A DNA stretch of 64,000 bases from Methanolobus zinderi (GTDB taxonomy: Archaea > Halobacteriota > Methanosarcinia > Methanosarcinales > Methanosarcinaceae): assembly GCF_013388255.1 (NCBI RefSeq), contig NZ_CP058215.1:1674001-1738000 (forward strand), read 5' to 3'. Every line of letters starts with the position of its first letter. Position 1 is the first letter of the stretch. Under the pieces are notes generated by a model that ran no database searches, had not been told where the DNA came from, and was given only the letters and a program-made list of their open reading frames with translations. Below, in pieces: positions 1 through 64,000 of this stretch. Both the position numbers and the translations under genes were made by a program.

Positions 1-568
1 TTTTTCTGCGCGATCCGGGAACGATGTCATCATCGATATCCTCATCCCGACTTTTGCTTTCTGTGAGATATTCTTCGTAATAGTTCATCTGATCGTTCTC
101 AAGGACTATCACATAATCCGCAGAATTTCGCAATGCTGTTGAGAATCCGGGCTCCACACCGAATATGATGGTCTCTTTGCCGTGTTCGTTCGCCTTGTTC
201 AGCAGTGGCTTGAAATCCGCATCCCGTGTCACCAGTGCCAGAGTGTCAATGGTGGGATTGCACACAAGTTCCATTCCTTCCACCGCAAGCCGGACATCCA
301 CATCACTTGAACATATGATCGGCTCAAAACCATTGTTCTCAATGGCTTCGACAAGTTTATCCGATGCATATTGATTCAAAAAAACCCTGCCGATCTTTAC
401 ATTTCCGTATTCTTTAAGAACATCCCTTATCTCTTCGAGATTCACATTGAACTCTTTACGGAGTACATTCGGACCGTCAACAAGCAGGCCTATGCTGCGT
501 CTGCCAGTTTCCTTCTTTGTACTAAGGTACTTGACAATGGAGTTCAGTCCGGTTTTAACGTTGGCCAT
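1..568 (-). CDS. NYN-domain protein, LabA/DUF88-like (C-terminus outside window)
   Basis: Reading the minus strand from the ATG at 566-568 gives an open frame that runs off the left edge, so the protein is at least 189 residues and partial. It starts MANVKTGLNSIV and carries a PIN-like NYN fold: an early acidic motif LLVDGPNV (about residues 29-36) and later DTLALVTRDADFKPLL with the aspartates expected of this metal-dependent nuclease superfamily. The segment KANEHGKETIIFG and the following S-A-D-Y motif also match archaeal LabA/DUF88 proteins (TIGR00288-type). The visible tail becomes acidic (DEDIDDD). The family is predicted to act on RNA, but the archaeal group is uncharacterised. An SD-like GAGAGG lies just before the ATG. 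Confidence 0.85.
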   Translation of the reverse strand, partial: MANVKTGLNSIVKYLSTKKETGRRSIGLLVDGPNVLRKEFNVNLEEIRDVLKEYGNVKIGRVFLNQYASDKLVEAIENNGFEPIICSSDVDVRLAVEGMELVCNPTIDTLALVTRDADFKPLLNKANEHGKETIIFGVEPGFSTALRNSADYVIVLENDQMNYYEEYLTESKSRDEDIDDDIVPGSRRK

Positions 569-637
569 GATACCTCTCTATAATGATAATAACTGTTATA
601 ATGCTTACACGCAACCCTGAAGTTGCAATTACACATG

Positions 638-650
638 CTATATATTTACT
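638..650 (-). promoter_or_regulatory. TATA box for the NYN-domain gene
   Basis: The minus-strand sequence AGTAAATATATAGC lies about 75 bp upstream of the NYN start. It would place transcription start near 615 and leave a leader of roughly 45 nt containing the GAGAGG ribosome binding site. Inferred from archaeal TATA spacing only. Confidence 0.45.
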
Positions 651-737
651 ATAGACAATATAATAACGTGTAAATGTTTGACAATGATAGCATATAATCC
701 TTACTAAAAGTTTACATAAATGCAAACTCTGTCCGTC

Positions 738-1157
738 TTACAGAATATCTGCAAGTAGTTTTTCCTTCACACTAACTTCAGGAACAGAATCCTTTTCCAG
801 CCTGAAATAGTTAACCAGTCTCCCGCCATTCTTAATTCTGGTGTAACGGATTTCACCGCCATGTTTTATAAACATATCCACTACCTCCTCAAACTGGGAC
901 CTCTCCATCTCGGACAGCTCTATAAGGCTCTCCCCGTCGGATAACCAGTTGTAGACTCTGAGCACGGTTACCTCCCGTACCCTTTTAAGGTCCTCTGTAT
1001 CCTTGAAATCATCCACATAGACCGAGCGCTTCAGACCCGGAGACCAGCCTGCAAGTTTTTTCTGCATATCAATTAAATGGACCGGAATCTCCTCATTCTC
1101 CTTTGGTCGCGGAAAAAAACGTTTGAGATGGCTTATATCCTTCTCAGACAGGAGCAA
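738..1157 (-). CDS. conserved small hypothetical protein
   Basis: 139-residue soluble protein with no signal peptide, membrane segment or motif I recognise. It is rich in charged residues and predicted mixed helix/strand. The C-terminal half (about residues 85-125) reads like a small winged-helix: a helix around SQFEEVVDMFIKHGGEI followed by a strand-turn-strand containing GGRLVNYFRLE. The start is TTG at 1155-1157, directly after the TGA of the upstream rhomboid gene, with GAAGGTGA overlapping that stop as ribosome binding site. The two genes are therefore very probably translationally coupled. Function unknown. Confidence 0.75.
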   Translation of the reverse strand: MLLSEKDISHLKRFFPRPKENEEIPVHLIDMQKKLAGWSPGLKRSVYVDDFKDTEDLKRVREVTVLRVYNWLSDGESLIELSEMERSQFEEVVDMFIKHGGEIRYTRIKNGGRLVNYFRLEKDSVPEVSVKEKLLADIL

Positions 1158-2018
1158 TCACCTTCTATAGTAGCTATTAGGATTGTTCCATATATTTCTC
1201 TTATTCTGCTGGCGTATCCTGTAGCCCATGAACAGGCCCACCACAATACCAAACAGGTGAGCAGTATGTGCAACCATGTCGTTTGATCCCAGGAATAGGA
1301 AATCAACCAGCGCAAAGAGCACCAGAGCATGCCATATCTTCATGGGAATGAAATATACATATACCTTTATTTCAGGAGCTATCACCGCAAGTGCGGCAAA
1401 CACACCAAGTATGGCACCGCTAGCCCCCACAACAGGTTCACTGCTCGTGAGGGAATAACCAAGAGCCGCTATTATACCCGATGCAAAGAACACACCCAGG
1501 AACGCACCTTTACCCGCTCTTCTTTCAAGTTCGGGTCCGAAGAAGAAGAGGACCAGCATGTTGAAGAAGAGATGGAAGAAGCCCACATGCAGGAACATAT
1601 GAGTGATCAGCGTCCAGGGACGGGCAAATACCATACCGGGAACCAGCATCAGAGCCTCAAAGTAGCCAGGTATCACCTGCAATATAAATGATATTACACA
1701 GATAACTATTATAGCCATTGAAGGGCTGCTTTTCATTGAATACTTTATATTGGACCCTACACCCCTTACTGCACTTTTCGCAGCATACTTTGCAGTATCC
1801 TTGAACATATCCTTGAGAACATCGTCTGCCTCAGGCATGGTGCGGGTATTGGCATTTCTACCGGGAGAGCCGCGTTCCTTTACAAACTCCAGGCCTTCAC
1901 ATGCATGTTGTTCCGGGAGTCGGTGTCGGGAGCAGAACACTTTCCCACAAAAGCGGCATTGGAAAGGGATGTATTCTTCCCTGCCGCATATCCAGCATTT
2001 TTTGTCCAAAACATTCAC
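1158..2018 (-). CDS. rhomboid intramembrane serine protease with N-terminal AN1-type zinc finger
   Basis: 286 residues. The N-terminus (about 8-42) is a compact Cys/His finger (CWIC, CRFCGKVFC, HRLPEQHAC) of the AN1 type. After a charged linker come about six hydrophobic segments from residue 100 on. The rhomboid catalytic serine sits in GASGAILG (about residue 200) and the partner histidine in VAHTAHLFG (about 250); the loop-1 region is LITHMFLHVGFFHLFFN. Rhomboids cleave transmembrane substrates in the lipid bilayer; the AN1 finger is a cytosolic module that may recruit ubiquitin-like or other partners (inference). This fusion is recurrent in haloarchaea and methanogens. First gene of a two-gene minus-strand unit with the downstream 139-residue protein. 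Confidence 0.9.
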   Translation of the reverse strand: MNVLDKKCWICGREEYIPFQCRFCGKVFCSRHRLPEQHACEGLEFVKERGSPGRNANTRTMPEADDVLKDMFKDTAKYAAKSAVRGVGSNIKYSMKSSPSMAIIVICVISFILQVIPGYFEALMLVPGMVFARPWTLITHMFLHVGFFHLFFNMLVLFFFGPELERRAGKGAFLGVFFASGIIAALGYSLTSSEPVVGASGAILGVFAALAVIAPEIKVYVYFIPMKIWHALVLFALVDFLFLGSNDMVAHTAHLFGIVVGLFMGYRIRQQNKRNIWNNPNSYYRR

Positions 2019-2130
2019 CGTGTTAAAATATTCAGTCCCAATAAGGTTCGCATCAAATAAAACTATTTCCGGGGAACAGCCTGTGTGTCATGTATTATCA
2101 AGAATAATCATTAAAGATATAGGAAAGCTT

Positions 2131-2219
2131 ATATGTGAAAATTGCTTATCACATTTCTACCAAAAAAACCATTGACATATATTTTTTTCCATATGTGGAA
2201 CTATAAAACTCTATCACAT
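2131..2219. promoter_or_regulatory. duplicated inverted-repeat module upstream of cdhA
   Basis: The 357-bp gap 2019-2375 holds no gene. Two related modules lie in it: ATATGTG at 2131-2137 facing TATCACAT at 2147-2154, and ATATGTG at 2191-2197 facing TATCACAT at 2212-2219. The arms are identical and only the spacers differ (9 and 14 bp). An overlapping palindrome TATCAC/GTGATA lies at 2212-2231. These look like binding sites for a dimeric regulator of the cdh operon; the protein is unknown. Confidence 0.5.
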
Positions 2220-2242
2220 ATAATCGTGATAAATCCGGAAAC

Positions 2243-2253
2243 TTTTTTATATG
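2243..2253 (+). promoter_or_regulatory. probable TATA box of the cdh operon
   Basis: The T-rich TTTTTTATATG element lies just downstream of the repeat modules. Transcription would start near 2275 and give a leader of about 100 nt ending in a strong ribosome binding site (AAAGGAGGAT, about 2354-2365). Long cdh leaders are known from Methanosarcina, so an earlier start at the weaker AT-rich elements near 2175 is also possible. Confidence 0.45.
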
Positions 2254-2375
2254 GGATTGTTGTATTAGAACACCCGGAATACAGTTTCAAATTTATTACG
2301 GCTTGAAAAGAAAATAAGACTTCTTAATACGATTTTGTTTTTTAGTAATACACCTAAAGGAGGATAAGATACAAA

Positions 2376-4787
2376 ATGAGCGATACACCAACTGGACAGA
2401 TTTCCATTGATGATCTGGAAAATGTCCAGATCACAATCGGCAAAATAGTAGGTGCCATAGAGAAAAAAGCGGAGGAAGAAGGCATTGACCTTGGTCCTAC
2501 TCCAAAGCCCGGGATCTCCGGCCTCAGAGACTGGGACTACAAGATACTTTCCCGCTACCAGCCGGTTTACACCCCGGTATGTGACCAGTGTTGTTACTGT
2601 ACCTTTGGTAAATGTGACCTGACCGGTAACAAGGAAGGTGCCTGTGGTATCAACATGGAAGCACACCAGGCACGTGAGACACTTCTCAGGGTAATCACCG
2701 GTACAGCAGCCCACTCAGCACACGGACGCCACATACTTCATCATCTTATTGATAAATACGGACGCGACAAGCCAATAGATGTTGGTCCTTCAAACCTCAT
2801 TGCACCGAACACCCAGGCAGTAACAGGCATCAAACCCGAAACCCTTGGAGACCTGGAAGAGGTTATGGACTATGTAGAAGAGCAGGTCAACCAGCTGCTT
2901 GCTACCATACATGCAGGACAGGAAGGAGCAGCCATTGACTTTGAATCAAAGATCCTTCACGGCGGAATGCTTGACCACGTTGGTATGGAAGTATCCGACC
3001 TTGCCCAGATGTCATGTCTCGGAATGCCAAAGGCAGAAACAGACACACCACTTGTGGAGATAGGAATGGGATGCATCGATGCTAGCAAGCCGGTACTCCT
3101 TGTTATCGGACACAACGTATCCGGTGTGACCTATATCATGGACTACATCCATGAACACGGACTCGAAGACAAGATAGAGCTTGGCGGTCTCTGCTGTACT
3201 GCTATTGACATGACACGTTATCAGGTTGAGAATGGCGGCGAGCCAAGAGCCAAGGTCATCGGTACACTTGCAAAGGAACTCAAGATGATAAGATCAGGTG
3301 TTCCTGATGTGATCGTTGTTGACGAGCAGTGTGTCAGGGCCGATGTCCTTGATGAAGCACAGAAGCTCTCAATCCCTGTTATCACTACAAATGAGAAGAT
3401 CATGTACGGCCTGAAGAACAGGTCAAATGACAGTGCCGCAGATATTATAGAAGACCTTTCAAGCGGAAAGGAACCCGGAGCACTTATCCTTGACTTCGAT
3501 ACGCTTGGAGAGGTTGCCCCTGAGCTCACCATGAAAATGGCAAAGATACGTGATGAGAAGGGTATCAAGGCACTTCCAAGCGACGAGGAGCTTCAGGAAC
3601 TTTCGGCAAAATGTGTCCAGTGTGGCGCATGTGAACTGGACTGTCCCGCAAACCTTCCGATCATGTCAGCCATGACGGCAGGTGCTGCCAGCGACTTCAC
3701 ACAGTTCGAGTACCTGCATGACCTGTGTGTCGGATGTGGAAGATGTGACCAGGCATGTCCGAAGGACCTACCTGTTCTCAACATGATCGAACAGGCATCC
3801 AGGAAACTTATCGGTGAGGAGAGGGGACTTGTGCGTGCCGGAAGAGGTCAGATCAGTGATCCTGAGATCCGTGAGGAAGGTGTCAACCTCGTACTCGGAA
3901 CAACACCCGGTATCATCGCAATGGTCGGATGTTCCAACTATCCTGGCGGTACAAAGGACCTCTACAAGGTAGCAGACGAGATGCTCAAGAGGAACTATAT
4001 CGTTGTAATGTCCGGATGCTCCGCAATGGACCTCGGCATGTACAAGAACGACGACGGTGAAACCCTCTATGAGAAATATCCCGCCAAGTTCCTTGCAGGA
4101 AACCTCATAAATGTAGGATCATGTGTCTCCAACTCACACATAACAGGAACAGCCATCAAAGTAGCTGCAATTTTTGCACAGAGGAATGTTTCCGGTAACT
4201 ACGAGGAGATCGCTGACTACATCACAAACCGTATCGGTGCCGTAGGTGTCGCATGGGGAGCATATTCCCAGAAGGCGATTGCCATCGGATCCGGATGTAA
4301 CAGGCTCGGAATTCCCGTAATCGTCGGACCACACGGTTCAAAATACAGAAGAGCACTCATTGGTAAGCCATATGATGAGGAAGCATGGAAGGTCTATGAT
4401 GCAAGAGACGGATCCGAGATGCCAATCCCGGCTTCACCTGAATTCCTGCTCACAACCGCGGAATCAATCGAGGAACTCTTCCCGATGCTTGCAAAGAACT
4501 GTATCCGCCCGTCCGACAATAGCATGGGAAGGATGATCAAGCTGACCCATTACATGGAGCTCAGCCAGAAGTATCTTGGCCACATGCCAGAGGACTGGTA
4601 CAAGTTCGTAAGGACAGAGACCGATCTGCCTCTTGCAAAGCGTGAGGAGCTGCTCAAGATCCTTGAGAAGGATCATGGATGGGAGATCGACTGGAAGCGT
4701 AAGAAGATCCTTTCAGGACCGACCATGAAAGCGGATGTTTCCGCCCAGCCTACAAATGTAAAGAGACTCTGCAAGGGGGAATGCTAA
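2376..4787 (+). CDS. cdhA: ACDS complex CO dehydrogenase alpha subunit
   Basis: 803 residues, the usual length for the alpha subunit of acetyl-CoA decarbonylase/synthase. It performs reversible CO2/CO interconversion at the Ni-Fe-S C-cluster and passes CO to the beta subunit. Visible features: the N-terminal cysteine group at C69, C72, C73, C75, C80 and C90 (B/D-cluster ligands), and two ferredoxin-type motifs [12 protein letters not shown] (about 413) and [12 protein letters not shown] (about 450), which distinguish the archaeal alpha subunit from bacterial CooS. Further cysteines suited to C-cluster binding are in [26 protein letters not shown] and GSGCNRLG. Preceded by AAAGGAGGAT. First gene of a six-gene operon; cdhB follows with no gap. 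Confidence 0.97.
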
Positions 4788-5300
4788 ATGGTGGAAACAA
4801 CCAAGAACACACAGATCTACACCACATGGGGCAGGAAAACGGCAAAGCCTGTCAAGCCTGCTGTGGCAGGCAAGATGGTCTCAAAGGCAAAGAGACCACT
4901 TCTTGTAATAGGATCAGAGATCGTCGGTGACGAGAAACTCACCGACAGAATAGTAGCGATTGCCAAGAAGGGTGTACCGGTTGCAGCAACCGGACACTCC
5001 ATAACTGCTTTTAATGGTAAGGACATAGGTGCAAAGTACATCAATGTCCACTCACTGGCACATTTCCTCGGAGATGAGAAGTGGGGCGGCCTTGACGGAA
5101 AAGGACCATATGATACTATAGTATTCCTCGGACACAAGAAGTATTATCTTGACCAGGTATTATCAGGTCTCAAGAACTTCACCGATCTGAAGACACTCAC
5201 CCTTGAAAGACATTTCATGCAGAATGCTACATTGTCTTTCGGAAACATTAAACCCGAGGTTCAGATCGAAGCGCTTGACGAATTTATAGAGAACTTATAA
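4788..5300 (+). CDS. cdhB: ACDS complex epsilon subunit
   Basis: 170 residues. It forms the stable alpha2-epsilon2 CODH component with CdhA and is thought to help electron transfer or FAD binding. The sequence has the Rossmann-like epsilon fold: a strand-loop at [13 protein letters not shown] (about 36-48), VPVAATGHS, and a third nucleotide-fold strand [19 protein letters not shown]. The ATG directly follows the cdhA stop (TAA-ATG), with GGGGGAATGC inside the end of cdhA as ribosome binding site, so translation is coupled. No cysteines are expected and none is seen. Confidence 0.96.
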
Positions 5301-5328
5301 TGAATGCTTACAATACGGAGAACTAATC

Positions 5329-6744
5329 ATGGCAGATGAATTTCCTTTTGAGATATCTCCTATGTTTGAAGGAGAGAGGATTAGAAAAGACGGTATGTAC
5401 GCAGAACTTGCAGGTCCCAAATCCAAGGGATTCGAACTTGTAAGGGCAGCAGAGATGGACGAGGTCGAGGACGGTAAGTTCACACTGATCGGTCCTGACA
5501 TCTCGGACATGGAAGAAGGTTCCAGATATCCTCTTGCAATGATCTACAAGATCGCAGGAGAGCTTGTGGAAGCTGACCTTGAGTCCATTGTGGAAAGAAG
5601 GAACCACGAATTCCAGAACTACATACAGGGTTTCATGCACCTGAACCAGAGAGACGACGTCTGGATGAGGGTCAGCAAGGAAGCAGTGGAAAAAGGTCTT
5701 ACTTCCTTCGAATCCGTTGCAAAGGCAATCATGATGCTCTTCAAGAACGAACTTCCGTTCATAGAGTCCGTGGAAGCCATCTATATCACAGATATGGACG
5801 AGATCGAGAAAGAAGTTGACAACGCAAGAGCAGTCTACAAAGCAAGAGATGACAGAACCCGTGACCTTCACGATGAAGATGTCGACACATTCTACGGATG
5901 TACCCTCTGTGCATCATTCGCTCCTACAAACGTCTGTGTTGTCACACCTGACAGGATATCACTTTGTGGTGCTATCAACTGGTTTGACGGCAGGGCGGCA
6001 GCAAAGGTAGACCCCGAAGGTCCCCAGTTCGCAATTCCAAAGGGAGATGTCATTGACGACGAATCCGGAGAATACACCGGTGTCAATGAAGCTGCCAAGA
6101 GGCTCTCCAGCGGTGAATATGACCGTATTAAGTTGCATTCATTTTTCGAGTACCCACACACATCCTGCGGATGTTTCGAGGTAGTGGGATTCTATATTCC
6201 TGAGGTTGACGGTATCGGCTGGATCGACAGGGATTTCGCAGGAACAGCACCAAACGGCCTGCAGTTCTCAACCATGGCAGGACAGACTGGCGGAGGTAAG
6301 CAGGTCGTAGGTTTCCTTGGTGTGGGTGTCAACTACTTCCGTTCACCAAAGTTCATCCAGTCCGATGGTGGCTGGGACAGGGTCGTATGGATGCCGAAGA
6401 TGCTCAAGGACAAGGTAGCAAACGACATTCCGGAAGACATCCGCGACAAGATCGCAACCGAAGAGGATGCAACGGATGTCGACAGCCTCAGAACCTTCCT
6501 CAAGAACAAGGACCACCCCATACTTGAAAGGTGGGTAGAAGAAGAGGAAGAAGCACCTGAAGAGGAAGAAGAGACTGAAGCAGCAGCTCCACAGGGAGGA
6601 TTCGCTGCTCCACAGATGCAGATGCCTGCTAACTTCACCCCGACCATGCCAATGATGGGTGGCGGCGGATCCGGCGGTGTAAAGGTTATATTGAAGAATG
6701 CCAAGGTCAGCATCGACAAGATAATCATTAAAAAGCAGGACTAA
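5329..6744 (+). CDS. cdhC: ACDS complex beta subunit, acetyl-CoA synthase
   Basis: 471 residues. It carries the Ni-Ni-[4Fe-4S] A-cluster where methyl, CO and CoA are joined or split. The ligands are visible: CTLCASFAPTNVC (about 191-203) and the CGC tripeptide in HTSCGCFEVVGFY (about 280-282). As in other archaeal CdhC, the bacterial N-terminal CODH-docking domain is missing. The C-terminus has an acidic low-complexity linker (about 403-422) followed by a Met/Pro/Gly-rich stretch and a short basic end, usual for methanogen CdhC. Lies 28 bp after cdhB; CooC follows after 12 bp, which fits maturation of this Ni site and that of CdhA. Confidence 0.97.
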   Translation: MADEFPFEISPMFEGERIRKDGMYAELAGPKSKGFELVRAAEMDEVEDGKFTLIGPDISDMEEGSRYPLAMIYKIAGELVEADLESIVERRNHEFQNYIQGFMHLNQRDDVWMRVSKEAVEKGLTSFESVAKAIMMLFKNELPFIESVEAIYITDMDEIEKEVDNARAVYKARDDRTRDLHDEDVDTFYGCTLCASFAPTNVCVVTPDRISLCGAINWFDGRAAAKVDPEGPQFAIPKGDVIDDESGEYTGVNEAAKRLSSGEYDRIKLHSFFEYPHTSCGCFEVVGFYIPEVDGIGWIDRDFAGTAPNGLQFSTMAGQTGGGKQVVGFLGVGVNYFRSPKFIQSDGGWDRVVWMPKMLKDKVANDIPEDIRDKIATEEDATDVDSLRTFLKNKDHPILERWVEEEEEAPEEEEETEAAAPQGGFAAPQMQMPANFTPTMPMMGGGGSGGVKVILKNAKVSIDKIIIKKQD

Positions 6745-6756
6745 GAGAGGTTTTCT

Positions 6757-7509
6757 GTGGCTAAGATTATTGCAGTGACAGGTAAAGGCGGAACAGGGAA
6801 GACTGCAACCACCAGTCTTCTCATTCGCCACCTTACAAGAGGTGACAAGGTGGTCCTTGCGGTTGATGCGGACCCCGATACAAACCTCCCGGAAACACTC
6901 GGATGCGAAACCAGCAAGACGATCGGCGATATCAAGGAATACATGCACGATGAGCGTGACAACCTTCCGCCTGACATCAACAAGGAATCCATACTCGAAG
7001 GAAAGCTCTATGAGATACTTGAAGAGATGCCGGGATATGACCTGCTGGTCATGGGAAGACCCGAAGGTTCAGGTTGTTACTGTTATGTCAACAACCTGCT
7101 TCGCGGAATCATGGACAAGCTTGTAAGCAACTATGATGTACTCATTATAGATGCCGAGGCCGGGCTGGAACATTTCAGCAGGAAGATATTCAGAAATGTG
7201 GATGACCTCATCGTTGTCACCGACGGCTCACGCAGAGGTCTGAGAACTGCTGAGAGGATCCGGGAACTTGTTGGTGAGCTTGAAACAGATATATCTAACA
7301 TCTACGTTATTGCAAACAAGGTCACAGATGCAAACCGTGAGAGGATCTCCGGTACTGCTGAAGAACTCGGTCTTGAACTTATAGGAATGATCCCCGTTGA
7401 CGACATGATTGTGGAAAGAGATCTTGCCGGGGAACCATTATTTGATCTTCCGGACGAATCTGTTGCAGTACAGGAAGTGGAGAAGATCGCTCAGAAACTT
7501 GGTTTGTAA
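6757..7509 (+). CDS. cooC: CooC-type nickel-insertion ATPase for CODH/ACS
   Basis: 250-residue MinD/SIMIBI-class P-loop ATPase. The deviant Walker A GKGGTGKT is at residues 9-16 and a switch region DADPDTNLP follows near 40. The CxC motif in GSGCYCYVN (about 106-108) is the metal-binding pair that CooC dimers use to hold Ni(II) before ATP-driven delivery to the C-cluster or A-cluster. The start is GTG at 6757 with AGAGAGG upstream. Its place between cdhC and cdhD is the arrangement known from Methanosarcina cdh operons, supporting this specific role. Confidence 0.95.
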   Translation: MAKIIAVTGKGGTGKTATTSLLIRHLTRGDKVVLAVDADPDTNLPETLGCETSKTIGDIKEYMHDERDNLPPDINKESILEGKLYEILEEMPGYDLLVMGRPEGSGCYCYVNNLLRGIMDKLVSNYDVLIIDAEAGLEHFSRKIFRNVDDLIVVTDGSRRGLRTAERIRELVGELETDISNIYVIANKVTDANRERISGTAEELGLELIGMIPVDDMIVERDLAGEPLFDLPDESVAVQEVEKIAQKLGL

Positions 7510-7532
7510 AAATATCATAAGGTGGAATGCAC

Positions 7533-8852
7533 ATGACAAAGAAAATGAAATTATCACAGATCAGTGATCTGTTGCAGGACCTCGATGTGGAGTCACTCGA
7601 AGGTGTGACCATTGAAGGTGACATCGAACTCAACATCTCAGGAGGCGGAGGACTTAATCCTGCACTGGCCTATGCACTGGGACAAGAAATATCCCAGATT
7701 TCCCTGCACATGGCAAACATAGGAAGGATACTGGGATTCCCTGCAGATCAATTGTTCGCATCTGCTTTCGGAATGGCCGAGACACCACAGGAACTTCAGC
7801 CATCCCCGAGAATACAGGAACTCCTTGCTTCAAAATTCGAGGTTACAAAGGAAGAGAGCTGGAAGAACCAGATCCAGGAAGTTACACTTGGCGCAAGTTC
7901 AGGAGACGGTGGCTCAAGGAAGAGTACTGTTACCCTAGGTGGAGAGAACGCACTGCCGTATTATTTCGATGCGGAGATGCCACACAGGAACCACGTTACA
8001 CTTGACGTTTTCGACATGCCGATAGGTATGGCAAAGTCTGTAAAGGTCAACTATGAAGATGTTATGAACGACCCTGCCGAATGGGCAAAGAAGGCAGTAC
8101 GTGAGTTCAATGCGGATATGGTAACAATTCACCTCATATCAACAGACCCGCTTATCAATGATACACCCGCAAGGGAAGCTGCAAAGGTAGTTGAAGACGT
8201 ACTTCAGGCAGTTGACGTACCCATCGTTATCGGAGGATCAGGTAACCCTGACAAGGACCCTGAGGTACTTGAGAAGGCTGCAGAGGTTGCAGAGGGCGAA
8301 AGAGTTCTGCTCGCATCAGCCAGCCTGAACCTTGACTACGAGAGAATAGCAAAGGCTGCAATCGATTACGGACATGTGGTCCTTTCCTGGACACAGCTTG
8401 AGATCAACGCCCAGAAGGAACTCAACAGGAAGCTTATGAAACAGTGCAACCTGCCCAGGGAAAGTCTGGTCATGGACCCGACAACAGCAGCGCTGGGATA
8501 TGGTCTTGACTATGCGTACACCAACATGGAGCGTATAAGACTTGCAGGTCTTATGGGCGACGACGAACTCACATTCCCGATGTCATCCGGTACCACCAAC
8601 GCATGGGGTGCCCGTGAGGCATGGATGGTCTCATCCCCGCTCAACCAGGACTCTGACTGGGGACCAAGGGAGTACCGTGGACCGATCTGGGAGATCGTCA
8701 CAGGTCTTACACTCTCACTTGCAGGTAACGATATGTTCATGATGATGCACCCGACATCCGTACAGGTGCTCAAGGAAATAACACAGACACTCTACGGCTC
8801 CATCGAGTCCGAAGAGATTGATATCACCAACTGGATCGGAGCGGAGGTGTAA
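7533..8852 (+). CDS. cdhD: ACDS complex corrinoid protein delta subunit
   Basis: About 439 residues. With CdhE it forms the corrinoid Fe-S protein that transfers methyl between tetrahydrosarcinapterin and the A-cluster. The C-terminal two thirds read as a TIM barrel with strands such as [42 protein letters not shown] and [16 protein letters not shown]. The start needs care: ATGs lie at 7527 and 7533. The ribosome binding site AAGGTGG (7519-7525) is only 1 nt from the first but 7 nt from the second, so MTKKMKLSQ at 7533 is preferred. Lies 23 bp after cooC. Confidence 0.95.
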
Positions 8853-8855
8853 TAG

Positions 8856-10265
8856 ATGAAGATCAACAGCCCACTTGAAGCTTACAAGTACCTGCCAGGA
8901 ACAAACTGTGGCGAATGTGGCGAGCAGACCTGTATGGCCTTTGCAGCGCACCTTATCGACAGGTCAAAGGACCTCACAGAATGTACACCAATCCTCGAGG
9001 ACAAGTTCAAAAAGAAGTATGAAGAACTTGATGCACTTCTTGCTCCCGAGATAAGGGAAGTCGAGATAGGTGTCGGTGAGAATGTCGTGAAGATCGGCGG
9101 AGACGATGTACTCTACAGACACAAGCTCACATTCTTCAACCAGAACGCACTCGCATACGATGTATGGGACACCATGGATGAGAAGGATCTTGTGGAGAGA
9201 GTGAAATACATCCAGGACTTCAAGAAGTTCTATGTCGGAAATTTCCTCACAGTGGATATGATAGCCATACGTTCCACATCCGATGACCCGAAAAAATTTG
9301 CCGCTGCCGTCAAGAAGGTTATGGAAACAACCGATCTGCCACTTGTTCTCTGTTCATTCAATCCTGAAGTGCTAAGAGCAGGTCTTGAGGTTGCCAAAGA
9401 TATCAATCCACTTCTTTACGCAGCAAACAAGGACAACTGGAAGGAAATTGCAGACCTTGTTCTGGAATATGATGTACCTGTAACACTCTTTGCACCTGAT
9501 GACCTTGATCTTCTCAAGTCCATGGCAAAGACCTTTGCCGAGATGGGTACAGAGAAACTCGTACTCGACCCCGGAACATTCCCGACAGGCGAGCGTCTCA
9601 GAAAGACCTTCAACAACTTTATCAAGGTACGCAGGGCCGGTATCGAGGGTGATCGCGAGATCGCATATCCGATCATGGCCGTGCCTTTCACAGCGTGGAT
9701 GGCACATGACGATCCCGTAAGTGCATCCTACTGGGAAACCGTGGTGGCTTCAGTATTCACTGTAAAATACGGTGATATTATGATACTCCACAGCACAGAG
9801 CCATATGCAATGCTGCCGGAGTTGCACATCCGTGACACCATCTACACTGATCCGAGAAAGCCTGTGACTGTTGATCCGGGTATGTATGAGGTAGGGGAAC
9901 CAACAAAGGATTCACCTGTACTTGTCACAACCAACTTCGCTCTTACATACTACACTGTAGAGAGTGACATATCATCCAATAAGATCGACTGTTACCTCTG
10001 GGCGATAGATACAGAAGGTATCGGTGTGGAGGCAGCGGTTGCAGGCGGACAGCTCACTGCCGATAAGATCAAGAAAGGAATCGAGGAATCCGGTTTCGAT
10101 CTGAAGAAGGACACATCACACAACACCATAGTTCTCCCGGGACTTGCAGCACGCCTGCAGGGTGATGTTGAGGATGCCACAGGTGCCAATGTGCTGATCG
10201 GTCCTGCGGATTCCGGAAGGATTCCAGGATGGATGGAAAAGAACTGGCCACCAGAGAAGAAATAA
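8856..10265 (+). CDS. cdhE: ACDS complex corrinoid iron-sulfur protein gamma subunit
   Basis: 469 residues. It holds the [4Fe-4S] cluster and corrinoid cofactor that accept and donate the methyl group. The N-terminal cluster motif is C18, C21, C26 and C43 (TNCGECGEQTC and TECTPIL). Residues about 80-320 form a methyltransferase-like TIM barrel, and the C-terminal domain (about 340-465), with GIGVEAAVAGGQL and GLAARLQGDVEDATG, is the cobamide-binding Rossmann fold. Ribosome binding site GGAGGTG overlaps the end of cdhD, and the genes are 3 bp apart. Last gene of the operon, followed by a hairpin terminator. Confidence 0.96.
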   Translation: MKINSPLEAYKYLPGTNCGECGEQTCMAFAAHLIDRSKDLTECTPILEDKFKKKYEELDALLAPEIREVEIGVGENVVKIGGDDVLYRHKLTFFNQNALAYDVWDTMDEKDLVERVKYIQDFKKFYVGNFLTVDMIAIRSTSDDPKKFAAAVKKVMETTDLPLVLCSFNPEVLRAGLEVAKDINPLLYAANKDNWKEIADLVLEYDVPVTLFAPDDLDLLKSMAKTFAEMGTEKLVLDPGTFPTGERLRKTFNNFIKVRRAGIEGDREIAYPIMAVPFTAWMAHDDPVSASYWETVVASVFTVKYGDIMILHSTEPYAMLPELHIRDTIYTDPRKPVTVDPGMYEVGEPTKDSPVLVTTNFALTYYTVESDISSNKIDCYLWAIDTEGIGVEAAVAGGQLTADKIKKGIEESGFDLKKDTSHNTIVLPGLAARLQGDVEDATGANVLIGPADSGRIPGWMEKNWPPEKK

Positions 10266-10284
10266 CTCTGTTTGAAAACTGGTT

Positions 10285-10320
10285 TTCCGTGCAGCTCTGC
10301 ACGGAATTCCTTCTCTTTTA
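10285..10320 (+). terminator. terminator of the cdh operon
   Basis: A perfect 10-bp stem TTCCGTGCAG (10285-10294) pairs with CTGCACGGAA (10297-10306) across a 2-nt gap, effectively a slightly shorter stem with a small loop. It is followed by the pyrimidine-rich run TTCCTTCTCTTTTA. It lies 20 bp after the cdhE stop. Confidence 0.75.
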
Positions 10321-10423
10321 ATAAACATGCAGGAGATCCCAACCCTTAAAATATAGTTGCGGACTGCAAAGTTAAATCATAAGATTATTATATCTCATAT
10401 CCGATTCTAATGTGTGGAAAAGC

Positions 10424-10774
10424 ATGGAAACTATCATAAGAAAACCCGACAGCCTTGAGATAACAAAGGACGGAAAACACTGTACCATAATAGGAGATGT
10501 GGAAGACGTCAGTGACGAGTATATCTTAACGCTTGCTGAGTGGGCCACAAACCTGTGGGACTATGATAGGATAAGCATGTGGAAAAAATCCGATTCCATG
10601 GAACCAGGTTATTTTATCCGCAACAGTGAAAAGGGGAAGTACAAACTACACGTACTTGATCATGAGCAGCTTGAGGACCTTTTTGGCGCATCCCACAAGG
10701 ACAGTCCGAAGAGACTGCATGACTGGGAGAAAAAGGAACTTGTGGCTTACGTGGATTGGTTAATCAATAAATAA
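10424..10774 (+). CDS. hypothetical protein, small acidic soluble
   Basis: 116 residues from the ATG at 10424; an in-frame GTG at 10412 would add four residues. No motif recognised. The protein is rich in Asp, Lys and Trp (LAEWATNLWDYDRISMWKK; LHDWEKKELVAYVDWLINK) and appears mostly alpha/beta with an amphipathic C-terminal helix. Upstream lies ATTATTATATCTCATAT near 10383-10399 as possible TATA element, so it is probably a separate transcript from cdh. Gene reality is supported by length, codon usage and lack of a better overlapping frame. Function unknown. Confidence 0.65.
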   Translation: METIIRKPDSLEITKDGKHCTIIGDVEDVSDEYILTLAEWATNLWDYDRISMWKKSDSMEPGYFIRNSEKGKYKLHVLDHEQLEDLFGASHKDSPKRLHDWEKKELVAYVDWLINK

Positions 10775-10801
10775 ATCCCACACTTCAAAAATAAGTGGAA
10801 T

Positions 10802-10981
10802 TTAAAAGCCACAGTCGTCGACCATGATTTCAGGATGGGTATCCTTTGTAAGATCAGCCCTGACCTTTGATTCAAGATATTTCAGGTATTCGCATTTACC
10901 TGTTTTCCTGAAAATTATGCAATCGCTGCAATAGGTCTTTTTGTTCTCTTCCGAATATCCGATGGTTTCTATTATACACAT
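10802..10981 (-). CDS. tiny cysteine-containing protein, third gene of a small-protein operon
   Basis: 59 residues, read from the ATG at 10979-10981 to TAA at 10802: starts MCIIETIGYSEENKK and ends MVDDCGF. Cysteines at positions 2, 18, 21, 30 and 57; the TYCSDCIIFRKTGKC arrangement (CxxC, then Cys 9 residues on) suggests a metal site. The start overlaps the end of the preceding zinc-ribbon gene by 10 bp, a strong sign of coupled translation and of a real gene. No family recognised. Confidence 0.6.
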   Translation of the reverse strand: MCIIETIGYSEENKKTYCSDCIIFRKTGKCEYLKYLESKVRADLTKDTHPEIMVDDCGF

Positions 10982-11139
10982 GTTCCCACTCTGTCATTTT
11001 TAACTGTAATTGTGACCATATCCTTTGCAGAAGTTATCCTTCCACAGCATTTACAATAGTAAAAGACATTCGAACCCAAGAGCTGTCGTTTTAGTTCCGT
11101 ATTGCAATGCTCACAAGATACACTAACATTTTTACTCAC
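10972..11139 (-). CDS. small zinc-ribbon protein
   Basis: 55 residues from the GTG at 11137-11139 (MSKNVSVSCEHCNTELK). Two CxxC knuckles, CEHC (about 9-12) and CKCC (about 29-32), form a classic zinc ribbon of the rubredoxin-like kind; the rest is a short beta-rich tail ending GTCV. The frame is open further upstream to an ATG at 11166, but GGGAGTGAT sits just before the GTG, so that start is preferred. Middle gene of three tiny minus-strand genes. Role unknown; such ribbons often bind nucleic acid or protein. Confidence 0.65.
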   Translation of the reverse strand: MSKNVSVSCEHCNTELKRQLLGSNVFYYCKCCGRITSAKDMVTITVKNDRVGTCV

Positions 11140-11178
11140 AATTATCACTCCCGATAAGTGAAGCATTACCCCAATCCG

Positions 11179-11331
11179 TTATTTTGCGGCAATCCCACCG
11201 ATCATGAATCTGATCAGTTCAAGATCTTCCGCATCAACGGATTTATTGTACCTACCCTTTACAATATATTTAATGTCATTATCTGTTTTTGTATCAGTAT
11301 ATGACTGTACATACTTTTTAATGTTTCGCAT
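11179..11331 (-). CDS. tiny hypothetical protein, first gene of the small-protein operon
   Basis: 50 residues, from ATG at 11329-11331 to TAA at 11179: starts MRNIKKYVQSYTD and ends FMIGGIAAK. A good ribosome binding site (AAAGGAG, 7 nt before the ATG) supports it. No cysteine and no membrane segment. The C-terminal VDAEDLELIRFMIGG reads like an amphipathic helix. It lies 39 bp before the zinc-ribbon gene on the same strand. Function unknown. Confidence 0.55.
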   Translation of the reverse strand: MRNIKKYVQSYTDTKTDNDIKYIVKGRYNKSVDAEDLELIRFMIGGIAAK

Positions 11332-11420
11332 ATTTCTTTCTCCTTTCTCTTTACTTCAGATGCAGAATTCATCAGAGAACATATAGATTTGATGTAAATA
11401 ATAGATATATTCTACAAGAA

Positions 11421-11436
11421 TCTATATAGTATATAT
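11421..11436. promoter_or_regulatory. divergent TATA region
   Basis: TATATA-G-TATATA (11423-11435) is nearly symmetrical and could serve the three-gene small-protein unit leftward and the FIST gene rightward. The rest of the 285-bp gap 11332-11616 is AT-rich, with a small TAGGT/ACCTA hairpin at 11541-11553 and no further gene seen. Confidence 0.4.
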
Positions 11437-11616
11437 ACAAACATACCACCACTTCGATACAAGCGGACGATTTATTGAAAATTTTAGGCATCCCAAAACT
11501 TTAAATCCTAAGCAACATTTACACAAGTAATAAATAGATGTAGGTTTTACCTATTTTAAAGTCAAGATAATCAGCATGGTAAAATCCGGCTTCCCGGCCA
11601 CATCCGGAAAATCCGG

Positions 11617-12765
11617 ATGATCGCATCTTTTAACCGGAGACAACAGATCCGTATGTACATCGAGAGTTCCTCAGCAGAAGATATAGCCACAAAAATCACT
11701 GACATGATCGACAATGATAATGAAATAGCGATGATACTGCTGGGAGAAGAGGGAAATACCGATGTATATGAGCTTATCAGGAAACTTAACAAAAGCAATA
11801 TCCAGTTCTTCGGAGGCATATTCCCGGGCCTGATATACGGAACCGGGGTACATCACTCCGGGACTATCCTGCAGAAATTTCCCCTTCTGGAGAAGCCGGA
11901 ACTTGTGAAAGGGCTTGATGATCAGAACTTCAAGGTTCCTGATTTTGAAGGAAGATTGTTTGAAGATACAGGCAAAAAACACACATTAATAATCCTGATC
12001 GACGGAATGACGGCAAATATAACGCAGTTGTTACACAGAACATTCAACAACCTGGGGAACTCGGTAAATTACCTTGGAGCAGGAGCCGGCTCTTCGCATT
12101 ATGAGCAAAAACAGTGCATATTTACTCCTGAAGGCATTTTCAAGGATGCTGCGGTAATTGTCCCCATTGAGATGGAAACCGGATTGGGAGTCAGTCACGG
12201 ACTCGAATTTGTCTCCGGCCCTGTCCTTGTTACAAGATCCGGAAATAATGCCATACAGGAGCTGAACTGGAAGAACGCGTATCAGGAATATAAAGGTATT
12301 ATCGAAGATAAGATCGGTAAAAAATGGAGCGATAAAGAATTCTCAGAACATATGGATGATTTCGCACTCGGCATCTATTGCAAGGACAAGGAATACATTG
12401 CACGCGTAATTACAAATGTAAGCGAAAAGGGAGAGCTGATCTGTGCCGGAGAAATGCCGGAAAACGCTGCTCTCAGCATCCTCAGAAGTAAGAAGGACAA
12501 CATGATAGCAGCAGCTTCAAAAGCAGCACAGGAAGCCATATATCCTGAAAGGAAGGCCAGAAATTCATTTATTGTGGAATGTGTTGGCAGATATAAGTTC
12601 CTTGGAGACGGATTTGATGCCGAACTGGGTTCGATAAACTCAAAGATCACTGAGGATGAGGCAAAACCGGAAGGTGTTCTCTCTGTCGGAGAGATTTCCT
12701 CCTATATAGACGGAATACTGGAATTCTTCAATTTCACAGTAGTAGTGGGGCGTTTCTATGAATGA
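11617..12765 (+). CDS. FIST-domain sensory protein
   Basis: 382 residues. FIST domains are intracellular signal-input modules thought to bind small ligands such as amino acids. The N-terminal FIST half (to about 230) includes DNDNEIAMILLGEEG, FFGGIFPGLIYG, LGAGAGSSHYEQ and GVSHGLEFVSGP; the C-terminal FIST_C half (about 230-370) includes NVSEKGELICAGEMPENAAL and KDNMIAAASKAAQEA. No membrane segment. The start at 11617 lacks a clear SD; a second ATG at 11653 follows CCGGAGAC and is a serious alternative. It overlaps the following histidine kinase gene by 8 bp, so FIST sensing is probably linked to that kinase-like protein. Confidence 0.85.
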   Translation: MIASFNRRQQIRMYIESSSAEDIATKITDMIDNDNEIAMILLGEEGNTDVYELIRKLNKSNIQFFGGIFPGLIYGTGVHHSGTILQKFPLLEKPELVKGLDDQNFKVPDFEGRLFEDTGKKHTLIILIDGMTANITQLLHRTFNNLGNSVNYLGAGAGSSHYEQKQCIFTPEGIFKDAAVIVPIEMETGLGVSHGLEFVSGPVLVTRSGNNAIQELNWKNAYQEYKGIIEDKIGKKWSDKEFSEHMDDFALGIYCKDKEYIARVITNVSEKGELICAGEMPENAALSILRSKKDNMIAAASKAAQEAIYPERKARNSFIVECVGRYKFLGDGFDAELGSINSKITEDEAKPEGVLSVGEISSYIDGILEFFNFTVVVGRFYE

Positions 12766-14434
12766 TCATTACCAGGAGATCGTAAAGGATATTTCACTAT
12801 TATATGAGCTCTCACTGTCCATCGGAACTTCCCTTGACCTGAAAGAGAATTGTGATGCATTCCTGAACAAACTGCTTGCAAGGGAAAACTTTGCTTTTGC
12901 ATCGGTCTGGATCAAGAACAAGTACCTTACAGGAGAACACAATCACAAAGCCACACTCGTTTATGCAAATCCGGAATACAGGGCATGTGAAAATACCATC
13001 GACATATCGAGTCCTGCCTTCACCCTTATAAAAGATAAAGAGCCGGTAATGATAAGTAACGAGGATGATCACTTTGAGATGTTGATCTCTGAAAAGGATA
13101 TCAACAAAGGAATCTATTTCATCTTCCCGCTTGGAGATATCGGCTTTCTGAAGGTATATTCCGCTTTCGAGAAAAAAACTGGCGATGACATTATTCTCAG
13201 CAAGCTCATAAATGTAGTGTCCAAGTTCACGGTCTCTTTGGAAGCGTGCCTGTATCATGAACGTTCACTCAGGGAGCTAGAGGAAAGAAAGCGCATAGAG
13301 AACGAATTGCGCATCAGCGAGAAAAGGTTCAAGGACATGGCAGAACTTCTACCGGAAATGATATACGAATGCGATCTGAGAGGGGATTTCACCTATATCA
13401 ATAAAAGCGGTCTTCAAATGCTTGGTTTCTCTAAGGAGGACCTGCAAAGAGGATTGAATATCTCCGAGCTTATCCCGGATTCCGAAAAAGGAAAATTCAG
13501 AAGCAGGTTCACAGAATTGCTTGCGGCAAAGGAGTTACCTTCAATGGAGTACGAACTCCTGACAAAGCATGGCCGTATGATCAGCGTAATTATGTCCTCT
13601 ACTGTTATGATAAAAGGCAGGGAAGTCACGGGTATCAGGGGTATCGCCCTGGATATTACCGAGAAGAAAAGAATGCAGGATTCCCTCCTTGATGCAAAGA
13701 TGATCGCGGTTGCAAACAGGGCCAGAAATGATTTCTTTGCTAACATGAGTCATGAACTCAGGACCCCCCTCAATTCCATAATAGGATTCTCCAACGTTCT
13801 GGAAGACAGGACATATGGCGAGCTTAACAATGAACAGGCCCGCTATGTAAATTATATCCACTCGAGCGGACAAAAGCTGTTAGAACTGATAAATGACCTG
13901 TTGAGCCTTTCCATGATGGAAACCCAGGATATCGAAATAAAGCCCGAATACTTCGACATAATCAGAGCGGTCGTTGAGGTAAGCGAGGCATTAAAGCCAC
14001 TATTGTTGAGACGCAACGTGCATATGGAAGTTATCACCCATACGGAGATAGGAACTATCCACGCTGACAGAAGCAAGTTCAAACAGATAGTTTACAATCT
14101 GATAAACTGCATACTTAATAAATCCGAAGAAAGGCTGGACATGGACCTCGAACTGGACATGGTCAGTAATATGCTAAAAGTTTCAATCAAACAAAAACAG
14201 AATATTTTCTCGTCCTATGATATCGAAAAGATAACCGGAATATTGAGTGAGAACAATAAAAGCTCATCCGGGGAAAATGATGCACTTGAACTGGAAATGA
14301 TGCTTACAAAGAGATTCGTTGAACTGCATGATGGAAGCATCTGGTTTGAAAGCTGCGGGGAAGGCAGTTGTTTCTCCTTTATACTGCCTGCAGATACAAA
14401 AGTGGAAAACGAAAGCCAGCTCATACTGGTCTGA
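12758..14434 (+). CDS. PAS-domain histidine kinase-like protein with degenerate ATPase domain
   Basis: 558 residues, cytosolic. Order: GAF-like N-terminal domain (about 1-180), a short coiled coil (RSLRELEERKRIENELR), a PAS domain (about 195-305, ending LDITEKKRMQ), a HisKA dimerisation helix with phospho-acceptor His332 in MSHELRTPLN, then an HATPase-like domain. The last is unusual: the N-box reads NLINCILN (catalytic Asn of NLLSNA replaced by Cys), no DxGxG G1 box is seen, and the GLGL of G2 is replaced by LELE, although the VELHDGSIWFES and GSCFSFILP frame remains. ATP binding is therefore doubtful. No response regulator adjoins; the nearest is the stand-alone receiver at 59787-60161. Confidence 0.85.
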   Translation: MNDHYQEIVKDISLLYELSLSIGTSLDLKENCDAFLNKLLARENFAFASVWIKNKYLTGEHNHKATLVYANPEYRACENTIDISSPAFTLIKDKEPVMISNEDDHFEMLISEKDINKGIYFIFPLGDIGFLKVYSAFEKKTGDDIILSKLINVVSKFTVSLEACLYHERSLRELEERKRIENELRISEKRFKDMAELLPEMIYECDLRGDFTYINKSGLQMLGFSKEDLQRGLNISELIPDSEKGKFRSRFTELLAAKELPSMEYELLTKHGRMISVIMSSTVMIKGREVTGIRGIALDITEKKRMQDSLLDAKMIAVANRARNDFFANMSHELRTPLNSIIGFSNVLEDRTYGELNNEQARYVNYIHSSGQKLLELINDLLSLSMMETQDIEIKPEYFDIIRAVVEVSEALKPLLLRRNVHMEVITHTEIGTIHADRSKFKQIVYNLINCILNKSEERLDMDLELDMVSNMLKVSIKQKQNIFSSYDIEKITGILSENNKSSSGENDALELEMMLTKRFVELHDGSIWFESCGEGSCFSFILPADTKVENESQLILV

Positions 14435-14521
14435 AGGCAAAAAAGGCTTTGCCATAGACTAAAATACGGACAGTGCACATATGTAGCATCAATTATCATA
14501 GAGTGTAATTGAGGACTATAT

Positions 14522-15580
14522 ATGAGTGATGTATTTTTCAAACCTTCAGAAAATGTTGCCAGTGATGAGACCCAGATAGATCAGATCATAGAGCTGTTCC
14601 CGAAAATATCACCTGTGAAAGAGGGGGACCTTGTTGCGGTAAAGATCCATCCGGGAGAGTACGGAAATACAACACATGTACATCCGGTACTGGTCAGAAC
14701 GATAGTCGACCTTGTAAAGGATGCAGGAGGAATTCCTTTTGTTACCGATACCACAGTCCTCTATAGCGGAAAGAGGTTCAACGGAGCTGATGTGATCGAC
14801 ACTGCTGCGATCAACGGATTCTCACATGCAGGAATGGGAGCACCTTTTATCTGTGCAGACGGACTTACCGGAGATGATAGTGTGCTTACCAGTATCGGTG
14901 GCGAGAAAGTGGAAGATATAACGGTGGCCTCAGCCATCGCCAGGGCAGATTCCATGATAATGCTATCCCACTGTAAAGGGCATCCAGCCTCGGGTTTCGG
15001 GGGAGCGGTCAAGAATTTGGGAATGGGATGTCTGGACAAGGCAGGCAAGACACAGGTACATGAGGTTGGCAGGCCCGACATTGACCCTGAGAAATGTGTC
15101 GGATGTAATAACTGCGTAAAGCTCTGTCCCTGGGGAGCAATAACAGTTGAAGATGGCAAAGCAAGCGTTGACAGGGACCTCTGTAAAGGTGAGCTTTCCT
15201 GTGCTGAAAGCTGCAGGTATGGTGCCATCGTGCCACCAGCTGGTTTTTTCAACGAGATGCAGGCCCGCCTTGGTGAAGCCGCACTCGGACCCATAAAACA
15301 CCTTGAGGGCAGGATCGGATACATCAACTGGATATTTAACCTGACCCCTGGTTGCGATTGTTTCAATTTCTCTGCACCTGCCTTTACAGGTGACATCGGC
15401 ATACTTGCTTCAAAGGATCCTGTGGCCCTGGACATGGCAAGTATCGATCTTATCAACCAGAAGATGCAGCATGACAAAAGCGGGCAGATCAGCGATGTGT
15501 GGGGCATTGACCCTGTAATCCATGTAGATTATGCGGCCAGGATCGGTGCAGGCAGTCCGGAGTATAAGCTTTTGCGCTGA
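14522..15580 (+). CDS. DUF362 protein with two 4Fe-4S ferredoxin motifs
   Basis: 352 residues. The DUF362 fold spans both sides of a ferredoxin insert: the N-terminal part has LVAVKIHPGEYG and MIMLSHCKGHPASGFGGAVKNLGMG, the C-terminal part DPVALDMASIDLINQ. The insert (about 192-235) has CVGCNNCVKLCP plus a second, spaced set CKGELSCAESCRYGA that binds one more cluster. Such proteins are common in anaerobes and methanogens and are presumed redox proteins; no reaction is established. Cytosolic, no signal. It starts a run of genes on the plus strand; the true NMD3 start lies 55 bp downstream. Confidence 0.88.
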   Translation: MSDVFFKPSENVASDETQIDQIIELFPKISPVKEGDLVAVKIHPGEYGNTTHVHPVLVRTIVDLVKDAGGIPFVTDTTVLYSGKRFNGADVIDTAAINGFSHAGMGAPFICADGLTGDDSVLTSIGGEKVEDITVASAIARADSMIMLSHCKGHPASGFGGAVKNLGMGCLDKAGKTQVHEVGRPDIDPEKCVGCNNCVKLCPWGAITVEDGKASVDRDLCKGELSCAESCRYGAIVPPAGFFNEMQARLGEAALGPIKHLEGRIGYINWIFNLTPGCDCFNFSAPAFTGDIGILASKDPVALDMASIDLINQKMQHDKSGQISDVWGIDPVIHVDYAARIGAGSPEYKLLR

Positions 15581-15635
15581 ACATACGTTGCAGAAGAGGG
15601 AAAACATTATTAGTCCAGGCAGGGATTCAGAGACG

Positions 15636-16697
15636 ATGAATTATACCATTTGTCCTAAATGCGGAAAAGACACGAAAAGACTTATTGATAGTCTTTGCCA
15701 GGAATGCTTCTTTGAGAGCTCGGACCTTGTAAAAGTACCACAGGTTTTGCATGCGCAGGTCTGCTCAAATTGCGGAGCACACTTCAATAGGGGCAGATGG
15801 ACAAATGATTACGACATCGATGAGATCGTGATCCGGACCGTTGAGGACGAGCTGCTGATCCATGAAAAAGCGGAGGATATCGAGCTTTATATAGAGCCCA
15901 GGCAGATGACGCCACATCTCTACCGTGTAAGAGTGGAAGTCGACGCCACAATAATCGGGGAAAGACTGCATCAGCAAGTAGAGACAGAGGTGCGTATAGG
16001 CCGCATGGCATGTGATATGTGCAGCCGGATCTCAGGAGGATATTTCGAGTCGATACTCCAGATAAGGGCTACCAACCGCCGCCTGAACGATGAAGAAAAG
16101 AAGGAATGCATGGCTATTGTTAACTCCATTCTAAAAAGAATGCGTAAAAAGGGTGACAGGATGGCATTCATTTCAAATTCTATCGATGACAGGGAAGGTA
16201 TCGACCTCTACATGGGCTCGGCAAACGCAAGCCGTGATATCTGCAAGGAAGTCGTATCCGAGCTTGGAGGAACTTTTTCAGAATCACCAAACCTTTTTAC
16301 CAGGAAGGACGGAAAGGACGTCTACAGAATAACATTTGCTTTAAGGTTGCCGGAATTTATGCCCGGGGACATCATCGAGTTCGGGGAAAATGTAATTGAG
16401 GTCCGCAAATTCGGGAAGAATGTTACGGGGACGAACCTTATAAGCGGTTCAAAGTATCTTTCAAAGCCTGATGAGATACAGGATGCGAAACTCGTCGGAC
16501 GCAGGGAGGATGCGGTCAGAACCGTTGTGGTCGCAACGGAAGATGATGAACTAATGGTACTTGACCCGGAAAACTACGAAACCGTCACCATCAAGAAGCC
16601 ATTGTTGTTCAGTGCAGAGGCGGGAGACGAGGTCCCTGCAATTAAAACCAGCAACGGTATAGTTGTGCTGACTGAAGATAGTCCTGACACTGACTAA
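15636..16697 (+). CDS. archaeal NMD3-family protein
   Basis: 353 residues from MNYTICPKCGKD. Eukaryotic NMD3 is the adaptor for 60S subunit export; the archaeal homologue is presumed to act in late large-subunit maturation. The N-terminal zinc-binding region has CPKCGK (5-10), CQEC, CSNCGAHFNRG and the later CDMCSRISGGYFE; the remainder matches the archaeal NMD3 core (MRKKGDRMAFISNSIDDREGIDLY; FTRKDGKDVYRITFALRLPEF) with a C-terminal OB-like domain. The frame is open 35 codons further upstream but that stretch overlaps the DUF362 gene and lacks NMD3 features, so ATG 15636 is chosen. Confidence 0.88.
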   Translation: MNYTICPKCGKDTKRLIDSLCQECFFESSDLVKVPQVLHAQVCSNCGAHFNRGRWTNDYDIDEIVIRTVEDELLIHEKAEDIELYIEPRQMTPHLYRVRVEVDATIIGERLHQQVETEVRIGRMACDMCSRISGGYFESILQIRATNRRLNDEEKKECMAIVNSILKRMRKKGDRMAFISNSIDDREGIDLYMGSANASRDICKEVVSELGGTFSESPNLFTRKDGKDVYRITFALRLPEFMPGDIIEFGENVIEVRKFGKNVTGTNLISGSKYLSKPDEIQDAKLVGRREDAVRTVVVATEDDELMVLDPENYETVTIKKPLLFSAEAGDEVPAIKTSNGIVVLTEDSPDTD

Positions 16698-16709
16698 GCC
16701 CTCACGATC

Positions 16710-17918
16710 ATGAAGAACATACTTGTCATCGGATTCAGCACCCGCAACATCATATGTTCCGGAAATCGCGCCGGCTACAACATGTATGCCATTGATGCCT
16801 TCTGTGACCATGACATGCTTGAGTGTGCCAGAGCGGCCATTAAACTTGATATCGGAGAGGGATTCCATGCAGAGAACATCGAAATTTCAGATCTCTGTGG
16901 GATAATCGACAGCTTCGGGATAGAATTTGATGCAATAATACCTGCATCAGGCTTTGAAACCATAAGTTTTCCGAAAAACTATCCCATCCTGTGCAATGAT
17001 CATGATATCATGAAAGAGGTGACTGATAAGTCCAGATTCGCAAGGTTGCTCAGCTCTCTGAATCTTCCGCATCCTCAGACATATTCCCTATCGGAGATCG
17101 AAAACATAAACAGCCCGATCATGGTAAAACCTGCGTGTTCCGGCGGAGGAATCTTGAACAGGGTATTGTATGACTGGAATGATCTGCAATCCTATCTTGA
17201 TTCTCTTAACAGAATGCACATACAACTAACAGAGAAGGACCTGGTATTCCAGGACTACCTTCAGGGAATTCCTGCAAGTGTTTCTGTAATTTCAACAGAA
17301 GACAGGGCATCTGCAGTTGCCATTAACGAACAATTGATAGGGATTCCCTGGCTTACAGGACTGCCATTTGCATACTGCGGGAACATCACACCCTTATACA
17401 CACCTTTCAGTGACCAAATGAAAAATATAGCTGAAAATCTTATATTAGAACTTGGACTCGTCGGATCCAGCGGAGTGGATTTCCTTATAACAGAGAATGG
17501 TCCTGTTATCATAGAAGTAAATGCAAGGTTCCAGGGAAGCCTTGATACCGTCGAGTTGTCCACTGGTCTTAACTTGTTTGAAGCACATATGCAGGCGTTT
17601 GAGGGCAAACTGCCGGAAGAGCCCCGGAACAGAGAATATGCGGCAAGGGCTATAATCTACGGAGACAGGAATATTGAAGTAAGTGCTCACCTGCATGAGA
17701 AGATACTGGAAAAGCGTAGCGTCGATGTGCCAAATACAGGAGACATAGTAGGCCCGGATGAGCCATTGACCTCTGTACTGTCCACAGGAAATTGCAGAGA
17801 AGAAGTGATCAGGGAAGCCAGAAGCAGCGTTATGTTTATACGGGAGTGTCTGGATTTAGACTCACCACAAGAAAATGGCCCGAGAACAGAAAGTACTTAT
17901 GTACAGAACATTAAATGA
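16710..17918 (+). CDS. ATP-grasp family carboligase-like protein
   Basis: 402 residues. Rossmann-like N-domain (KNILVIGFSTRNI; FDAIIPASGFE), then an ATP-grasp fold: MVKPACSGGGILN as nucleotide-binding strand-loop (about 137-150), VFQDYLQGIPASVSVIS, and the metal-binding acidic loop GPVIIEVNARFQGSLD (about 265-280) with E and N. Archaeal members of this group (COG2232-like) are predicted ATP-dependent carboxylate-amine ligases of unknown substrate. It starts 12 bp after NMD3, so probably cotranscribed. Substrate cannot be deduced from sequence. Confidence 0.82.
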   Translation: MKNILVIGFSTRNIICSGNRAGYNMYAIDAFCDHDMLECARAAIKLDIGEGFHAENIEISDLCGIIDSFGIEFDAIIPASGFETISFPKNYPILCNDHDIMKEVTDKSRFARLLSSLNLPHPQTYSLSEIENINSPIMVKPACSGGGILNRVLYDWNDLQSYLDSLNRMHIQLTEKDLVFQDYLQGIPASVSVISTEDRASAVAINEQLIGIPWLTGLPFAYCGNITPLYTPFSDQMKNIAENLILELGLVGSSGVDFLITENGPVIIEVNARFQGSLDTVELSTGLNLFEAHMQAFEGKLPEEPRNREYAARAIIYGDRNIEVSAHLHEKILEKRSVDVPNTGDIVGPDEPLTSVLSTGNCREEVIREARSSVMFIRECLDLDSPQENGPRTESTYVQNIK

Positions 17919-17985
17919 GAGTTTTTAGCAAAAGTTAATATTGCAATATTATACATGGATATGCATTTTATGAGGTGAATGCTTT

Positions 17986-18477
17986 TTGATAGATCTGAAT
18001 AATCCGGTTGTCAGGGGATATCTTATCAGGCTTGTGGGCGAAGATGGCCTGGAAATGATAAAGAATATGCCCGAAGGTGAGGTTACGGATGAGGAAATCG
18101 CAGAAGCTACGGGTATACTTCTGAACATAGTCCGAAGAACTCTTTTTATTCTCAACGAAAACAAACTGGCAGTTTGCAGGAGGGAAAGGGACTCCAGCAG
18201 CGGATGGCTAACATATCTCTGGACCCTTGACATGTCAGATATCGAGCCACAGCTTGCCAAAGAGAAGAAGAGAATAATCAGAAACCTCAAGACACGTCTT
18301 GATTTTGAAGAAGATAATGTTTTTTATGCCTGTCCCGAGGGATGTACACGTATGAATTTCAACGAGGCTACCGAATGTGAGTTCCTCTGCCCCTTCTGCG
18401 GAGAGGATATGATGTTCGAGGACAATATCGTATTCGTTGAAAAGATACAGAAGCGCCTTGAAAAGCTTGAATCATAA
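17986..18477 (+). CDS. tfe: transcription factor E alpha subunit (TFE)
   Basis: 163 residues. TFE assists promoter opening by archaeal RNA polymerase, contacting the clamp. Layout: extended winged helix (about 1-85; PVVRGYLIRLVGEDGLEMIK and the wing ENKLAVCRRER), basic linker (KEKKRIIRNLKTR), then a zinc ribbon (about 115-140) with CPEGC and CPFCG knuckles. The start is TTG at 17986 with GAGGTGA 6-7 nt upstream. It ends in TAATGA, overlapping the HD-domain gene by one base. Own promoter likely in the AT-rich gap 17919-17985. Confidence 0.93.
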   Translation: MIDLNNPVVRGYLIRLVGEDGLEMIKNMPEGEVTDEEIAEATGILLNIVRRTLFILNENKLAVCRRERDSSSGWLTYLWTLDMSDIEPQLAKEKKRIIRNLKTRLDFEEDNVFYACPEGCTRMNFNEATECEFLCPFCGEDMMFEDNIVFVEKIQKRLEKLES

Positions 18478-18983
18478 TGATCACGCACCAGCAGGCGTTA
18501 GAAATACTCGAGAATGCCGGCTGCAGTAAAAAGGTAATAGCACACTGTCTTGCAGTATCCGGCCTTGCAACCCTGATGGGAAAAGAACTTCTGTCCCGGG
18601 GTGAGGATCTTGACCTTGAACTTGTTGAGATCGGCGGCCTGCTGCATGATCTCGGAAGGGCTGAAACCCATGGCATGATGCATGCTGTTGTCGGTGCCAG
18701 GCTTGCAGAAGATAAAGGGCTTGACCCGCGCCTTGTGCTGATAATTAAAAAACACATAGGTGCAGGCATAACACAGGAAGAAGCGATGGAACTCGGACTT
18801 CCCGAAGACGATTATATACCACGCACCCTGGAAGAGAAGCTTGTTGCACATGCCGATAATCTTACAAAGGGAACGAGGAAGATAAGCCTGGACGAGAAGC
18901 TAGCACTTATGCGAAGAAAGAATATCGATACCAGTAGTATTGAACGTGTCAAAAGACTTGCCGATGAGATCGGCATTGTATAG
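18477..18983 (+). CDS. HD-domain phosphohydrolase, TIGR00295-like
   Basis: 168 residues. HD-superfamily metal site is visible: H23 in AHCLAVSGLA, H57-D58 in LLHDLGRAETHG, a further His pair near HGMMHAVVGA, and the distal Asp in VAHADNLTKG (about 125). This fits the archaeal HDIG/TIGR00295 group, probable phosphohydrolases with unknown nucleotide or RNA substrate. Its ATG overlaps the tfe stop (TAATG), indicating coupled translation with the transcription factor, but no functional link is established. Confidence 0.85.
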   Translation: MITHQQALEILENAGCSKKVIAHCLAVSGLATLMGKELLSRGEDLDLELVEIGGLLHDLGRAETHGMMHAVVGARLAEDKGLDPRLVLIIKKHIGAGITQEEAMELGLPEDDYIPRTLEEKLVAHADNLTKGTRKISLDEKLALMRRKNIDTSSIERVKRLADEIGIV

Positions 18984-18997
18984 AACACAAGGGATAA

Positions 18998-19012
18998 TTA
19001 TTTATATAGAAA
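18998..19012 (+). promoter_or_regulatory. TATA box of psmB
   Basis: The AT-rich TTATTTATATAGAAA element lies about 90 bp before the psmB ATG, giving a predicted start near 19035 and a leader of about 60 nt. TAGAGGT directly upstream of the ATG serves as ribosome binding site. Confidence 0.5.
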
Positions 19013-19095
19013 TCACTAATGGGATACTGTGCAGAGGAATGCATAACACGTTTTTATCACGTTGATTTTCTCATTTTTAGTTAGAGGTATAACTG

Positions 19096-19728
19096 ATGAC
19101 CGATGATAAGTATTTAAAAGGTACAACGACAGTTGGGATAGTTTGCAATGATGGTGTAGTTCTTGCAACCGAACAGCGGGCAACGATGGGGCATTTTATT
19201 GCAAGTAAGACTGCGAAAAAGATCTACCAGGTAGATGATCTTGCAGCCATGACAACTGCCGGTTCTGTGGGAGATGCCCAGCAGATCGTACGTATTATCA
19301 GCGTCGAATCCAAGCTTTACAAGATGAGACGCAAAGAATCAATGACCATTAAGGGTCTGACCACTCTTTTATCAAATCTTTTAGCAGGACAGAGGTACTA
19401 TCCTATGATGGTGCAGTTACTGGTCGGAGGATACGACAAGAACGGCCCTGCATTATACTCCATTGATGCACTTGGCGGTAACATCGACGAAAAGGCAGTT
19501 GTTGCAACCGGATCAGGTTCACCGATAGCTTACGGTGTGCTCGAAGACAGATTCGAAGAGAACATGGATACCGAGGCAGGTACCGAACTGGCTGTCAGGG
19601 CACTGCATAATGCTATGAAGAGAGACTCCGCATCCGGCAACGGAATCGATGTAGTAGTCATAAGTGAGAACAATTACAAGAGACTTGAATCAGAGGAAGT
19701 TAAGAAACTGAGGGAAGAGCTCAACTGA
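19096..19728 (+). CDS. psmB: proteasome beta subunit
   Basis: 210 residues. Catalytic subunit of the 20S proteasome core. A nine-residue propeptide MTDDKYLKG precedes Thr10 (G-TTTVG), which becomes the N-terminal nucleophile after self-cleavage. Other hallmarks: [13 protein letters not shown] with Asp17/Lys33-equivalent region (K in [11 protein letters not shown]), [12 protein letters not shown], and [12 protein letters not shown] near the C-terminus. The alpha subunit is not in the window. Followed by several T-runs (19740-19800) and then fttA. Confidence 0.96.
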
Positions 19729-19739
19729 CATCAACTATA

Positions 19740-19800
19740 TATTTTTTAAATATAATTTTTAAAAATCCAAATTTCTATAACTCACATTTTTCATTTTTTA
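19740..19800 (+). terminator. U-rich termination region after psmB
   Basis: Several T-runs (ATTTTTT, ATTTTT, CATTTTTCATTTTTTA) without a hairpin follow psmB. U-rich tracts are the signal used by archaeal RNA polymerase with FttA, whose own gene comes next. The region also contains the promoter or leader of fttA, so read-through is possible. Confidence 0.45.
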
Positions 19801-19816
19801 CAGGAAGGCTGTTTTA

Positions 19817-21727
19817 ATGGCGGTAGAAGAAGTATTATCTGATCTTAAGAAAAAGATTGAAGAGAAGTTGCCCAGTGGCACAACTATTTCTGATGTTGAA
19901 TTTGAAGGCCCGCAACTCGTAGTTTACACCGAAGAACCAAAGAAGTTTGCTGATAACGGAAATATTGTCAGAAATCTCGCAAAGATCCTGAGAACACGTA
20001 TAGTGGTTCGTCCTGATCCGAAAGTGTTGATGCCTCCCGAGGAATCGATACAGAAAATAGAAGAGACGGTTCCGTCAGAGTCCATAGTTTCTAATTATCA
20101 TTTTGACCCCGATGTGGGTGAGGTCATCATCGAAGCGGAAAAGCCGGGGCTTGTGATCGGTAAACATGGAGAGACACTCAGGGAGATCACAAAGAAGATC
20201 GGCTGGACACCCAAAGTTGTCAGGACTCCACCTATCAAGTCACGGACAGTCAAGAACATCCGTGAATTCATGCGTACCAACCACAAGGAAAGAAAGGACA
20301 TCCTGAAAGCCGTGGGGAGAAAGATACACAGAGGATGTACCTCCAAGGACCAGTGGGTAAGGATCACATCCCTGGGAGGAGCAAGAGAAGTAGGACGCAG
20401 CTGCTTTATTGTCTCAACCCCGGAATCAAGGATCATGATCGACTGTGGTGTGAATGTAGCTTCAGAGGATGATATGACACCATTCCTCTACGTACCTGAA
20501 GCTTTCCCGATAAACCAGATAGATGCCGTGGTGCTCACACACGCCCACCTTGACCACCAGGGACTTGTCCCACTGCTTTACAAATATGGTTTTGAAGGAC
20601 CAGTGTACTGCACACCACCAACACGTGATCTCATGGCACTCCTGCAGCTTGACTACATAGACGTGGCTGCCAAGGAAGGCAAAAGGCCGCCTTATGCATC
20701 CGCAGATGTAAGGGAAGTCTTAAAACACACGATCATACTGGATTATGAAGAAGTTACTGACATTGCACCGGACATCAAGCTGACCTTCCACAATGCGGGA
20801 CACATTCTGGGCTCCGCGGTCTCTCACTTCCATATCGGAGACGGTCTGCACAATGTAGTGTTCACCGGTGACTTCAAGTTCGAGAAGACCAGGCTCTTTG
20901 ATCCCGCGGTCAATAGGTTCCCCCGTGTGGAGAGTGTGGTAATGGAATCCACCTACGGCAATTCCAATGCAATGCAGCCGGCTCTGAAAGATGCCGAAAA
21001 GAACCTCAAGACAATCATAAAGGAGACACTCAAAAAGGAAGGAGTTGTGCTCATTCCCGCATTCGCCGTGGGTAGGAGCCAGGAGGTCATGATCGTTCTC
21101 GAGGACGCGATACGTAAAGGCGAGATACCCAACGTTCCGGTCTATCTTGACGGTATGATCTGGGAAGCTACGGCAATCCATGCAACATATCCGGAATACC
21201 TCAATAACGACCTGCGTAAGCTTATCTTCCAGAAGGGAGAGAATCCTTTCCTTGCCGAATGTTTCAAACCTGTGGATTCCAATGAGTTGCGCCAGAAGAT
21301 AATAGAAGAACCTCATCCATGTGTTATCCTGTCAACATCAGGTATGATGAATGCAGGTCCTGTCATAGAATACTTCAAGGCGTTCGCGGAGAACGAGAAC
21401 AACACACTTGTGTTCGTAGGTTACCAGGCAGACGGAACCCTTGGTAGAAGGATACAGAAAGGATGGAAGGAGATACCCCTGTCCAGCAGCAACGGAACAC
21501 ACGTAGTAACAATGAACATGAGAGTTGAGGTCGTTGACGGATTCTCAGGTCACTCCGACAGGAAACAGCTCATGGATTACATCAAGAGGATGAAACCACG
21601 TCCGGAAAGGGTTTATACCGAACACGGAGACGAGCGCTCATGCCTTGACCTTGCAAGCTCGATCCACAAGAAGAACAGGCTCGAGACCCGGGCACTGACA
21701 AACCTTGAAACTGTACGGCTGGTATAA
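19817..21727 (+). CDS. fttA: FttA/aCPSF1 transcription termination ribonuclease
   Basis: 636 residues, full length. KH-type domains occupy about 1-180 ([18 protein letters not shown]). The metallo-beta-lactamase domain follows with [10 protein letters not shown] (about 239-248), further metal ligands in GHILGSAVS and [11 protein letters not shown], and an inserted beta-CASP domain (about 370-560; [20 protein letters not shown]). The last motif GFSGHSDR and EHGD supply the remaining ligands. In archaea this CPSF73-like enzyme cleaves nascent RNA and terminates transcription at U-rich tracts. Single gene, followed by its own hairpin. Confidence 0.95.
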
Positions 21728-21750
21728 CCGTACATTTTCACTCTTTTTAT
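21712..21750 (+). terminator. terminator of fttA overlapping the stop codon
   Basis: TGTACGG (21712-21718) pairs with CCGTACA (21728-21734), enclosing the fttA stop codon, and is followed by TTTTCACTCTTTTTATTT. It separates fttA from the convergent HAD gene. Confidence 0.6.
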
Positions 21751-21769
21751 TTCCAGCCAGGAAGATAAT

Positions 21770-22444
21770 TCACTCTTTAGCCAGGGCCAGCTCTTTCAGG
21801 TAATCTGTCAGACCACTGTGGTCCCCGAACACCCTGTCGGCCTCTGACATTTTCTCAGCTTCCAGATAGGTAGCCACTGCAACGCAATACAGACCTGCAT
21901 TCTTAGCAGATTTTATTCCCAGCGGAGCATTCTCCACAACAAGACATTCGTCTCTCTTTAGACCCAGTTTATCCACAGCTTTCAGATAGGGTTCCGGGTC
22001 GGGCTTTCCATTGCTGACATCTTCTCCGGATATCACGACATCGAAGATATCAGGATAGAATTTTTCCATGAGACTGGATACGATCTTCCTGTCGGCACCT
22101 GAAGCTACGGCAAGTTTATATTTTCCATGCAGAAGTTCCAGGCACTCGCGCATATTATCAAATGCTTCTGCCTCGTTCATCTCCATAAAGAGCTTTCTTT
22201 TTTTCTGCAGCAGTTCTTCATAGGTGGATTCATCAGCCTCTATACCGGCCTTTTTGAAAAAAATATCAATGACACCCTTATGGTTCGAGCCCTCTATCTC
22301 ATAGACCTCTTCCTCGGAAACATCGATACCTTCATCCTCAAAGACCTTCACCCAGGCCTTTGCATGATAGGACATGGAGTCCACAAGCACACCATCTGAG
22401 TCGAATATTACTCCCTTGAACATACTGTGCGATATTGTATTCAT
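21770..22444 (-). CDS. HAD-superfamily phosphatase, beta-phosphoglucomutase-like
   Basis: About 224 residues. Motif I FDSDGVLVDS supplies both catalytic Asp residues, motif II is VASGADR, motif III the Lys in SNGKPDPEPYL and motif IV LVVENAPLG. The four-helix cap inserted after motif I and overall size fit subfamily IA (beta-phosphoglucomutase, phosphoglycolate and sugar-phosphate phosphatases). The substrate cannot be told. The frame is open to a GTG at 22474; ATG 22444 or 22423 (directly before KGVIFDSD) are more natural starts, none with a good SD. A TATA-like CTTATATATG (minus strand, about 22505-22515) would give a short leader. Confidence 0.85.
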   Translation of the reverse strand: MNTISHSMFKGVIFDSDGVLVDSMSYHAKAWVKVFEDEGIDVSEEEVYEIEGSNHKGVIDIFFKKAGIEADESTYEELLQKKRKLFMEMNEAEAFDNMRECLELLHGKYKLAVASGADRKIVSSLMEKFYPDIFDVVISGEDVSNGKPDPEPYLKAVDKLGLKRDECLVVENAPLGIKSAKNAGLYCVAVATYLEAEKMSEADRVFGDHSGLTDYLKELALAKE

Positions 22445-22631
22445 ATTTGAATAACTTTGGGGGATAATAAGCACGATAGTATACTGGAAGGGAAGAAAAG
22501 ATCACATATATAAGTGTTATTATCGAGCCCTGTTTTGCTCTAAAGCATGATTTTTATGTATATAAAGCTGAAAAAAGAGAACAGAAATGAGAATTAAATC
22601 CATCACGAATAATAAGTCTCATTAAAAAACA

Positions 22632-22640
22632 TTATATATA
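22632..22640 (+). promoter_or_regulatory. TATA box of the mrp operon with very short leader
   Basis: TTATATATA lies only about 26 bp before the mrpA ATG at 22662. Archaeal transcription starts about 25 nt downstream of the TATA centre, which puts the 5' end practically on the start codon. No SD sequence precedes that ATG. Confidence 0.55.
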
Positions 22641-22661
22641 GGTAGTTAAATCTACAATGGC

Positions 22662-25031
22662 ATGGATTCGTTTACAGCAATTACTCTAGCGGTTTTTTTG
22701 CCATTCATTTTGGCCGGTATATTGCCAGTGGTTGAAAAACTTTTGAAGAACAGAATAGGATGGTATGCAGCAGCGGTTGCTTTCCTGAGTCTTGTACTTG
22801 TGGCACAGGTTGCACCAACTGTCATACACGGAGAGAGCATACAGGGCTCCATAACCTGGATACCCTCACTGGGTATTGACCTGTCGTTCTACGGAGACGG
22901 GCTCAGTGTGATGTTCGGTATAATTGTCTCTACTATCGGCATCATAATCATGTCATATTCCAATGGATACATGTCCAAGAGAGAAGACCTCCCACGCTAT
23001 TACCAGCAGCTTCTCTTTTTCATGGGCTCCATGCTCGGAATGGTGTTCTCAGCAAATCTCATCCAGTTGTTCATATTCTGGGAACTTACCAGTATCACAT
23101 CATTCATGCTTATCGGATACTGGCGCAACAGGCCCATGTCCGTCTACGGGGCAACCAAATCCCTGCTTATAACGGCAACAGGTGGGCTTTTCATGCTTGC
23201 GGGATTTTTAGTGCTGCACGCAATAACAGGCACTTTTGATATACCCACAATCCTGCACAGCGAATCCATGATCGAGTTCATAAAAGGACACGAACTCTTC
23301 CTTCTAGCACTTATCCTGATATTCATTGGTGCTGCATCAAAATCAGCACAGGGACCCTTCTACGTGTGGTTACCCAACGCAATGGAGGCACCAACTCCTG
23401 TCAGTGCGTTCCTGCACTCGGCCACCATGGTCAAGGCGGGAATCTACCTCGTAGCAAGGATACACCCTATATTCTCCGGAACCGATGCCTGGTTTATCCT
23501 AGTAAGCGGTGTAGGAATAATCACAATGATCATGGCAGGTTTCCTGGCGTTCCGCCAGACAGACATCAAAGGAATACTTGCCTATTCCACCATCAGTCAG
23601 CTTGCATATTTGATGACCATGTACGGTTACACCACCCTCCACCACCCGGGAATAGGAGTGGCTGCAGCAACATTCCACCTGCTCAATCACGCAACCTTCA
23701 AGGCATCACTTTTCCTTGTGGCAGGCATAGTTGCCCATGAAACGGCCACGAGGGATATCACGAAAATGGGAGGACTGCGAAAGGAGATGCCGATAACCTT
23801 CATCCTTGCGACCATAGGTGCCCTTGCAATGGCAGGGATACCACCGCTGAACGGATTCCTGAGCAAGGAGATGTTCTATGAAGCATCTTATGAGATGGGA
23901 CACCTGCTCGGAGGTCCTTTCACATATCTTATCCCGGCACTGGCTGTGCTCGGAGGTGTGTTAACCTTTGCCTATTCCATCAAACTCATTGACGGCATTT
24001 TCCTCGGAAAACGCCCGTCACATGGTCTCCCGGAACACATACATGACCCGGGCTGGACCATGATCATTCCAACTGCTTTTCTGGCAGTGCTTATCATATT
24101 GTTCGGACTTGTGCCTTCAATACCTTCACACTATATCGTTCAGCCTGCGACCGAGTCCATACTTCTCGAACCGGTTGACCTGCACGTACAACTCTGGCAC
24201 GGGTTCACGCCTGCCCTGATGATGACAATAGCAACGTTCATCCTGGGAATACTGATATACACACGTTACGACAGCATTGCTGCCTGGCAGAACAGGTTCA
24301 ATTCACGGCATCCCATGCTAAGTGTAAATTATCTCTATGATGCCACGGTGGACAACGCAAAGAACGTCACCTTCGGCTTCTCATCAAGGATGCAGCCAGG
24401 GAACATCAAGACCTATGTTATAGCCCTGCTGCTCCTAATGATTGCACTGTTCATGATACCTGTAGTGTTGCTTACGGCGGATATCATACCTTCGACACTC
24501 AACTTTGACATACCGCCTTATGAAGGTATACTGTTCCTGTTCATGATCATCGCAGGTCTGGGTGCAGCACTGCTTCCAAGATATGTGCCTGCCATAATAT
24601 CCCTTTCGGGACTCGGCTACCTTGTGAGTCTGCTGTTCATCTACCTCTCGGCACCTGACCTTGCACTGACCCAGATACTTGTGGAAACACTCTCCACAAT
24701 AATATTCCTTCTTGCAATAGTTAAGATACCGCAGAAGTTCAGGGAACATGTAACACCGGCAGTGCTGACAAGAGACCTGCTGATAGCTTCGGCAGTGGCT
24801 CTGACCGTATTCGTACTGCTGATAAATGCCACACAGGGAATCGTGGCACCCTTTGAGAGTCTTTCCCATTACTTCATAGAGAACAGCCTGCCACTGGCCG
24901 GAGGTCATAACATTGTCAACGTGATCATTGTTGATTTCAGAGGTTATGATACACTAGGAGAGATTTCGGTCTTATGTCTGGCAGCATTCGGTGTTTATAA
25001 CCTGATACACAGCAGAGGTGAGGAAGAATGA
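22662..25031 (+). CDS. mrpA: Mrp Na+/H+ antiporter subunit A
   Basis: 789 residues, multi-spanning. The N-terminal ~480 residues are NuoL-like, with proton-channel motifs: GDGLSVMFGIIVSTIG, the conserved Glu in FWELTSITSFMLIGYW, Lys in AASKSAQGPFYVWLPNAMEAPTPVSAFLHSA, and ILAYSTISQLAYLM. The C-terminal part (about 580-789) is the extra MrpA domain related to MbhD/MbhE and the MrpB N-terminus. Mrp complexes exchange cytosolic Na+ for H+; in Methanosarcina acetivorans Mrp supports growth on acetate. All seven subunit genes follow with 4-bp overlaps. Starts MDSFTAIT; an out-of-frame ATG at 22657 precedes it. Confidence 0.95.
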   Translation: MDSFTAITLAVFLPFILAGILPVVEKLLKNRIGWYAAAVAFLSLVLVAQVAPTVIHGESIQGSITWIPSLGIDLSFYGDGLSVMFGIIVSTIGIIIMSYSNGYMSKREDLPRYYQQLLFFMGSMLGMVFSANLIQLFIFWELTSITSFMLIGYWRNRPMSVYGATKSLLITATGGLFMLAGFLVLHAITGTFDIPTILHSESMIEFIKGHELFLLALILIFIGAASKSAQGPFYVWLPNAMEAPTPVSAFLHSATMVKAGIYLVARIHPIFSGTDAWFILVSGVGIITMIMAGFLAFRQTDIKGILAYSTISQLAYLMTMYGYTTLHHPGIGVAAATFHLLNHATFKASLFLVAGIVAHETATRDITKMGGLRKEMPITFILATIGALAMAGIPPLNGFLSKEMFYEASYEMGHLLGGPFTYLIPALAVLGGVLTFAYSIKLIDGIFLGKRPSHGLPEHIHDPGWTMIIPTAFLAVLIILFGLVPSIPSHYIVQPATESILLEPVDLHVQLWHGFTPALMMTIATFILGILIYTRYDSIAAWQNRFNSRHPMLSVNYLYDATVDNAKNVTFGFSSRMQPGNIKTYVIALLLLMIALFMIPVVLLTADIIPSTLNFDIPPYEGILFLFMIIAGLGAALLPRYVPAIISLSGLGYLVSLLFIYLSAPDLALTQILVETLSTIIFLLAIVKIPQKFREHVTPAVLTRDLLIASAVALTVFVLLINATQGIVAPFESLSHYFIENSLPLAGGHNIVNVIIVDFRGYDTLGEISVLCLAAFGVYNLIHSRGEEE

Positions 25032-25444
25032 CCACAACCATAACAAAAACAGTTACCAAGATATGCTTACCACTGGTGATCCTCTTTTCCATTTCCCTGC
25101 TGCTGGCAGGGCATAACAATCCGGGAGGAGGATTTATCGGAGGGGTGATGTTCGCTTCTGTGATCGCGCTGACATACGTAGTCTTCGGACTTGACTACAT
25201 CAAGTCCTTCTTCGATCCCGACTGGGGCAAGTGGTTTGCCTTTGGTCTGATACTTGCGTCCCTGACAGCCTTTGCTGCAATACCCTTCGGACATAACTTC
25301 TTCAGAAGTGCCGTGGAGTTCGTGCATCTTCCTTTTTTCGGAGAGGTGGAACTCGTATCCGCAGGTCTCTTCGATATCGGAGTATATTTCGTTGTAATTG
25401 GTAGTCTGCTCTTTATTTTCAAAAACGTGGGTGATGACGAATGA
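25028..25444 (+). CDS. mrpB: Mrp antiporter subunit B
   Basis: 138 residues with four hydrophobic segments. It matches the MrpB/MnhB domain: an N-terminal helix, the signature HNNPGGGFIGGVMFASVIALTYV (about 29-50, cut here into its key part NNPGGGFIGG), and later helices around FAFGLILASLTAFAA and GVYFVVIGSLLFIFK. The ATG overlaps the mrpA stop by 4 bp (ATGA). In Mrp complexes the subunit packs against the MrpA C-terminal domain. Confidence 0.93.
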   Translation: MTTTITKTVTKICLPLVILFSISLLLAGHNNPGGGFIGGVMFASVIALTYVVFGLDYIKSFFDPDWGKWFAFGLILASLTAFAAIPFGHNFFRSAVEFVHLPFFGEVELVSAGLFDIGVYFVVIGSLLFIFKNVGDDE

Positions 25445-25869
25445 ACAATACCCTGCTTTCATTAACAATTGCCATACTCTTTGGTATTGGCACATTCCTT
25501 GTACTCCGCAGGGACATATTGAGGATTATCATAGGCCTAAGCGTACTTTCACATGCTGTTAACCTGTTGATCGTATCAACCGGAGCCTTCGCGGGAGCAA
25601 GAGTACCGATCATTACAGAAGACGGCGGACATGGAGCCTCGGAGGCTACAGGAACAATTTTCAATGATGCTCTGGCCGAGAACATACTGGCACCTGTGAC
25701 TGCCGCAGGTCATACTGTGAATTTTGTTGATCCGCTTGTTCAGGCTCTGGTACTTACTGCAATAGTCATCAGCCTGGCCGTTACCGCATTCATACTGATA
25801 CTTGCCTATCGTATCTATGAGGAATACGGGACAACTGATATCAAAGAACTCAGGAGGCTCTGGGGATGA
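25441..25869 (+). CDS. mrpC: Mrp antiporter subunit C (NuoK-like), with extended loop
   Basis: 142 residues; bacterial MrpC is usually about 110-115. NuoK-type three-helix protein: helix 1 LSLTIAILFGIGTFLVLR, helix 2 with IIIGLSVLSHAVNLLIVS, helix 3 PLVQALVLTAIVISLAVTAFILIL. The added length lies between helices 2 and 3 (about residues 55-95; ARVPIITEDGGHGASEATG and following) as a Gly/Ala-rich polar loop. Some Mrp subunits do carry a loop here, so it is a lineage feature rather than damage. 4-bp overlaps on both sides. Confidence 0.92.
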   Translation: MNNTLLSLTIAILFGIGTFLVLRRDILRIIIGLSVLSHAVNLLIVSTGAFAGARVPIITEDGGHGASEATGTIFNDALAENILAPVTAAGHTVNFVDPLVQALVLTAIVISLAVTAFILILAYRIYEEYGTTDIKELRRLWG

Positions 25870-27407
25870 GTCCGATAGCAGAACATCTGCCGATAATCCT
25901 GATCGCCGTCCCGATACTTATGGCAGCGATCATGGTTATGCTCAGGTCAAATCCACAGCTTCAGAAAGGGCTGAACATTCTGGTGTCCTCCGGACTTGTA
26001 GTTCTGAGTGTAATGCTACTCCTGCAGGTATGGAACACCGGAATACAGGTATACGAGGTTGGTGAATGGGGCAAGTATGGCATACTGCTTGTGGCCGATC
26101 TGCTAAGTGCAGGCATGGTTGTTCTTACAACCTGTATTTCCTTCCTTTCACTAATTTACTCATTTGACTATATAGAGAAGAGATCACTCAGTGCTACATA
26201 TTATCCGCTGTTCAACCTGCTGCTGGCAGGTCTTAACGGATCCTTCCTGACAGGGGACATATTCAATCTCTTCGTATTCTTCGAGATACTGCTGCTCTCA
26301 TCATGTGCCCTGGTGGTTGCCAACGAGCAGGGAGGAGTTACAAAGAGCTCCGACAAGATGGAAGCTACATTCAAATATCTCGTACTGAACATGCTAGGGT
26401 CAATTGTCATGCTGATAGCCGTGGCTTCTCTTTACGCGACCACCGGTACGCTCAACATGGCTGATATCTCCGTAAAGCTCAGTGCAATGAGCGATGCAGG
26501 AACCCTTCCCTGGCATGTGTTCGCAATCGCTCTTATGTTCATCGTGGTCTTCGGTAACAAGGCGGCAATCTTCCCGCTGCATTACTGGCTGCCTGATGTG
26601 CACCCCACGGCACCTTCACCCATCAGCGCCATGCTGAGCGGTGTACTCATCAAGGTTGGTGCCTATGGAATGCTGCGTGTCTTCTTCCTGATCTTCAGGG
26701 ACACACTGTACATATTCCAGCCCGTGATAATATATCTGGCACTTGCTACCATTATCATCGGTGCAATCTCCGCAGTGGCACAGACTGATGTGAAACGTCT
26801 GCTTGCGTACTCCAGCGTGAGCCAGATAGGTTATGTATTCCTCGGAATTGGCCTTGGCGGTGTTTATGCAATTGCTGCAGCACTGATCTACCTTGTGAAC
26901 CATGCGATTGCAAAGTCCATGTTGTTCCTGAGCTCAGGAGCCATAATCCACCATGCAGGCACCCGGGACATGCGCAAGATGGGAGGCATGGTTGACAGCA
27001 CCCCGATGGTGGCACTGCTCTTTCTGGCAGGGGCCATGTCCATTGCAGGCCTTCCCCCAACAGGCGGATTTATTGCCAAGTTCGTACTCTTTGATGCCGG
27101 TATCATCGGTGAGTATTACTTTGAGATAGGAATTGCGCTAATATTTGCAATATTCACCCTATTCTACATGTTCAGGGCATGGCTTTTGATGTTCTGGGGT
27201 GAGAAGAGGGATGTTGAGAAATACGGGGACTATTCTTCACATAAGGCATCTCCCCTGATCATGGCACCTATTATAGTGCTCGCACTGTCCATCATTGTTT
27301 TCGGACTCTATGCCGAGCCTCTGATATCACTTGCAACTGCAACAGCAGAACAGATACTTGATCCGCAACCATACATTGAAGCGGTACTCACGAGGGTGGT
27401 AAGATGA
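25866..27407 (+). CDS. mrpD: Mrp Na+/H+ antiporter subunit D
   Basis: 513 residues, about 14 membrane helices, NuoM/NuoN-like. Key motifs: FFEILLLSSCALVV (conserved Glu), FGNKAAIFPLHYWLPDVHPTAPSP (channel Lys, cut to its core KAAIFPLHYWLPDVHP), LLAYSSVSQIGYVFLGI and PPTGGFIAKFVLF. Together with MrpA it forms the antiporter-like core of the complex. ATG overlaps the mrpC stop by 4 bp. Short Walker-like or cofactor motifs are absent, as expected. Confidence 0.95.
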   Translation: MSPIAEHLPIILIAVPILMAAIMVMLRSNPQLQKGLNILVSSGLVVLSVMLLLQVWNTGIQVYEVGEWGKYGILLVADLLSAGMVVLTTCISFLSLIYSFDYIEKRSLSATYYPLFNLLLAGLNGSFLTGDIFNLFVFFEILLLSSCALVVANEQGGVTKSSDKMEATFKYLVLNMLGSIVMLIAVASLYATTGTLNMADISVKLSAMSDAGTLPWHVFAIALMFIVVFGNKAAIFPLHYWLPDVHPTAPSPISAMLSGVLIKVGAYGMLRVFFLIFRDTLYIFQPVIIYLALATIIIGAISAVAQTDVKRLLAYSSVSQIGYVFLGIGLGGVYAIAAALIYLVNHAIAKSMLFLSSGAIIHHAGTRDMRKMGGMVDSTPMVALLFLAGAMSIAGLPPTGGFIAKFVLFDAGIIGEYYFEIGIALIFAIFTLFYMFRAWLLMFWGEKRDVEKYGDYSSHKASPLIMAPIIVLALSIIVFGLYAEPLISLATATAEQILDPQPYIEAVLTRVVR

Positions 27408-27898
27408 AACGCTATATATTCTTCGCTGCAGTATTCGGACTGATATGGTGCTTTGTCCATGGTACGATAAATGTCAACAACTTTATACTGGGACTTATAT
27501 TCGCGCCCTTTATCATACGTCCGTTCAAGCCACTCTACCACTTTGAGCGTGATTTCTCCATCAGTAAAGGCATAAAGAAACTGCCTGCACAGGCAAGGTA
27601 TCTGTATGTCCTTATCAAGGAGATCATAAAAGCCAATATTGTAGTGGCAAAGATAGTGCTCCAACCGAAAATTGACATAAAACCAGGCATCATCGCAGTA
27701 CCTATCAGGACAAAGACCGATCTTGGTATAACCACCATAGCAAATACAATCACCCTGACACCGGGTACACTGACCATCGATATGTCCGATGACAGATCGG
27801 TCCTTTACGTTCATGCCATCGATGCATCAGATCCTGAGGCAGTAGCCGAATCCATCAGGGATGACCTGGAAAAATACGTACTGGAGGCATTCGAATGA
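27404..27898 (+). CDS. mrpE: Mrp antiporter subunit E
   Basis: 164 residues. Two N-terminal hydrophobic segments (YIFFAAVFGLIWCFV; NNFILGLIFAPFII) and a cytosolic alpha/beta domain. The MrpE hallmark is the C-terminal half with TKTDLGITTIANTITLTPGT and DRSVLYVHAIDA. Position and 4-bp overlaps with mrpD and mrpF confirm the assignment. Confidence 0.93.
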   Translation: MKRYIFFAAVFGLIWCFVHGTINVNNFILGLIFAPFIIRPFKPLYHFERDFSISKGIKKLPAQARYLYVLIKEIIKANIVVAKIVLQPKIDIKPGIIAVPIRTKTDLGITTIANTITLTPGTLTIDMSDDRSVLYVHAIDASDPEAVAESIRDDLEKYVLEAFE

Positions 27899-28158
27899 TC
27901 TCAATGTTTACCCTAGCAATAATTATAATGGTGCTCGCCATAATCCCATGCATATACAGGATAATAAAGGGACCCACAATACCCGACAGAGTGATAGCAC
28001 TCGATGCCATGACAACTGTAATAGTTGTGATGCTGGGTGTATATTCTTTTGACCAGGGTTCTGTATTCTTCATGGACGTGGCACTGGTACTTTCCATCAT
28101 TGCATTTGTCGGAACCGTTACAATAGCCAAATATCTCGATGAAGGAGTGGTTCTGTGA
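27895..28158 (+). CDS. mrpF: Mrp antiporter subunit F
   Basis: 87 residues, three membrane helices. Hallmark motif KGPTIPDRVIALDAMTTVIV (about 24-43) with its conserved Pro-Asp-Arg and Asp, then ALVLSIIAFVGTVTIAKYL. Overlaps mrpE and mrpG by 4 bp each. Confidence 0.93.
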   Translation: MISMFTLAIIIMVLAIIPCIYRIIKGPTIPDRVIALDAMTTVIVVMLGVYSFDQGSVFFMDVALVLSIIAFVGTVTIAKYLDEGVVL

Positions 28159-28520
28159 GCCTAATAGAAACAGCACTTGACCTGTTGAGCAATGCCTTTC
28201 TTCTCATAGGACTCTTTTTTGTGTTCCTTGGTATGCTCGGGCTTGTGAGGCTGCCAGATGTATACAACCGTCTGCACACCACAACAAAGATAGGTACTCT
28301 GGGCGCATTCGGTGTTATGCTCAGTCTCCTGCTGAAGGTAGGGTTTTCCCCGATAGGGGTCAAAGCCATAACAGTGGGTCTTTTCCTCTTGCTCACAGCC
28401 CCCATAGCAGCTCACATGATAAGTCGCGCAGCCCACCGGCATGGCGTTGGCCTTTGTGAAGAGTCGGTCATAGACGAATACGGCAAGGTCTACACACGGG
28501 ATAGAAAAGAGCAGGAATAG
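28155..28520 (+). CDS. mrpG: Mrp antiporter subunit G
   Basis: 121 residues, three membrane helices. Hallmark LGMLGLVRLPDVYNRLHTTT (about 28-47) and LLTAPIAAHMISRAAHRHGV near the C-terminus, followed by a short charged cytosolic tail. The start is GTG at 28155, overlapping the mrpF stop. Last gene of the operon; a hairpin terminator follows 16 bp later. Confidence 0.93.
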   Translation: MSLIETALDLLSNAFLLIGLFFVFLGMLGLVRLPDVYNRLHTTTKIGTLGAFGVMLSLLLKVGFSPIGVKAITVGLFLLLTAPIAAHMISRAAHRHGVGLCEESVIDEYGKVYTRDRKEQE

Positions 28521-28536
28521 AGATATTTTATGGCGA

Positions 28537-28563
28537 CCCCGAATTCCGGGGCAATCTTTTTTT
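28537..28563 (+). terminator. terminator of the mrp operon
   Basis: CCCCG (28537-28541) pairs with CGGGG (28547-28551) over an AATTC loop, followed by CAATC and a run of eight to nine T. The best intrinsic-style terminator in the window. Confidence 0.75.
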
Positions 28564-28722
28564 CAAAAAGCTGTTTGATTTCAGCAAATATAAGCAATAA
28601 AGGACACATGAAAGTGCGGAAATTATGTTTGTAACAATCATAAGAAGTAATTTTAAGCAAAATGCAAACAGGATAATCAGCTAAAATTAGCCCTATTTTA
28701 AGTTTATCCCCATAGAATGATT

Positions 28723-28800
28723 GTGAGCGGGTTGGGGAGTGGGGGTTAGTGTGGGAGTGGGGGTTAGTGTGGGAGTGGGGTTAAAAACAGACCCGCTCAC
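28723..28800. repeat. G-rich tandem repeat enclosed by a perfect 10-bp inverted repeat
   Basis: GTGAGCGGGT (28723-28732) is exactly complementary to ACCCGCTCAC (28791-28800). Between them lies a G-rich plus strand with runs of 3-5 G, built on an 18-nt unit GTGGGAGTGGGGGTTAGT present about two and a half times (about 28734-28780). The G-runs satisfy the usual spacing for a G-quadruplex. It lies in the 596-bp gene-free gap 28521-29116; the rest of that gap is AT-rich with no ORF of note and a possible TATA (GTATATAAG, about 28822). Confidence 0.7.
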
Positions 28801-29032
28801 TTAGCGAGTAGACGTCATAATGGTATATAAGTATTGTCATTTCAATAAACCGAAAATAAGTGAGGAAGAGCCACAATTGTGAACTATTTGAAATTAGTTG
28901 TTCTGACCTGGAGCAGCCTAACTCCGCTTTCCAGAAAGATACGTTCATTCCGGACAAAAAACTTATCTCCATGTTTGTTTAATACGAACCTTAATTGATA
29001 TCACAGGCCCAGAGTTTTAAAATTGATCACAT

Positions 29033-29044
29033 ACTATATAAGTA
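29033..29044 (+). promoter_or_regulatory. TATA box of the Sua5 gene
   Basis: ACTATATAAGTA lies about 80 bp upstream of the preferred start at 29117, predicting transcription from about 29062. Confidence 0.5.
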
Positions 29045-29116
29045 ATACCCATTGATCCAGGTTCAAGTGCACCCGGGAAGACACAAGTGTCTCCATTCCT
29101 TTTAAAACACCCTACC

Positions 29117-30169
29117 ATGACATCCAGAACACAGGTTTTCCATATTGATAAAGGCAAGCTCGGAGAAATAATAGAAGAAGCTGCTGCAATAATTAAAGAA
29201 GGGGGGACCGTTGCATTTCCCACCGAAACAGTTTACGGGCTCGGAGCAGATGCATTGAATCCGGCTGCTGTGGAGAAGATCTTCGAAGCAAAGGGAAGAC
29301 CTGCAGACAATCCCCTAATAGTACATGTTGCTTCAAAAGAGGGCGTCGGAGACCTGGCAAAGCATATCCCGCAAAAAGCGTATACTCTGATGGACAAATT
29401 CTGGCCCGGACCTCTGACTCTTATATTACAAAGCAAGGAAGTCGTTCCCGATATCACTACCGGAGGACTTGATACTGTGGCACTGAGGATGCCTGATAAC
29501 AGGATCGCTTTAGAGCTGATCAGAGTATCAGGAAGACCACTTGCAGCACCAAGTGCAAACCTGTCGGGAAAACCAAGCCCTACAACCGCAGACCATGTTG
29601 TAGCAGACCTTTCCGGCCGTATTGATGCTGTAATAGATGCAGGGGCCGTGAATGTCGGGGTTGAATCCACTGTTATCGATATGAGCTCTGAACCACCTGC
29701 CATACTCAGACCGGGCATGATCTCAAAGGAAGACATAGAAGAAGAGATAGGCGGAATAGGAATCGGATATGAGGACAGGGTTCATCAGGATATAGAAAAG
29801 GTCCGCTCACCCGGCATGAAATATACCCATTACTCACCCAATGCTGTTGTGCTCCTTATAGAAGGTGACAGCAAACCGGTTAATGCGAAGATAAGGGAGA
29901 TGTTCTGTGACTTCAAGACCAGGGGTGCCAGGGTTGGCCTGCTTCTTACAGACAGGTCTGATGCACCGGACTGTGATGCATTTTTCCTGCTTGGAAGCAG
30001 GGACAGACCTGATGAGATAGCGCTTAACCTGTTCTCAGGGCTGAGAAGTCTGGATGAGCAGAAAGTTGATGTTATAATCGCAGACGGTTCTTTCAGCCAG
30101 AGGGGAGTGGGAGCCGCCGTCAGGAACAGACTGCGTAAAGCAGCAGAAATGATAATCAAAGTAGAGTGA
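29117..30169 (+). CDS. sua5: threonylcarbamoyl-AMP synthase, Sua5 type
   Basis: 350 residues from MTSRTQVFHID. It makes threonylcarbamoyl-AMP from Thr, bicarbonate and ATP for the t6A37 modification of ANN-decoding tRNAs. The YrdC/Sua5 domain (about 1-205) shows GGTVAFPTETVYGLGADA, KIFEAKGRPADNPLIVH, LRMPDN and the binding loop AAPSANLSGKPSPT and ESTVIDM; RSPGMKYTHYSP begins the linker to the Rossmann-like Sua5 C-terminal domain (about 235-350). A GTG at 29087 would add ten residues. The next small gene starts 5 bp after the stop. Confidence 0.93.
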   Translation: MTSRTQVFHIDKGKLGEIIEEAAAIIKEGGTVAFPTETVYGLGADALNPAAVEKIFEAKGRPADNPLIVHVASKEGVGDLAKHIPQKAYTLMDKFWPGPLTLILQSKEVVPDITTGGLDTVALRMPDNRIALELIRVSGRPLAAPSANLSGKPSPTTADHVVADLSGRIDAVIDAGAVNVGVESTVIDMSSEPPAILRPGMISKEDIEEEIGGIGIGYEDRVHQDIEKVRSPGMKYTHYSPNAVVLLIEGDSKPVNAKIREMFCDFKTRGARVGLLLTDRSDAPDCDAFFLLGSRDRPDEIALNLFSGLRSLDEQKVDVIIADGSFSQRGVGAAVRNRLRKAAEMIIKVE

Positions 30170-30174
30170 ACCAT

Positions 30175-30405
30175 ATGAAAAAGGAAAAGAAAGAAACAAT
30201 CCGGGAGCAGCATAAGAATCTTGCTGTACTCCACAGGAACAAGAAACTGCTTAAGATCAATGTGATCATATTAAGTTTAGGGCTTGCACTTTCCTATTTT
30301 GGACAGGAGGAAATAGGAGAGCCTATGTTATGGCTCGGGATAATAATCTTTGTCTATACTCTGGTAAGCAACTATATTGCCAGGTCTGCATTGAAAAAGC
30401 TCTGA
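30175..30405 (+). CDS. small two-helix membrane protein
   Basis: 76 residues from ATG at 30175. A strongly basic N-terminus (KKEKKETIREQHKN) is followed by two hydrophobic stretches, VIILSLGLALSYFG (about 28-41) and MLWLGIIIFVYTLVSNYIA (about 52-70), joined by a short acidic loop EEIGEP. Probably a helical-hairpin membrane protein with both ends inside. Lies 5 bp after sua5 and is likely cotranscribed. No family recognised. Confidence 0.65.
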   Translation: MKKEKKETIREQHKNLAVLHRNKKLLKINVIILSLGLALSYFGQEEIGEPMLWLGIIIFVYTLVSNYIARSALKKL

Positions 30406-30531
30406 TATGGTTTCTTTAAATCTTACTATTTGAAAGAATGAAGCGATATCAAACACAACAATTACCATTGATGACAATCGTAATTAGAAAGTATCCTATG
30501 TATACCAGTTAAGGAAAAATGCTTCCTTAAC

Positions 30532-30705
30532 TTATATTTACATATGTAACAAAGTTATTATGGTGGTCAATAGTAGTCTCAGCGTTATGTATGAGAACTT
30601 AGTTTACATTACCACCAAGTACCACCTTACCTGAAAAAGGGAAGAGTTAGAATCGGGAAACAGGATTTTGATACAACAGTCTGTTTCCCTTTTCCTTATT
30701 TTTGT
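30532..30705 (+). ncRNA. candidate small structured RNA
   Basis: In the 1.1-kb gap 30406-31513. TATA-like CTTATATTTA (about 30531-30540) predicts a start near 30557. From there GGTGGT (about 30563) can pair with ACCACC further down (about 30611), and a hairpin GGGAAACAG (30655-30663) with CTGTTTCCC (30681-30689) is followed by TTTTCCTTATTTTTG, like a terminator. Another 9-bp hairpin GTTAAGGAA/TTCCTTAAC (30508-30531) lies just upstream. A 15-codon ORF at 30590 is inside but unconvincing. No RNA family recognised. Confidence 0.45.
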
Positions 30706-30721
30706 TCTCTATATAGAGAAC
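30704..30721. promoter_or_regulatory. 18-bp perfect palindrome with TATATA core
   Basis: GTTCTCTATATAGAGAAC is self-complementary over its full length. It could be an operator centred on a TATA box. No credible gene follows directly: from 30722 to 31513 only AT-rich sequence, an inverted repeat GTTCCTGAAT/ATTCAGGAAC near 31114-31141 and scattered stops in all frames are seen. Confidence 0.4.
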
Positions 30722-31513
30722 TTCATAGTGGTTTAAACTACGTGAATCCAATATATGAGTATATTGTTTATATACATATCTCATCTAAATGAAAATATAG
30801 TGCACGTAGGAAAAATTATGCATAAAGACAGTATTTTTTTATAACAATCATCAGTAGAGCTGATACTAACAGCATACCACACCAGTAGTTAACTAAAAAC
30901 AACTTCAAGCTCTTTTTTTGTGTGAATGTCAATAGTTAGGGAAGTATAGGACATATAAGAGATAGATGTATCCGTTAGATATTGATTTTGAAAAAAGAAT
31001 TGTTTCTTTTAAATAAGCAGTAATATTGTTTCTAATCTAAATTACTAAAGAATATTTCTTATCTTTTTATAATGCTATACCCCATATTCTTTATCAGGGT
31101 TGTTAATAGTCGTTCCTGAATAAGCAATTGGAATTCAGGAACTGTCAACAAGGCCGATCAGATGGTGCGTAGAACGCTTTAGATAACCGAATACGTATAT
31201 GAACAATATGGGAGCAAGTTCATTATCGTAGTATAGGTATATGGCATATCTGGCAGGATCGGTCCCGGACAAGGACATCATGACCCTCATAGTGGATTCT
31301 TGAATGGGGGAGATTCACGGCCCGTGCAAATCAATTTGCTTTCGGGAAGATAATTAGATATCTGAGATAGATTACCTGCTGATGGGGATGCAGGTCTGCA
31401 CAGTATGCCTGGATAAAAAGCAAAGAGTGTTGCTTCCGGTTTCTCAGAAGGATCATTTCCTCAAAAAACAAACACGTGTCTGAAATACGTGATAAGTTTG
31501 ATCTGACAGGGAT

Positions 31514-31747
31514 GTGATTAGTATTAGAAGAAGTCGAACTGCAATTAGCGTAGAAATTCTGAGGGCTGCCATGGAAGGAGCGAAAAAAACACATATCGTA
31601 TATCGTGCAAACCTGAACTTCGAGGTTGTCAACAGATACCTTGCCATGCTGGAGGAAAAAGGACTGATAGAGAAAAAAGAAAACCTCTACCAGACAACCG
31701 AAAAGGGAAAAGAGTTCCAGGAGATTGCAAGAGAGCTGGGATTGTAA
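31514..31747 (+). CDS. small winged-helix DNA-binding protein
   Basis: 77 residues, GTG start at 31514. It matches the short archaeal wHTH family (PF14947-like): RRSRTAISVEILRAAMEGAKKTHIVYRANLNFEVVNRYLAMLEEKGLIE is the core, here cited by its marker VYRANLNFEVVNRYL, and YQTTEKGKEFQEIA is the wing plus C-terminal helix. Such proteins act as homodimeric regulators. The target is unknown; it sits 240 bp upstream of sufC. A hairpin AACGATTC/GAATCGTT (31813-31831) follows the gene. Confidence 0.75.
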   Translation: MISIRRSRTAISVEILRAAMEGAKKTHIVYRANLNFEVVNRYLAMLEEKGLIEKKENLYQTTEKGKEFQEIARELGL

Positions 31748-31900
31748 TCTTACTACTTTTATTCAATGGATTAACGTAATTGGTCGATACACTGTAAGAC
31801 TTATCGCGTTGAAACGATTCCAAGAATCGTTCTCACATCAATTATCAGTGTGCAATCACGTCTATTTTCATAAAAACGGTGTTTTCTGTCCTCAATAAGT

Positions 31901-31930
31901 TTTTAACTTATAGCAGTATTAAGAGTACTG
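31901..31930 (+). promoter_or_regulatory. promoter and inverted repeat before sufCB
   Basis: TTTTAACTTATAG acts as a possible TATA element and is followed directly by CAGTA-N7-TACTG (31914-31930), a symmetrical site close to the predicted start near 31935. A GGGAG ribosome binding site precedes the sufC ATG. The site could be where an Fe-S- or iron-responsive repressor binds (inference). Confidence 0.4.
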
Positions 31931-31989
31931 ACTTTCAATATATGCCTATTATTCTCACAAACTTAAAAAATTAAAGGGAGACCACGCTT

Positions 31990-32736
31990 ATGCTGGAGAT
32001 CAATAATCTAACTGTCGAAGTCGGAGGTCGCAGAGTACTAAAAGGTGTAGACCTTGACGTCGAAGCCGGCCACACCAATGTTCTTTTCGGGCCTAATGGA
32101 GCAGGAAAGTCCGTTCTTCTTATGACACTGATGGGATTCAGTGGCTATAAAGTTGTGGACGGAGAAATCATTTTCAAGGGAGAAGACATCACCAACCTGT
32201 CGGTATCCCAGAGGGCACAGATGGGTATGGGCATTATGACCCAGAGACCCCCGAACCTTAGTGGTGTCAAACTTCAGGACCTGCTGGGAGTTATCTCAAA
32301 TGACCTCAGCGATACTAAAGAACTTGCTGAGTCGATCGACATGGTACGCTTTTTCGATCGAGACATCAATGTAGGTTTTTCAGGCGGGGAAATAAAGAGA
32401 TCAGAGCTGCTGCAACTCTCGGCACAGAATCCCGACTTTTTGCTGCTGGATGAGCCGGAATCGGGAGTAGACCTTGCAAGCATTGAGCTGCTGGGGACCA
32501 CAATCAACAAGCTGCTCACAAAAAATTGTAAATGCCCGGGAGAGAGGTGCAAACACGGGAAATCCGCACTCGTGATCACACATACAGGACAGGTGCTCGA
32601 TTATATGCAGACTGACAGGGCCTACATCCTTTGTAACGGAACTGTAATGTGCTCAGGCAACCCACGTGAAATGCTCACCGAAATAAAAGAACAGGGATAT
32701 CAGGAGTGTATCAAATGCAAGCTGATGGAGATATGA
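31990..32736 (+). CDS. sufC: SufC Fe-S cluster assembly ATPase
   Basis: 248 residues, cytosolic ABC ATPase energising SufB in Fe-S cluster assembly. Walker A GPNGAGKS at 34-41, signature FSGGEIKRSE (about 130), Walker B FLLLDEPESGVD, H-loop ITHTG. Unusual: a cysteine-bearing insert KNCKCPGERCKHGK (about 178-191) before the H-loop strand, and a second pair CIKC at the extreme C-terminus (about 242-245). These could bind metal or a cluster, or simply be a lineage trait. It overlaps sufB by 4 bp. Archaea use this minimal SufBC pair without SufS/E. Confidence 0.92.
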   Translation: MLEINNLTVEVGGRRVLKGVDLDVEAGHTNVLFGPNGAGKSVLLMTLMGFSGYKVVDGEIIFKGEDITNLSVSQRAQMGMGIMTQRPPNLSGVKLQDLLGVISNDLSDTKELAESIDMVRFFDRDINVGFSGGEIKRSELLQLSAQNPDFLLLDEPESGVDLASIELLGTTINKLLTKNCKCPGERCKHGKSALVITHTGQVLDYMQTDRAYILCNGTVMCSGNPREMLTEIKEQGYQECIKCKLMEI

Positions 32737-33938
32737 GAAAAAAAGCTGAAGATGCTCTCAAGAAGTCTGCCAGCTTTGGAGAAGATTTCGATCTTGAGGA
32801 ATACGGTATTGCCACATCTGACGTACAGTATGCCGAAGATATGAAAGAGCTTGATGAAGATGATCAGAGAACACTCCTGAATGTCGGTTTTACTCCCGGG
32901 GAAGACAACAGATCCGGCAGCCTCATAATGATCGATAACGCCATTACCCATACATCCCTACGTGAGAAGGATGCCGTTGAACTCATGTCCCTGAAAGACG
33001 CCATGAAAGTTCATGACTGGGTAGAGGATTATGCATGGAAACTTGTGAAGCCTGATGCTGATAAGTATACTGCAATGAGCTATCTGCAGGAAGCTGACGG
33101 TTACTTTATCCGTGCTCCTGCCGGCAAGAAGTCAAAGATGCCTGTTCAGACATGCCTTCTCATAGGCTCGAAGCAGGTCTCACAGACCGTACATAATATA
33201 GTAGTAGTCGAAGAGGGAGCGGAACTCGACGTCATCACCGGCTGCTCGACAAAACACGGAGTTGACAGGGGTCTGCATCTTGGAATTTCCGAGATGTATG
33301 TGAAAAAGGGTGCTACGCTGAACTTTACTATGATCCATAACTGGGCGGAAGAGATCGGAGTCAGGCCGCGAACAGTGGTACATGTGGAGGAAGGAGGTAA
33401 GTACATAAGCAACTATGTAACCCTCAAGCCCGTGAAATCCATCCAGTCGTATCCAACTGTTATACTGGAAGGCAAGGACGCCTTTGCAAGACTCAATACC
33501 ATAGCTGTTGCACATCCGGGATCCGAGCTTGATCTGGGAAGCAGGGTGATCTTTGAAGCTGAAGGAACATCTGCAGAACTTATCTCAAGAACGATCACAA
33601 CCGGTGGAGTGTCCATTGCAAGAGGAGAAATGGTAGGTAACGCCAACGGTGCAAAAGGTCACCTTGAATGCCATGGTCTTGTAATCGGGGGAGGCACACA
33701 GAGGGCAATACCCATCCTGGAGGCAAATGTAGAGGATATAGAACTATCCCATGAGGCCGCAGTAGGACGGATTGCACGCGAGCAGATCGAATACCTGATG
33801 GCCCGCGGTCTTTCAGAGGAAGATGCTGTAGGTATGATCGTAAGAGGTTTCCTTGATGTGGGAATACAGGGCATTCCCGACGAACTCCAGGCAGATATCG
33901 ACGAGACGATCGCCAAGATAGGAGAAAACGCAATATAA
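32733..33938 (+). CDS. sufB: SufB/SufD-family Fe-S scaffold protein
   Basis: 401 residues from ATG at 32733, which overlaps the sufC stop as ATGA; an open frame upstream to a GTG at 32706 lies inside sufC. The SufBD beta-helix core is clear: HNIVVVEEGAELDVITGCS, RPRTVVHVEEGGKYISNYVTL, GNANGAKGHLECHGLVIG, AIPILEANVEDIELSHEAAVGRI and the end SEEDAVGMIVRGFLDV. The Cys in GHLECHGL and Glu/His in LSHEAAVGRI correspond to conserved SufB positions. It forms the cluster scaffold with SufC. Confidence 0.93.
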   Translation: MRKKAEDALKKSASFGEDFDLEEYGIATSDVQYAEDMKELDEDDQRTLLNVGFTPGEDNRSGSLIMIDNAITHTSLREKDAVELMSLKDAMKVHDWVEDYAWKLVKPDADKYTAMSYLQEADGYFIRAPAGKKSKMPVQTCLLIGSKQVSQTVHNIVVVEEGAELDVITGCSTKHGVDRGLHLGISEMYVKKGATLNFTMIHNWAEEIGVRPRTVVHVEEGGKYISNYVTLKPVKSIQSYPTVILEGKDAFARLNTIAVAHPGSELDLGSRVIFEAEGTSAELISRTITTGGVSIARGEMVGNANGAKGHLECHGLVIGGGTQRAIPILEANVEDIELSHEAAVGRIAREQIEYLMARGLSEEDAVGMIVRGFLDVGIQGIPDELQADIDETIAKIGENAI

Positions 33939-33987
33939 TCTGTCTTGTATACATAAACATAGTTTTCATCAATATACGAGGATTTAA

Positions 33988-34860
33988 ATGAATCAGAAAT
34001 ATGTGGCCATTTTTCTGGCTGCTATAATGGTACTGTCCATTTTTTCATATTTTGCTGCAAGTCTGATGGGCAATTCCAATGGAAATGGAGAACAGACTGA
34101 TATTCAGGAAGACCTTGCAAATGCTCCGGGCTTTGAGACAATACCCGGGACAAAAATGCAACATGAGCTGAATTCCATAGAGGACGGGCTTGAAATCACA
34201 CCTGAAGGAGTTGCAGTGGTTTCTTATGTGGACTATTCAAGGGTCTACAATACTCCGCTTCAGGTAATGGCACCGAATATCACCGAGCTGTACTCGATCT
34301 ACAACTCGATGATAGTGAAAAGATACTCCGCATACAGTGCTACAGGGGACTTTGCTTTTGAAGCACATACGATGAACCCCGAGGTCATCAACTTCGAGTA
34401 TATGCTTACAGAAGATCCATACAACGGCTACTACCTCCTGTCCCGTGGCGGAGAACTGTATAATGTTGTTGGTACACCCATGCTGCTCGGACCAAGGGAT
34501 GCCCTTGAAGATGTAATCGATGTCGCATCAGGAAGCAACGAGAGTTCAAGTGATTTTGACACAGCACTCCAGTATGTGGAACCGGGGGCCGAGTACTCGA
34601 CACTCGTAAAGGGTGATGAGCTGGTGGACCAGTACTACCTTGAATACCGGAATATGAATGACGGAAATTATTCCAGGACAGAGGTGTTCGTCGAACCGGA
34701 CCAGAGCATCCTCAGCAATATTACCGCCATGGAAGCAAACAGTACGGAGAGGGATCTGTACTATAACACCACCACCTATGAAGATGGCAACATCACAAAG
34801 GTCGTAATAACTACCAATGCTTCGAATATCTACGGACTTATTACGGAGCAGTTCAGGTGA
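33988..34860 (+). CDS. secreted or membrane-anchored hypothetical protein
   Basis: 290 residues. An N-terminal hydrophobic segment YVAIFLAAIMVLSIFSYFAASLMG (about 5-28) acts as signal or anchor, without a lipobox Cys; the rest is acidic and extracellular, with many N-glycosylation sequons (NITEL, NESSS, NYSRT, NITAM, NSTER, NTTTY, NASNI). Cysteine-free. No catalytic motif recognised. It follows sufB by 49 bp with its own GAGG ribosome binding site; a terminator overlaps its stop codon. Related proteins seem to recur in methanogens, but the function is unknown. Confidence 0.7.
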   Translation: MNQKYVAIFLAAIMVLSIFSYFAASLMGNSNGNGEQTDIQEDLANAPGFETIPGTKMQHELNSIEDGLEITPEGVAVVSYVDYSRVYNTPLQVMAPNITELYSIYNSMIVKRYSAYSATGDFAFEAHTMNPEVINFEYMLTEDPYNGYYLLSRGGELYNVVGTPMLLGPRDALEDVIDVASGSNESSSDFDTALQYVEPGAEYSTLVKGDELVDQYYLEYRNMNDGNYSRTEVFVEPDQSILSNITAMEANSTERDLYYNTTTYEDGNITKVVITTNASNIYGLITEQFR

Positions 34861-34883
34861 GATATTTCTCACCTTTTCTTTTT
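34856..34883 (+). terminator. terminator overlapping the stop of the secreted protein gene
   Basis: GGTGAGA (34856-34862) pairs with TCTCACC (34867-34873) over a TATT loop, followed by TTTTCTTTTT. The TGA stop codon is inside the stem. Confidence 0.7.
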
Positions 34884-34940
34884 GCCACAAGCTTTATACA
34901 TTAAAAGATTGTTTGTGGAAACGATCGTCGTTTTCCGAAA

Positions 34941-34950
34941 GGTATATATC
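34941..34950 (+). promoter_or_regulatory. TATA box of the ribosomal-protein cluster
   Basis: GGTATATATC preceded by purine-rich CCGAAA (BRE-like). Predicted start near 34970. An imperfect palindrome GGAAACGA-TCG-TCGTTTTCC (34917-34936) sits directly upstream. Confidence 0.5.
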
Positions 34951-35044
34951 TGAATGCAGCGATTGGTAGCCATTACTTTGGCGTAATTACATTGTCAGTT
35001 ATTGATTATCAATTAGTAACAATCCTATATTGGCCAAATTAGTT

Positions 35045-35100
35045 CAGGCTCAAGCCTGATCTGCAATGAATAATGAAAAACCATGTAAGTAACATGGTTT
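35045..35100 (+). promoter_or_regulatory. structured leader of the L7Ae mRNA
   Basis: The 5' leader holds two perfect hairpins: CAGGCT-CA-AGCCTG (35045-35058) and AAACCATG-N7-CATGGTTT (35078-35100), the second ending immediately before the CGAAGGAGAT ribosome binding site. Between them CTGA (35056-35059) and AATGAATAATGA resemble box D/C-like kink-turn elements. L7Ae is known to bind kink-turns, so autoregulation is plausible but not shown. Confidence 0.4.
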
Positions 35101-35116
35101 CGAAGGAGATAATAAA

Positions 35117-35473
35117 ATGGCAGCAAAATTTGACGTTCCAGAAGAATTAGCTAACAAAGCGCTTGAGAGTGTAGAACTTGCAAGAGACACAGGCAAACTA
35201 AAAAAAGGTACCAACGAAGTCACAAAAGCAGTCGAGAGAGGTATTACAAAGCTTGCCGTGATCGCAGAGGATGTTAGTCCTGCAGAAGTTGTCGCACACA
35301 TCGGACCACTCTGTGAAGAGAAGAACACTCCATACATCTATGTAAAAGAGCAGAAGGAACTTGGTGCAGCCTGTGGCATAGGTGTTGCCTGTGCAGCTGT
35401 GGCAATCGTGGATTCCGGAAAGGGAAGCTCACTCATAGATGATATTGCAGAGAAAGTAAGCGCACTGAAATAA
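35117..35473 (+). CDS. rpl7ae: ribosomal protein L7Ae
   Basis: 118 residues. It binds kink-turns in 23S rRNA, box C/D and H/ACA guide RNAs and RNase P. Family signatures: [39 protein letters not shown], cited by [13 protein letters not shown] and AEDVSPAEV, plus the [10 protein letters not shown] loop that decides motif preference. Perfect SD AAGGAGAT. It begins the translation cluster and S28e follows after 21 bp. Confidence 0.96.
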
Positions 35474-35494
35474 TACTTAACGTGAGGTATCGAT

Positions 35495-35710
35495 ATGGCA
35501 GATGAAGATACAGGCTATGCGGCTGAAGTCATTGATGTCATCGGAAATACCGGCATGCATGGTGAAGCCAGCCAGATACAGTGCCGTGTACTCGAAGGAC
35601 GTGACAAGGGTCGTATAATCACCCGTAACTGTGTCGGTCCGATCAGAGTCGGTGACATACTGATGTTAGTAGAAACATCAAGAGAAGCAAAGAAACTGAC
35701 CACAAGGTGA
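35495..35710 (+). CDS. rps28e: ribosomal protein S28e
   Basis: 71 residues, small-subunit OB-fold protein. Signature [24 protein letters not shown], cited by its core [16 protein letters not shown], and the conserved end [24 protein letters not shown] before the ATG. The stop overlaps the ribosome binding site of L24e (AAGGTGATC). Confidence 0.96.
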
Positions 35711-35715
35711 TCATG

Positions 35716-35904
35716 ATGGAACAGAGAAAATGTTCTTTTTGCGGTAGCTTCCTTGAAGCCGGAACCGGCAAGATATTTATAAAAAAGGATGGGTCATCGT
35801 TCCTATTCTGTTCTTCAAAGTGCGAGAAGAATTTCGATCTTGGAAGACTGCCAAGACGTACTGTCTGGACAGAACAGGGAAGAGTTTACCTGAAGAAAGC
35901 ATAA
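35716..35904 (+). CDS. rpl24e: ribosomal protein L24e
   Basis: 62 residues from [10 protein letters not shown]. The TRASH-type zinc site CSFCG ... CSSKCEKNF is complete, and [14 protein letters not shown] is typical of the C-terminus. ATG 35716 is 5 nt after AAGGTGA; the adjacent ATG at 35713 is too close to it. Cotranscribed with S28e and Ndk. Confidence 0.94.
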
Positions 35905-35917
35905 TGTGGTGTCGGAC

Positions 35918-36367
35918 ATGGAACAGACATACATTATGATAAAGCCTGATGCAGTACAGAGAGGACTCATCGGAGAGATCGTAGCAAGGATCGAGAAACG
36001 CGGTCTGAAGATATCGGCTATGAAAATGGGCTTTATGGAAGAAGATAAAGCAAAGGAGCACTACAAGGAACATGTCGAAAGGCCGTTCTTCGGTGCACTT
36101 ATGGAATATGTTACATCCGGCCCTTGCGTATCCATGGTAGTCGAAGGGAAAGATGCAATTTCCATCATGCGTAAAATGAACGGCGCAACAAATCCTGTTG
36201 ATGCACTCCCCGGTACAATAAGAGGGGATTTTGCGATAGAAACAGGAAGAAATGTCGTACACGCATCGGATTCCCCTGAAGCGGCAAAGCGTGAAATAGC
36301 TATACACTTCAGCGAATCAGAGATCGTAGATTACGCTAAGATCGACGAGGTTTGCCTCTACGAGTGA
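35918..36367 (+). CDS. ndk: nucleoside diphosphate kinase
   Basis: 149 residues from MEQTYIMIKPDAVQRGL, the standard NDK N-terminus. It transfers the gamma-phosphate between NTPs and NDPs through a phospho-histidine; the active His is in GRNVVHASDSPEAA (about 113-116). Other conserved parts: KMGFMEEDKAKEHYKEH, GTIRGDFA. The GTG 12 bp upstream is in frame but less likely. Lies 13 bp after L24e, an arrangement common in euryarchaea. Confidence 0.96.
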   Translation: MEQTYIMIKPDAVQRGLIGEIVARIEKRGLKISAMKMGFMEEDKAKEHYKEHVERPFFGALMEYVTSGPCVSMVVEGKDAISIMRKMNGATNPVDALPGTIRGDFAIETGRNVVHASDSPEAAKREIAIHFSESEIVDYAKIDEVCLYE

Positions 36368-36376
36368 TCAAAAAGC

Positions 36377-36417
36377 TTTCCGGGAACTTTGATCCAAGAT
36401 CCAACGGATCCCGGAAA
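36377..36417 (+). terminator. inverted repeat between ndk and aIF5B
   Basis: TTTCCGGGA (36377-36385) pairs with TCCCGGAAA (36409-36417), a 9-bp stem over a 23-nt loop that itself contains GATCC/GGATC. Only a short T-run follows, so it may be a partial terminator, processing site or attenuator before infB. Confidence 0.4.
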
Positions 36418-36467
36418 ACCTTTACACTGATAGCTTATTATAGTAACTTATTTTCGAAGGGGTTGCA

Positions 36468-38243
36468 ATGGCAGTTAAGCAGGATTTACGTACACCAATA
36501 GTTTCCGTGATGGGACATGTGGACCATGGGAAAACCACACTACTTGACAGGATAAGAGGTAGTACCGTAGCAGAGGGTGAAGCAGGAGCTATTACCCAGC
36601 ATATAGGTGCCACCGAGGTTCCCATAGATATCATCGTAAACAAATGTGGCAACCCTGACCTGAGGAACAAGTTCATCGTACCAGGTCTTCTTTTTATTGA
36701 TACGCCAGGACATCATGCCTTCACCTCATTGAGAAGTCGTGGAGGATCACTTGCGGATCTGGCTATTGTTATCATTGACATCAATGAGGGTTTCATGCCA
36801 CAGACCATCGAGAGTCTGCAGATACTTAAAAGGTTCAAGACTCCTTTTGTGGTTGTTGCCAACAAGATAGACAGGATACATGGCTGGGAAGCACAGAAGA
36901 ACGCTCCATTCATTGTTTCCTATAACAAGCAGGCTGATAACGTAAAGGCCGAACTTGACAGAAAATTCTATGAGATCGTGGGCGAACTTTACGAAGCAGG
37001 TTTTAACTCTGAAAGACATGACAGGGTAAGTGATTTCCAGCGTAATATAGGAATAATACCAATAAGTGCCATGACAGGGGAAGGTATTCCCGATGTGCTT
37101 ATGGTACTTCTGGGCCTTGCACAGAGGTTCCTTGAGGGTAATCTGCATTATAATGCGAACGGACCCGGAGTAGGAACTGTCCTGGAAGTAAAAGAAGAAA
37201 AGGGACTGGGAACCACAATAGACGTCATTCTCTATGACGGAACCCTGAAAAAGGGCGATATGATAGTTGTCGGCAGTCTTGGCAAACCAATACAGACCAA
37301 GGTCCGTGCTCTTTTAAAACCCCGGCCTCTTTCGGAGATAAAGGCCGAGGAGAAGTTCAAACAGGTACAGTCCGTGACAGCGGCAATCGGTGTGAAAATA
37401 TCGGCACCGAATCTGGACAGTGCTCTTGCAGGATCCCCTGTGAGGGTAGTTACACCTGAAAACATTGATGCGATCTCGGATGAGATCCAAAATGAGATAG
37501 AGGACGTCCAGATAGATACCGATGCCATGGGAATAACCATCAAGGCCGATACGATAGGCTCTCTGGAAGCTCTTGTAAACGAGCTCAAGAAAGAGGAGAT
37601 CCCGATCAGGAAAGCAAGTGTAGGAGATGTTTCCCAGCGTGACATCGTGGAGATTGCAGCAATTGAGGATCCATTCTACAAGGTGATCATAGGCTTCAAT
37701 GTAAAGGTGCTTCCGGATGCTAAGGAAAAGCTGCAGGATAGCGATATCAGATCCTTTATGAGTGATATCATCTACAGACTTATTGATGATTACGAGGACT
37801 GGGCAAAGGAGCAGAAGGAGCTTGCCGAGAAAGAGATGACAGAACATATCGTAAAACCCGGAAGGTTCCAGATACTTCCAAACTGCACTTTCAGGCAGAG
37901 CAAGCCTGCAGTTGTAGGTGTTAAGATCATCGGCGGTGTGGTAAAAACAAATGTCGATGTCACTACAGAAGATGGAACCGTTGTAGGCAAGGTCAAAGGC
38001 CTTCAATTAAGCGGAGAGAATATCTCCAAAGCCAGGGTAGGTATGGAAGTTGCACTTGCACTAGAGGGTCCGACTGTTGGCAGGCAAATAAAAGAGGAAG
38101 ATTTCCTCTTTGTGAATATCCCGGAAAGACATGCCAAAACCCTTGAAAATGAAATTTACGACACATTGACGGCAGACGAATTAGAAACACTGGATGCATT
38201 TCTTGAGATCAAAAGGAGAGGAAATCCTTTCTGGGCAAAGTGA
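36468..38243 (+). CDS. infB: translation initiation factor aIF5B
   Basis: 591 residues, the usual archaeal size (IF2/eIF5B family). GTPase that promotes subunit joining with initiator tRNA. G1 GHVDHGKT (about 16-23), G3 DTPGHH, G4 NKID (VVANKIDRIHGW), followed by domain II, domain III and the long helix leading to domain IV with YEDWAKEQKELAEKEM and the end GNPFWAK. The G-domain carries the archaeal insert VPIDIIVNKCGNPDLRN. No intein. SD AAGGGG at about 36459. Confidence 0.95.
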   Translation: MAVKQDLRTPIVSVMGHVDHGKTTLLDRIRGSTVAEGEAGAITQHIGATEVPIDIIVNKCGNPDLRNKFIVPGLLFIDTPGHHAFTSLRSRGGSLADLAIVIIDINEGFMPQTIESLQILKRFKTPFVVVANKIDRIHGWEAQKNAPFIVSYNKQADNVKAELDRKFYEIVGELYEAGFNSERHDRVSDFQRNIGIIPISAMTGEGIPDVLMVLLGLAQRFLEGNLHYNANGPGVGTVLEVKEEKGLGTTIDVILYDGTLKKGDMIVVGSLGKPIQTKVRALLKPRPLSEIKAEEKFKQVQSVTAAIGVKISAPNLDSALAGSPVRVVTPENIDAISDEIQNEIEDVQIDTDAMGITIKADTIGSLEALVNELKKEEIPIRKASVGDVSQRDIVEIAAIEDPFYKVIIGFNVKVLPDAKEKLQDSDIRSFMSDIIYRLIDDYEDWAKEQKELAEKEMTEHIVKPGRFQILPNCTFRQSKPAVVGVKIIGGVVKTNVDVTTEDGTVVGKVKGLQLSGENISKARVGMEVALALEGPTVGRQIKEEDFLFVNIPERHAKTLENEIYDTLTADELETLDAFLEIKRRGNPFWAK

Positions 38244-38311
38244 GATCAGGAAATCAGACCTCATGAATATCATTAGAATACAAAGGAAAAATAGACTAAA
38301 GGAGAATTAAT

Positions 38312-38743
38312 ATGGCAGATTTCAAAGTTGTGGTATCAGACCCTAAAACAAAAGCATATCAATTCGACGTAACCGGAACAGAAGCTAACAAGTTTATCGG
38401 TAAAGCCATCGGTCAGACAGTAGACGGTGGAGCTGTCGGATTACAGGGATATACATTGAAGATAACGGGCGGCAGTGACAAGAGCGGAATGGTCATGAGA
38501 CCTGACGTACCTGGTCCTAAGAGACAGAAAGTACTTGTCGCAGGTGGCGTTGGTTACACACCCGTCTCAAAGGGAGTACGTCGCAGGAAAATGATGCGTG
38601 GAAGGGAAATCGCACCTGACATCGTACAGATCAATGCTGTTGTTGTCGAATACGGCGACAAGACCATTGAGAAAATCCTCGGTGGCGAAGAAGAGCCAGC
38701 TGAGGAAACTGAAGAAGTAGAAGCAGCACCAGCAGAAGAGTGA
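38312..38743 (+). CDS. rps6e: ribosomal protein S6e
   Basis: 143 residues. Conserved core [30 protein letters not shown], cited by its part [20 protein letters not shown], followed by [19 protein letters not shown]. The acidic Ala/Glu-rich tail replaces the phosphorylated C-terminus of the eukaryotic protein. SD AAAGGAG. Downstream of aIF5B by 68 bp and ended by a terminator. Confidence 0.95.
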
Positions 38744-38760
38744 ATTTATCACTCTTTTTT
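38737..38760 (+). terminator. terminator of rps6e
   Basis: AGAGTGA (38737-38743, including the stop) pairs with TCACTCT (38749-38755) over ATTTA and runs into TTTTTTGCTCTTTTTTT. Confidence 0.75.
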
Positions 38761-38805
38761 GCTCTTTTTTTATTTAACTAACTTTCATTATCCATATTTC
38801 CGGCA

Positions 38806-40092
38806 TTACAATCCAGACTTTGTGTAGCTGGAAGTGCCAAATCCTATACTGATTATCTTCTTTCTGTCTGCAAGTTTCTGAAGGAATTTCTCCGCACCTC
38901 TCACATTCAGTCCGGTTTCTTCTGCGATATCCCGTGCATCAAAGTATTCGTTATTTTCCATAAATTCCTGCAGCCCGTCTTCAAGAGACACTATTTCTCT
39001 CCCGGAGCTATGCCAGATATACAGGTTTCTACCGGTATCAACTGATTCGTTGAAAATCAGATCACCGGTATCCAGTTCATAAAGGAAGATGACCAGGCGC
39101 GGATGCATGAACCCTTTAGCCCAATCCTTTATTTCGTTGTTCCAGACAGAAGCTACAAGGCAGAGACTGCGGAACTGTCCACCCGGAACAGCGTTTGCCC
39201 GTGACTGGACAAACTGCATCATTTCCCTCACGTCATCCATAGGATGCCAGTATGTCTCAAAATGCAAAAGTTCCCTGAAGACACCATCTTTGACCAACCC
39301 TATGATACGTCTGTCAGAGACATCAAAACTCCATTTTTTGTCACCTATGTAATTACCATCATGGGAGACTTCCGGCTGGTTGTGAGAATACTTGTGCTCA
39401 AGCAGATTGAAGTAATTATAAATCCCGGAAAGGGTTTCCGTATCAGGTTCATCTGAAAAGGAAATGATTTCAGTTTCCGTTTTTTGTTTTTCATTGCTGA
39501 TGCCGGATATTTCAGAGGATTTTATTCCAAAAGGACCGGGGAGTTTCTCTGAAGGAGTTGATTTGTCAGAGCTTACTCCCATAAAGCTTCCTGTTCCCGG
39601 AGCTTCTTTTTCCATGGAGGTGGCATCCGATCCTATGTTATCGTTTGATAAGCCGGCTTCCATCTCTTTTTCTTTGAATTCAGCAAGTACATTTTGGTCG
39701 ATTAGGATTCTCTCATTAAGGCTTTTCTCAAACTGGCCAAGTTGAGTCTCCAGCAGGAAAATATCCACAGTATCCTGTGACAGAAGCGAATTATTGACAG
39801 CTTCCAGGAATGCTGTTGAAGTAGCGATGAATCTGTCCTCTGAATCGTAAAAATCTTCCAGGTTACCTTCTTTTCCGTCAAAATTTCCAAGTCCCTTTGT
39901 TCCCATTTCAGAGATAATTCTCGAAACATCAGTCCGTATATTACGAAGACTGGAGTTTGCGTCCATATCGTTATCAATATACGTTTTCTGGACAAGCTTC
40001 TCGATCAGGCCATAAGCATCTTTAAGATTCTTTATTGCAGTCTGACGATTCTGCTCCTGTAAAATCTGGATGTCTGTGGGAATTTTAGACAT
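38806..40092 (-). CDS. hypothetical protein with C-terminal winged helix
   Basis: 428 residues, no signal or membrane segment. N-terminal helical region (about 1-145) including ILQEQNRQTAIKNLKDAYGLIEKLVQ; a Ser/Pro/Glu-rich linker (about 150-215); an alpha/beta domain (about 225-365) with WSFDVSDRRIIGLVKDG, FRSLCLVASVWN and LVIFLYELDTGDLIFN; and a C-terminal wHTH-like end YFDARDIAEETGLNVRGAEKFLQKLADRKKI. No catalytic motif recognised. SD AGAGGAT precedes the ATG. It follows the CARDB-like membrane protein gene by 79 bp on the same strand, so it probably belongs to the same unit and may be an effector or regulator of that system. Confidence 0.7.
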   Translation of the reverse strand: MSKIPTDIQILQEQNRQTAIKNLKDAYGLIEKLVQKTYIDNDMDANSSLRNIRTDVSRIISEMGTKGLGNFDGKEGNLEDFYDSEDRFIATSTAFLEAVNNSLLSQDTVDIFLLETQLGQFEKSLNERILIDQNVLAEFKEKEMEAGLSNDNIGSDATSMEKEAPGTGSFMGVSSDKSTPSEKLPGPFGIKSSEISGISNEKQKTETEIISFSDEPDTETLSGIYNYFNLLEHKYSHNQPEVSHDGNYIGDKKWSFDVSDRRIIGLVKDGVFRELLHFETYWHPMDDVREMMQFVQSRANAVPGGQFRSLCLVASVWNNEIKDWAKGFMHPRLVIFLYELDTGDLIFNESVDTGRNLYIWHSSGREIVSLEDGLQEFMENNEYFDARDIAEETGLNVRGAEKFLQKLADRKKIISIGFGTSSYTKSGL

Positions 40093-40171
40093 GATTATCC
40101 TCTTGATCTACTTTTGATTCTTTGCAATAGTTGTCATTTAAATTATTGCGATGTAAGAGCCGGTAAATTGT

Positions 40172-41464
40172 TCAAATGATATTGTGAGTTCCAAGATAGA
40201 TCGGTTCTCTATGACCTTCAACGCCGTTTATCTCAAAAGAGATATTCATGTTTCCAAGATCAACCTTCCCGCCTGTCTTCGGTTTGACGGACAGGGATAC
40301 ATAACTTGATGAGTTAGGCCGGACTTCAGGAATGGATACTTCAGGTGACTCACATTCGATCTGCGAGGAAAAACAGCTTGTGAACCTGAGCTTTGAAAGC
40401 GGCACATCTGAGTGGTTATCAACCGTTATCCCGATGGTGGCAGGAACTTCCCTGTGGAAATTATCCGGGATGTTCAGTCTGACATCAAAGTCCGGTATTC
40501 CGATATCGCGTTTTCCGAGATCCACAGGCCCTACGTAGCATTCGTTCCCGTTCAGGTGAAATCTCACATTGAAATAACCAAGACTTGTTTCACGGTCCAT
40601 CTTCGGAACTATATCAAAGGCTAAAGATCTGGCAGAATCCGGGGTGACCTCATCCATTGTAAAAACAGAGGAATCTGATTCGATTCCCTTTGAAAGGAAA
40701 AACCTGACAGCAGGTTTTATCAGTGACATCTTATAATCGTTTCTCAATGAGACCTGCATGGAAGCAGGTTGCCCGAATTTGAGATTTTCGGGAACATCCG
40801 CACTGATAGTAAGATATGAGCAGCTAACTTCATGTGTACCCATGGAAAAAGGTTCTTTCCTGAACTCTTTCCCTTTCATTTCAAAATAAAAATCAACAAG
40901 TCCCAGATCGGCCTTCCCGGCGCAAAGGGGAACAAATGAAATCGATACGGATTTGGATGCTCCCGGTTTTAGAGAACCGGCCGAGACCTCAGGGGAATCA
41001 CAGCGTATGCATTCGGGAAAAACTGCCCTGATCCAGATATTTTCGACCTGTGACTTTGTAGGGTTACTTATCTGGAAAGATACCGAACTGCCGATCCCAA
41101 GTTCCATTTTGGGAGGGAGGCTGAAATCAGCTCTGACGGATTCGTACGCTTTTAGCTCTTTATTTCTTCTTTTCCTGGCTCCCAGAGTCCTGTCATATAT
41201 CCAGAAGAAATAAACCGGCAGGTAAGGAAGCACTATGCCTGCCAGGACAGGTGGGATGGATGCAGGTATCCCGGGGTATGATAAACTTCTGATGTAGGCA
41301 AGTTCAGGAATAATATCTGCATTTCCCGAGATAAACACAGCAGCCCACAAGATCCATGCAAAAAGGTAGAGCTGAAGCAATATTCCTGCCAATCCACCCG
41401 CCCGGTTCAAAAGGACATAGGGGAATGATTTTACTGTACCGGCCAGAAGTTTGGGAATTCTCAT
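40172..41464 (-). CDS. membrane protein with three tandem Ig-like (CARDB-like) repeats
   Basis: 430 residues from ATG at 41464 (an open frame continues to a TTG at 41482). Two N-terminal hydrophobic helices (about 24-48 and 70-95) are followed by a basic stretch (GARKRRNKELKAY) and three beta repeats of about 105 residues, roughly 115-220, 221-330 and 331-430. Repeats 1 and 3 share CDSPEVSAG/CESPEVSIP; all three end alike: FEMKGKEFRKEPFSMGTHEV, HLNGNECYVGPVDLGKRDI, FEINGVEGHREPIYLGTHNI. CARDB-like domains mediate protein-protein contacts. A TATA box at about 41510-41520 suggests its own promoter downstream of the Vps4-like ATPase. Confidence 0.75.
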   Translation of the reverse strand: MRIPKLLAGTVKSFPYVLLNRAGGLAGILLQLYLFAWILWAAVFISGNADIIPELAYIRSLSYPGIPASIPPVLAGIVLPYLPVYFFWIYDRTLGARKRRNKELKAYESVRADFSLPPKMELGIGSSVSFQISNPTKSQVENIWIRAVFPECIRCDSPEVSAGSLKPGASKSVSISFVPLCAGKADLGLVDFYFEMKGKEFRKEPFSMGTHEVSCSYLTISADVPENLKFGQPASMQVSLRNDYKMSLIKPAVRFFLSKGIESDSSVFTMDEVTPDSARSLAFDIVPKMDRETSLGYFNVRFHLNGNECYVGPVDLGKRDIGIPDFDVRLNIPDNFHREVPATIGITVDNHSDVPLSKLRFTSCFSSQIECESPEVSIPEVRPNSSSYVSLSVKPKTGGKVDLGNMNISFEINGVEGHREPIYLGTHNII

Positions 41465-41508
41465 TGTATCACACTTGATCAACTAGAAGTAGCTATTAAT
41501 ATATAGAT

Positions 41509-41520
41509 CAGAATATATAA
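41509..41520 (-). promoter_or_regulatory. TATA box of the CARDB-like gene
   Basis: The minus-strand ATTTATATATTC lies about 50 bp before the ATG at 41464, with a second TATATA at about 41498-41505. It predicts a short leader of about 25 nt. Confidence 0.45.
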
Positions 41521-41588
41521 ATAATTTGTTTTTCTGTCTTAGTCCCTAAAGCAAAAAGTGTGGGGAAGAACATGAGAACCTGTAACCG

Positions 41589-42749
41589 TTATCCGCTGAA
41601 TATCTCACCGAAAACCTCTTCCTCACCTGTTTTCTGTATAGCTTTCCTGGCTCCGATATACCAGCTTGTAATCGAGGGTTTGCGCTTCTCGATTACAGTG
41701 GCAAAGTCCTGCATACCTATTTTGCGAATCTCCCCACCCCGAAGAGCTTCACCAAGCGGGATATCTGCCGCTTCCCTGCAGATGGATGCTATGTCAGCAC
41801 CCGAATAGGAATCAGTCATTCCTGCCAGGGCCATGACATCGACTTCATCATCAATAGGGCGGTCCTTAAGCTGAATATCGAATATGGCCGCCCTGGCTTC
41901 AAGGTCCGGCTCGGGTATGAAGACAAGTTTGCTGAATCGCCCCGGGCGTCTCAGGGCAGGATCAATGGACCAGGGCTCATTGGTGGCTGCAAGCACAAGC
42001 AGGTCATCGCCTGCAGTATCCACACCGTCCATCTGGGCAAGCATTTCGTTTACAACCCTCTTGGCATAATCTTCGCTCTCACTTCTCCTGACAGCTACAG
42101 AGTCGATCTCGTCAAAGAAGATTATAGCTCTCTCACTCTGCCTTGCGGTATCAAATATCTGCTTGATATTCTTCTCGGATGCACCCACCCATTTACTTAC
42201 GATGCTGCTGGTCTTGACACTGATGAACTCCGCACCGCATTCCTTTGCCGCAGCCTTTGCCATCATTGTTTTTCCACAGCCGGGAGGACCATAGAGCAGG
42301 ATTCCCTCTCCTGCTTTCTGACCATACATCCGGTAGAGTTCCTTGTGGGTGAAAGGATAGATTATCGCCTTGCGTATCTCTTCCTTTACATCCTCAAGAC
42401 CTCCGATATCTGGGAAGCCGATATTGGGGATCTCTTTGAGGATCAGGTCATCCTTTGACAGGGATGATTCATCCCTGTTATCAGAACCATTACTGCTTTC
42501 CAGACCACCACTTGAGTATTTTGCAGAGGATGATTTAAGTGATTGTGCCTTGGCAAAAAGATGTTCCGCAAGGTCACGCTGGGTGTTACGGTCCATTTCG
42601 TCACCTGCAGACGCATAGGCATCATTATAGAGCTTGGCCGCCTTAAGGTATAGCTGTCTTGCTCTCTCATGCTGGCCGCTTTCTTCAAGTTCCTTTGCTG
42701 CCTTGGAATATCCACGTGCCTGGGCTGCGAGGGTGATCGCTGAAGTCAA
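41589..42749 (-). CDS. Vps4-like AAA ATPase with N-terminal MIT-type domain
   Basis: 386 residues, TTG start at 42749 with GAGGTG nine nt upstream. Residues about 5-78 are a three-helix MIT-like domain (YSKAAKELEESGQHERARQLYLKAAKLY, cited by its core SGQHERARQLYLKAAKLYND). The AAA core follows a linker: Walker A GPPGCGKT, pore loop SSIVSKWVGASEKNIKQIF (the SKWxGxSEK pattern of Vps4), Walker B IIFFDEIDSVA, sensor ATNEPWSIDPALRRPGRF with two arginine fingers. The end KPSITSWYIGARKAIQ resembles the Vps4 C-terminal helix. Vps4/CdvC disassembles ESCRT-III polymers; a Snf7-like partner is encoded 45 bp upstream in the same unit. Confidence 0.85.
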   Translation of the reverse strand: MTSAITLAAQARGYSKAAKELEESGQHERARQLYLKAAKLYNDAYASAGDEMDRNTQRDLAEHLFAKAQSLKSSSAKYSSGGLESSNGSDNRDESSLSKDDLILKEIPNIGFPDIGGLEDVKEEIRKAIIYPFTHKELYRMYGQKAGEGILLYGPPGCGKTMMAKAAAKECGAEFISVKTSSIVSKWVGASEKNIKQIFDTARQSERAIIFFDEIDSVAVRRSESEDYAKRVVNEMLAQMDGVDTAGDDLLVLAATNEPWSIDPALRRPGRFSKLVFIPEPDLEARAAIFDIQLKDRPIDDEVDVMALAGMTDSYSGADIASICREAADIPLGEALRGGEIRKIGMQDFATVIEKRKPSITSWYIGARKAIQKTGEEEVFGEIFSG

Positions 42750-42794
42750 ATGTGCACCTCACATGTGTTTTTAGTCTGCGTTCCCATACAGCAG

Positions 42795-43364
42795 TTATTC
42801 GGTTTCTGCCAGCTCGGAATCTATCTTTTTGGACAGGTCATCCTTTTTGGTTTCCGAGCTGCTGAGTTCTGCAAGCAGTTCTGACCTCAGGGAATCCTGC
42901 ATCTCACTGAGCTCAGCATTACCACCCATGGCAGCATCCATTGTGGATGTCATCATTGTGCTTGCTGTATTCACCTTTTCCATGGATGTACGGATATTGG
43001 TCACCGCGCCTTCAAGCTTATTGGTATCAAAACCAAGCTGTTTCTGCCACTGTCCCAGATCCTCACCGATCTCCACGACCTCTTTGAGACCGGTCTGCAT
43101 CTCAATGACATCGGACATGGACTGTGCCATCTCCACCATGCTGCCAATGGTATTGACCTGACCTTCTACCAGTGAGTAGCGTCTTGAAGCGACCCTGAAT
43201 TCACGATCGTTTCCATTCGCAAGTGCTTCCTTGGCTTCTGATCTTGCTTTTTCTTGCTTTTTCTTCAGTTCCTTTTCACGGGCCGTAAGCCTTTGCTCGG
43301 ATATCGAGAGCTTTGTTTTCATTTCTTCTGGAGAGACTTTTTTGAAAGGATTCTTGAACACCAT
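42795..43364 (-). CDS. ESCRT-III/Snf7-like (CdvB-like) helical protein
   Basis: 189 residues from MVFKNPFKKVSPEE. Basic N-terminus, then a long helical hairpin: KLSISEQRLTAREKELKKKQEKARSEAKEALANGNDREF (cited by ARSEAKEALANGNDREFRVA), a second helix SLVEGQVNTIGSMVEMAQSM, then shorter acidic helices with EVVEIGEDLGQWQKQ and TSMEKVNTASTMMTSTMDAA, and an acidic Ser-rich C-terminus. Charge polarity, length and the A-x-x-A-x-x-x-G-D/N pattern after helix 1 are those of Snf7/ESCRT-III; PspA/Vipp1 is the nearest alternative. The start overlaps the RHH gene stop (TGATG) with GGAGGAGG as SD. Sequence similarity is read by eye only. Confidence 0.65.
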   Translation of the reverse strand: MVFKNPFKKVSPEEMKTKLSISEQRLTAREKELKKKQEKARSEAKEALANGNDREFRVASRRYSLVEGQVNTIGSMVEMAQSMSDVIEMQTGLKEVVEIGEDLGQWQKQLGFDTNKLEGAVTNIRTSMEKVNTASTMMTSTMDAAMGGNAELSEMQDSLRSELLAELSSSETKKDDLSKKIDSELAETE

Positions 43365-43528
43365 CAGAGTTCCTCCTCCATCTTTTTTTGTTTTGCATAC
43401 CTGATGCACAATTTGAGAGCTTCAGATTTGTTGATCGCTATACCCATTTCTACTAAGCTTTCAAGATATATTTTACTGTCTTCAGATATTCTGGCGCTTA
43501 CCGGATAGGATCTTGTCATAGTCTTCAT
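43364..43528 (-). CDS. ribbon-helix-helix (CopG-like) DNA-binding protein
   Basis: 54 residues from ATG at 43528 (MKTMTRSYPVSARI); ATG 43519 is an alternative. The strand YPVSARIS, helix SKIYLESLVEMG and helix KSEALKLCIRYAKQ make up a complete RHH fold, a dimeric DNA binder acting on symmetric operators. First gene of the operon with the Snf7-like and Vps4-like genes, with its stop overlapping the next start, and placed at a divergent promoter. It is therefore the likely regulator of this locus (inference). Confidence 0.7.
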   Translation of the reverse strand: MKTMTRSYPVSARISEDSKIYLESLVEMGIAINKSEALKLCIRYAKQKKMEEEL

Positions 43529-43569
43529 CTTCACCGTTATTCTATTACTATTGTATACAATGGAAAACA

Positions 43570-43600
43570 ATATATATAATACTTATCCAATATATAAAAC
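43570..43600. promoter_or_regulatory. divergent promoter of the ESCRT-like locus
   Basis: Two TATA elements lie back to back: TATATATAAT (43571-43580), suited to leftward transcription of the RHH-Snf7-Vps4 unit, and TATATAAAAC (43591-43600), suited to the rightward SPFH gene. The intervening CTTATCCAA contains no clear palindrome, but control of both units from one site is likely. Confidence 0.5.
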
Positions 43601-43633
43601 AGAACATAGCCTGAAAATCAAAAGGTGGCAAAA

Positions 43634-44929
43634 ATGGCATTCAAGTGGAAAAGAAGCGAAAGCGACATTGCACGGGTCGTACCAAAGAATAGGGTCAGCG
43701 GTTTTTTCAGAAAGGATATAATACTCTCACCCAACGAAAAAGCAGCCATGATCAAGAACGGTGAATTGCAGGAAACCGTAGACGAAGGAAAACTAAGAGT
43801 CGGAGGGCTGCTGAAACCAGGGAACATTGGTAAGGACGTTGATGTGGCACTCATGGATACATCTCCGAAGGACCTTCAATGGTCACTGTCCGAGCTCTGG
43901 ACCGCGGATAATCAGAAGGTAGCCTGCAGCGGACTTCTGCGATTCAGAATACAGGAAGCAAAGCGATTCTTCCAGATGCTGTATGCCTACACGGCTCCGA
44001 ACAGAAAAGGTGAGAGGATGCTTTCAGTGGAGGATATCTATGATCGCCTTGAAAGCGAAGCCATAACACTGGTACTTGAACCCGAGGTCCGCAAGGAGAG
44101 TGTCGAAAACCTCTACGGAAACAGAGATCTTCGCCTGAAACTGGAGAACGAGCTTGAGATGAGACTCAAATCAACCCTGTCACTCTGGGGACTTGAGACA
44201 CTTAAGTACACTGTTAAGTGGGATCTTGGATCATATGGAATTGTTATGCAGGCAACAAACGATTTCAACACTTCCGAAGAACTGTCCGAGCTGGACACAC
44301 TGGCAGTCGAAGGAGATGCTGAACGCAGGTCCCGTGAAGAAGTTGCGGAACTGCGTGCCGATAACGCAAGCATTGCCGCTCAGAGTGATTTTGAGCGAGG
44401 GCAGCAGCACAAGGATGTGACATCCCGGCTCGAGCTTGAAAGACTGCAGCATGAAGCGGACATGCGTGAGGCAAGGGAAGCGATCTCCCTCAAGGAAGAA
44501 CTCAAGCTTGCAAAGGCCAGGGGAATGAAAGCGGAGCTTGAAGTGGAACAAGATATGAAGGACCGCGAACACGGCCGTGATATGGAATACCTGAAAACCA
44601 TCACGGAAACCGGAGGAGCGGATGTGGCAAAGGTGGTCAGTGAAGGCCGCGAGTACGGGAAGATGTCAGCAGCACAACTGGAAGCCCTTGCGAAGGTCAG
44701 ACAGAGCGAGGCTATCGCAAAGGAAGACAAGGTCCGTTTTATGATGGATGTCGAGGACCGTGAGCGTGCTGACTCATACAGAAGACAGGAACTTGATGCC
44801 GCCCTGATGGGAGCTGCACATGACAAAATGTCACCCTCTGTCAGGAAATGTCCCGGTTGCGGTTCTACCGTACCTGCGGAAGCAGGTTTCTGTGGCCAGT
44901 GTGGAAGAAAGCTGTCGGAAAATCAATGA
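43634..44929 (+). CDS. SPFH/band-7-like protein with coiled coil and C-terminal zinc ribbon
   Basis: 431 residues from ATG 43634, five nt after AAAGGTGG; a GTG at 43625 inside that SD is disfavoured. Residues about 20-215 have the SPFH layout (FRKDIILSPNEKAAMIKNGELQ; VACSGLLRFRIQEAKRFFQML; LEMRLKSTLSLWGLE). A long charged coiled coil (about 220-400) includes RSREEVAELRADNASIA and RLQHEADMREAREAIS. It ends with a double zinc knuckle CPGC ... CGQC. No membrane helix, as in the YdjI-type SPFH group. In Bacillus the SPFH protein YdjI works with a PspA/ESCRT-III-family partner, which the divergent Snf7-like gene parallels. Confidence 0.75.
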   Translation: MAFKWKRSESDIARVVPKNRVSGFFRKDIILSPNEKAAMIKNGELQETVDEGKLRVGGLLKPGNIGKDVDVALMDTSPKDLQWSLSELWTADNQKVACSGLLRFRIQEAKRFFQMLYAYTAPNRKGERMLSVEDIYDRLESEAITLVLEPEVRKESVENLYGNRDLRLKLENELEMRLKSTLSLWGLETLKYTVKWDLGSYGIVMQATNDFNTSEELSELDTLAVEGDAERRSREEVAELRADNASIAAQSDFERGQQHKDVTSRLELERLQHEADMREAREAISLKEELKLAKARGMKAELEVEQDMKDREHGRDMEYLKTITETGGADVAKVVSEGREYGKMSAAQLEALAKVRQSEAIAKEDKVRFMMDVEDRERADSYRRQELDAALMGAAHDKMSPSVRKCPGCGSTVPAEAGFCGQCGRKLSENQ

Positions 44930-44968
44930 TTCCCACAACTTTTGTTTTAGTTAATTCCTTACCCGAAA

Positions 44969-44978
44969 TTATATAAAA
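44969..44978 (+). promoter_or_regulatory. TATA box before the zinc-ribbon membrane protein gene
   Basis: TTATATAAAA about 45 bp upstream of the ATG at 45018, predicting a leader of about 20 nt with GGGTGG as ribosome binding site. The gene may thus be transcribed on its own as well as with the SPFH gene. Confidence 0.5.
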
Positions 44979-45017
44979 ACAAAGTACATACTGTTTTAAA
45001 AAACAAATGGGTGGCAA

Positions 45018-46514
45018 ATGAAATCAAAACATATACGACACTCACTCATATTCTTCCTTATCATATCTTTTTTAATTCCGACTGCTGCGGGCTCTTCTGT
45101 TGAAGAGTACGACATACCGTTGATGGAAGGCGAGTTTGCTGACCTGGGTTACGGCTACTATCTCAATGTGCCTGAGGTGGATACATATAGTGAGACCACG
45201 AGACTGACAATAACCTATTACGGAACCGTTCTCTCGGACGACTACTACATTGTGGGAGACGATTTCTACTATGAGGATAATGCCCTCCTGCTTGAGTTCC
45301 GCATACGTGATATCTACACAGTTGATTATACCGATTATGTCCTGTTATCCGATGTCTATCTCTACACTTATGATTATTCCACAGACACAAGAACAACAGC
45401 AGAAACCAGAGATACCAGTACCGATTACTATTACGATGACACTTATTCAGACAGTTCAGACGAAGATGCATTCCTTGGTTTGCTTACCCTGGTGATAATT
45501 ATCCTGATCCCTATATTCATAATCAGGAAAGCCGGTAAGAAAAGGAAACAGAAAAAAGCTGCAAAGGCTGCAGGACAGGCAGGATCCTTTACCGCAGCAC
45601 AACAGACCAGCAGTGCTTCACCCAAAAAACAGGCTCCCGTTTCTTCAGGAACAAAGGATGTCGTGATCAAATCTGCAGTCCAGTACAAAGGTGCAAGCAT
45701 CCTCTATAAGATAAAGGTCGAGAACCCATCACAGGAACCTGTCGGCGATATCCGGGTGACTCTCTTCGTGCCAGACGTATTCAGACTGAAGGAAGGGGAT
45801 AAGACCATATCCATGCTCCAGCCCGGAGAGGGTAAGACGGTCACCTTCCATATACGTCCCACCGGAGAATGTGGCAATTGCATCATCTCAGGAAGTATAC
45901 GCTACTATGATTACAGCAAGAAGAAGCATATCCAGCTGGACCTCTCCGATAAAATGGTCGATATAGTGTGTCCGGTCCTCAGGACGGTGGAGACCGACGA
46001 ATACACATGGAGAGAAGATGTCAGTGATATGCTGATCGCCGAGGAAGATACCAGGGACCTGGATATACCTGCGGAGAATCTCTTTGACATGAGCACACGC
46101 ATTCTCAAGGACATGAATCTCTATATGATCCCGGCAGAGGTCACATCCACACAACAACTTTTCACAGGTGTTGCACGTTTCTATGCCGAAGGTGTTTCCG
46201 GATTGAGATACGCAGCTTATGTGGAAGTCGTTGGTAAGCGTAAATCCCGCCTCATCATAAAGGCATGGGCTGAAAAGGAGGAGGCTCTCACCGGATTCTA
46301 CCATAAGATCCTTGAGGAGATCGAGAAACGTACGGATGTTAAGCTGTTCGTTGATGACTCGGTGACAAACTACAATATCAACAATACCACAATATCCGAC
46401 AGCGTAATACAGCGATCGAACATCGGCAACGGAAAGAACAGGTGTCCGAACTGCGGACATGAAACAAAAGCCGGTGAGAAATTCTGCATGAACTGCGGTG
46501 AAAAGCTTGAATGA
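45018..46514 (+). CDS. membrane protein: Tyr/Asp-rich ectodomain, Ig-like domain, zinc ribbon
   Basis: 498 residues. Signal peptide (about 1-26), an extracytoplasmic Tyr/Asp/Thr-rich domain (about 27-150), a membrane helix FLGLLTLVIIILIPIFII (about 153-170), basic stop-transfer RKAGKKRKQKKAAKAA, then a cytosolic Ig/CARDB-like domain (about 212-315; YKIKVENPSQEPVGDIRVTLFV). A roadblock-like alpha/beta domain follows (about 345-460), then the short NNTTISDSVIQRSNIG motif and a zinc ribbon CPNC ... CMNC at the end. The ribbon resembles that of the upstream SPFH protein. Likely the membrane sensor or anchor of the ESCRT-like locus (inference). Confidence 0.75.
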   Translation: MKSKHIRHSLIFFLIISFLIPTAAGSSVEEYDIPLMEGEFADLGYGYYLNVPEVDTYSETTRLTITYYGTVLSDDYYIVGDDFYYEDNALLLEFRIRDIYTVDYTDYVLLSDVYLYTYDYSTDTRTTAETRDTSTDYYYDDTYSDSSDEDAFLGLLTLVIIILIPIFIIRKAGKKRKQKKAAKAAGQAGSFTAAQQTSSASPKKQAPVSSGTKDVVIKSAVQYKGASILYKIKVENPSQEPVGDIRVTLFVPDVFRLKEGDKTISMLQPGEGKTVTFHIRPTGECGNCIISGSIRYYDYSKKKHIQLDLSDKMVDIVCPVLRTVETDEYTWREDVSDMLIAEEDTRDLDIPAENLFDMSTRILKDMNLYMIPAEVTSTQQLFTGVARFYAEGVSGLRYAAYVEVVGKRKSRLIIKAWAEKEEALTGFYHKILEEIEKRTDVKLFVDDSVTNYNINNTTISDSVIQRSNIGNGKNRCPNCGHETKAGEKFCMNCGEKLE

Positions 46515-46812
46515 AAGAATGAATTATAGTTTTTCACCTATTACTTCTTTTTTTGCTGTTTATGGATTGTAGAAAATTACTTATATCCAAAAAGCATAGG
46601 AATTGTCGTTATGTTCAATAAAACATAACACTCCAAACATTGCTACTCGAAATGTGCCATGGATGGAAGAACATGGCACATTCCATTCTTGTTTTAGGGT
46701 CAGGAAACTATTCTACAACACTACCTATTTAGTTCTGAGATATTTCGAACCCCGAAATTACCATTTAATAAAGATAGAAGCTTATAGCAGAATGCATATT
46801 CATGTTTTGAAA

Positions 46813-47673
46813 ATGCATCCTGTAAACAAAAAGGTAAAGGGTCTGATACAATTATCAAGAGTTGAACTTCCATTCTCCGCCGGAGTATGTGTGGTAATGG
46901 GACAGATTTTAGCCCTGGGCAGTTTTGCATCTATTTCAGAAAGCATACTTGCTTTTATGTCAGTGTTTTTAATTTCAGCCTCAATACTGGTGCTAAATGA
47001 CTATTTTGATGTTGAGACAGACAGGATCAATGCACCCCACCGGCCAATTCCTTCAAAACTTGTTACTCCGTCAGAAGCACTGATATTCTCATTGTTCCTC
47101 ATGACCCTTGGCCTTATCTTTAGTTACCTGATAAGTCTCTTTGCTCTCTTGTTTGTGATCATCCTGACAATAATCGGGTTTCTATATAACAGGAGATACA
47201 AAAGGAGCGGTTTGCCCGGAAACATAATGGTAAGCCTTTCAGTAGGGATGACATTTGTTTATGGCGGCGCGTCCGTCGGATTACCATTCAACAATATCGT
47301 CTGGTTTTTTGCTTTGATTGCCGCATTAATAGACCTGGGAGAAGAAATTGCCGCTGATGCCATGGATATTCAGGGAGATAGTCTAATAGATTCAAATTCC
47401 CTGGCCATTAAATATGGAAAGGATTTTGCTCTTCGGATAAGTAGCTACATATTCCTTTCTGTTGTTCTCCTGACATCGGTTCCATTTATAATGGACTGGT
47501 TGGCCCCTGTTTATCTGATACCTATCGCAATAATGGATATCTCGATCATTTATCCATTGTCGGGATTATTGAAATCTGATGAAAAGGAAGCAAGGAAATA
47601 TATTCGATGGATCTACCTGGGTGCAACTCTTGGAGTACTTGTCTTTATATTGATCAGACTTATTGAAAACTGA
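46813..47673 (+). CDS. UbiA-family prenyltransferase, DGGGP-synthase-like
   Basis: 286 residues from MHPVNKKVKGLIQLSRVE; ATG 46792 or the 356-residue maximal frame from 46603 are alternatives, but the first 60 codons of the latter lack a UbiA match. About eight or nine membrane helices. The first Asp-rich motif is LNDYFDVETDRINAPHRPIP and the second DLGEEIAADAMDIQGD; both are intact. In archaea the close family makes digeranylgeranylglyceryl phosphate for ether lipids, though menaquinone and other acceptors occur. No isoprenoid genes adjoin, so the acceptor is open. The 277-bp gap 46515-46791 before it contains a T-rich stretch ending the previous unit and nothing else clear. Confidence 0.82.
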   Translation: MHPVNKKVKGLIQLSRVELPFSAGVCVVMGQILALGSFASISESILAFMSVFLISASILVLNDYFDVETDRINAPHRPIPSKLVTPSEALIFSLFLMTLGLIFSYLISLFALLFVIILTIIGFLYNRRYKRSGLPGNIMVSLSVGMTFVYGGASVGLPFNNIVWFFALIAALIDLGEEIAADAMDIQGDSLIDSNSLAIKYGKDFALRISSYIFLSVVLLTSVPFIMDWLAPVYLIPIAIMDISIIYPLSGLLKSDEKEARKYIRWIYLGATLGVLVFILIRLIEN

Positions 47674-47709
47674 GAAATATTGGGAACAAAAAAAAGAGAT
47701 AGAAGCTAC

Positions 47710-48117
47710 TTAGAGTAACTTCTTACCGGCATCAGGTCCGCTCTTGCACTCAAAGACGTCTGTGATCTTCATTTTAACAAGGAGTCTTGCAGGGAAGCGG
47801 TCGCTCTTTGCTTTTACCATCTTGCGCATGGCATCATATTCCTCACCGCGGTCGATGATCTTGATATCACCCTTGATCTGGAAGCAACCGTTGATCTCAG
47901 GTCCCCAGACATAGATGGCGCCCTTTGGATTTGCCCTGAGGTTATCCATTGTCTTGAGGAAGAAATTGTCGACTATCCAGATGGTCTCATCATCTTCCTG
48001 AAGGAAGCACATACCAATAGGAATAACGTTGGGTACACCGTCCTTTGAAGCGGTAGCGAACGGGAATATCTTCATCTTTGCAAATTCTTCTTTCATCTCA
48101 TCAGTTAATTTTACCAT
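47710..48117 (-). CDS. pyridoxamine 5'-phosphate oxidase-like FMN-binding protein
   Basis: 135 residues from MVKLTDEMKEEFAKMK; GGAGAGGTGA precedes this ATG, so the seven extra upstream codons are discounted. Split-barrel FMN fold: IFPFATASKDGVPNVIPIG, WIVDNFFLKTMDNLRANPKGAIYVWG (cited by FLKTMDNLRANPKG), CFQIKGDIKIIDRG. Archaeal members of this group are flavin-binding oxidoreductases of unknown substrate; it should not be called PdxH, as it is short and lacks that enzyme's PNP-binding C-terminus, despite being near pdxST. Confidence 0.82.
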   Translation of the reverse strand: MVKLTDEMKEEFAKMKIFPFATASKDGVPNVIPIGMCFLQEDDETIWIVDNFFLKTMDNLRANPKGAIYVWGPEINGCFQIKGDIKIIDRGEEYDAMRKMVKAKSDRFPARLLVKMKITDVFECKSGPDAGKKLL

Positions 48118-48248
48118 TGATTCACCTCTCCGTATCAAAATAAAAGTACAGTAAATCTACACAGCGATGAAGTTTATACTTTTTCATCAGTGCTGTTTTG
48201 GTTTTAAAATCAGTGAAAAGAGAAAATAAAGTAAGTTGAAAACAATAC

Positions 48249-48842
48249 TCAGAAAAGTTTATCCAGGAAATACTGATGAATCCTTGAATCAAGTGTCAGT
48301 TCCGGATGGAAAGCAAGTGCCAGGACATTTTCCTGTTCCGCAGCAACGATCATATCATCGATTTTTGCCAGAACTGTGACATCATCTCCACAATCCACGA
48401 TTCCGGGTGCCCTGATGAATACCGCGTTGTACGGACTATCAAGGAACGGAAGTTCAAGTTCTGTCTCGAAGGAATCAAACTGTCTTCCAAAGGCGTTTCT
48501 GTTGACCTTTGTATCCATGAGTCCAAGTAGATGCTGATGTGTTCTTTCAACCTGTTCGTCGCCCTCTTTTGCAAGAAGGATCAGACCTGCACAGGTTCCC
48601 ATTATGGGTTTGCCGGCATCGTTCATTTCCTGTATCTCATCTGAAATACCCTCACGTATCAGCAGTTTTCCAAGGGTAGTACTTTCCCCGCCTGGAAGGA
48701 CGAGTGCATCACATTCGGGAACAATACCCCTGTGTTTTATCGCCACTATCTCGGCCTCATTTCCGCGCTCATCAAGAGCCCGCTCGAGGGCCTCTACGTG
48801 TTCGGAAACATCACCCTGAATAGCAATAACACCTATGCGCAT
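48249..48842 (-). CDS. pdxT: pyridoxal 5'-phosphate synthase glutaminase subunit
   Basis: 197 residues from MRIGVIAIQGDVSEHVEAL. It releases ammonia from glutamine for PdxS. Triad: nucleophile Cys in GTCAGLILLA (about 77-80) and His/Glu in FHPELTLDSRIHQYF near the C-terminus; LPGGESTTLGKLL is the glutamine-binding loop. An upstream ATG (48851) would add three residues. It follows pdxS by 55 bp on the minus strand, the usual order. Confidence 0.95.
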   Translation of the reverse strand: MRIGVIAIQGDVSEHVEALERALDERGNEAEIVAIKHRGIVPECDALVLPGGESTTLGKLLIREGISDEIQEMNDAGKPIMGTCAGLILLAKEGDEQVERTHQHLLGLMDTKVNRNAFGRQFDSFETELELPFLDSPYNAVFIRAPGIVDCGDDVTVLAKIDDMIVAAEQENVLALAFHPELTLDSRIHQYFLDKLF

Positions 48843-48897
48843 AAATATCACGTATTAGCACGTTTTAAAAGAAAAAAGAAGGGATGGAATAGTTAAG

Positions 48898-49794
48898 TTA
48901 CCATCCGCGCGTCTGCAGAGCCTGCTCCTGTGGAATGGTATCGACACTGATACCTTTCATACCTGAGCCTATGCCCTTTGAGATCTTGGCAAGGATCTCG
49001 GGATTATCGTAATTGTTCACGGCCTCGACGATTGCCACAGCCATCTTTTCCGGATTCTCTGCCTTGAAGATACCGGAGCCTACGAAGACACCGTCTGCAC
49101 CAAGGCGCATCATAAGAGCTGCATCAGCAGGAGTTGCCACACCGCCGGCAGCGAAGTTGACCACAGGAAGTCTCTGGAGATTTGCAGTCTCGACCACAAG
49201 CTCGATCGGAGCCTCGATCGCACGTGCAACACCTATAAGCTCTTCCCGGCTCATACCTTTAAGTGTACGGACCTCGCCCATGATCTGTTTCATGTGCTTT
49301 ACGGCCTCGCTCACATCACCGGTTCCGGCCTCGCCCTTTGTGCGTATCATGGCTGCACCTTCGTTAATCCTGCGCAGTGCTTCACCAAGGTTCCTTGCAC
49401 CACATACGAACGGGACTGTGAAGTCTGTCTTGTCTATATGATATTTGTTGTCAGCAGGTGTGAGCACTTCGGACTCATCCACCATATCAACACCAAGCGA
49501 CTGCAATATCTCGGCTTCCACAAAGTGTCCGATACGGGCCTTTGCCATTACAGGGATGGTGACAGTATCTATGATCTCGGAAACGATCTGGGGGTCGGCC
49601 ATCCTTGCAACACCTCCGGCTTTCCTTATATCGGCTGGCACAGCCTGAAGTGCCATAACAGCAACAGCTCCTGCTTCTTCTGCGATATGTGCCTGTTCGG
49701 GGGTTGTTACATCCATGATAACACCGCCCTTCTGCATCTTTGCAAAACCGCGCTTTATGAGTTCGGTACCATGTCTCAATTTTTCGAGTTCCAT
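48898..49794 (-). CDS. pdxS: pyridoxal 5'-phosphate synthase PdxS subunit
   Basis: 298 residues. It makes PLP from ribose 5-phosphate, glyceraldehyde 3-phosphate and ammonia from PdxT. The (beta/alpha)8 signatures are intact: [20 protein letters not shown] (about 23-42), catalytic Lys in [18 protein letters not shown], second Lys in [11 protein letters not shown], phosphate loop [27 protein letters not shown] (cited by [20 protein letters not shown]). Full length. Its promoter lies in the 91-bp gap after gyrA. Confidence 0.97.
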
Positions 49795-49885
49795 AATATC
49801 ATCCTGATAATTGTTAGTAATAAATTCGAATTAACCTTCCAGATTGTAGACTATTAAATAAGGTTAATGGTTAAAAGCATTTACA

Positions 49886-52399
49886 TCATTCCTCATCCAG
49901 TCTTATCCTTGCTACTCCTACCACTTTGTCGTCGGTACGTACATTCATTATCTTGACACCCTGGGTATTGCGACCCTGGATACGTATATCCTTGACAGGA
50001 ATACGGATAATTATACCTTCTGAACTGGTCAGCATTACCTCGTCATCGTCCTTTACAGACTTGACATTGATAACAGGACCGTTACGCAGACTTGTCACAA
50101 TGGTAATTACGCCACGTCCGCCCCTGCGCATGGTTCGGTATTCTTCGAAGAGAGTCCTCTTACCAAAACCGTTCTCTGTTATCGTAAGAAGTGCCGCTTC
50201 ATTATCCACGATATCCAGACTGACAACCGAATCATCGGCCTCGAGTTTCATTCCCCGGACACCACGGGCGGCCCTGCCCATGGAACGTACATCCTCTTCG
50301 GAGAACCTGATAGCCTTACCATGACTTGAAACCATAACAAGTTCCCTGGAGCCGTCGGTAAGTGCAACATTCAAAAGCGCGTCATCCTCATCAAGTTTCA
50401 TTGCAATGATGCCGCCCTTTCTCGGATTACTGAAGTCAGAGAGCTGGCTCTTCTTAACGGTACCCTTGCGGGTTGCCATGAAGAGATAGTTATCCTCAAC
50501 GAATTCACTGACAGGTATCATGGCTGTAACCACTTCACCTTCACCAAGTTCCAGAAGATTGACAATGGCCTTTCCACGAGACTGCCTGCTTCCTTCGGGG
50601 ATTCCGTATACTTTCTGCCAGTGTACCCTTCCCTGATTGGTAAAGAACAGGATATAATCATGCGTTGATGCCACAAAGATATCAGTGACAAAATCCTCAT
50701 CCTTGATATCCATGCCGATAATTCCCTTACCGCCTCTGCGCTGCTTGGAATAAGTATCCAGGAGAAGACGCTTAATGTAACCGCTATTGGTAATGGTCAC
50801 AACCACTTCCTCATCAGGGATCAGATCCTCATCTTCCAGCTCTTCAACGGTTCCGTTTATGGAGGTTCGCCTCTCATCACCAAAGCGTTCCTTCAGATCC
50901 TTGAGTTCAGACACAATGATTTCATATTTCCTTTCATCGCTTGCGAGGATCTCATTCAGTTCTGCAATGAGCTTGATGAGTTCGTTGTACTCGTCCTCGA
51001 TCTTCTGCCTTTCAAGACCCGTCAGCTTTTGCAGGCGCATATCAAGAATTGCACGTGCCTGCACCTCATCAAGACCGAAGTTCTCGATAAGCCCGCTCCT
51101 TGCGGTTTCGACATCCTTTGAGGACCTGATAAGAGAGATAACCTCATCCAGATGATCCAGAGCGATCTTCAGACCCCTCAGGATATGTGCCCTGTCCTCA
51201 GCCTTCTTTAGCTGGTACCGGGTACGCTTCTGGATAACGTCTATACGGTGATCGAGATATATGCGCAGCATTTCCTTCAGACTCAGTTCTCTCGGGACAT
51301 CATCCACAAGAGCAAGATTGATGATACCAAAGGTCGTCTGCATCTGTGTGTGTTTGTAAAGCTGGTTGAGCACAACATTGGGATTTGTGCTGCGGGTAAG
51401 TTCCACAACTACACGAATACCTTCACGGTCGGATTCATCACGCAGGTCGGATACTCCTACGATCTTCTTATCCCGCACCAGTGAAGCTATATCCTCTATG
51501 AGTTTTGATTTGTTTACCTGATAAGGTATCTCGGTGACAATGATAGCATACTTGTCCTTTTTGATCTCATCGATCTCGGCCACTGCCCGAAGCTGTATAC
51601 GTCCCCTTCCGGTCTCATAAGCACTTTTTATACCCTGTTTTCCAAGTATAGTGGCACCTGTTGGGAAATCCGGTCCCTTGACGACCTGCATGAGTTCGGA
51701 AATCGTTACATCGGGATTGTCAATGATCATCAGTGTGGCATCGATAACCTCAGTGAGATTATGGGGTGCCATATTGGTTGCCATACCAACCGCAATACCG
51801 GTCGAACCATTGATAAGCAGGTTGGGCAACTTCGCAGGAAGAACAACCGGCTCTTCAAGAGAACCATCATAGTTGGGCCTGGTGGCAACCGTTTCCTTAT
51901 CAATGTCAATGAGCATCTCGTCCGCGATCTTATCCATACGTGCTTCAGTGTAACGCATGGCTGCTGCGGAATCACCGTCAATGGATCCGAAGTTACCCTG
52001 ACCGTCAATTAGCGGATAGCGCAGGGAGAACTCCTGGACCATTCTCACAAGTGAATCATAAACTGCAGTATCACCGTGAGGGTGGTATTTACCGAGCACA
52101 TCTCCCACTACACGGGCAGACTTCTTGTAAGCCTTGTCGTGGGTAATGCCGGCCTCTTTCATTGCATAGAGAATTCTACGGTGAACAGGTTTGAGACCAT
52201 CCTTTGCATCCGGCAGTGCACGGCTTACAATGACACTCATTGCATAGTCCATGAATGAGTTCTTCATCTCATCTTCAATAAGCACAGGAAGGATCTTCTC
52301 TCCCGTATCCGTGGGCTGGATGTCTAAAGGAACCGTGTCTTCCGGCTCGTCAGGTGAACCTGCATCCTGTACATTTTCGTTATCGATATTATCTGCCAT
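49886..52399 (-). CDS. gyrA: DNA gyrase subunit A
   Basis: 837 residues. Breakage-reunion domain with catalytic Tyr in [10 protein letters not shown], winged-helix region [17 protein letters not shown], and six-bladed C-terminal wrapping domain. The GyrA box QRRGGKG (in [14 protein letters not shown], about 549-560) identifies gyrase rather than topoisomerase IV. Introduces negative supercoils with GyrB. Gyrase in Methanosarcinales is of bacterial origin. Starts 11 bp after gyrB with GAGGTGAGG as ribosome binding site. No intein. Confidence 0.96.
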
Positions 52400-52410
52400 T
52401 TTTCCTCACC

Positions 52411-54690
<2,280 letters not shown>

Positions 54691-55176
54691 TTGAGAATTA
54701 CTTTGAACATTACCAATGAAAATAAAACAATTATAGCAGCTATCCTGATGTTTACTTTTTTAGTGTTTGCTCTTTTTGCAGGTCAGCTTCTCTGGGGCAT
54801 AACAGCTGCTTTGATAGTCATCTCACTTCTTATATTCAGCAGATTTTATTCTGATAAACCAGGAACAGAAGATCAGGCATGTGAAGAGTTTAGTGCCTGT
54901 GTACTCACAAATTCGAGTATATACAAAGTACCTACTATCTTTGTTGGGATACCGATTCTTATCGTATTCGGGGAACTGGGAAGTAAATATGAAAGTGTGT
55001 TCTTGGCAGAATATGAAGGAAGAGAGGTTACAATCATATACCCGGGGATTTGTTCTGTAATGAAAGATGACAGAGTAAAGGTAGCAGGAAAAGTGATAGA
55101 CGGAAAGAAGGCAGGAATCAACGGAAAGTGTCTGAAAGCGTTCAGTGTAGAGAATAAGAGGTCTGAAAATGCATAA
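54691..55176 (+). CDS. hypothetical membrane protein
   Basis: 161 residues from TTG 54691; ATG 54748 would give a shorter form. Two helices near the N-terminus (TIIAAILMFTFLVFALFAGQLLWGITAALIVISLLIF, about 12-50), then possibly a third at VPTIFVGIPILIVFG (about 79-93), and a C-terminal beta domain (FLAEYEGREVTII; DDRVKVAGKVIDGKK) like a small OB fold. The predicted transcription start is at or near the start codon. It overlaps the next membrane protein by 8 bp, so the two are probably a functional pair. No family recognised. Confidence 0.65.
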   Translation: MRITLNITNENKTIIAAILMFTFLVFALFAGQLLWGITAALIVISLLIFSRFYSDKPGTEDQACEEFSACVLTNSSIYKVPTIFVGIPILIVFGELGSKYESVFLAEYEGREVTIIYPGICSVMKDDRVKVAGKVIDGKKAGINGKCLKAFSVENKRSENA

Positions 55177-56344
55177 GCATGAGAGATATGGAGTTAAAAT
55201 TATTTCACAAAAATTGTTATATGCCGCAATTATTTGTTTGACTGTACTATTGATAGTACCGACGGCAAATGCCATGCTTACAGCCGAGTCTGCAGAAATA
55301 TCCTACCAGGTGGAACATTCGGACAGGATAGCAGTAGGAAAAGTCACTGAAATTCAAAGACACTACGACCATTCTATTGTTACCATAAAAATCAAAGAAT
55401 GGCTGATGAATCCCATATCATCCACAGAAATCAAGATACGAACAGAAATCGGAACAAACGTGGATACAGAAGACGAGCCAAGATTCACCTTAAGCGAAAG
55501 TGCTATCTTGATGCTGACAGATGCCGACCTGGAAAACAATACTTTCCAGGTAACAGTCGGAGAGCCGGGAAAACATTCTTTGTCAGATCTGGACGAAATA
55601 GTCAATGAAATATCAAAAATCCAGAGTGCACAAAACCACGCAAACTTGGAGGATGACGCTGAAAAACATACAGAATATACTTCAAACCCTGTAACACTTT
55701 CCAATGGTTCGGACTATGCCTTAGATATGGACGATGACAGAATTCCTGTAGATGAAAGTCATGATGACAGAATAGCAACGATGATCACTTCACTGATAGC
55801 TTTTGGTGCATCAATTATTTTTGTATTCTTACTTGTTAAAAAAGCAGCGCATGAACCGAATTCAAGAAGGACTTACCTGATATTTTTCCTGATAGGCATA
55901 TTCACTTTCTATCTCAGCGGATACATACTACGAGGCATAGACCCGCCGCAGCCAATCTATCTGATGTTCCTGGTATTTTTTGTCCTGACTGGAACAGGAA
56001 TACTTGCAACTGGCGAGAGGTCAAGAATGTTTATTTCAAAAGCATTTGCAATTTCCTTTGCGGCACTTATCATCATATCTGTTTTGTTCTTTGCATACGG
56101 GGCATTCTCACATATGTATTCAAAAACCATAGACGCACGTTTATTGCAAGAAGAACCTGATACTTTTGTCACAGTAACGCAAGAAGACCTGAACGCTTAT
56201 CCGGCACTGAAAGAAGCCATCGAAACCCGGAGTTACGTAGATGCAAATCCCTGGGAGTGGGAACGCACGATCGAATTCCTCAATGGCACTTACTCAGTGA
56301 AGTATAAAGGCGAATACTATGAGATTGGTTTTACAACAGCATGA
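55169..56344 (+). CDS. hypothetical multi-spanning membrane protein
   Basis: 391 residues. Signal peptide LLYAAIICLTVLLIVPTANA (about 17-36). An extracytoplasmic beta domain (about 40-190) includes EHSDRIAVGKVTEIQRHYDHSIV and a FTLSESAILMLTDADLE segment, resembling domains that bind small ligands or metals in secreted proteins but without a diagnostic motif. Four membrane helices (about 209-226, 240-258, 268-284, 293-315) follow, then an outside C-terminal stretch (VTQEDLNAYPALKEAIE ... GEYYEIGFTTA). Overlaps the previous gene by 8 bp. Function unknown. Confidence 0.65.
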   Translation: MHKHERYGVKIISQKLLYAAIICLTVLLIVPTANAMLTAESAEISYQVEHSDRIAVGKVTEIQRHYDHSIVTIKIKEWLMNPISSTEIKIRTEIGTNVDTEDEPRFTLSESAILMLTDADLENNTFQVTVGEPGKHSLSDLDEIVNEISKIQSAQNHANLEDDAEKHTEYTSNPVTLSNGSDYALDMDDDRIPVDESHDDRIATMITSLIAFGASIIFVFLLVKKAAHEPNSRRTYLIFFLIGIFTFYLSGYILRGIDPPQPIYLMFLVFFVLTGTGILATGERSRMFISKAFAISFAALIIISVLFFAYGAFSHMYSKTIDARLLQEEPDTFVTVTQEDLNAYPALKEAIETRSYVDANPWEWERTIEFLNGTYSVKYKGEYYEIGFTTA

Positions 56345-56363
56345 GCAATGGTTACACTTCGAA

Positions 56364-57344
56364 TCAGAACAATGGCAGCTTCCTGCCTATTCCCTTTTCC
56401 AGAGCCTTCTCATAGACCATGTTAGCGGTCACAAGGTCCTGCACTGCAAGGCCGGTTGAATCAAATATAGTGATCTCTTCATCGGATTCCCTGCCAGGTT
56501 TAGTGCCGGCAACGATCTCTCCAAGTTCGGCATATATCTCTGACTCTGCGAAAGCTCCTGATGAGATTGATACGTTTACTTCGCCGGAATGGGATGCCTG
56601 GACGATATCATCCACAATCACCTTCGACCTTTTCAGTAAAGATGATTCCAGCTCCTGTTTACCCATTGCATCGGCACCGATGGCATTGATATGAGTGCCA
56701 TCCCGCACCCATTCTGATCTTACTATCGGACTTCTTACCGGAGTGGTAGTGACAAGGACATCACAATCGCATACATCCTCAATACTGCCCTTCCGGGTAA
56801 AATCACAATTTACGGCCTGCTTCATTTCCTTTTCAAAGGAATCACAACTACTGGGTTTCCTGCTTGTGATCTTTACTTCATCGATATCCATGACTTCTGA
56901 AATAGCAAGTAACTGAGTACGTGCCTGGTCACCAACACCAACCATTCCGACTACCCTGGAATCCCGGCGGGCCAGGTATTTAGTTGCAACTCCGCCTGCT
57001 GCACCTGTTCTCATATCTGTAAGGTAGCTGCCATCCATTACCGCAAGGGGTGCTCCGGTCTCGGTAGAATTGAGCACCACAACCGCCATGACAGTGGGAA
57101 GTCCTTTTTCCCTGTTGTCGGGATGGACATTGACTATCTTTACACCTGAGATGTCCTGCTCTTCCATAAAAGACGGCATTGTCCGCAGGTCTCCGTTATG
57201 CTCGGTGAAATAAAGATAGGATTTTGGCGGCATCTGCACCTTCTTCAGTCCGTGTTCCCTGAAACCCGATTCAACTGCCGACAGTGTCGAAGACATGTCA
57301 AGCACACTTTTTACATCCGATTGATCCAGCCATAAGATATCCAT
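56364..57344 (-). CDS. ornithine cyclodeaminase / alanine dehydrogenase family protein
   Basis: 326 residues from MDILWLDQSDVKSVL. NAD(P)-dependent mu-crystallin fold: MPSFMEEQDISGVKIVNVHPDNR (cited by SGVKIVNVHPDN) with substrate Lys, GAPLAVMDGSYLTDMRTGA, the dinucleotide loop VGMVGVGDQARTQL, and ADAMGKQELESSLL. Archaeal relatives include alanine dehydrogenase, ornithine cyclodeaminase and pyrroline/imine reductases; the motif set does not choose between them. No neighbour in the pathway helps. Convergent with the membrane protein upstream. Confidence 0.85.
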   Translation of the reverse strand: MDILWLDQSDVKSVLDMSSTLSAVESGFREHGLKKVQMPPKSYLYFTEHNGDLRTMPSFMEEQDISGVKIVNVHPDNREKGLPTVMAVVVLNSTETGAPLAVMDGSYLTDMRTGAAGGVATKYLARRDSRVVGMVGVGDQARTQLLAISEVMDIDEVKITSRKPSSCDSFEKEMKQAVNCDFTRKGSIEDVCDCDVLVTTTPVRSPIVRSEWVRDGTHINAIGADAMGKQELESSLLKRSKVIVDDIVQASHSGEVNVSISSGAFAESEIYAELGEIVAGTKPGRESDEEITIFDSTGLAVQDLVTANMVYEKALEKGIGRKLPLF

Positions 57345-57440
57345 AAACACCACTCTTCAAAATATATCTAAAATTTGATCATTATAGGATAAAACGATTA
57401 TGGGATTTATTACGGAATTATTTGATTTAATGCAAACATA

Positions 57441-57449
57441 AATATATAA
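57441..57449 (+). promoter_or_regulatory. TATA box of the unknown gene at 57478
   Basis: AATATATAA lies about 35 bp before the ATG. The predicted start near 57470 leaves almost only the TAGGAG ribosome binding site in front of the ATG. Confidence 0.45.
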
Positions 57450-57477
57450 TATTGATTTAATATATTATAGGAGTCGC

Positions 57478-58401
57478 ATGGAAAGAACTACAGCAAAGAT
57501 CTCAAAGCAGGAAGTTAATGAACTGCTGGATAATGGTTACAAGCTTCTGAACATCCTTGAGCAGAACTATGCCTGGAACTCAAAGGAATATGCACGAAAC
57601 AGAAGCCGTTTCATCTCAGGATATACTAAATGGTATAAACGCTCGAAGGAAATAATCTGCAGCCTCAGTCCTGACAGATGCAAGAGATTCCAGGGTCTTT
57701 TCAGTACAAATAAACGTTCGGGAATAAACGAGTATACCTACACCATACAGGACTACATACACGGTGTTTACCTTGAGAACCAGGTAAGGAACTACGTGGA
57801 CGAGGTGACTTCAAAAAGACTGAAGGAACAGATGGAGATGCTCAGAACCGCATCATCACGCCTTAATGAGTTCTCTTTCGATCTTGAGAGTTTTGTGAAG
57901 ATCAATCCTATCTACTCGAACAGGGCATCATTTACCACAGAAAAAACCAATCAGATAATCGATATCGATCTGGAAGATGAGCATTACAACAGCCTCAAAA
58001 CAGAGATAAACTCAAGTTTCAGGACAGGACTGTTCATCAGCACATTCCTGCTTTCAAGAAAACTCATTGAGAATCTGCTTATCGATGTACTCAGACACAT
58101 CTATCCACCAACGAAAGACGAGAATATTTCCATATATTATGATATAAGAGCTCAGGATTTCAGGGACCTGAACCTCCTCACACTTACTGTTACTGAAAGA
58201 AAATCGGAGATTCCCTTTGATGACGATGTACTGGACGAGATACTCCTCACACTGGAAAGAATGAGCCTGGAAAACAGTCCGACATCACATTCCAGTATAG
58301 GAATACCGGACCGGGAAGACATACTTAGTTACAGAATCGGCGATACTGTGGAAAATCTTATTTTAATGAAGGACGCACTGAAACAAAAGCAGTCCCTTTG
58401 A
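57478..58401 (+). CDS. hypothetical mostly helical protein, HEPN-like C-terminal region
   Basis: 307 residues, soluble, without signal. N-terminal half helical and basic (ISKQEVNELLDNGYKLLNIL; KEYARNRSRFISGYTKWYKR). The C-terminal half (about 175-305) has FRTGLFISTFLLSRKLIENLLIDVLRHIYP, cited by STFLLSRKLIENLLIDVLRH, like the HEPN/DUF4145-type helical bundles seen in abortive-infection and toxin proteins, but the RxxxxH ribonuclease motif is not clearly present (a loose candidate is the Arg/His in that segment). Alone, with own promoter. Function unknown. Confidence 0.65.
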   Translation: MERTTAKISKQEVNELLDNGYKLLNILEQNYAWNSKEYARNRSRFISGYTKWYKRSKEIICSLSPDRCKRFQGLFSTNKRSGINEYTYTIQDYIHGVYLENQVRNYVDEVTSKRLKEQMEMLRTASSRLNEFSFDLESFVKINPIYSNRASFTTEKTNQIIDIDLEDEHYNSLKTEINSSFRTGLFISTFLLSRKLIENLLIDVLRHIYPPTKDENISIYYDIRAQDFRDLNLLTLTVTERKSEIPFDDDVLDEILLTLERMSLENSPTSHSSIGIPDREDILSYRIGDTVENLILMKDALKQKQSL

Positions 58402-58525
58402 GTTTTTTTTCTGAATTCACTATATCTTTTTTATAAACAGACTTCTGAGATCCATATTCATATGCAGGTATTACAACCACCCAAATAAATATATAAGACT
58501 AGTTCAGATTTTGTATGGGGTTATT

Positions 58526-59182
58526 ATGAATATATTATACGTCTTCGCACATCAGGAAGCAAAGTCATTTAATTCGACCTTGAAAGAGGCAGCCATAACT
58601 TCACTTGAAAAGAATGGTCATGATGTAAGACTTTCCGATCTTTATTCTATGCAGTTCAAACCTGTACTTGACAGAGATGACTTCACACAGCCTAAAAGAG
58701 ATGATATCTTCAATCCTTTCCTGGAGCAGATGAACGCAAGCAAAAATGCAAGCTTTTCCCGGGATATTCTGGATGAGATGGAAAAGGTCAAATGGGCTGA
58801 CTTTCTGATATTCCAGTTCCCGATATATTTCACAAATATGCCTGCTATCATGAAAGGATGGATAGACAGGGTCTTTGCTCCGGGATTTGCTTTTAATCCC
58901 GCAACACAGAGTGCATACGATACCGGCCTTCTCAAAGGGAAAAAAGCAATGGTTGTAACAAGTACCGGAGCTGAAGAATCCTGGTACTCAGAAGGCGGAC
59001 CGCATGGAGACATACGTGAGCTGCTCAGGTATCTGACACACTGCACACTGGAATTTACAGGTCTTGAAGTGTTTCCATCCCACATAATATTCGGGGCAGG
59101 CAATATGTCACAGGAAAGAGTTGATGGGGAAATCCAAAGGTATATGGAAAAACTCGATTCTGTGGCTCCAAAAGAATCCTGA
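58526..59182 (+). CDS. NAD(P)H-dependent flavin oxidoreductase (flavodoxin-fold, NQO family)
   Basis: 218 residues from MNILYVFAHQEAKSFNSTLKE. Flavodoxin-like quinone reductase: FMN/FAD phosphate loop HQEAKSFNSTL, VKWADFLIFQFPIYFTNMPAIMKGWIDRV, cited by FQFPIYFTNMPAIMKGWID, and VVTSTGAEESWYSEGGPHG. Close to the NQO1/KefF/MdaB group (FAD-type, PF02525). Catalyses two-electron reduction of quinone-like or nitro compounds. GGGGTT before ATG 58526 decides the start over an in-frame upstream codon at 58511. Confidence 0.87.
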   Translation: MNILYVFAHQEAKSFNSTLKEAAITSLEKNGHDVRLSDLYSMQFKPVLDRDDFTQPKRDDIFNPFLEQMNASKNASFSRDILDEMEKVKWADFLIFQFPIYFTNMPAIMKGWIDRVFAPGFAFNPATQSAYDTGLLKGKKAMVVTSTGAEESWYSEGGPHGDIRELLRYLTHCTLEFTGLEVFPSHIIFGAGNMSQERVDGEIQRYMEKLDSVAPKES

Positions 59183-59303
59183 TGCGGGGGAAAATCCTCT
59201 CCTGAATTAGATGGGGTTTAAAACTTCAACTCAATTTGTAGTTTAAGCAAGAAATTTATACAAACGTAACATGTTCCCTTCAACGAAGATTTGAGGGAGG
59301 CCA

Positions 59304-59783
59304 ATGAATAACAGTGGGAATACCTTTATGGGCATAATGGTTCTGATCACTATAGTAATAGTGGTCATAGCAACCTTTTCACTCGGATGCACCGAGGATC
59401 CGGCAGGTAATGGTACAGGGGGAAACAATAGCAATGTCAGTGGTAATGGATACATCTACAATGATGCCGCTGTGGGAGAAGTTGAGATATTGATCCTCGA
59501 ATCATTTCCCGTGCAGGTAAGAGCCGTAGCAAGCGGATATCTGCCGGACGGTTGCACAGAAATAGACAGTGAGAATACAACGGTAGAAAGAAACGGGAAC
59601 ACATTCAATGTAAGTCTGAGGACCATACGCCCGAAAGATGCGATCTGCACACAGGCACTGGTACCTTTCGAAGAAACTATCGACCTTGATGTATATGGTC
59701 TTGAAAGAGGAGTCTATACAGTAAATATTAATGGCGTTGAAGATAGCTTTGAGTTAACAGTAGATAACGTACCCGCTGAATAA
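59304..59783 (+). CDS. small lipoprotein, hypothetical
   Basis: 159 residues. Signal VLITIVIVVIATFSLGC with lipobox LGC (Cys about 29), then a Gly/Asn-rich linker (NGTGGNNSNVSGNG) with glycosylation sequons and a beta-sandwich domain: VGEVEILILESFPVQVRAVASGYLPDGC, cited by SFPVQVRAVASGYLPDGCTE, and the end FELTVDNVPAE. The domain resembles inhibitor-like Ig domains common in methanogen surface lipoproteins. GGGAGG precedes the ATG. Confidence 0.8.
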   Translation: MNNSGNTFMGIMVLITIVIVVIATFSLGCTEDPAGNGTGGNNSNVSGNGYIYNDAAVGEVEILILESFPVQVRAVASGYLPDGCTEIDSENTTVERNGNTFNVSLRTIRPKDAICTQALVPFEETIDLDVYGLERGVYTVNINGVEDSFELTVDNVPAE

Positions 59784-59786
59784 CTT

Positions 59787-60161
59787 TTACTCTTCCGGCT
59801 CACCGAGATAGAGCTGGAGTTTTTTCTTGAAACCCTTAATATCTATTGGCTTTGAGATGTAATCAATACAGCCTGCCGAGATAAAACGCTCATCGTCCCC
59901 GCGCATGGAGTGGGCAGTCAGAGCTATGACGGGGATATCCTTGGTTGAATCCTCATTCTTTATTCTGGAAAGCAGCTCAAGACCGTCTATCCGGGGGAGT
60001 TGTATGTCCAGGAGAATAAGATCGATCTTCTCTTCCTGAAGTTTCTGCAGGGCAACAAAGCCATCTTCTGCCTGAACAACACCATAGCCATATGATTCGA
60101 GAAGGTCGACTGTCAGTTCCATATTAACAGGGTTGTCTTCAACCACAAGTATCTGTACCAT
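59787..60161 (-). CDS. stand-alone response regulator receiver
   Basis: 124 residues, CheY-like receiver only. Acidic pocket VVEDNP (about 6-11), phospho-acceptor Asp in LLDIQLPRIDG (about 53), Thr in ALTAHSM and Lys in ISKPIDI are all present. No output domain. No kinase gene adjoins, so the cognate partner is elsewhere; the kinase-like protein at 12758-14434 is the only other two-component part in the window. Convergent with the lipoprotein gene, 3 bp between stops. Confidence 0.92.
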   Translation of the reverse strand: MVQILVVEDNPVNMELTVDLLESYGYGVVQAEDGFVALQKLQEEKIDLILLDIQLPRIDGLELLSRIKNEDSTKDIPVIALTAHSMRGDDERFISAGCIDYISKPIDIKGFKKKLQLYLGEPEE

Positions 60162-60441
60162 TTTCTCAATTCCCGAATTGTTTTATGCTTACTGGATCCT
60201 GTAAATAAAACGTCAATAATAATTCTCAATTGTTACACATGAAAGCTTATATCTTTATAAGCCTTGCAAATAAAAAGCACAAAGGAATCATTATAGGTTC
60301 AATAATATATGCTGGACTTTATAATATATATAAATTTTCATTCAATTCAAAAATGCAGCAGGTATAAAATCTTAAAGATAATGTACAACTACAGGAACAG
60401 TAAATATACGGACAATAAAACCGATTCCAACAGGTGCTTAA

Positions 60442-61653
60442 TTGAAAAAAGATCATGATTTCTCGGACAGGGAAGTTCTCAGTATAATACAGAAAATACA
60501 CAAGTCCCGGTACAAAATTGTGCTCTCTGTTACCGGCGGTGGCAGCGGAGCCTTCTCAGAGTTACTTATGCATGGCAGTGGTTCTTCGACATTACTTGAG
60601 GCTATTGTACCATATAGTAAAAATGCTCTTGCAGAATTTATAGGGAAGGAGCCCGAAACCTACTGTTCCGAAGAGACCGCACGAGAGATGGCAATGGCCT
60701 CTTTTGAACGTGCCTTAAAGCTCTGTGACAAAAACACCGACACACACAGGATGATCGGAATCGGTGTGACCTGCAAGCTTGCGAGAAAGGATAATGAGAG
60801 AGAGGGAAGAGAGCATGATATCTACATTGCTTCCCAGTCAGCTACGCGAACAAGCACGGCTCATCTGAAACTTCTCGAAAACAGAAGCAGGGAGACCGAA
60901 GAAAAGATCAGCTCTTTATTCATTATACATTTCCTGGCGCAGCTTTGTGAAGTTGATGCCGGAAATATATTACCGCTTTCCATGATACCGGAGCTTGCCA
61001 ATACCGTTACCAGATCGGCAGAGGTCGGTGAAGAGATCGGAGAACTCCTTGTAAATACGCTTTTGCAGGGTGATGAGGCAAAAAAGCGGGCTATCAATCT
61101 CAGCAATTCATCAGATAATTCTCATCCAGAGGAAAGAATAGTTTTTGCTGGATCTTTTAACCCATGTCACAGTAAACATGTTGAAATTGCAAAAACAGCG
61201 TTCAAAAAATATGGATCACCTGTCTGTTTTGAGATCTCGCTTGCAAACGTCGACAAACCTCCCATTGACTTTATTTCACTGCAAGACAGAATGGATTCAC
61301 TCGGAAAATACAGTTCAGAGGAGTTCATGGGAGATATATATCTTACAAACGCCCCTTTTTTTGCAGACAAAGCTATACTGTTTCCTGAATCATGTTTCCT
61401 GATAGGAGCCGATACCCTGAACCGTACATTCAATGAGAGATACTACAGGGAAGGGGAAACAAAGGAAAGCCTGCTTGAACATTTCAGCTCAATGGGAATG
61501 CATTTTATGGTATTTCATAGAAAGAACATCGATATTGCCATGGATGATGACATAAGGCAGATTTTCAAAGTGGTCGACCTGAGTGAATACCAAGATGACG
61601 GCACATCTTCAACAAAGATCAGAAAAGGGAGAATACAGTCGGATCAAGCATGA
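60442..61653 (+). CDS. PncC-like/NadD-like fusion protein
   Basis: 403 residues, TTG start at 60442 with AGGTG six nt upstream. Residues about 1-210 resemble the CinA C-terminal/PncC nicotinamide-nucleotide amidase domain (VLSVTGGGSGAFSELLMHGS; VPYSKNALAEFIGKEP; CSEETAREMAMASFERAL; GIGVTCKLA). Residues about 230-400 are a nucleotidyltransferase of the NadD/NMNAT type, with HxGH-like loop AGSFNPCHSKHVEIA and ISSTxIR-like SSTKIRKG. The PncC step gives NaMN from NMN, which NadD-type enzymes adenylate, so a salvage fusion is plausible. The HxGH motif reads PCHSKH, so activity or specificity may differ. Confidence 0.75.
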   Translation: MKKDHDFSDREVLSIIQKIHKSRYKIVLSVTGGGSGAFSELLMHGSGSSTLLEAIVPYSKNALAEFIGKEPETYCSEETAREMAMASFERALKLCDKNTDTHRMIGIGVTCKLARKDNEREGREHDIYIASQSATRTSTAHLKLLENRSRETEEKISSLFIIHFLAQLCEVDAGNILPLSMIPELANTVTRSAEVGEEIGELLVNTLLQGDEAKKRAINLSNSSDNSHPEERIVFAGSFNPCHSKHVEIAKTAFKKYGSPVCFEISLANVDKPPIDFISLQDRMDSLGKYSSEEFMGDIYLTNAPFFADKAILFPESCFLIGADTLNRTFNERYYREGETKESLLEHFSSMGMHFMVFHRKNIDIAMDDDIRQIFKVVDLSEYQDDGTSSTKIRKGRIQSDQA

Positions 61654-62057
61654 TCTGCACCACAAATATTGTACAGGGAAGGAAAACCCTTTGATTCATA
61701 TGTCTTCATGATATCCCTGTCAAGTGCTGTGGATAACTTGCATAGTATTTCCTGGGACCTGACAATCCTTTCTACATCCATCTTATCCCACCTCTCACAT
61801 TTAATATTATCAAGGGTCTCAACTAGATGAGAGAATTCATCTGTCGCAAGACAGCAATCAAAACTGATACAATGTGAATCTCTTTCACAGTGGATAACCG
61901 TTCTGGATATGATTTCTTCAAATACCTGACCGTCAATTTCATGTTCGAACTGATGTTTTGAAGGTACAACGTCTTTATTATGATAGTGCACCTCTGCGAG
62001 AAACAGGAACCTGTCACAGTCGCATATCCATTCCCTTAAACTATAGAGCATATTCAT
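61644..62057 (-). CDS. hypothetical cysteine-rich protein
   Basis: 137 residues from MNMLYSLREWI (ATG 62063 and 62051 also possible). Cysteine- and histidine-rich, notably WICDCDRF, IHCERDSHCISFDCCLA and IKCERWDK, ending NICGADHA. Could bind metal. No family recognised. Its end overlaps the preceding convergent gene by 10 bp. Upstream (62058-62230) no promoter is obvious. Confidence 0.55.
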   Translation of the reverse strand: MNMLYSLREWICDCDRFLFLAEVHYHNKDVVPSKHQFEHEIDGQVFEEIISRTVIHCERDSHCISFDCCLATDEFSHLVETLDNIKCERWDKMDVERIVRSQEILCKLSTALDRDIMKTYESKGFPSLYNICGADHA

Positions 62058-62230
62058 TCCCACACCAGGATTTAGTAGGATTTCAAGTTATAAAAATCTA
62101 TTTTTGCTTAAAAAGAAGCATACAGTACCTTAATTTTATGAACAGTGAATAATCAGGTATTACAGGATTATTAACTGACCATCATAATTATGAAAGCATC
62201 ATACATGTATGAAAGCATAATAGAATATTC

Positions 62231-62545
62231 TCAGGATCCACCATCATCCGATAGTACAGGAGCAGACTTTTGCATCATATTCCCATTCTCATACATAATA
62301 AGACTTATTCTTTCCTTTGCCATGAAATCCATAATAAACTCGACCTCATCAACATAATATGTATTACCGTAGAAGGGGACAAAAGGCTCTTTGTCTGTCA
62401 TCTCCGCATAGAACATGTCCCCACCGAAATAAGCTATGAATTTCAAATCATATTTTTCAAAAACACGGATCAAGAAGTCCTTTGACATGGGAGGCGCGGC
62501 AAACTCGAAATCCTCTTCCTGAAACTCAATCAGATCCTCTTGCAT
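62231..62545 (-). CDS. hypothetical small acidic protein
   Basis: 104 residues, soluble, very acidic, aromatic-rich (LKFIAYFGGDMFYAEMTDKEP; YYVDEVEFIMDFM). Probably an alpha/beta fold. No family recognised. The upstream region 62591-62671 is full of palindromes that may be its promoter and operator. Confidence 0.6.
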   Translation of the reverse strand: MQEDLIEFQEEDFEFAAPPMSKDFLIRVFEKYDLKFIAYFGGDMFYAEMTDKEPFVPFYGNTYYVDEVEFIMDFMAKERISLIMYENGNMMQKSAPVLSDDGGS

Positions 62546-62590
62546 AACAGTTCATTATGTGCATCTGATAAATAACTGGCCGCCAACAGC

Positions 62591-62671
62591 GAATATATAG
62601 AGAATCTCTACCAGAGAATATATATTCAAGAATGTTTGATGTTTGGAATATCAAATAATAAACATCAAACA
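62591..62671. promoter_or_regulatory. cluster of palindromes upstream of the small acidic protein gene
   Basis: Three symmetrical elements in 80 bp: TAGAGA-A-TCTCTA (62598-62610), GAATATATATTC (62616-62627, a perfect 12-bp palindrome) and TGTTTGATGTTT (62633-62644) paired with AAACATCAAACA (62660-62671), a perfect 12-bp stem over 15 nt. The TATATA core can be the minus-strand TATA box. The long stem could also terminate the DUF6141 gene. Confidence 0.5.
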
Positions 62672-62701
62672 GTGAATTGTTTTCGGACACAAAGAGTCAA
62701 A

Positions 62702-63214
62702 TCAGGAAGCATCCATCCCGCGAGATATTGCCGCAGCCAGCTCATCGGGCTGCTTAGAACCTACCATAAGCCTTTTTCCATCTTCAAGTACCAGAACCAC
62801 GCCTTTACTGCCACTGACATTGTAGGCCTGACCTTTCGGTCCGAAGCGTATCCCCCAGCCTCCGTAATCCTTCAATGGACTATAATCACGGACTTCATAC
62901 GACCTGATGCTTTCAAAAGTAAATCTCCTGAAAGAACGATGAATCGGATAGAAACGGATGTATAGTCCATCGTTTCTAACTTCCGTAACCATTTTTAGAG
63001 ATAACATGAAAGCCGGAAACAATATTCCAAAAACAATCAACAATAAGAACATAACCGGGTCGGATGCGGGATTGTTGCCAAAAGAAATTCCGAATATTAG
63101 TTGTTGTATCGCACCATACCATACAAATACAAGCAATAACAAAACAAATATACGAATCCACAATTGTCTGAATTTCTGCTCCTCCCTGAAAAAAGTAACA
63201 CCATTAGTAACCAT
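62702..63214 (-). CDS. membrane protein with PH-like domain, DUF6141-like
   Basis: 170 residues. Two hydrophobic helices (about 20-44 and 54-74; IRIFVLLLLVFVWYGAIQQLIF and MFLLLIVFGILFPAFMLSL) are followed by a cytosolic bacterial-PH-like domain (KMVTEVRNDGLYIRFYPIHRSF, DYGGWGIRF, KRLMVGSKQPDELAAAI). Matches the DUF6141 pattern; role unknown. It faces cutA across a shared AT-rich region (63236-63246) that could act as TATA in both directions. Confidence 0.75.
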   Translation of the reverse strand: MVTNGVTFFREEQKFRQLWIRIFVLLLLVFVWYGAIQQLIFGISFGNNPASDPVMFLLLIVFGILFPAFMLSLKMVTEVRNDGLYIRFYPIHRSFRRFTFESIRSYEVRDYSPLKDYGGWGIRFGPKGQAYNVSGSKGVVLVLEDGKRLMVGSKQPDELAAAISRGMDAS

Positions 63215-63235
63215 GAATTGAAATCATGGCAATGG

Positions 63236-63246
63236 CGTATATATTT
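63236..63246. promoter_or_regulatory. bidirectional TATA between the PH-domain gene and cutA
   Basis: CGTATATATTT reads as a TATA element on either strand. Rightward it gives a cutA leader of about 25 nt; leftward the start would be within a few bases of the ATG at 63214. Confidence 0.4.
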
Positions 63247-63290
63247 ATTGCGTACCTTAGAAAAGACAATGATACAAACTGGTGAGTAAT

Positions 63291-63596
63291 ATGTTCATAG
63301 AGATCCATACGACAACAGCAGACCTTGAAGAGGCAAAGAAAATAGCACATACACTTGTTGAAAAAAGGCTTGCCGCCTGTGTCAACATTCATCCGGTGGT
63401 TTCGGTATATTCATGGGAAGGAAAAATCGAGGAAGACGAAGAGATAGCACTTTCCATAAAGAGCAAGTCCCGGAATTTCGAAGCCATAAGAAAAGTTATC
63501 GGATCACTGCACAGCTACGACCTTCCTGCAATCGTATCGAAAAAGATAGAAGGTGATCCCGACTACCTTCACTGGATAGCAGATTCCACAGAATGA
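63291..63596 (+). CDS. cutA: CutA-family protein
   Basis: 101 residues from MFIEIHTTTADLEEAKKIA. ATG 63291 lies five nt after GGTGA; the in-frame GTG at 63282 is part of that ribosome binding site. The family forms trimers with a ferredoxin-like fold; conserved parts are RLAACVNIHPVVSVYSWEGKIE, cited by AACVNIHPVVSVYSWEGK, LSIKSKSRNFEAI and HSYDLPAIV. Divalent cation tolerance was proposed in E. coli, but the archaeal role is unclear. Confidence 0.92.
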   Translation: MFIEIHTTTADLEEAKKIAHTLVEKRLAACVNIHPVVSVYSWEGKIEEDEEIALSIKSKSRNFEAIRKVIGSLHSYDLPAIVSKKIEGDPDYLHWIADSTE

Positions 63597-64000
63597 TCAC
63601 CTTCTTCCATAGAGCAGATAGAATATCTCCGCAAGGAATATCCAGAGCAAGTAGAATGCCAGCAGGGTCAGGACCACTCCAACGGTAAGAATGGCAAAGT
63701 GCAGCAATATCCAGAGGACCACTACGATCAGGACTACCTTCACAAAGAAGCTTAAAACACTACCCAGCGGACTTACATTTCTTTTGCGGCGGTTTCTGCC
63801 CCGTGGAGGATACTGGTATGTCCTGTAAGTGTAGGTTCGGTAAGTACGTGTCCGCTGGCTTCCACCCTCATATGTGTTGCTCTGTTGTGTGTACCACCAG
63901 GGTTCAGAAGATCTGCGGTCATACTGGGCGCGTTTCAGAGGGTCGGAAAGTACACTGTAGGCTTCGTTTATTCTCTTGGACATTTCTTCAGCGCCGAGGC
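63597..64000 (-). CDS. J-domain membrane protein, partial (N-terminus beyond the right edge)
   Basis: Open to the right edge, so the start is outside; the visible part is about 133 residues. It begins LGAEEMSKRINEAYSVLSDP, the C-terminal half of a J domain (helices III-IV, RAQYDRR) without its HPD motif. A Tyr/Thr/Arg-rich linker (RTRTYRTYTYRTYQYPPRGR) and two hydrophobic segments follow (about 86-105 and 107-125 of the visible part). A membrane-anchored DnaJ-like co-chaperone is suggested. The ATG at 63983 is internal, not the true start. The gene meets the cutA stop end to end. Confidence 0.8.
   Translation of the reverse strand, partial: LGAEEMSKRINEAYSVLSDPLKRAQYDRRSSEPWWYTQQSNTYEGGSQRTRTYRTYTYRTYQYPPRGRNRRKRNVSPLGSVLSFFVKVVLIVVVLWILLHFAILTVGVVLTLLAFYLLWIFLAEIFYLLYGRR

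Follow-up and report, generated by a model that had tools for sequence, protein, structure and literature searches.

The gene examined here lies at positions 60442-61653 on the forward strand of a 64-kb stretch of Methanolobus zinderi DNA (hereafter the window) and encodes a CinA-like/NMNAT-like fusion protein of 403 aa. It is read from a TTG start to a TGA stop at 61651-61653, with a probable ribosome-binding site, AGGTG, on the same strand at 60432-60436, 5 nt before the TTG. No earlier start is possible for this open reading frame, as the codon immediately before the TTG is an in-frame TAA. The open reading frame is not due to chance: full-length orthologues, which also support the gene call, were found in 60 of 112 Methanosarcinaceae genomes and were absent from the other 52. 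Within the window no NAD gene stands next to the fusion gene, as the earlier note on this DNA had remarked. Two reverse-strand neighbours recur near the fusion gene in other archaeal loci, a gene without a Pfam match at 61644-62063 (19 loci) and a response-regulator gene at 59787-60161 (16 loci); both are conserved and neither has an evident role in NAD metabolism.

Pfam recognized CTP_transf_like (PF01467) at residues 234-395 with an E-value of 5e-8, above the cut-off, and CinA (PF02464) at residues 27-89 with an E-value of 0.006 and a score of 16.6 bits against a cut-off of 23.5. Among 43 homologues, 42 matched CTP_transf_like and 30 matched CinA (best E-value 7e-6). The protein falls well below the curated scores for both enzyme families, with 13.3 bits against a cut-off of 68.9 for PncC (TIGR00199) and 22.1 bits against 112.45 for the NadD equivalog (TIGR00482). 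An AlphaFold model built from the 43-row homologue alignment reached a pLDDT of 91.5 and a pTM of 0.92. When the model was compared to the PDB by Foldseek, the N-terminal half matched CinA structures (probability 1.00, TMt up to 0.72) and the C-terminal half matched NadD structures (probability 1.00, TMt up to 0.61), with PPAT and ATP sulfurylase ranking after NadD. This bears out the earlier proposal that a CinA/PncC-like N-terminal half is joined to a NadD/NMNAT-like C-terminal half. On the forward strand of the window, the model places the CinA/PncC-fold domain, with its sub-threshold Pfam match, at residues ~9-175 (60466-60966; matches to 6mr3, 5kol, 4ct8 and 2a9s), followed by a linker with two helices at residues ~176-229 (60967-61128), which is variable in the alignment, and the NadD/NMNAT-fold nucleotidyltransferase domain at residues ~230-403 (61129-61650; matches to 6buv, 4ymi and 5vir). 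No PDB entry among the matches listed spans both halves. CinA-cytidylyltransferase-like fusions with the identical domain order occur in plants. No description of the family was found in the published literature searched, and the plant locus names led to unrelated papers only.

The deamidase chemistry of PncC depends on a Ser/Lys dyad, and the phosphate of NMN is held by S48, Y58 and R145 (PMC5384747; PMC4246079). Residue equivalences were taken from a family HMM alignment to 4CT8 and 2A9S, with positions counted by hand. Leu63 of the fusion (60628-60630, forward strand, as are all residues below) aligns with and replaces the catalytic Lys, K63 of AtCinA and K301 of TtCinA; this position is Leu, Met or Ile in 43/43 cellular homologues and Lys in none of 43 viral fusions. 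The counterpart of the PncC ESxTGG block is S29-V-T-G-G-G34 (60526-60543), in which TGG is kept and the Glu is lost, being replaced by a hydrophobic residue in the cellular relatives. The nucleophile position is still Ser in the window protein; it is Ala in 8 of 12 archaeal sequences and mostly Ala or Val in bacteria. In contrast to this loss, the phosphate contacts are invariant in all 43 cellular and all 43 viral fusions. They are Ser48 (60583-60585), the counterpart of Ser48/Ser286 of AtCinA/TtCinA (PMC5384747, PMC4246079), Tyr58 (60613-60615), the counterpart of Tyr58/Tyr296, and Arg150 (60889-60891), whose equivalence to Arg145/Arg377 follows from its position in the domain. With the Lys lost, the Ser mostly lost and S48, Y58 and R150 kept, the fusion has thus lost the known deamidase mechanism while retaining a clamp for the mononucleotide phosphate.

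These residues bear directly on the reaction first suggested for the N-terminal half, deamidation of NMN to NaMN, for which the presence of the PncC active-site residues had been named as a check. In such a bifunctional PncC-NadD, the C-terminal half would then form NaAD, to be amidated to NAD+ by NadE. The CinA/PncC fold, the conserved phosphate clamp and the ranking of NadD as the best fold match of the C-terminal half all agree with this scheme, as does a host genome that encodes NadE and in which no separate PncC was found. However, the active-site residues proved largely missing: the catalytic Lys is absent from all 86 sequences, the nucleophilic Ser is rare and the Glu is hydrophobic in cellular relatives, and A. 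tumefaciens CinA loses its activity as either S31A or K63A (PMC5384747). NAMPT, the operon partner in the phage relatives described below, moreover makes NMN, which is already a direct NAD+ precursor. We consider a deamidating fusion highly improbable. The CinA-like half could instead carry out some other chemistry on family-specific residues, such as repairing or hydrolysing pyridine or other mononucleotides that have been damaged or modified, with the C-terminal half re-adenylylating the product. T79, M83, Q132, E154 and a GGG loop are invariant in the cellular members, a degree of conservation that would be surprising for a domain that merely holds a dimer together, but T79, Q132 and E154 vary in the viral members and no alternative catalytic pair was seen to be shared by the whole family. 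This alternative appears unlikely.

In the nucleotidyltransferase half the adenylyltransferase motifs are intact. The HxGH ATP-binding motif reads HSKH (residues 243-246; 61168-61179), with both His invariant in the family and the Gly changed to Lys; the NMNAT GxD motif is found at G322-A-D-T325 (61405-61416), and SSTKIR (residues 389-394; 61606-61623) is the counterpart of ISSTxxR. The HxxH, K272, GxD, R360 and SSxxxR positions are kept without exception in the 43 cellular fusions and in almost every one of the 43 viral ones. Compared with the NadD/NMNAT signature of the fold with HxGH and ISSTxxR, the protein thus has the fold and both motifs, as HSKH and TSSTKIR, with the Gly and Ile positions differing. 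The Gly of HxGH is Asn or Lys in 12/12 Methanosarcinaceae and Gly in 31/31 bacteria; outside Methanosarcinaceae it is replaced in one viral sequence only, by Arg. This substitution could alter activity in Methanosarcinaceae, but human NMNAT1 reads TNMH at the same site, and the change alone is no argument for inactivity. The earlier note had read PCHSKH and SSTKIRKG here and suspected altered function. Both stretches are present as read, and the suspicion of a defect is weakened by the two intact His residues, the intact SSTxIR and the TNMH of NMNAT1.

The fusion is not restricted to M. zinderi. Every one of the 26 further Methanolobus genomes tested has the gene, and across 295 genomes of the phylum the matches were confined to Methanosarcinaceae. 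In Methanosarcina its presence is patchy, and in one genome (G363) the fusion is split into segments at C1:2608747-2609697 and 2582883-2583158, 26 kb apart, a copy that is apparently broken. The patchy presence and the split copy agree with a dispensable role in salvage. In a GTDB scan, full-length fusions at 30-38% identity were also found in Planctomycetota and Gammaproteobacteria among the best 80 of 120 relatives; with only these kept and with archaeal sequences as the scan patterns, the sample understates cellular diversity. A plasmid tblastn search with the fusion gave no match. Of nine bacterial carriers, eight encode a canonical NadD that exceeds its cut-off and seven have a PF02464 match above the cut-off; the weaker second PF02464 matches in these genomes are probably the fusion itself. 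None of 80 cellular loci contains NAMPT, a Nudix partner or any linked NAD gene. Operon partners were sought in cellular genomes and none was consistent, the genes seen including esterases, cation efflux, EamA, ROK and FMO-like genes. In some Gammaproteobacteria, a short distance of a few genes separates the fusion from a gene for an 807-aa protein that resembles DNA photolyase domains in its N-terminal half and flavin amine oxidase in its C-terminal half (L109:285-2705; also L127 and L134). A flavin or antenna link through this gene was rejected, as the gene is limited to one gammaproteobacterial clade.

The 2.7-Mb host genome encodes NadM (TIGR01527, 257 bits), CoaD, NadE, NadC and PncB (TIGR01514, 420 bits), with possibly an aspartate dehydrogenase gene next to nadC; its NAPRTase-type enzyme is PncB and not NAMPT. 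It also holds a second, NadC/ModD-like phosphoribosyltransferase gene (L151; G000:C1:2586313-2586783), whose product scores below both family cut-offs and whose substrate is unclear. Since the host has NadM, the fusion is predicted to be a second, non-essential-looking adenylyltransferase. Across the 112 Methanosarcinaceae genomes, 58 carry both the fusion and an NAPRTase, 2 the fusion only, 29 the NAPRTase only and 23 neither, a co-occurrence that is suggestive and confounded by genus phylogeny.

Scanning IMG/VR with the family alignment yielded 64 viral loci on contigs of 10-530 kb, mostly with full fusions. At eight of these (L185, L186, L193, L202, L205, L209, L211 and L216) the halves are encoded by separate genes that adjoin or overlap, and a split N-terminal half from a viral locus was modelled with a CinA fold (pLDDT 86; best match 2a9s, TMt 0.71). 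Flanking genes belong to phage families and include major head protein, RNA ligases, ThyX, polynucleotide kinase and ribose-phosphate pyrophosphokinase. The GenBank phage collection gave only two matching records, metagenomic huge phages of 485 and 595 kb, the former with a full-length fusion, and in BFVD a Caudovirales protein matches the whole model (E-value 8e-22). Proteins of giant viruses in BFVD are also structurally similar to the model and are candidate members of the family: A0A3G4ZJY5 (Terrestrivirus), A0A5K0UAF4 (Yasminevirus) and A0A481YR20 (Marseillevirus LCMAC101).

The commonest neighbour of the viral genes is NAMPT (NadV), called by Pfam PF18127 and PF04095 and by NF006629 (up to 568 bits). 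In 24 of the 57 unique loci this gene is no more than 3 kb away from the fusion, and all 24 share its strand; a Nudix gene occurs in 20. When one NAMPT per contig was placed at random on 56 contigs, 6.9 such loci were expected, and 24 were reached in none of 200,000 runs. A search of 30 viral records with no NAMPT close by turned up an NAPRTase-family gene at another place on the contig in 14, in one case as a weak match. The earlier claim of a link to pyridine nucleotide salvage is thus upheld by the NAMPT and Nudix neighbours of the phage relatives; the NAMPT linkage itself is seen in those relatives and not at the window gene. At five loci a NadM-Nudix-like protein lacking HxGH (reading GRFQSDTVCY, GRFQRPTINP or APFQT...) is encoded beside the fusion or gene pair and NAMPT (L157:29-1135, L162:4061-5167, L164:439-1398, which equals L165:1805-2764, L168:4031-5143 and L186:4005-4889), and the fusion could provide the step missing from these proteins.

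It could be argued that the NAMPT linkage describes the phage branch only and that the fusion is a nucleotidyltransferase whose substrate is unrelated to NAD metabolism, such as an FMN-, phosphopantetheine- or sugar-phosphate-like compound. The NadM of the host and the canonical NadD of most bacterial carriers would make a further NMNAT redundant and would leave room for a different substrate in cells, and no NAD gene lies near the fusion in cellular genomes. Against this stand the ranking of NadD folds above PPAT and ATP sulfurylase, the NMNAT GxD and SSTxxR motifs, a CinA clamp of the kind known to hold NMN or NaMN, and the NAMPT linkage of the phage relatives. On this evidence we regard a non-NAD substrate as quite improbable.

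With the amidase residues lost and the phage relatives lying beside an NMN-making gene, the family probably consists of NAD-salvage enzymes rather than deamidases. We infer an adenylyltransferase activity, its substrate and a non-hydrolytic role of the CinA-like half. The most likely reading, held with moderate confidence, is that the fusion adenylylates NMN or NaMN and that its CinA-like half binds this mononucleotide but does not deamidate it. The reaction would be NMN and/or NaMN + ATP to NAD+ and/or NaAD + PPi. The CinA-fold half, having kept the Ser48, Tyr58 and Arg150 clamp and lost the amidase dyad, would most likely bind, hand over or sense NMN/NaMN, or hold the dimer together. In phages, NAMPT would supply the NMN that the fusion turns into NAD+; in the methanogen, the protein may act as a second, salvage-linked NMNAT beside NadM and PncB.

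A quick maximum-likelihood tree built from 81 fusions gathers the archaeal sequences into one group (support 94) and the bacterial sequences into another (support 97), both of them set among more diverse viral lineages. The cellular genes may have been acquired from viruses, which is put no more strongly because the tree is unrooted and the cellular sampling biased. Extending this, we tentatively suggest that the fusion adds a third kind of NMN adenylyltransferase to those of phages, one whose NadD-like domain has as its obligatory partner a CinA-like domain that holds NMN but is dead as an amidase. It would form, with NAMPT and Nudix, a variant NAD+-reconstitution module that may counter NAD+-depleting host defences, and the Methanosarcinaceae and bacterial genes would be viral descendants kept for NAD salvage. 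If true, a function would be gained for an uncharacterised two-domain family of methanogens, Planctomycetota, Gammaproteobacteria and large phages, the CinA fold would be seen to bind an NAD precursor and not hydrolyse it, and the phage NAD+-salvage repertoire would extend beyond NadM and NadR (PMC9503650).

The fusion family shares features with several known systems. With NadD/NMNAT enzymes (PF01467; M. tuberculosis NadD 6BUV, human NMNAT1 1KKU) it has the fold, HxxH, GxD and SSTxxR in common, but it scores far below the NadD cut-offs, carries an extra N-terminal CinA-like domain and has the HxGH Gly replaced in Methanosarcinaceae. With the PncC/CinA NMN deamidases (PF02464; 2A9S, 4CT8) it shares the N-terminal fold and three phosphate-contacting residues, whereas it lacks the Ser/Lys dyad, of which the window protein keeps the Ser, and the Glu of ESxTGG; the partner of the CinA fold is a nucleotidyltransferase in place of COG1058. 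Phage NAD+ salvage may also be compared with NARP1 (PMC12774641). In a published survey of NAD+ systems in viruses, NadM and NadR are the only NMN adenylyltransferases named for phages (PMC9503650). Phages with NadV and either of these resemble the loci described here in having NAMPT and Nudix beside an NMNAT-type gene, but in the fusion family that gene encodes a NadD-like domain fused to or paired with a CinA-like one, sometimes beside a NadM that has lost its HxGH.
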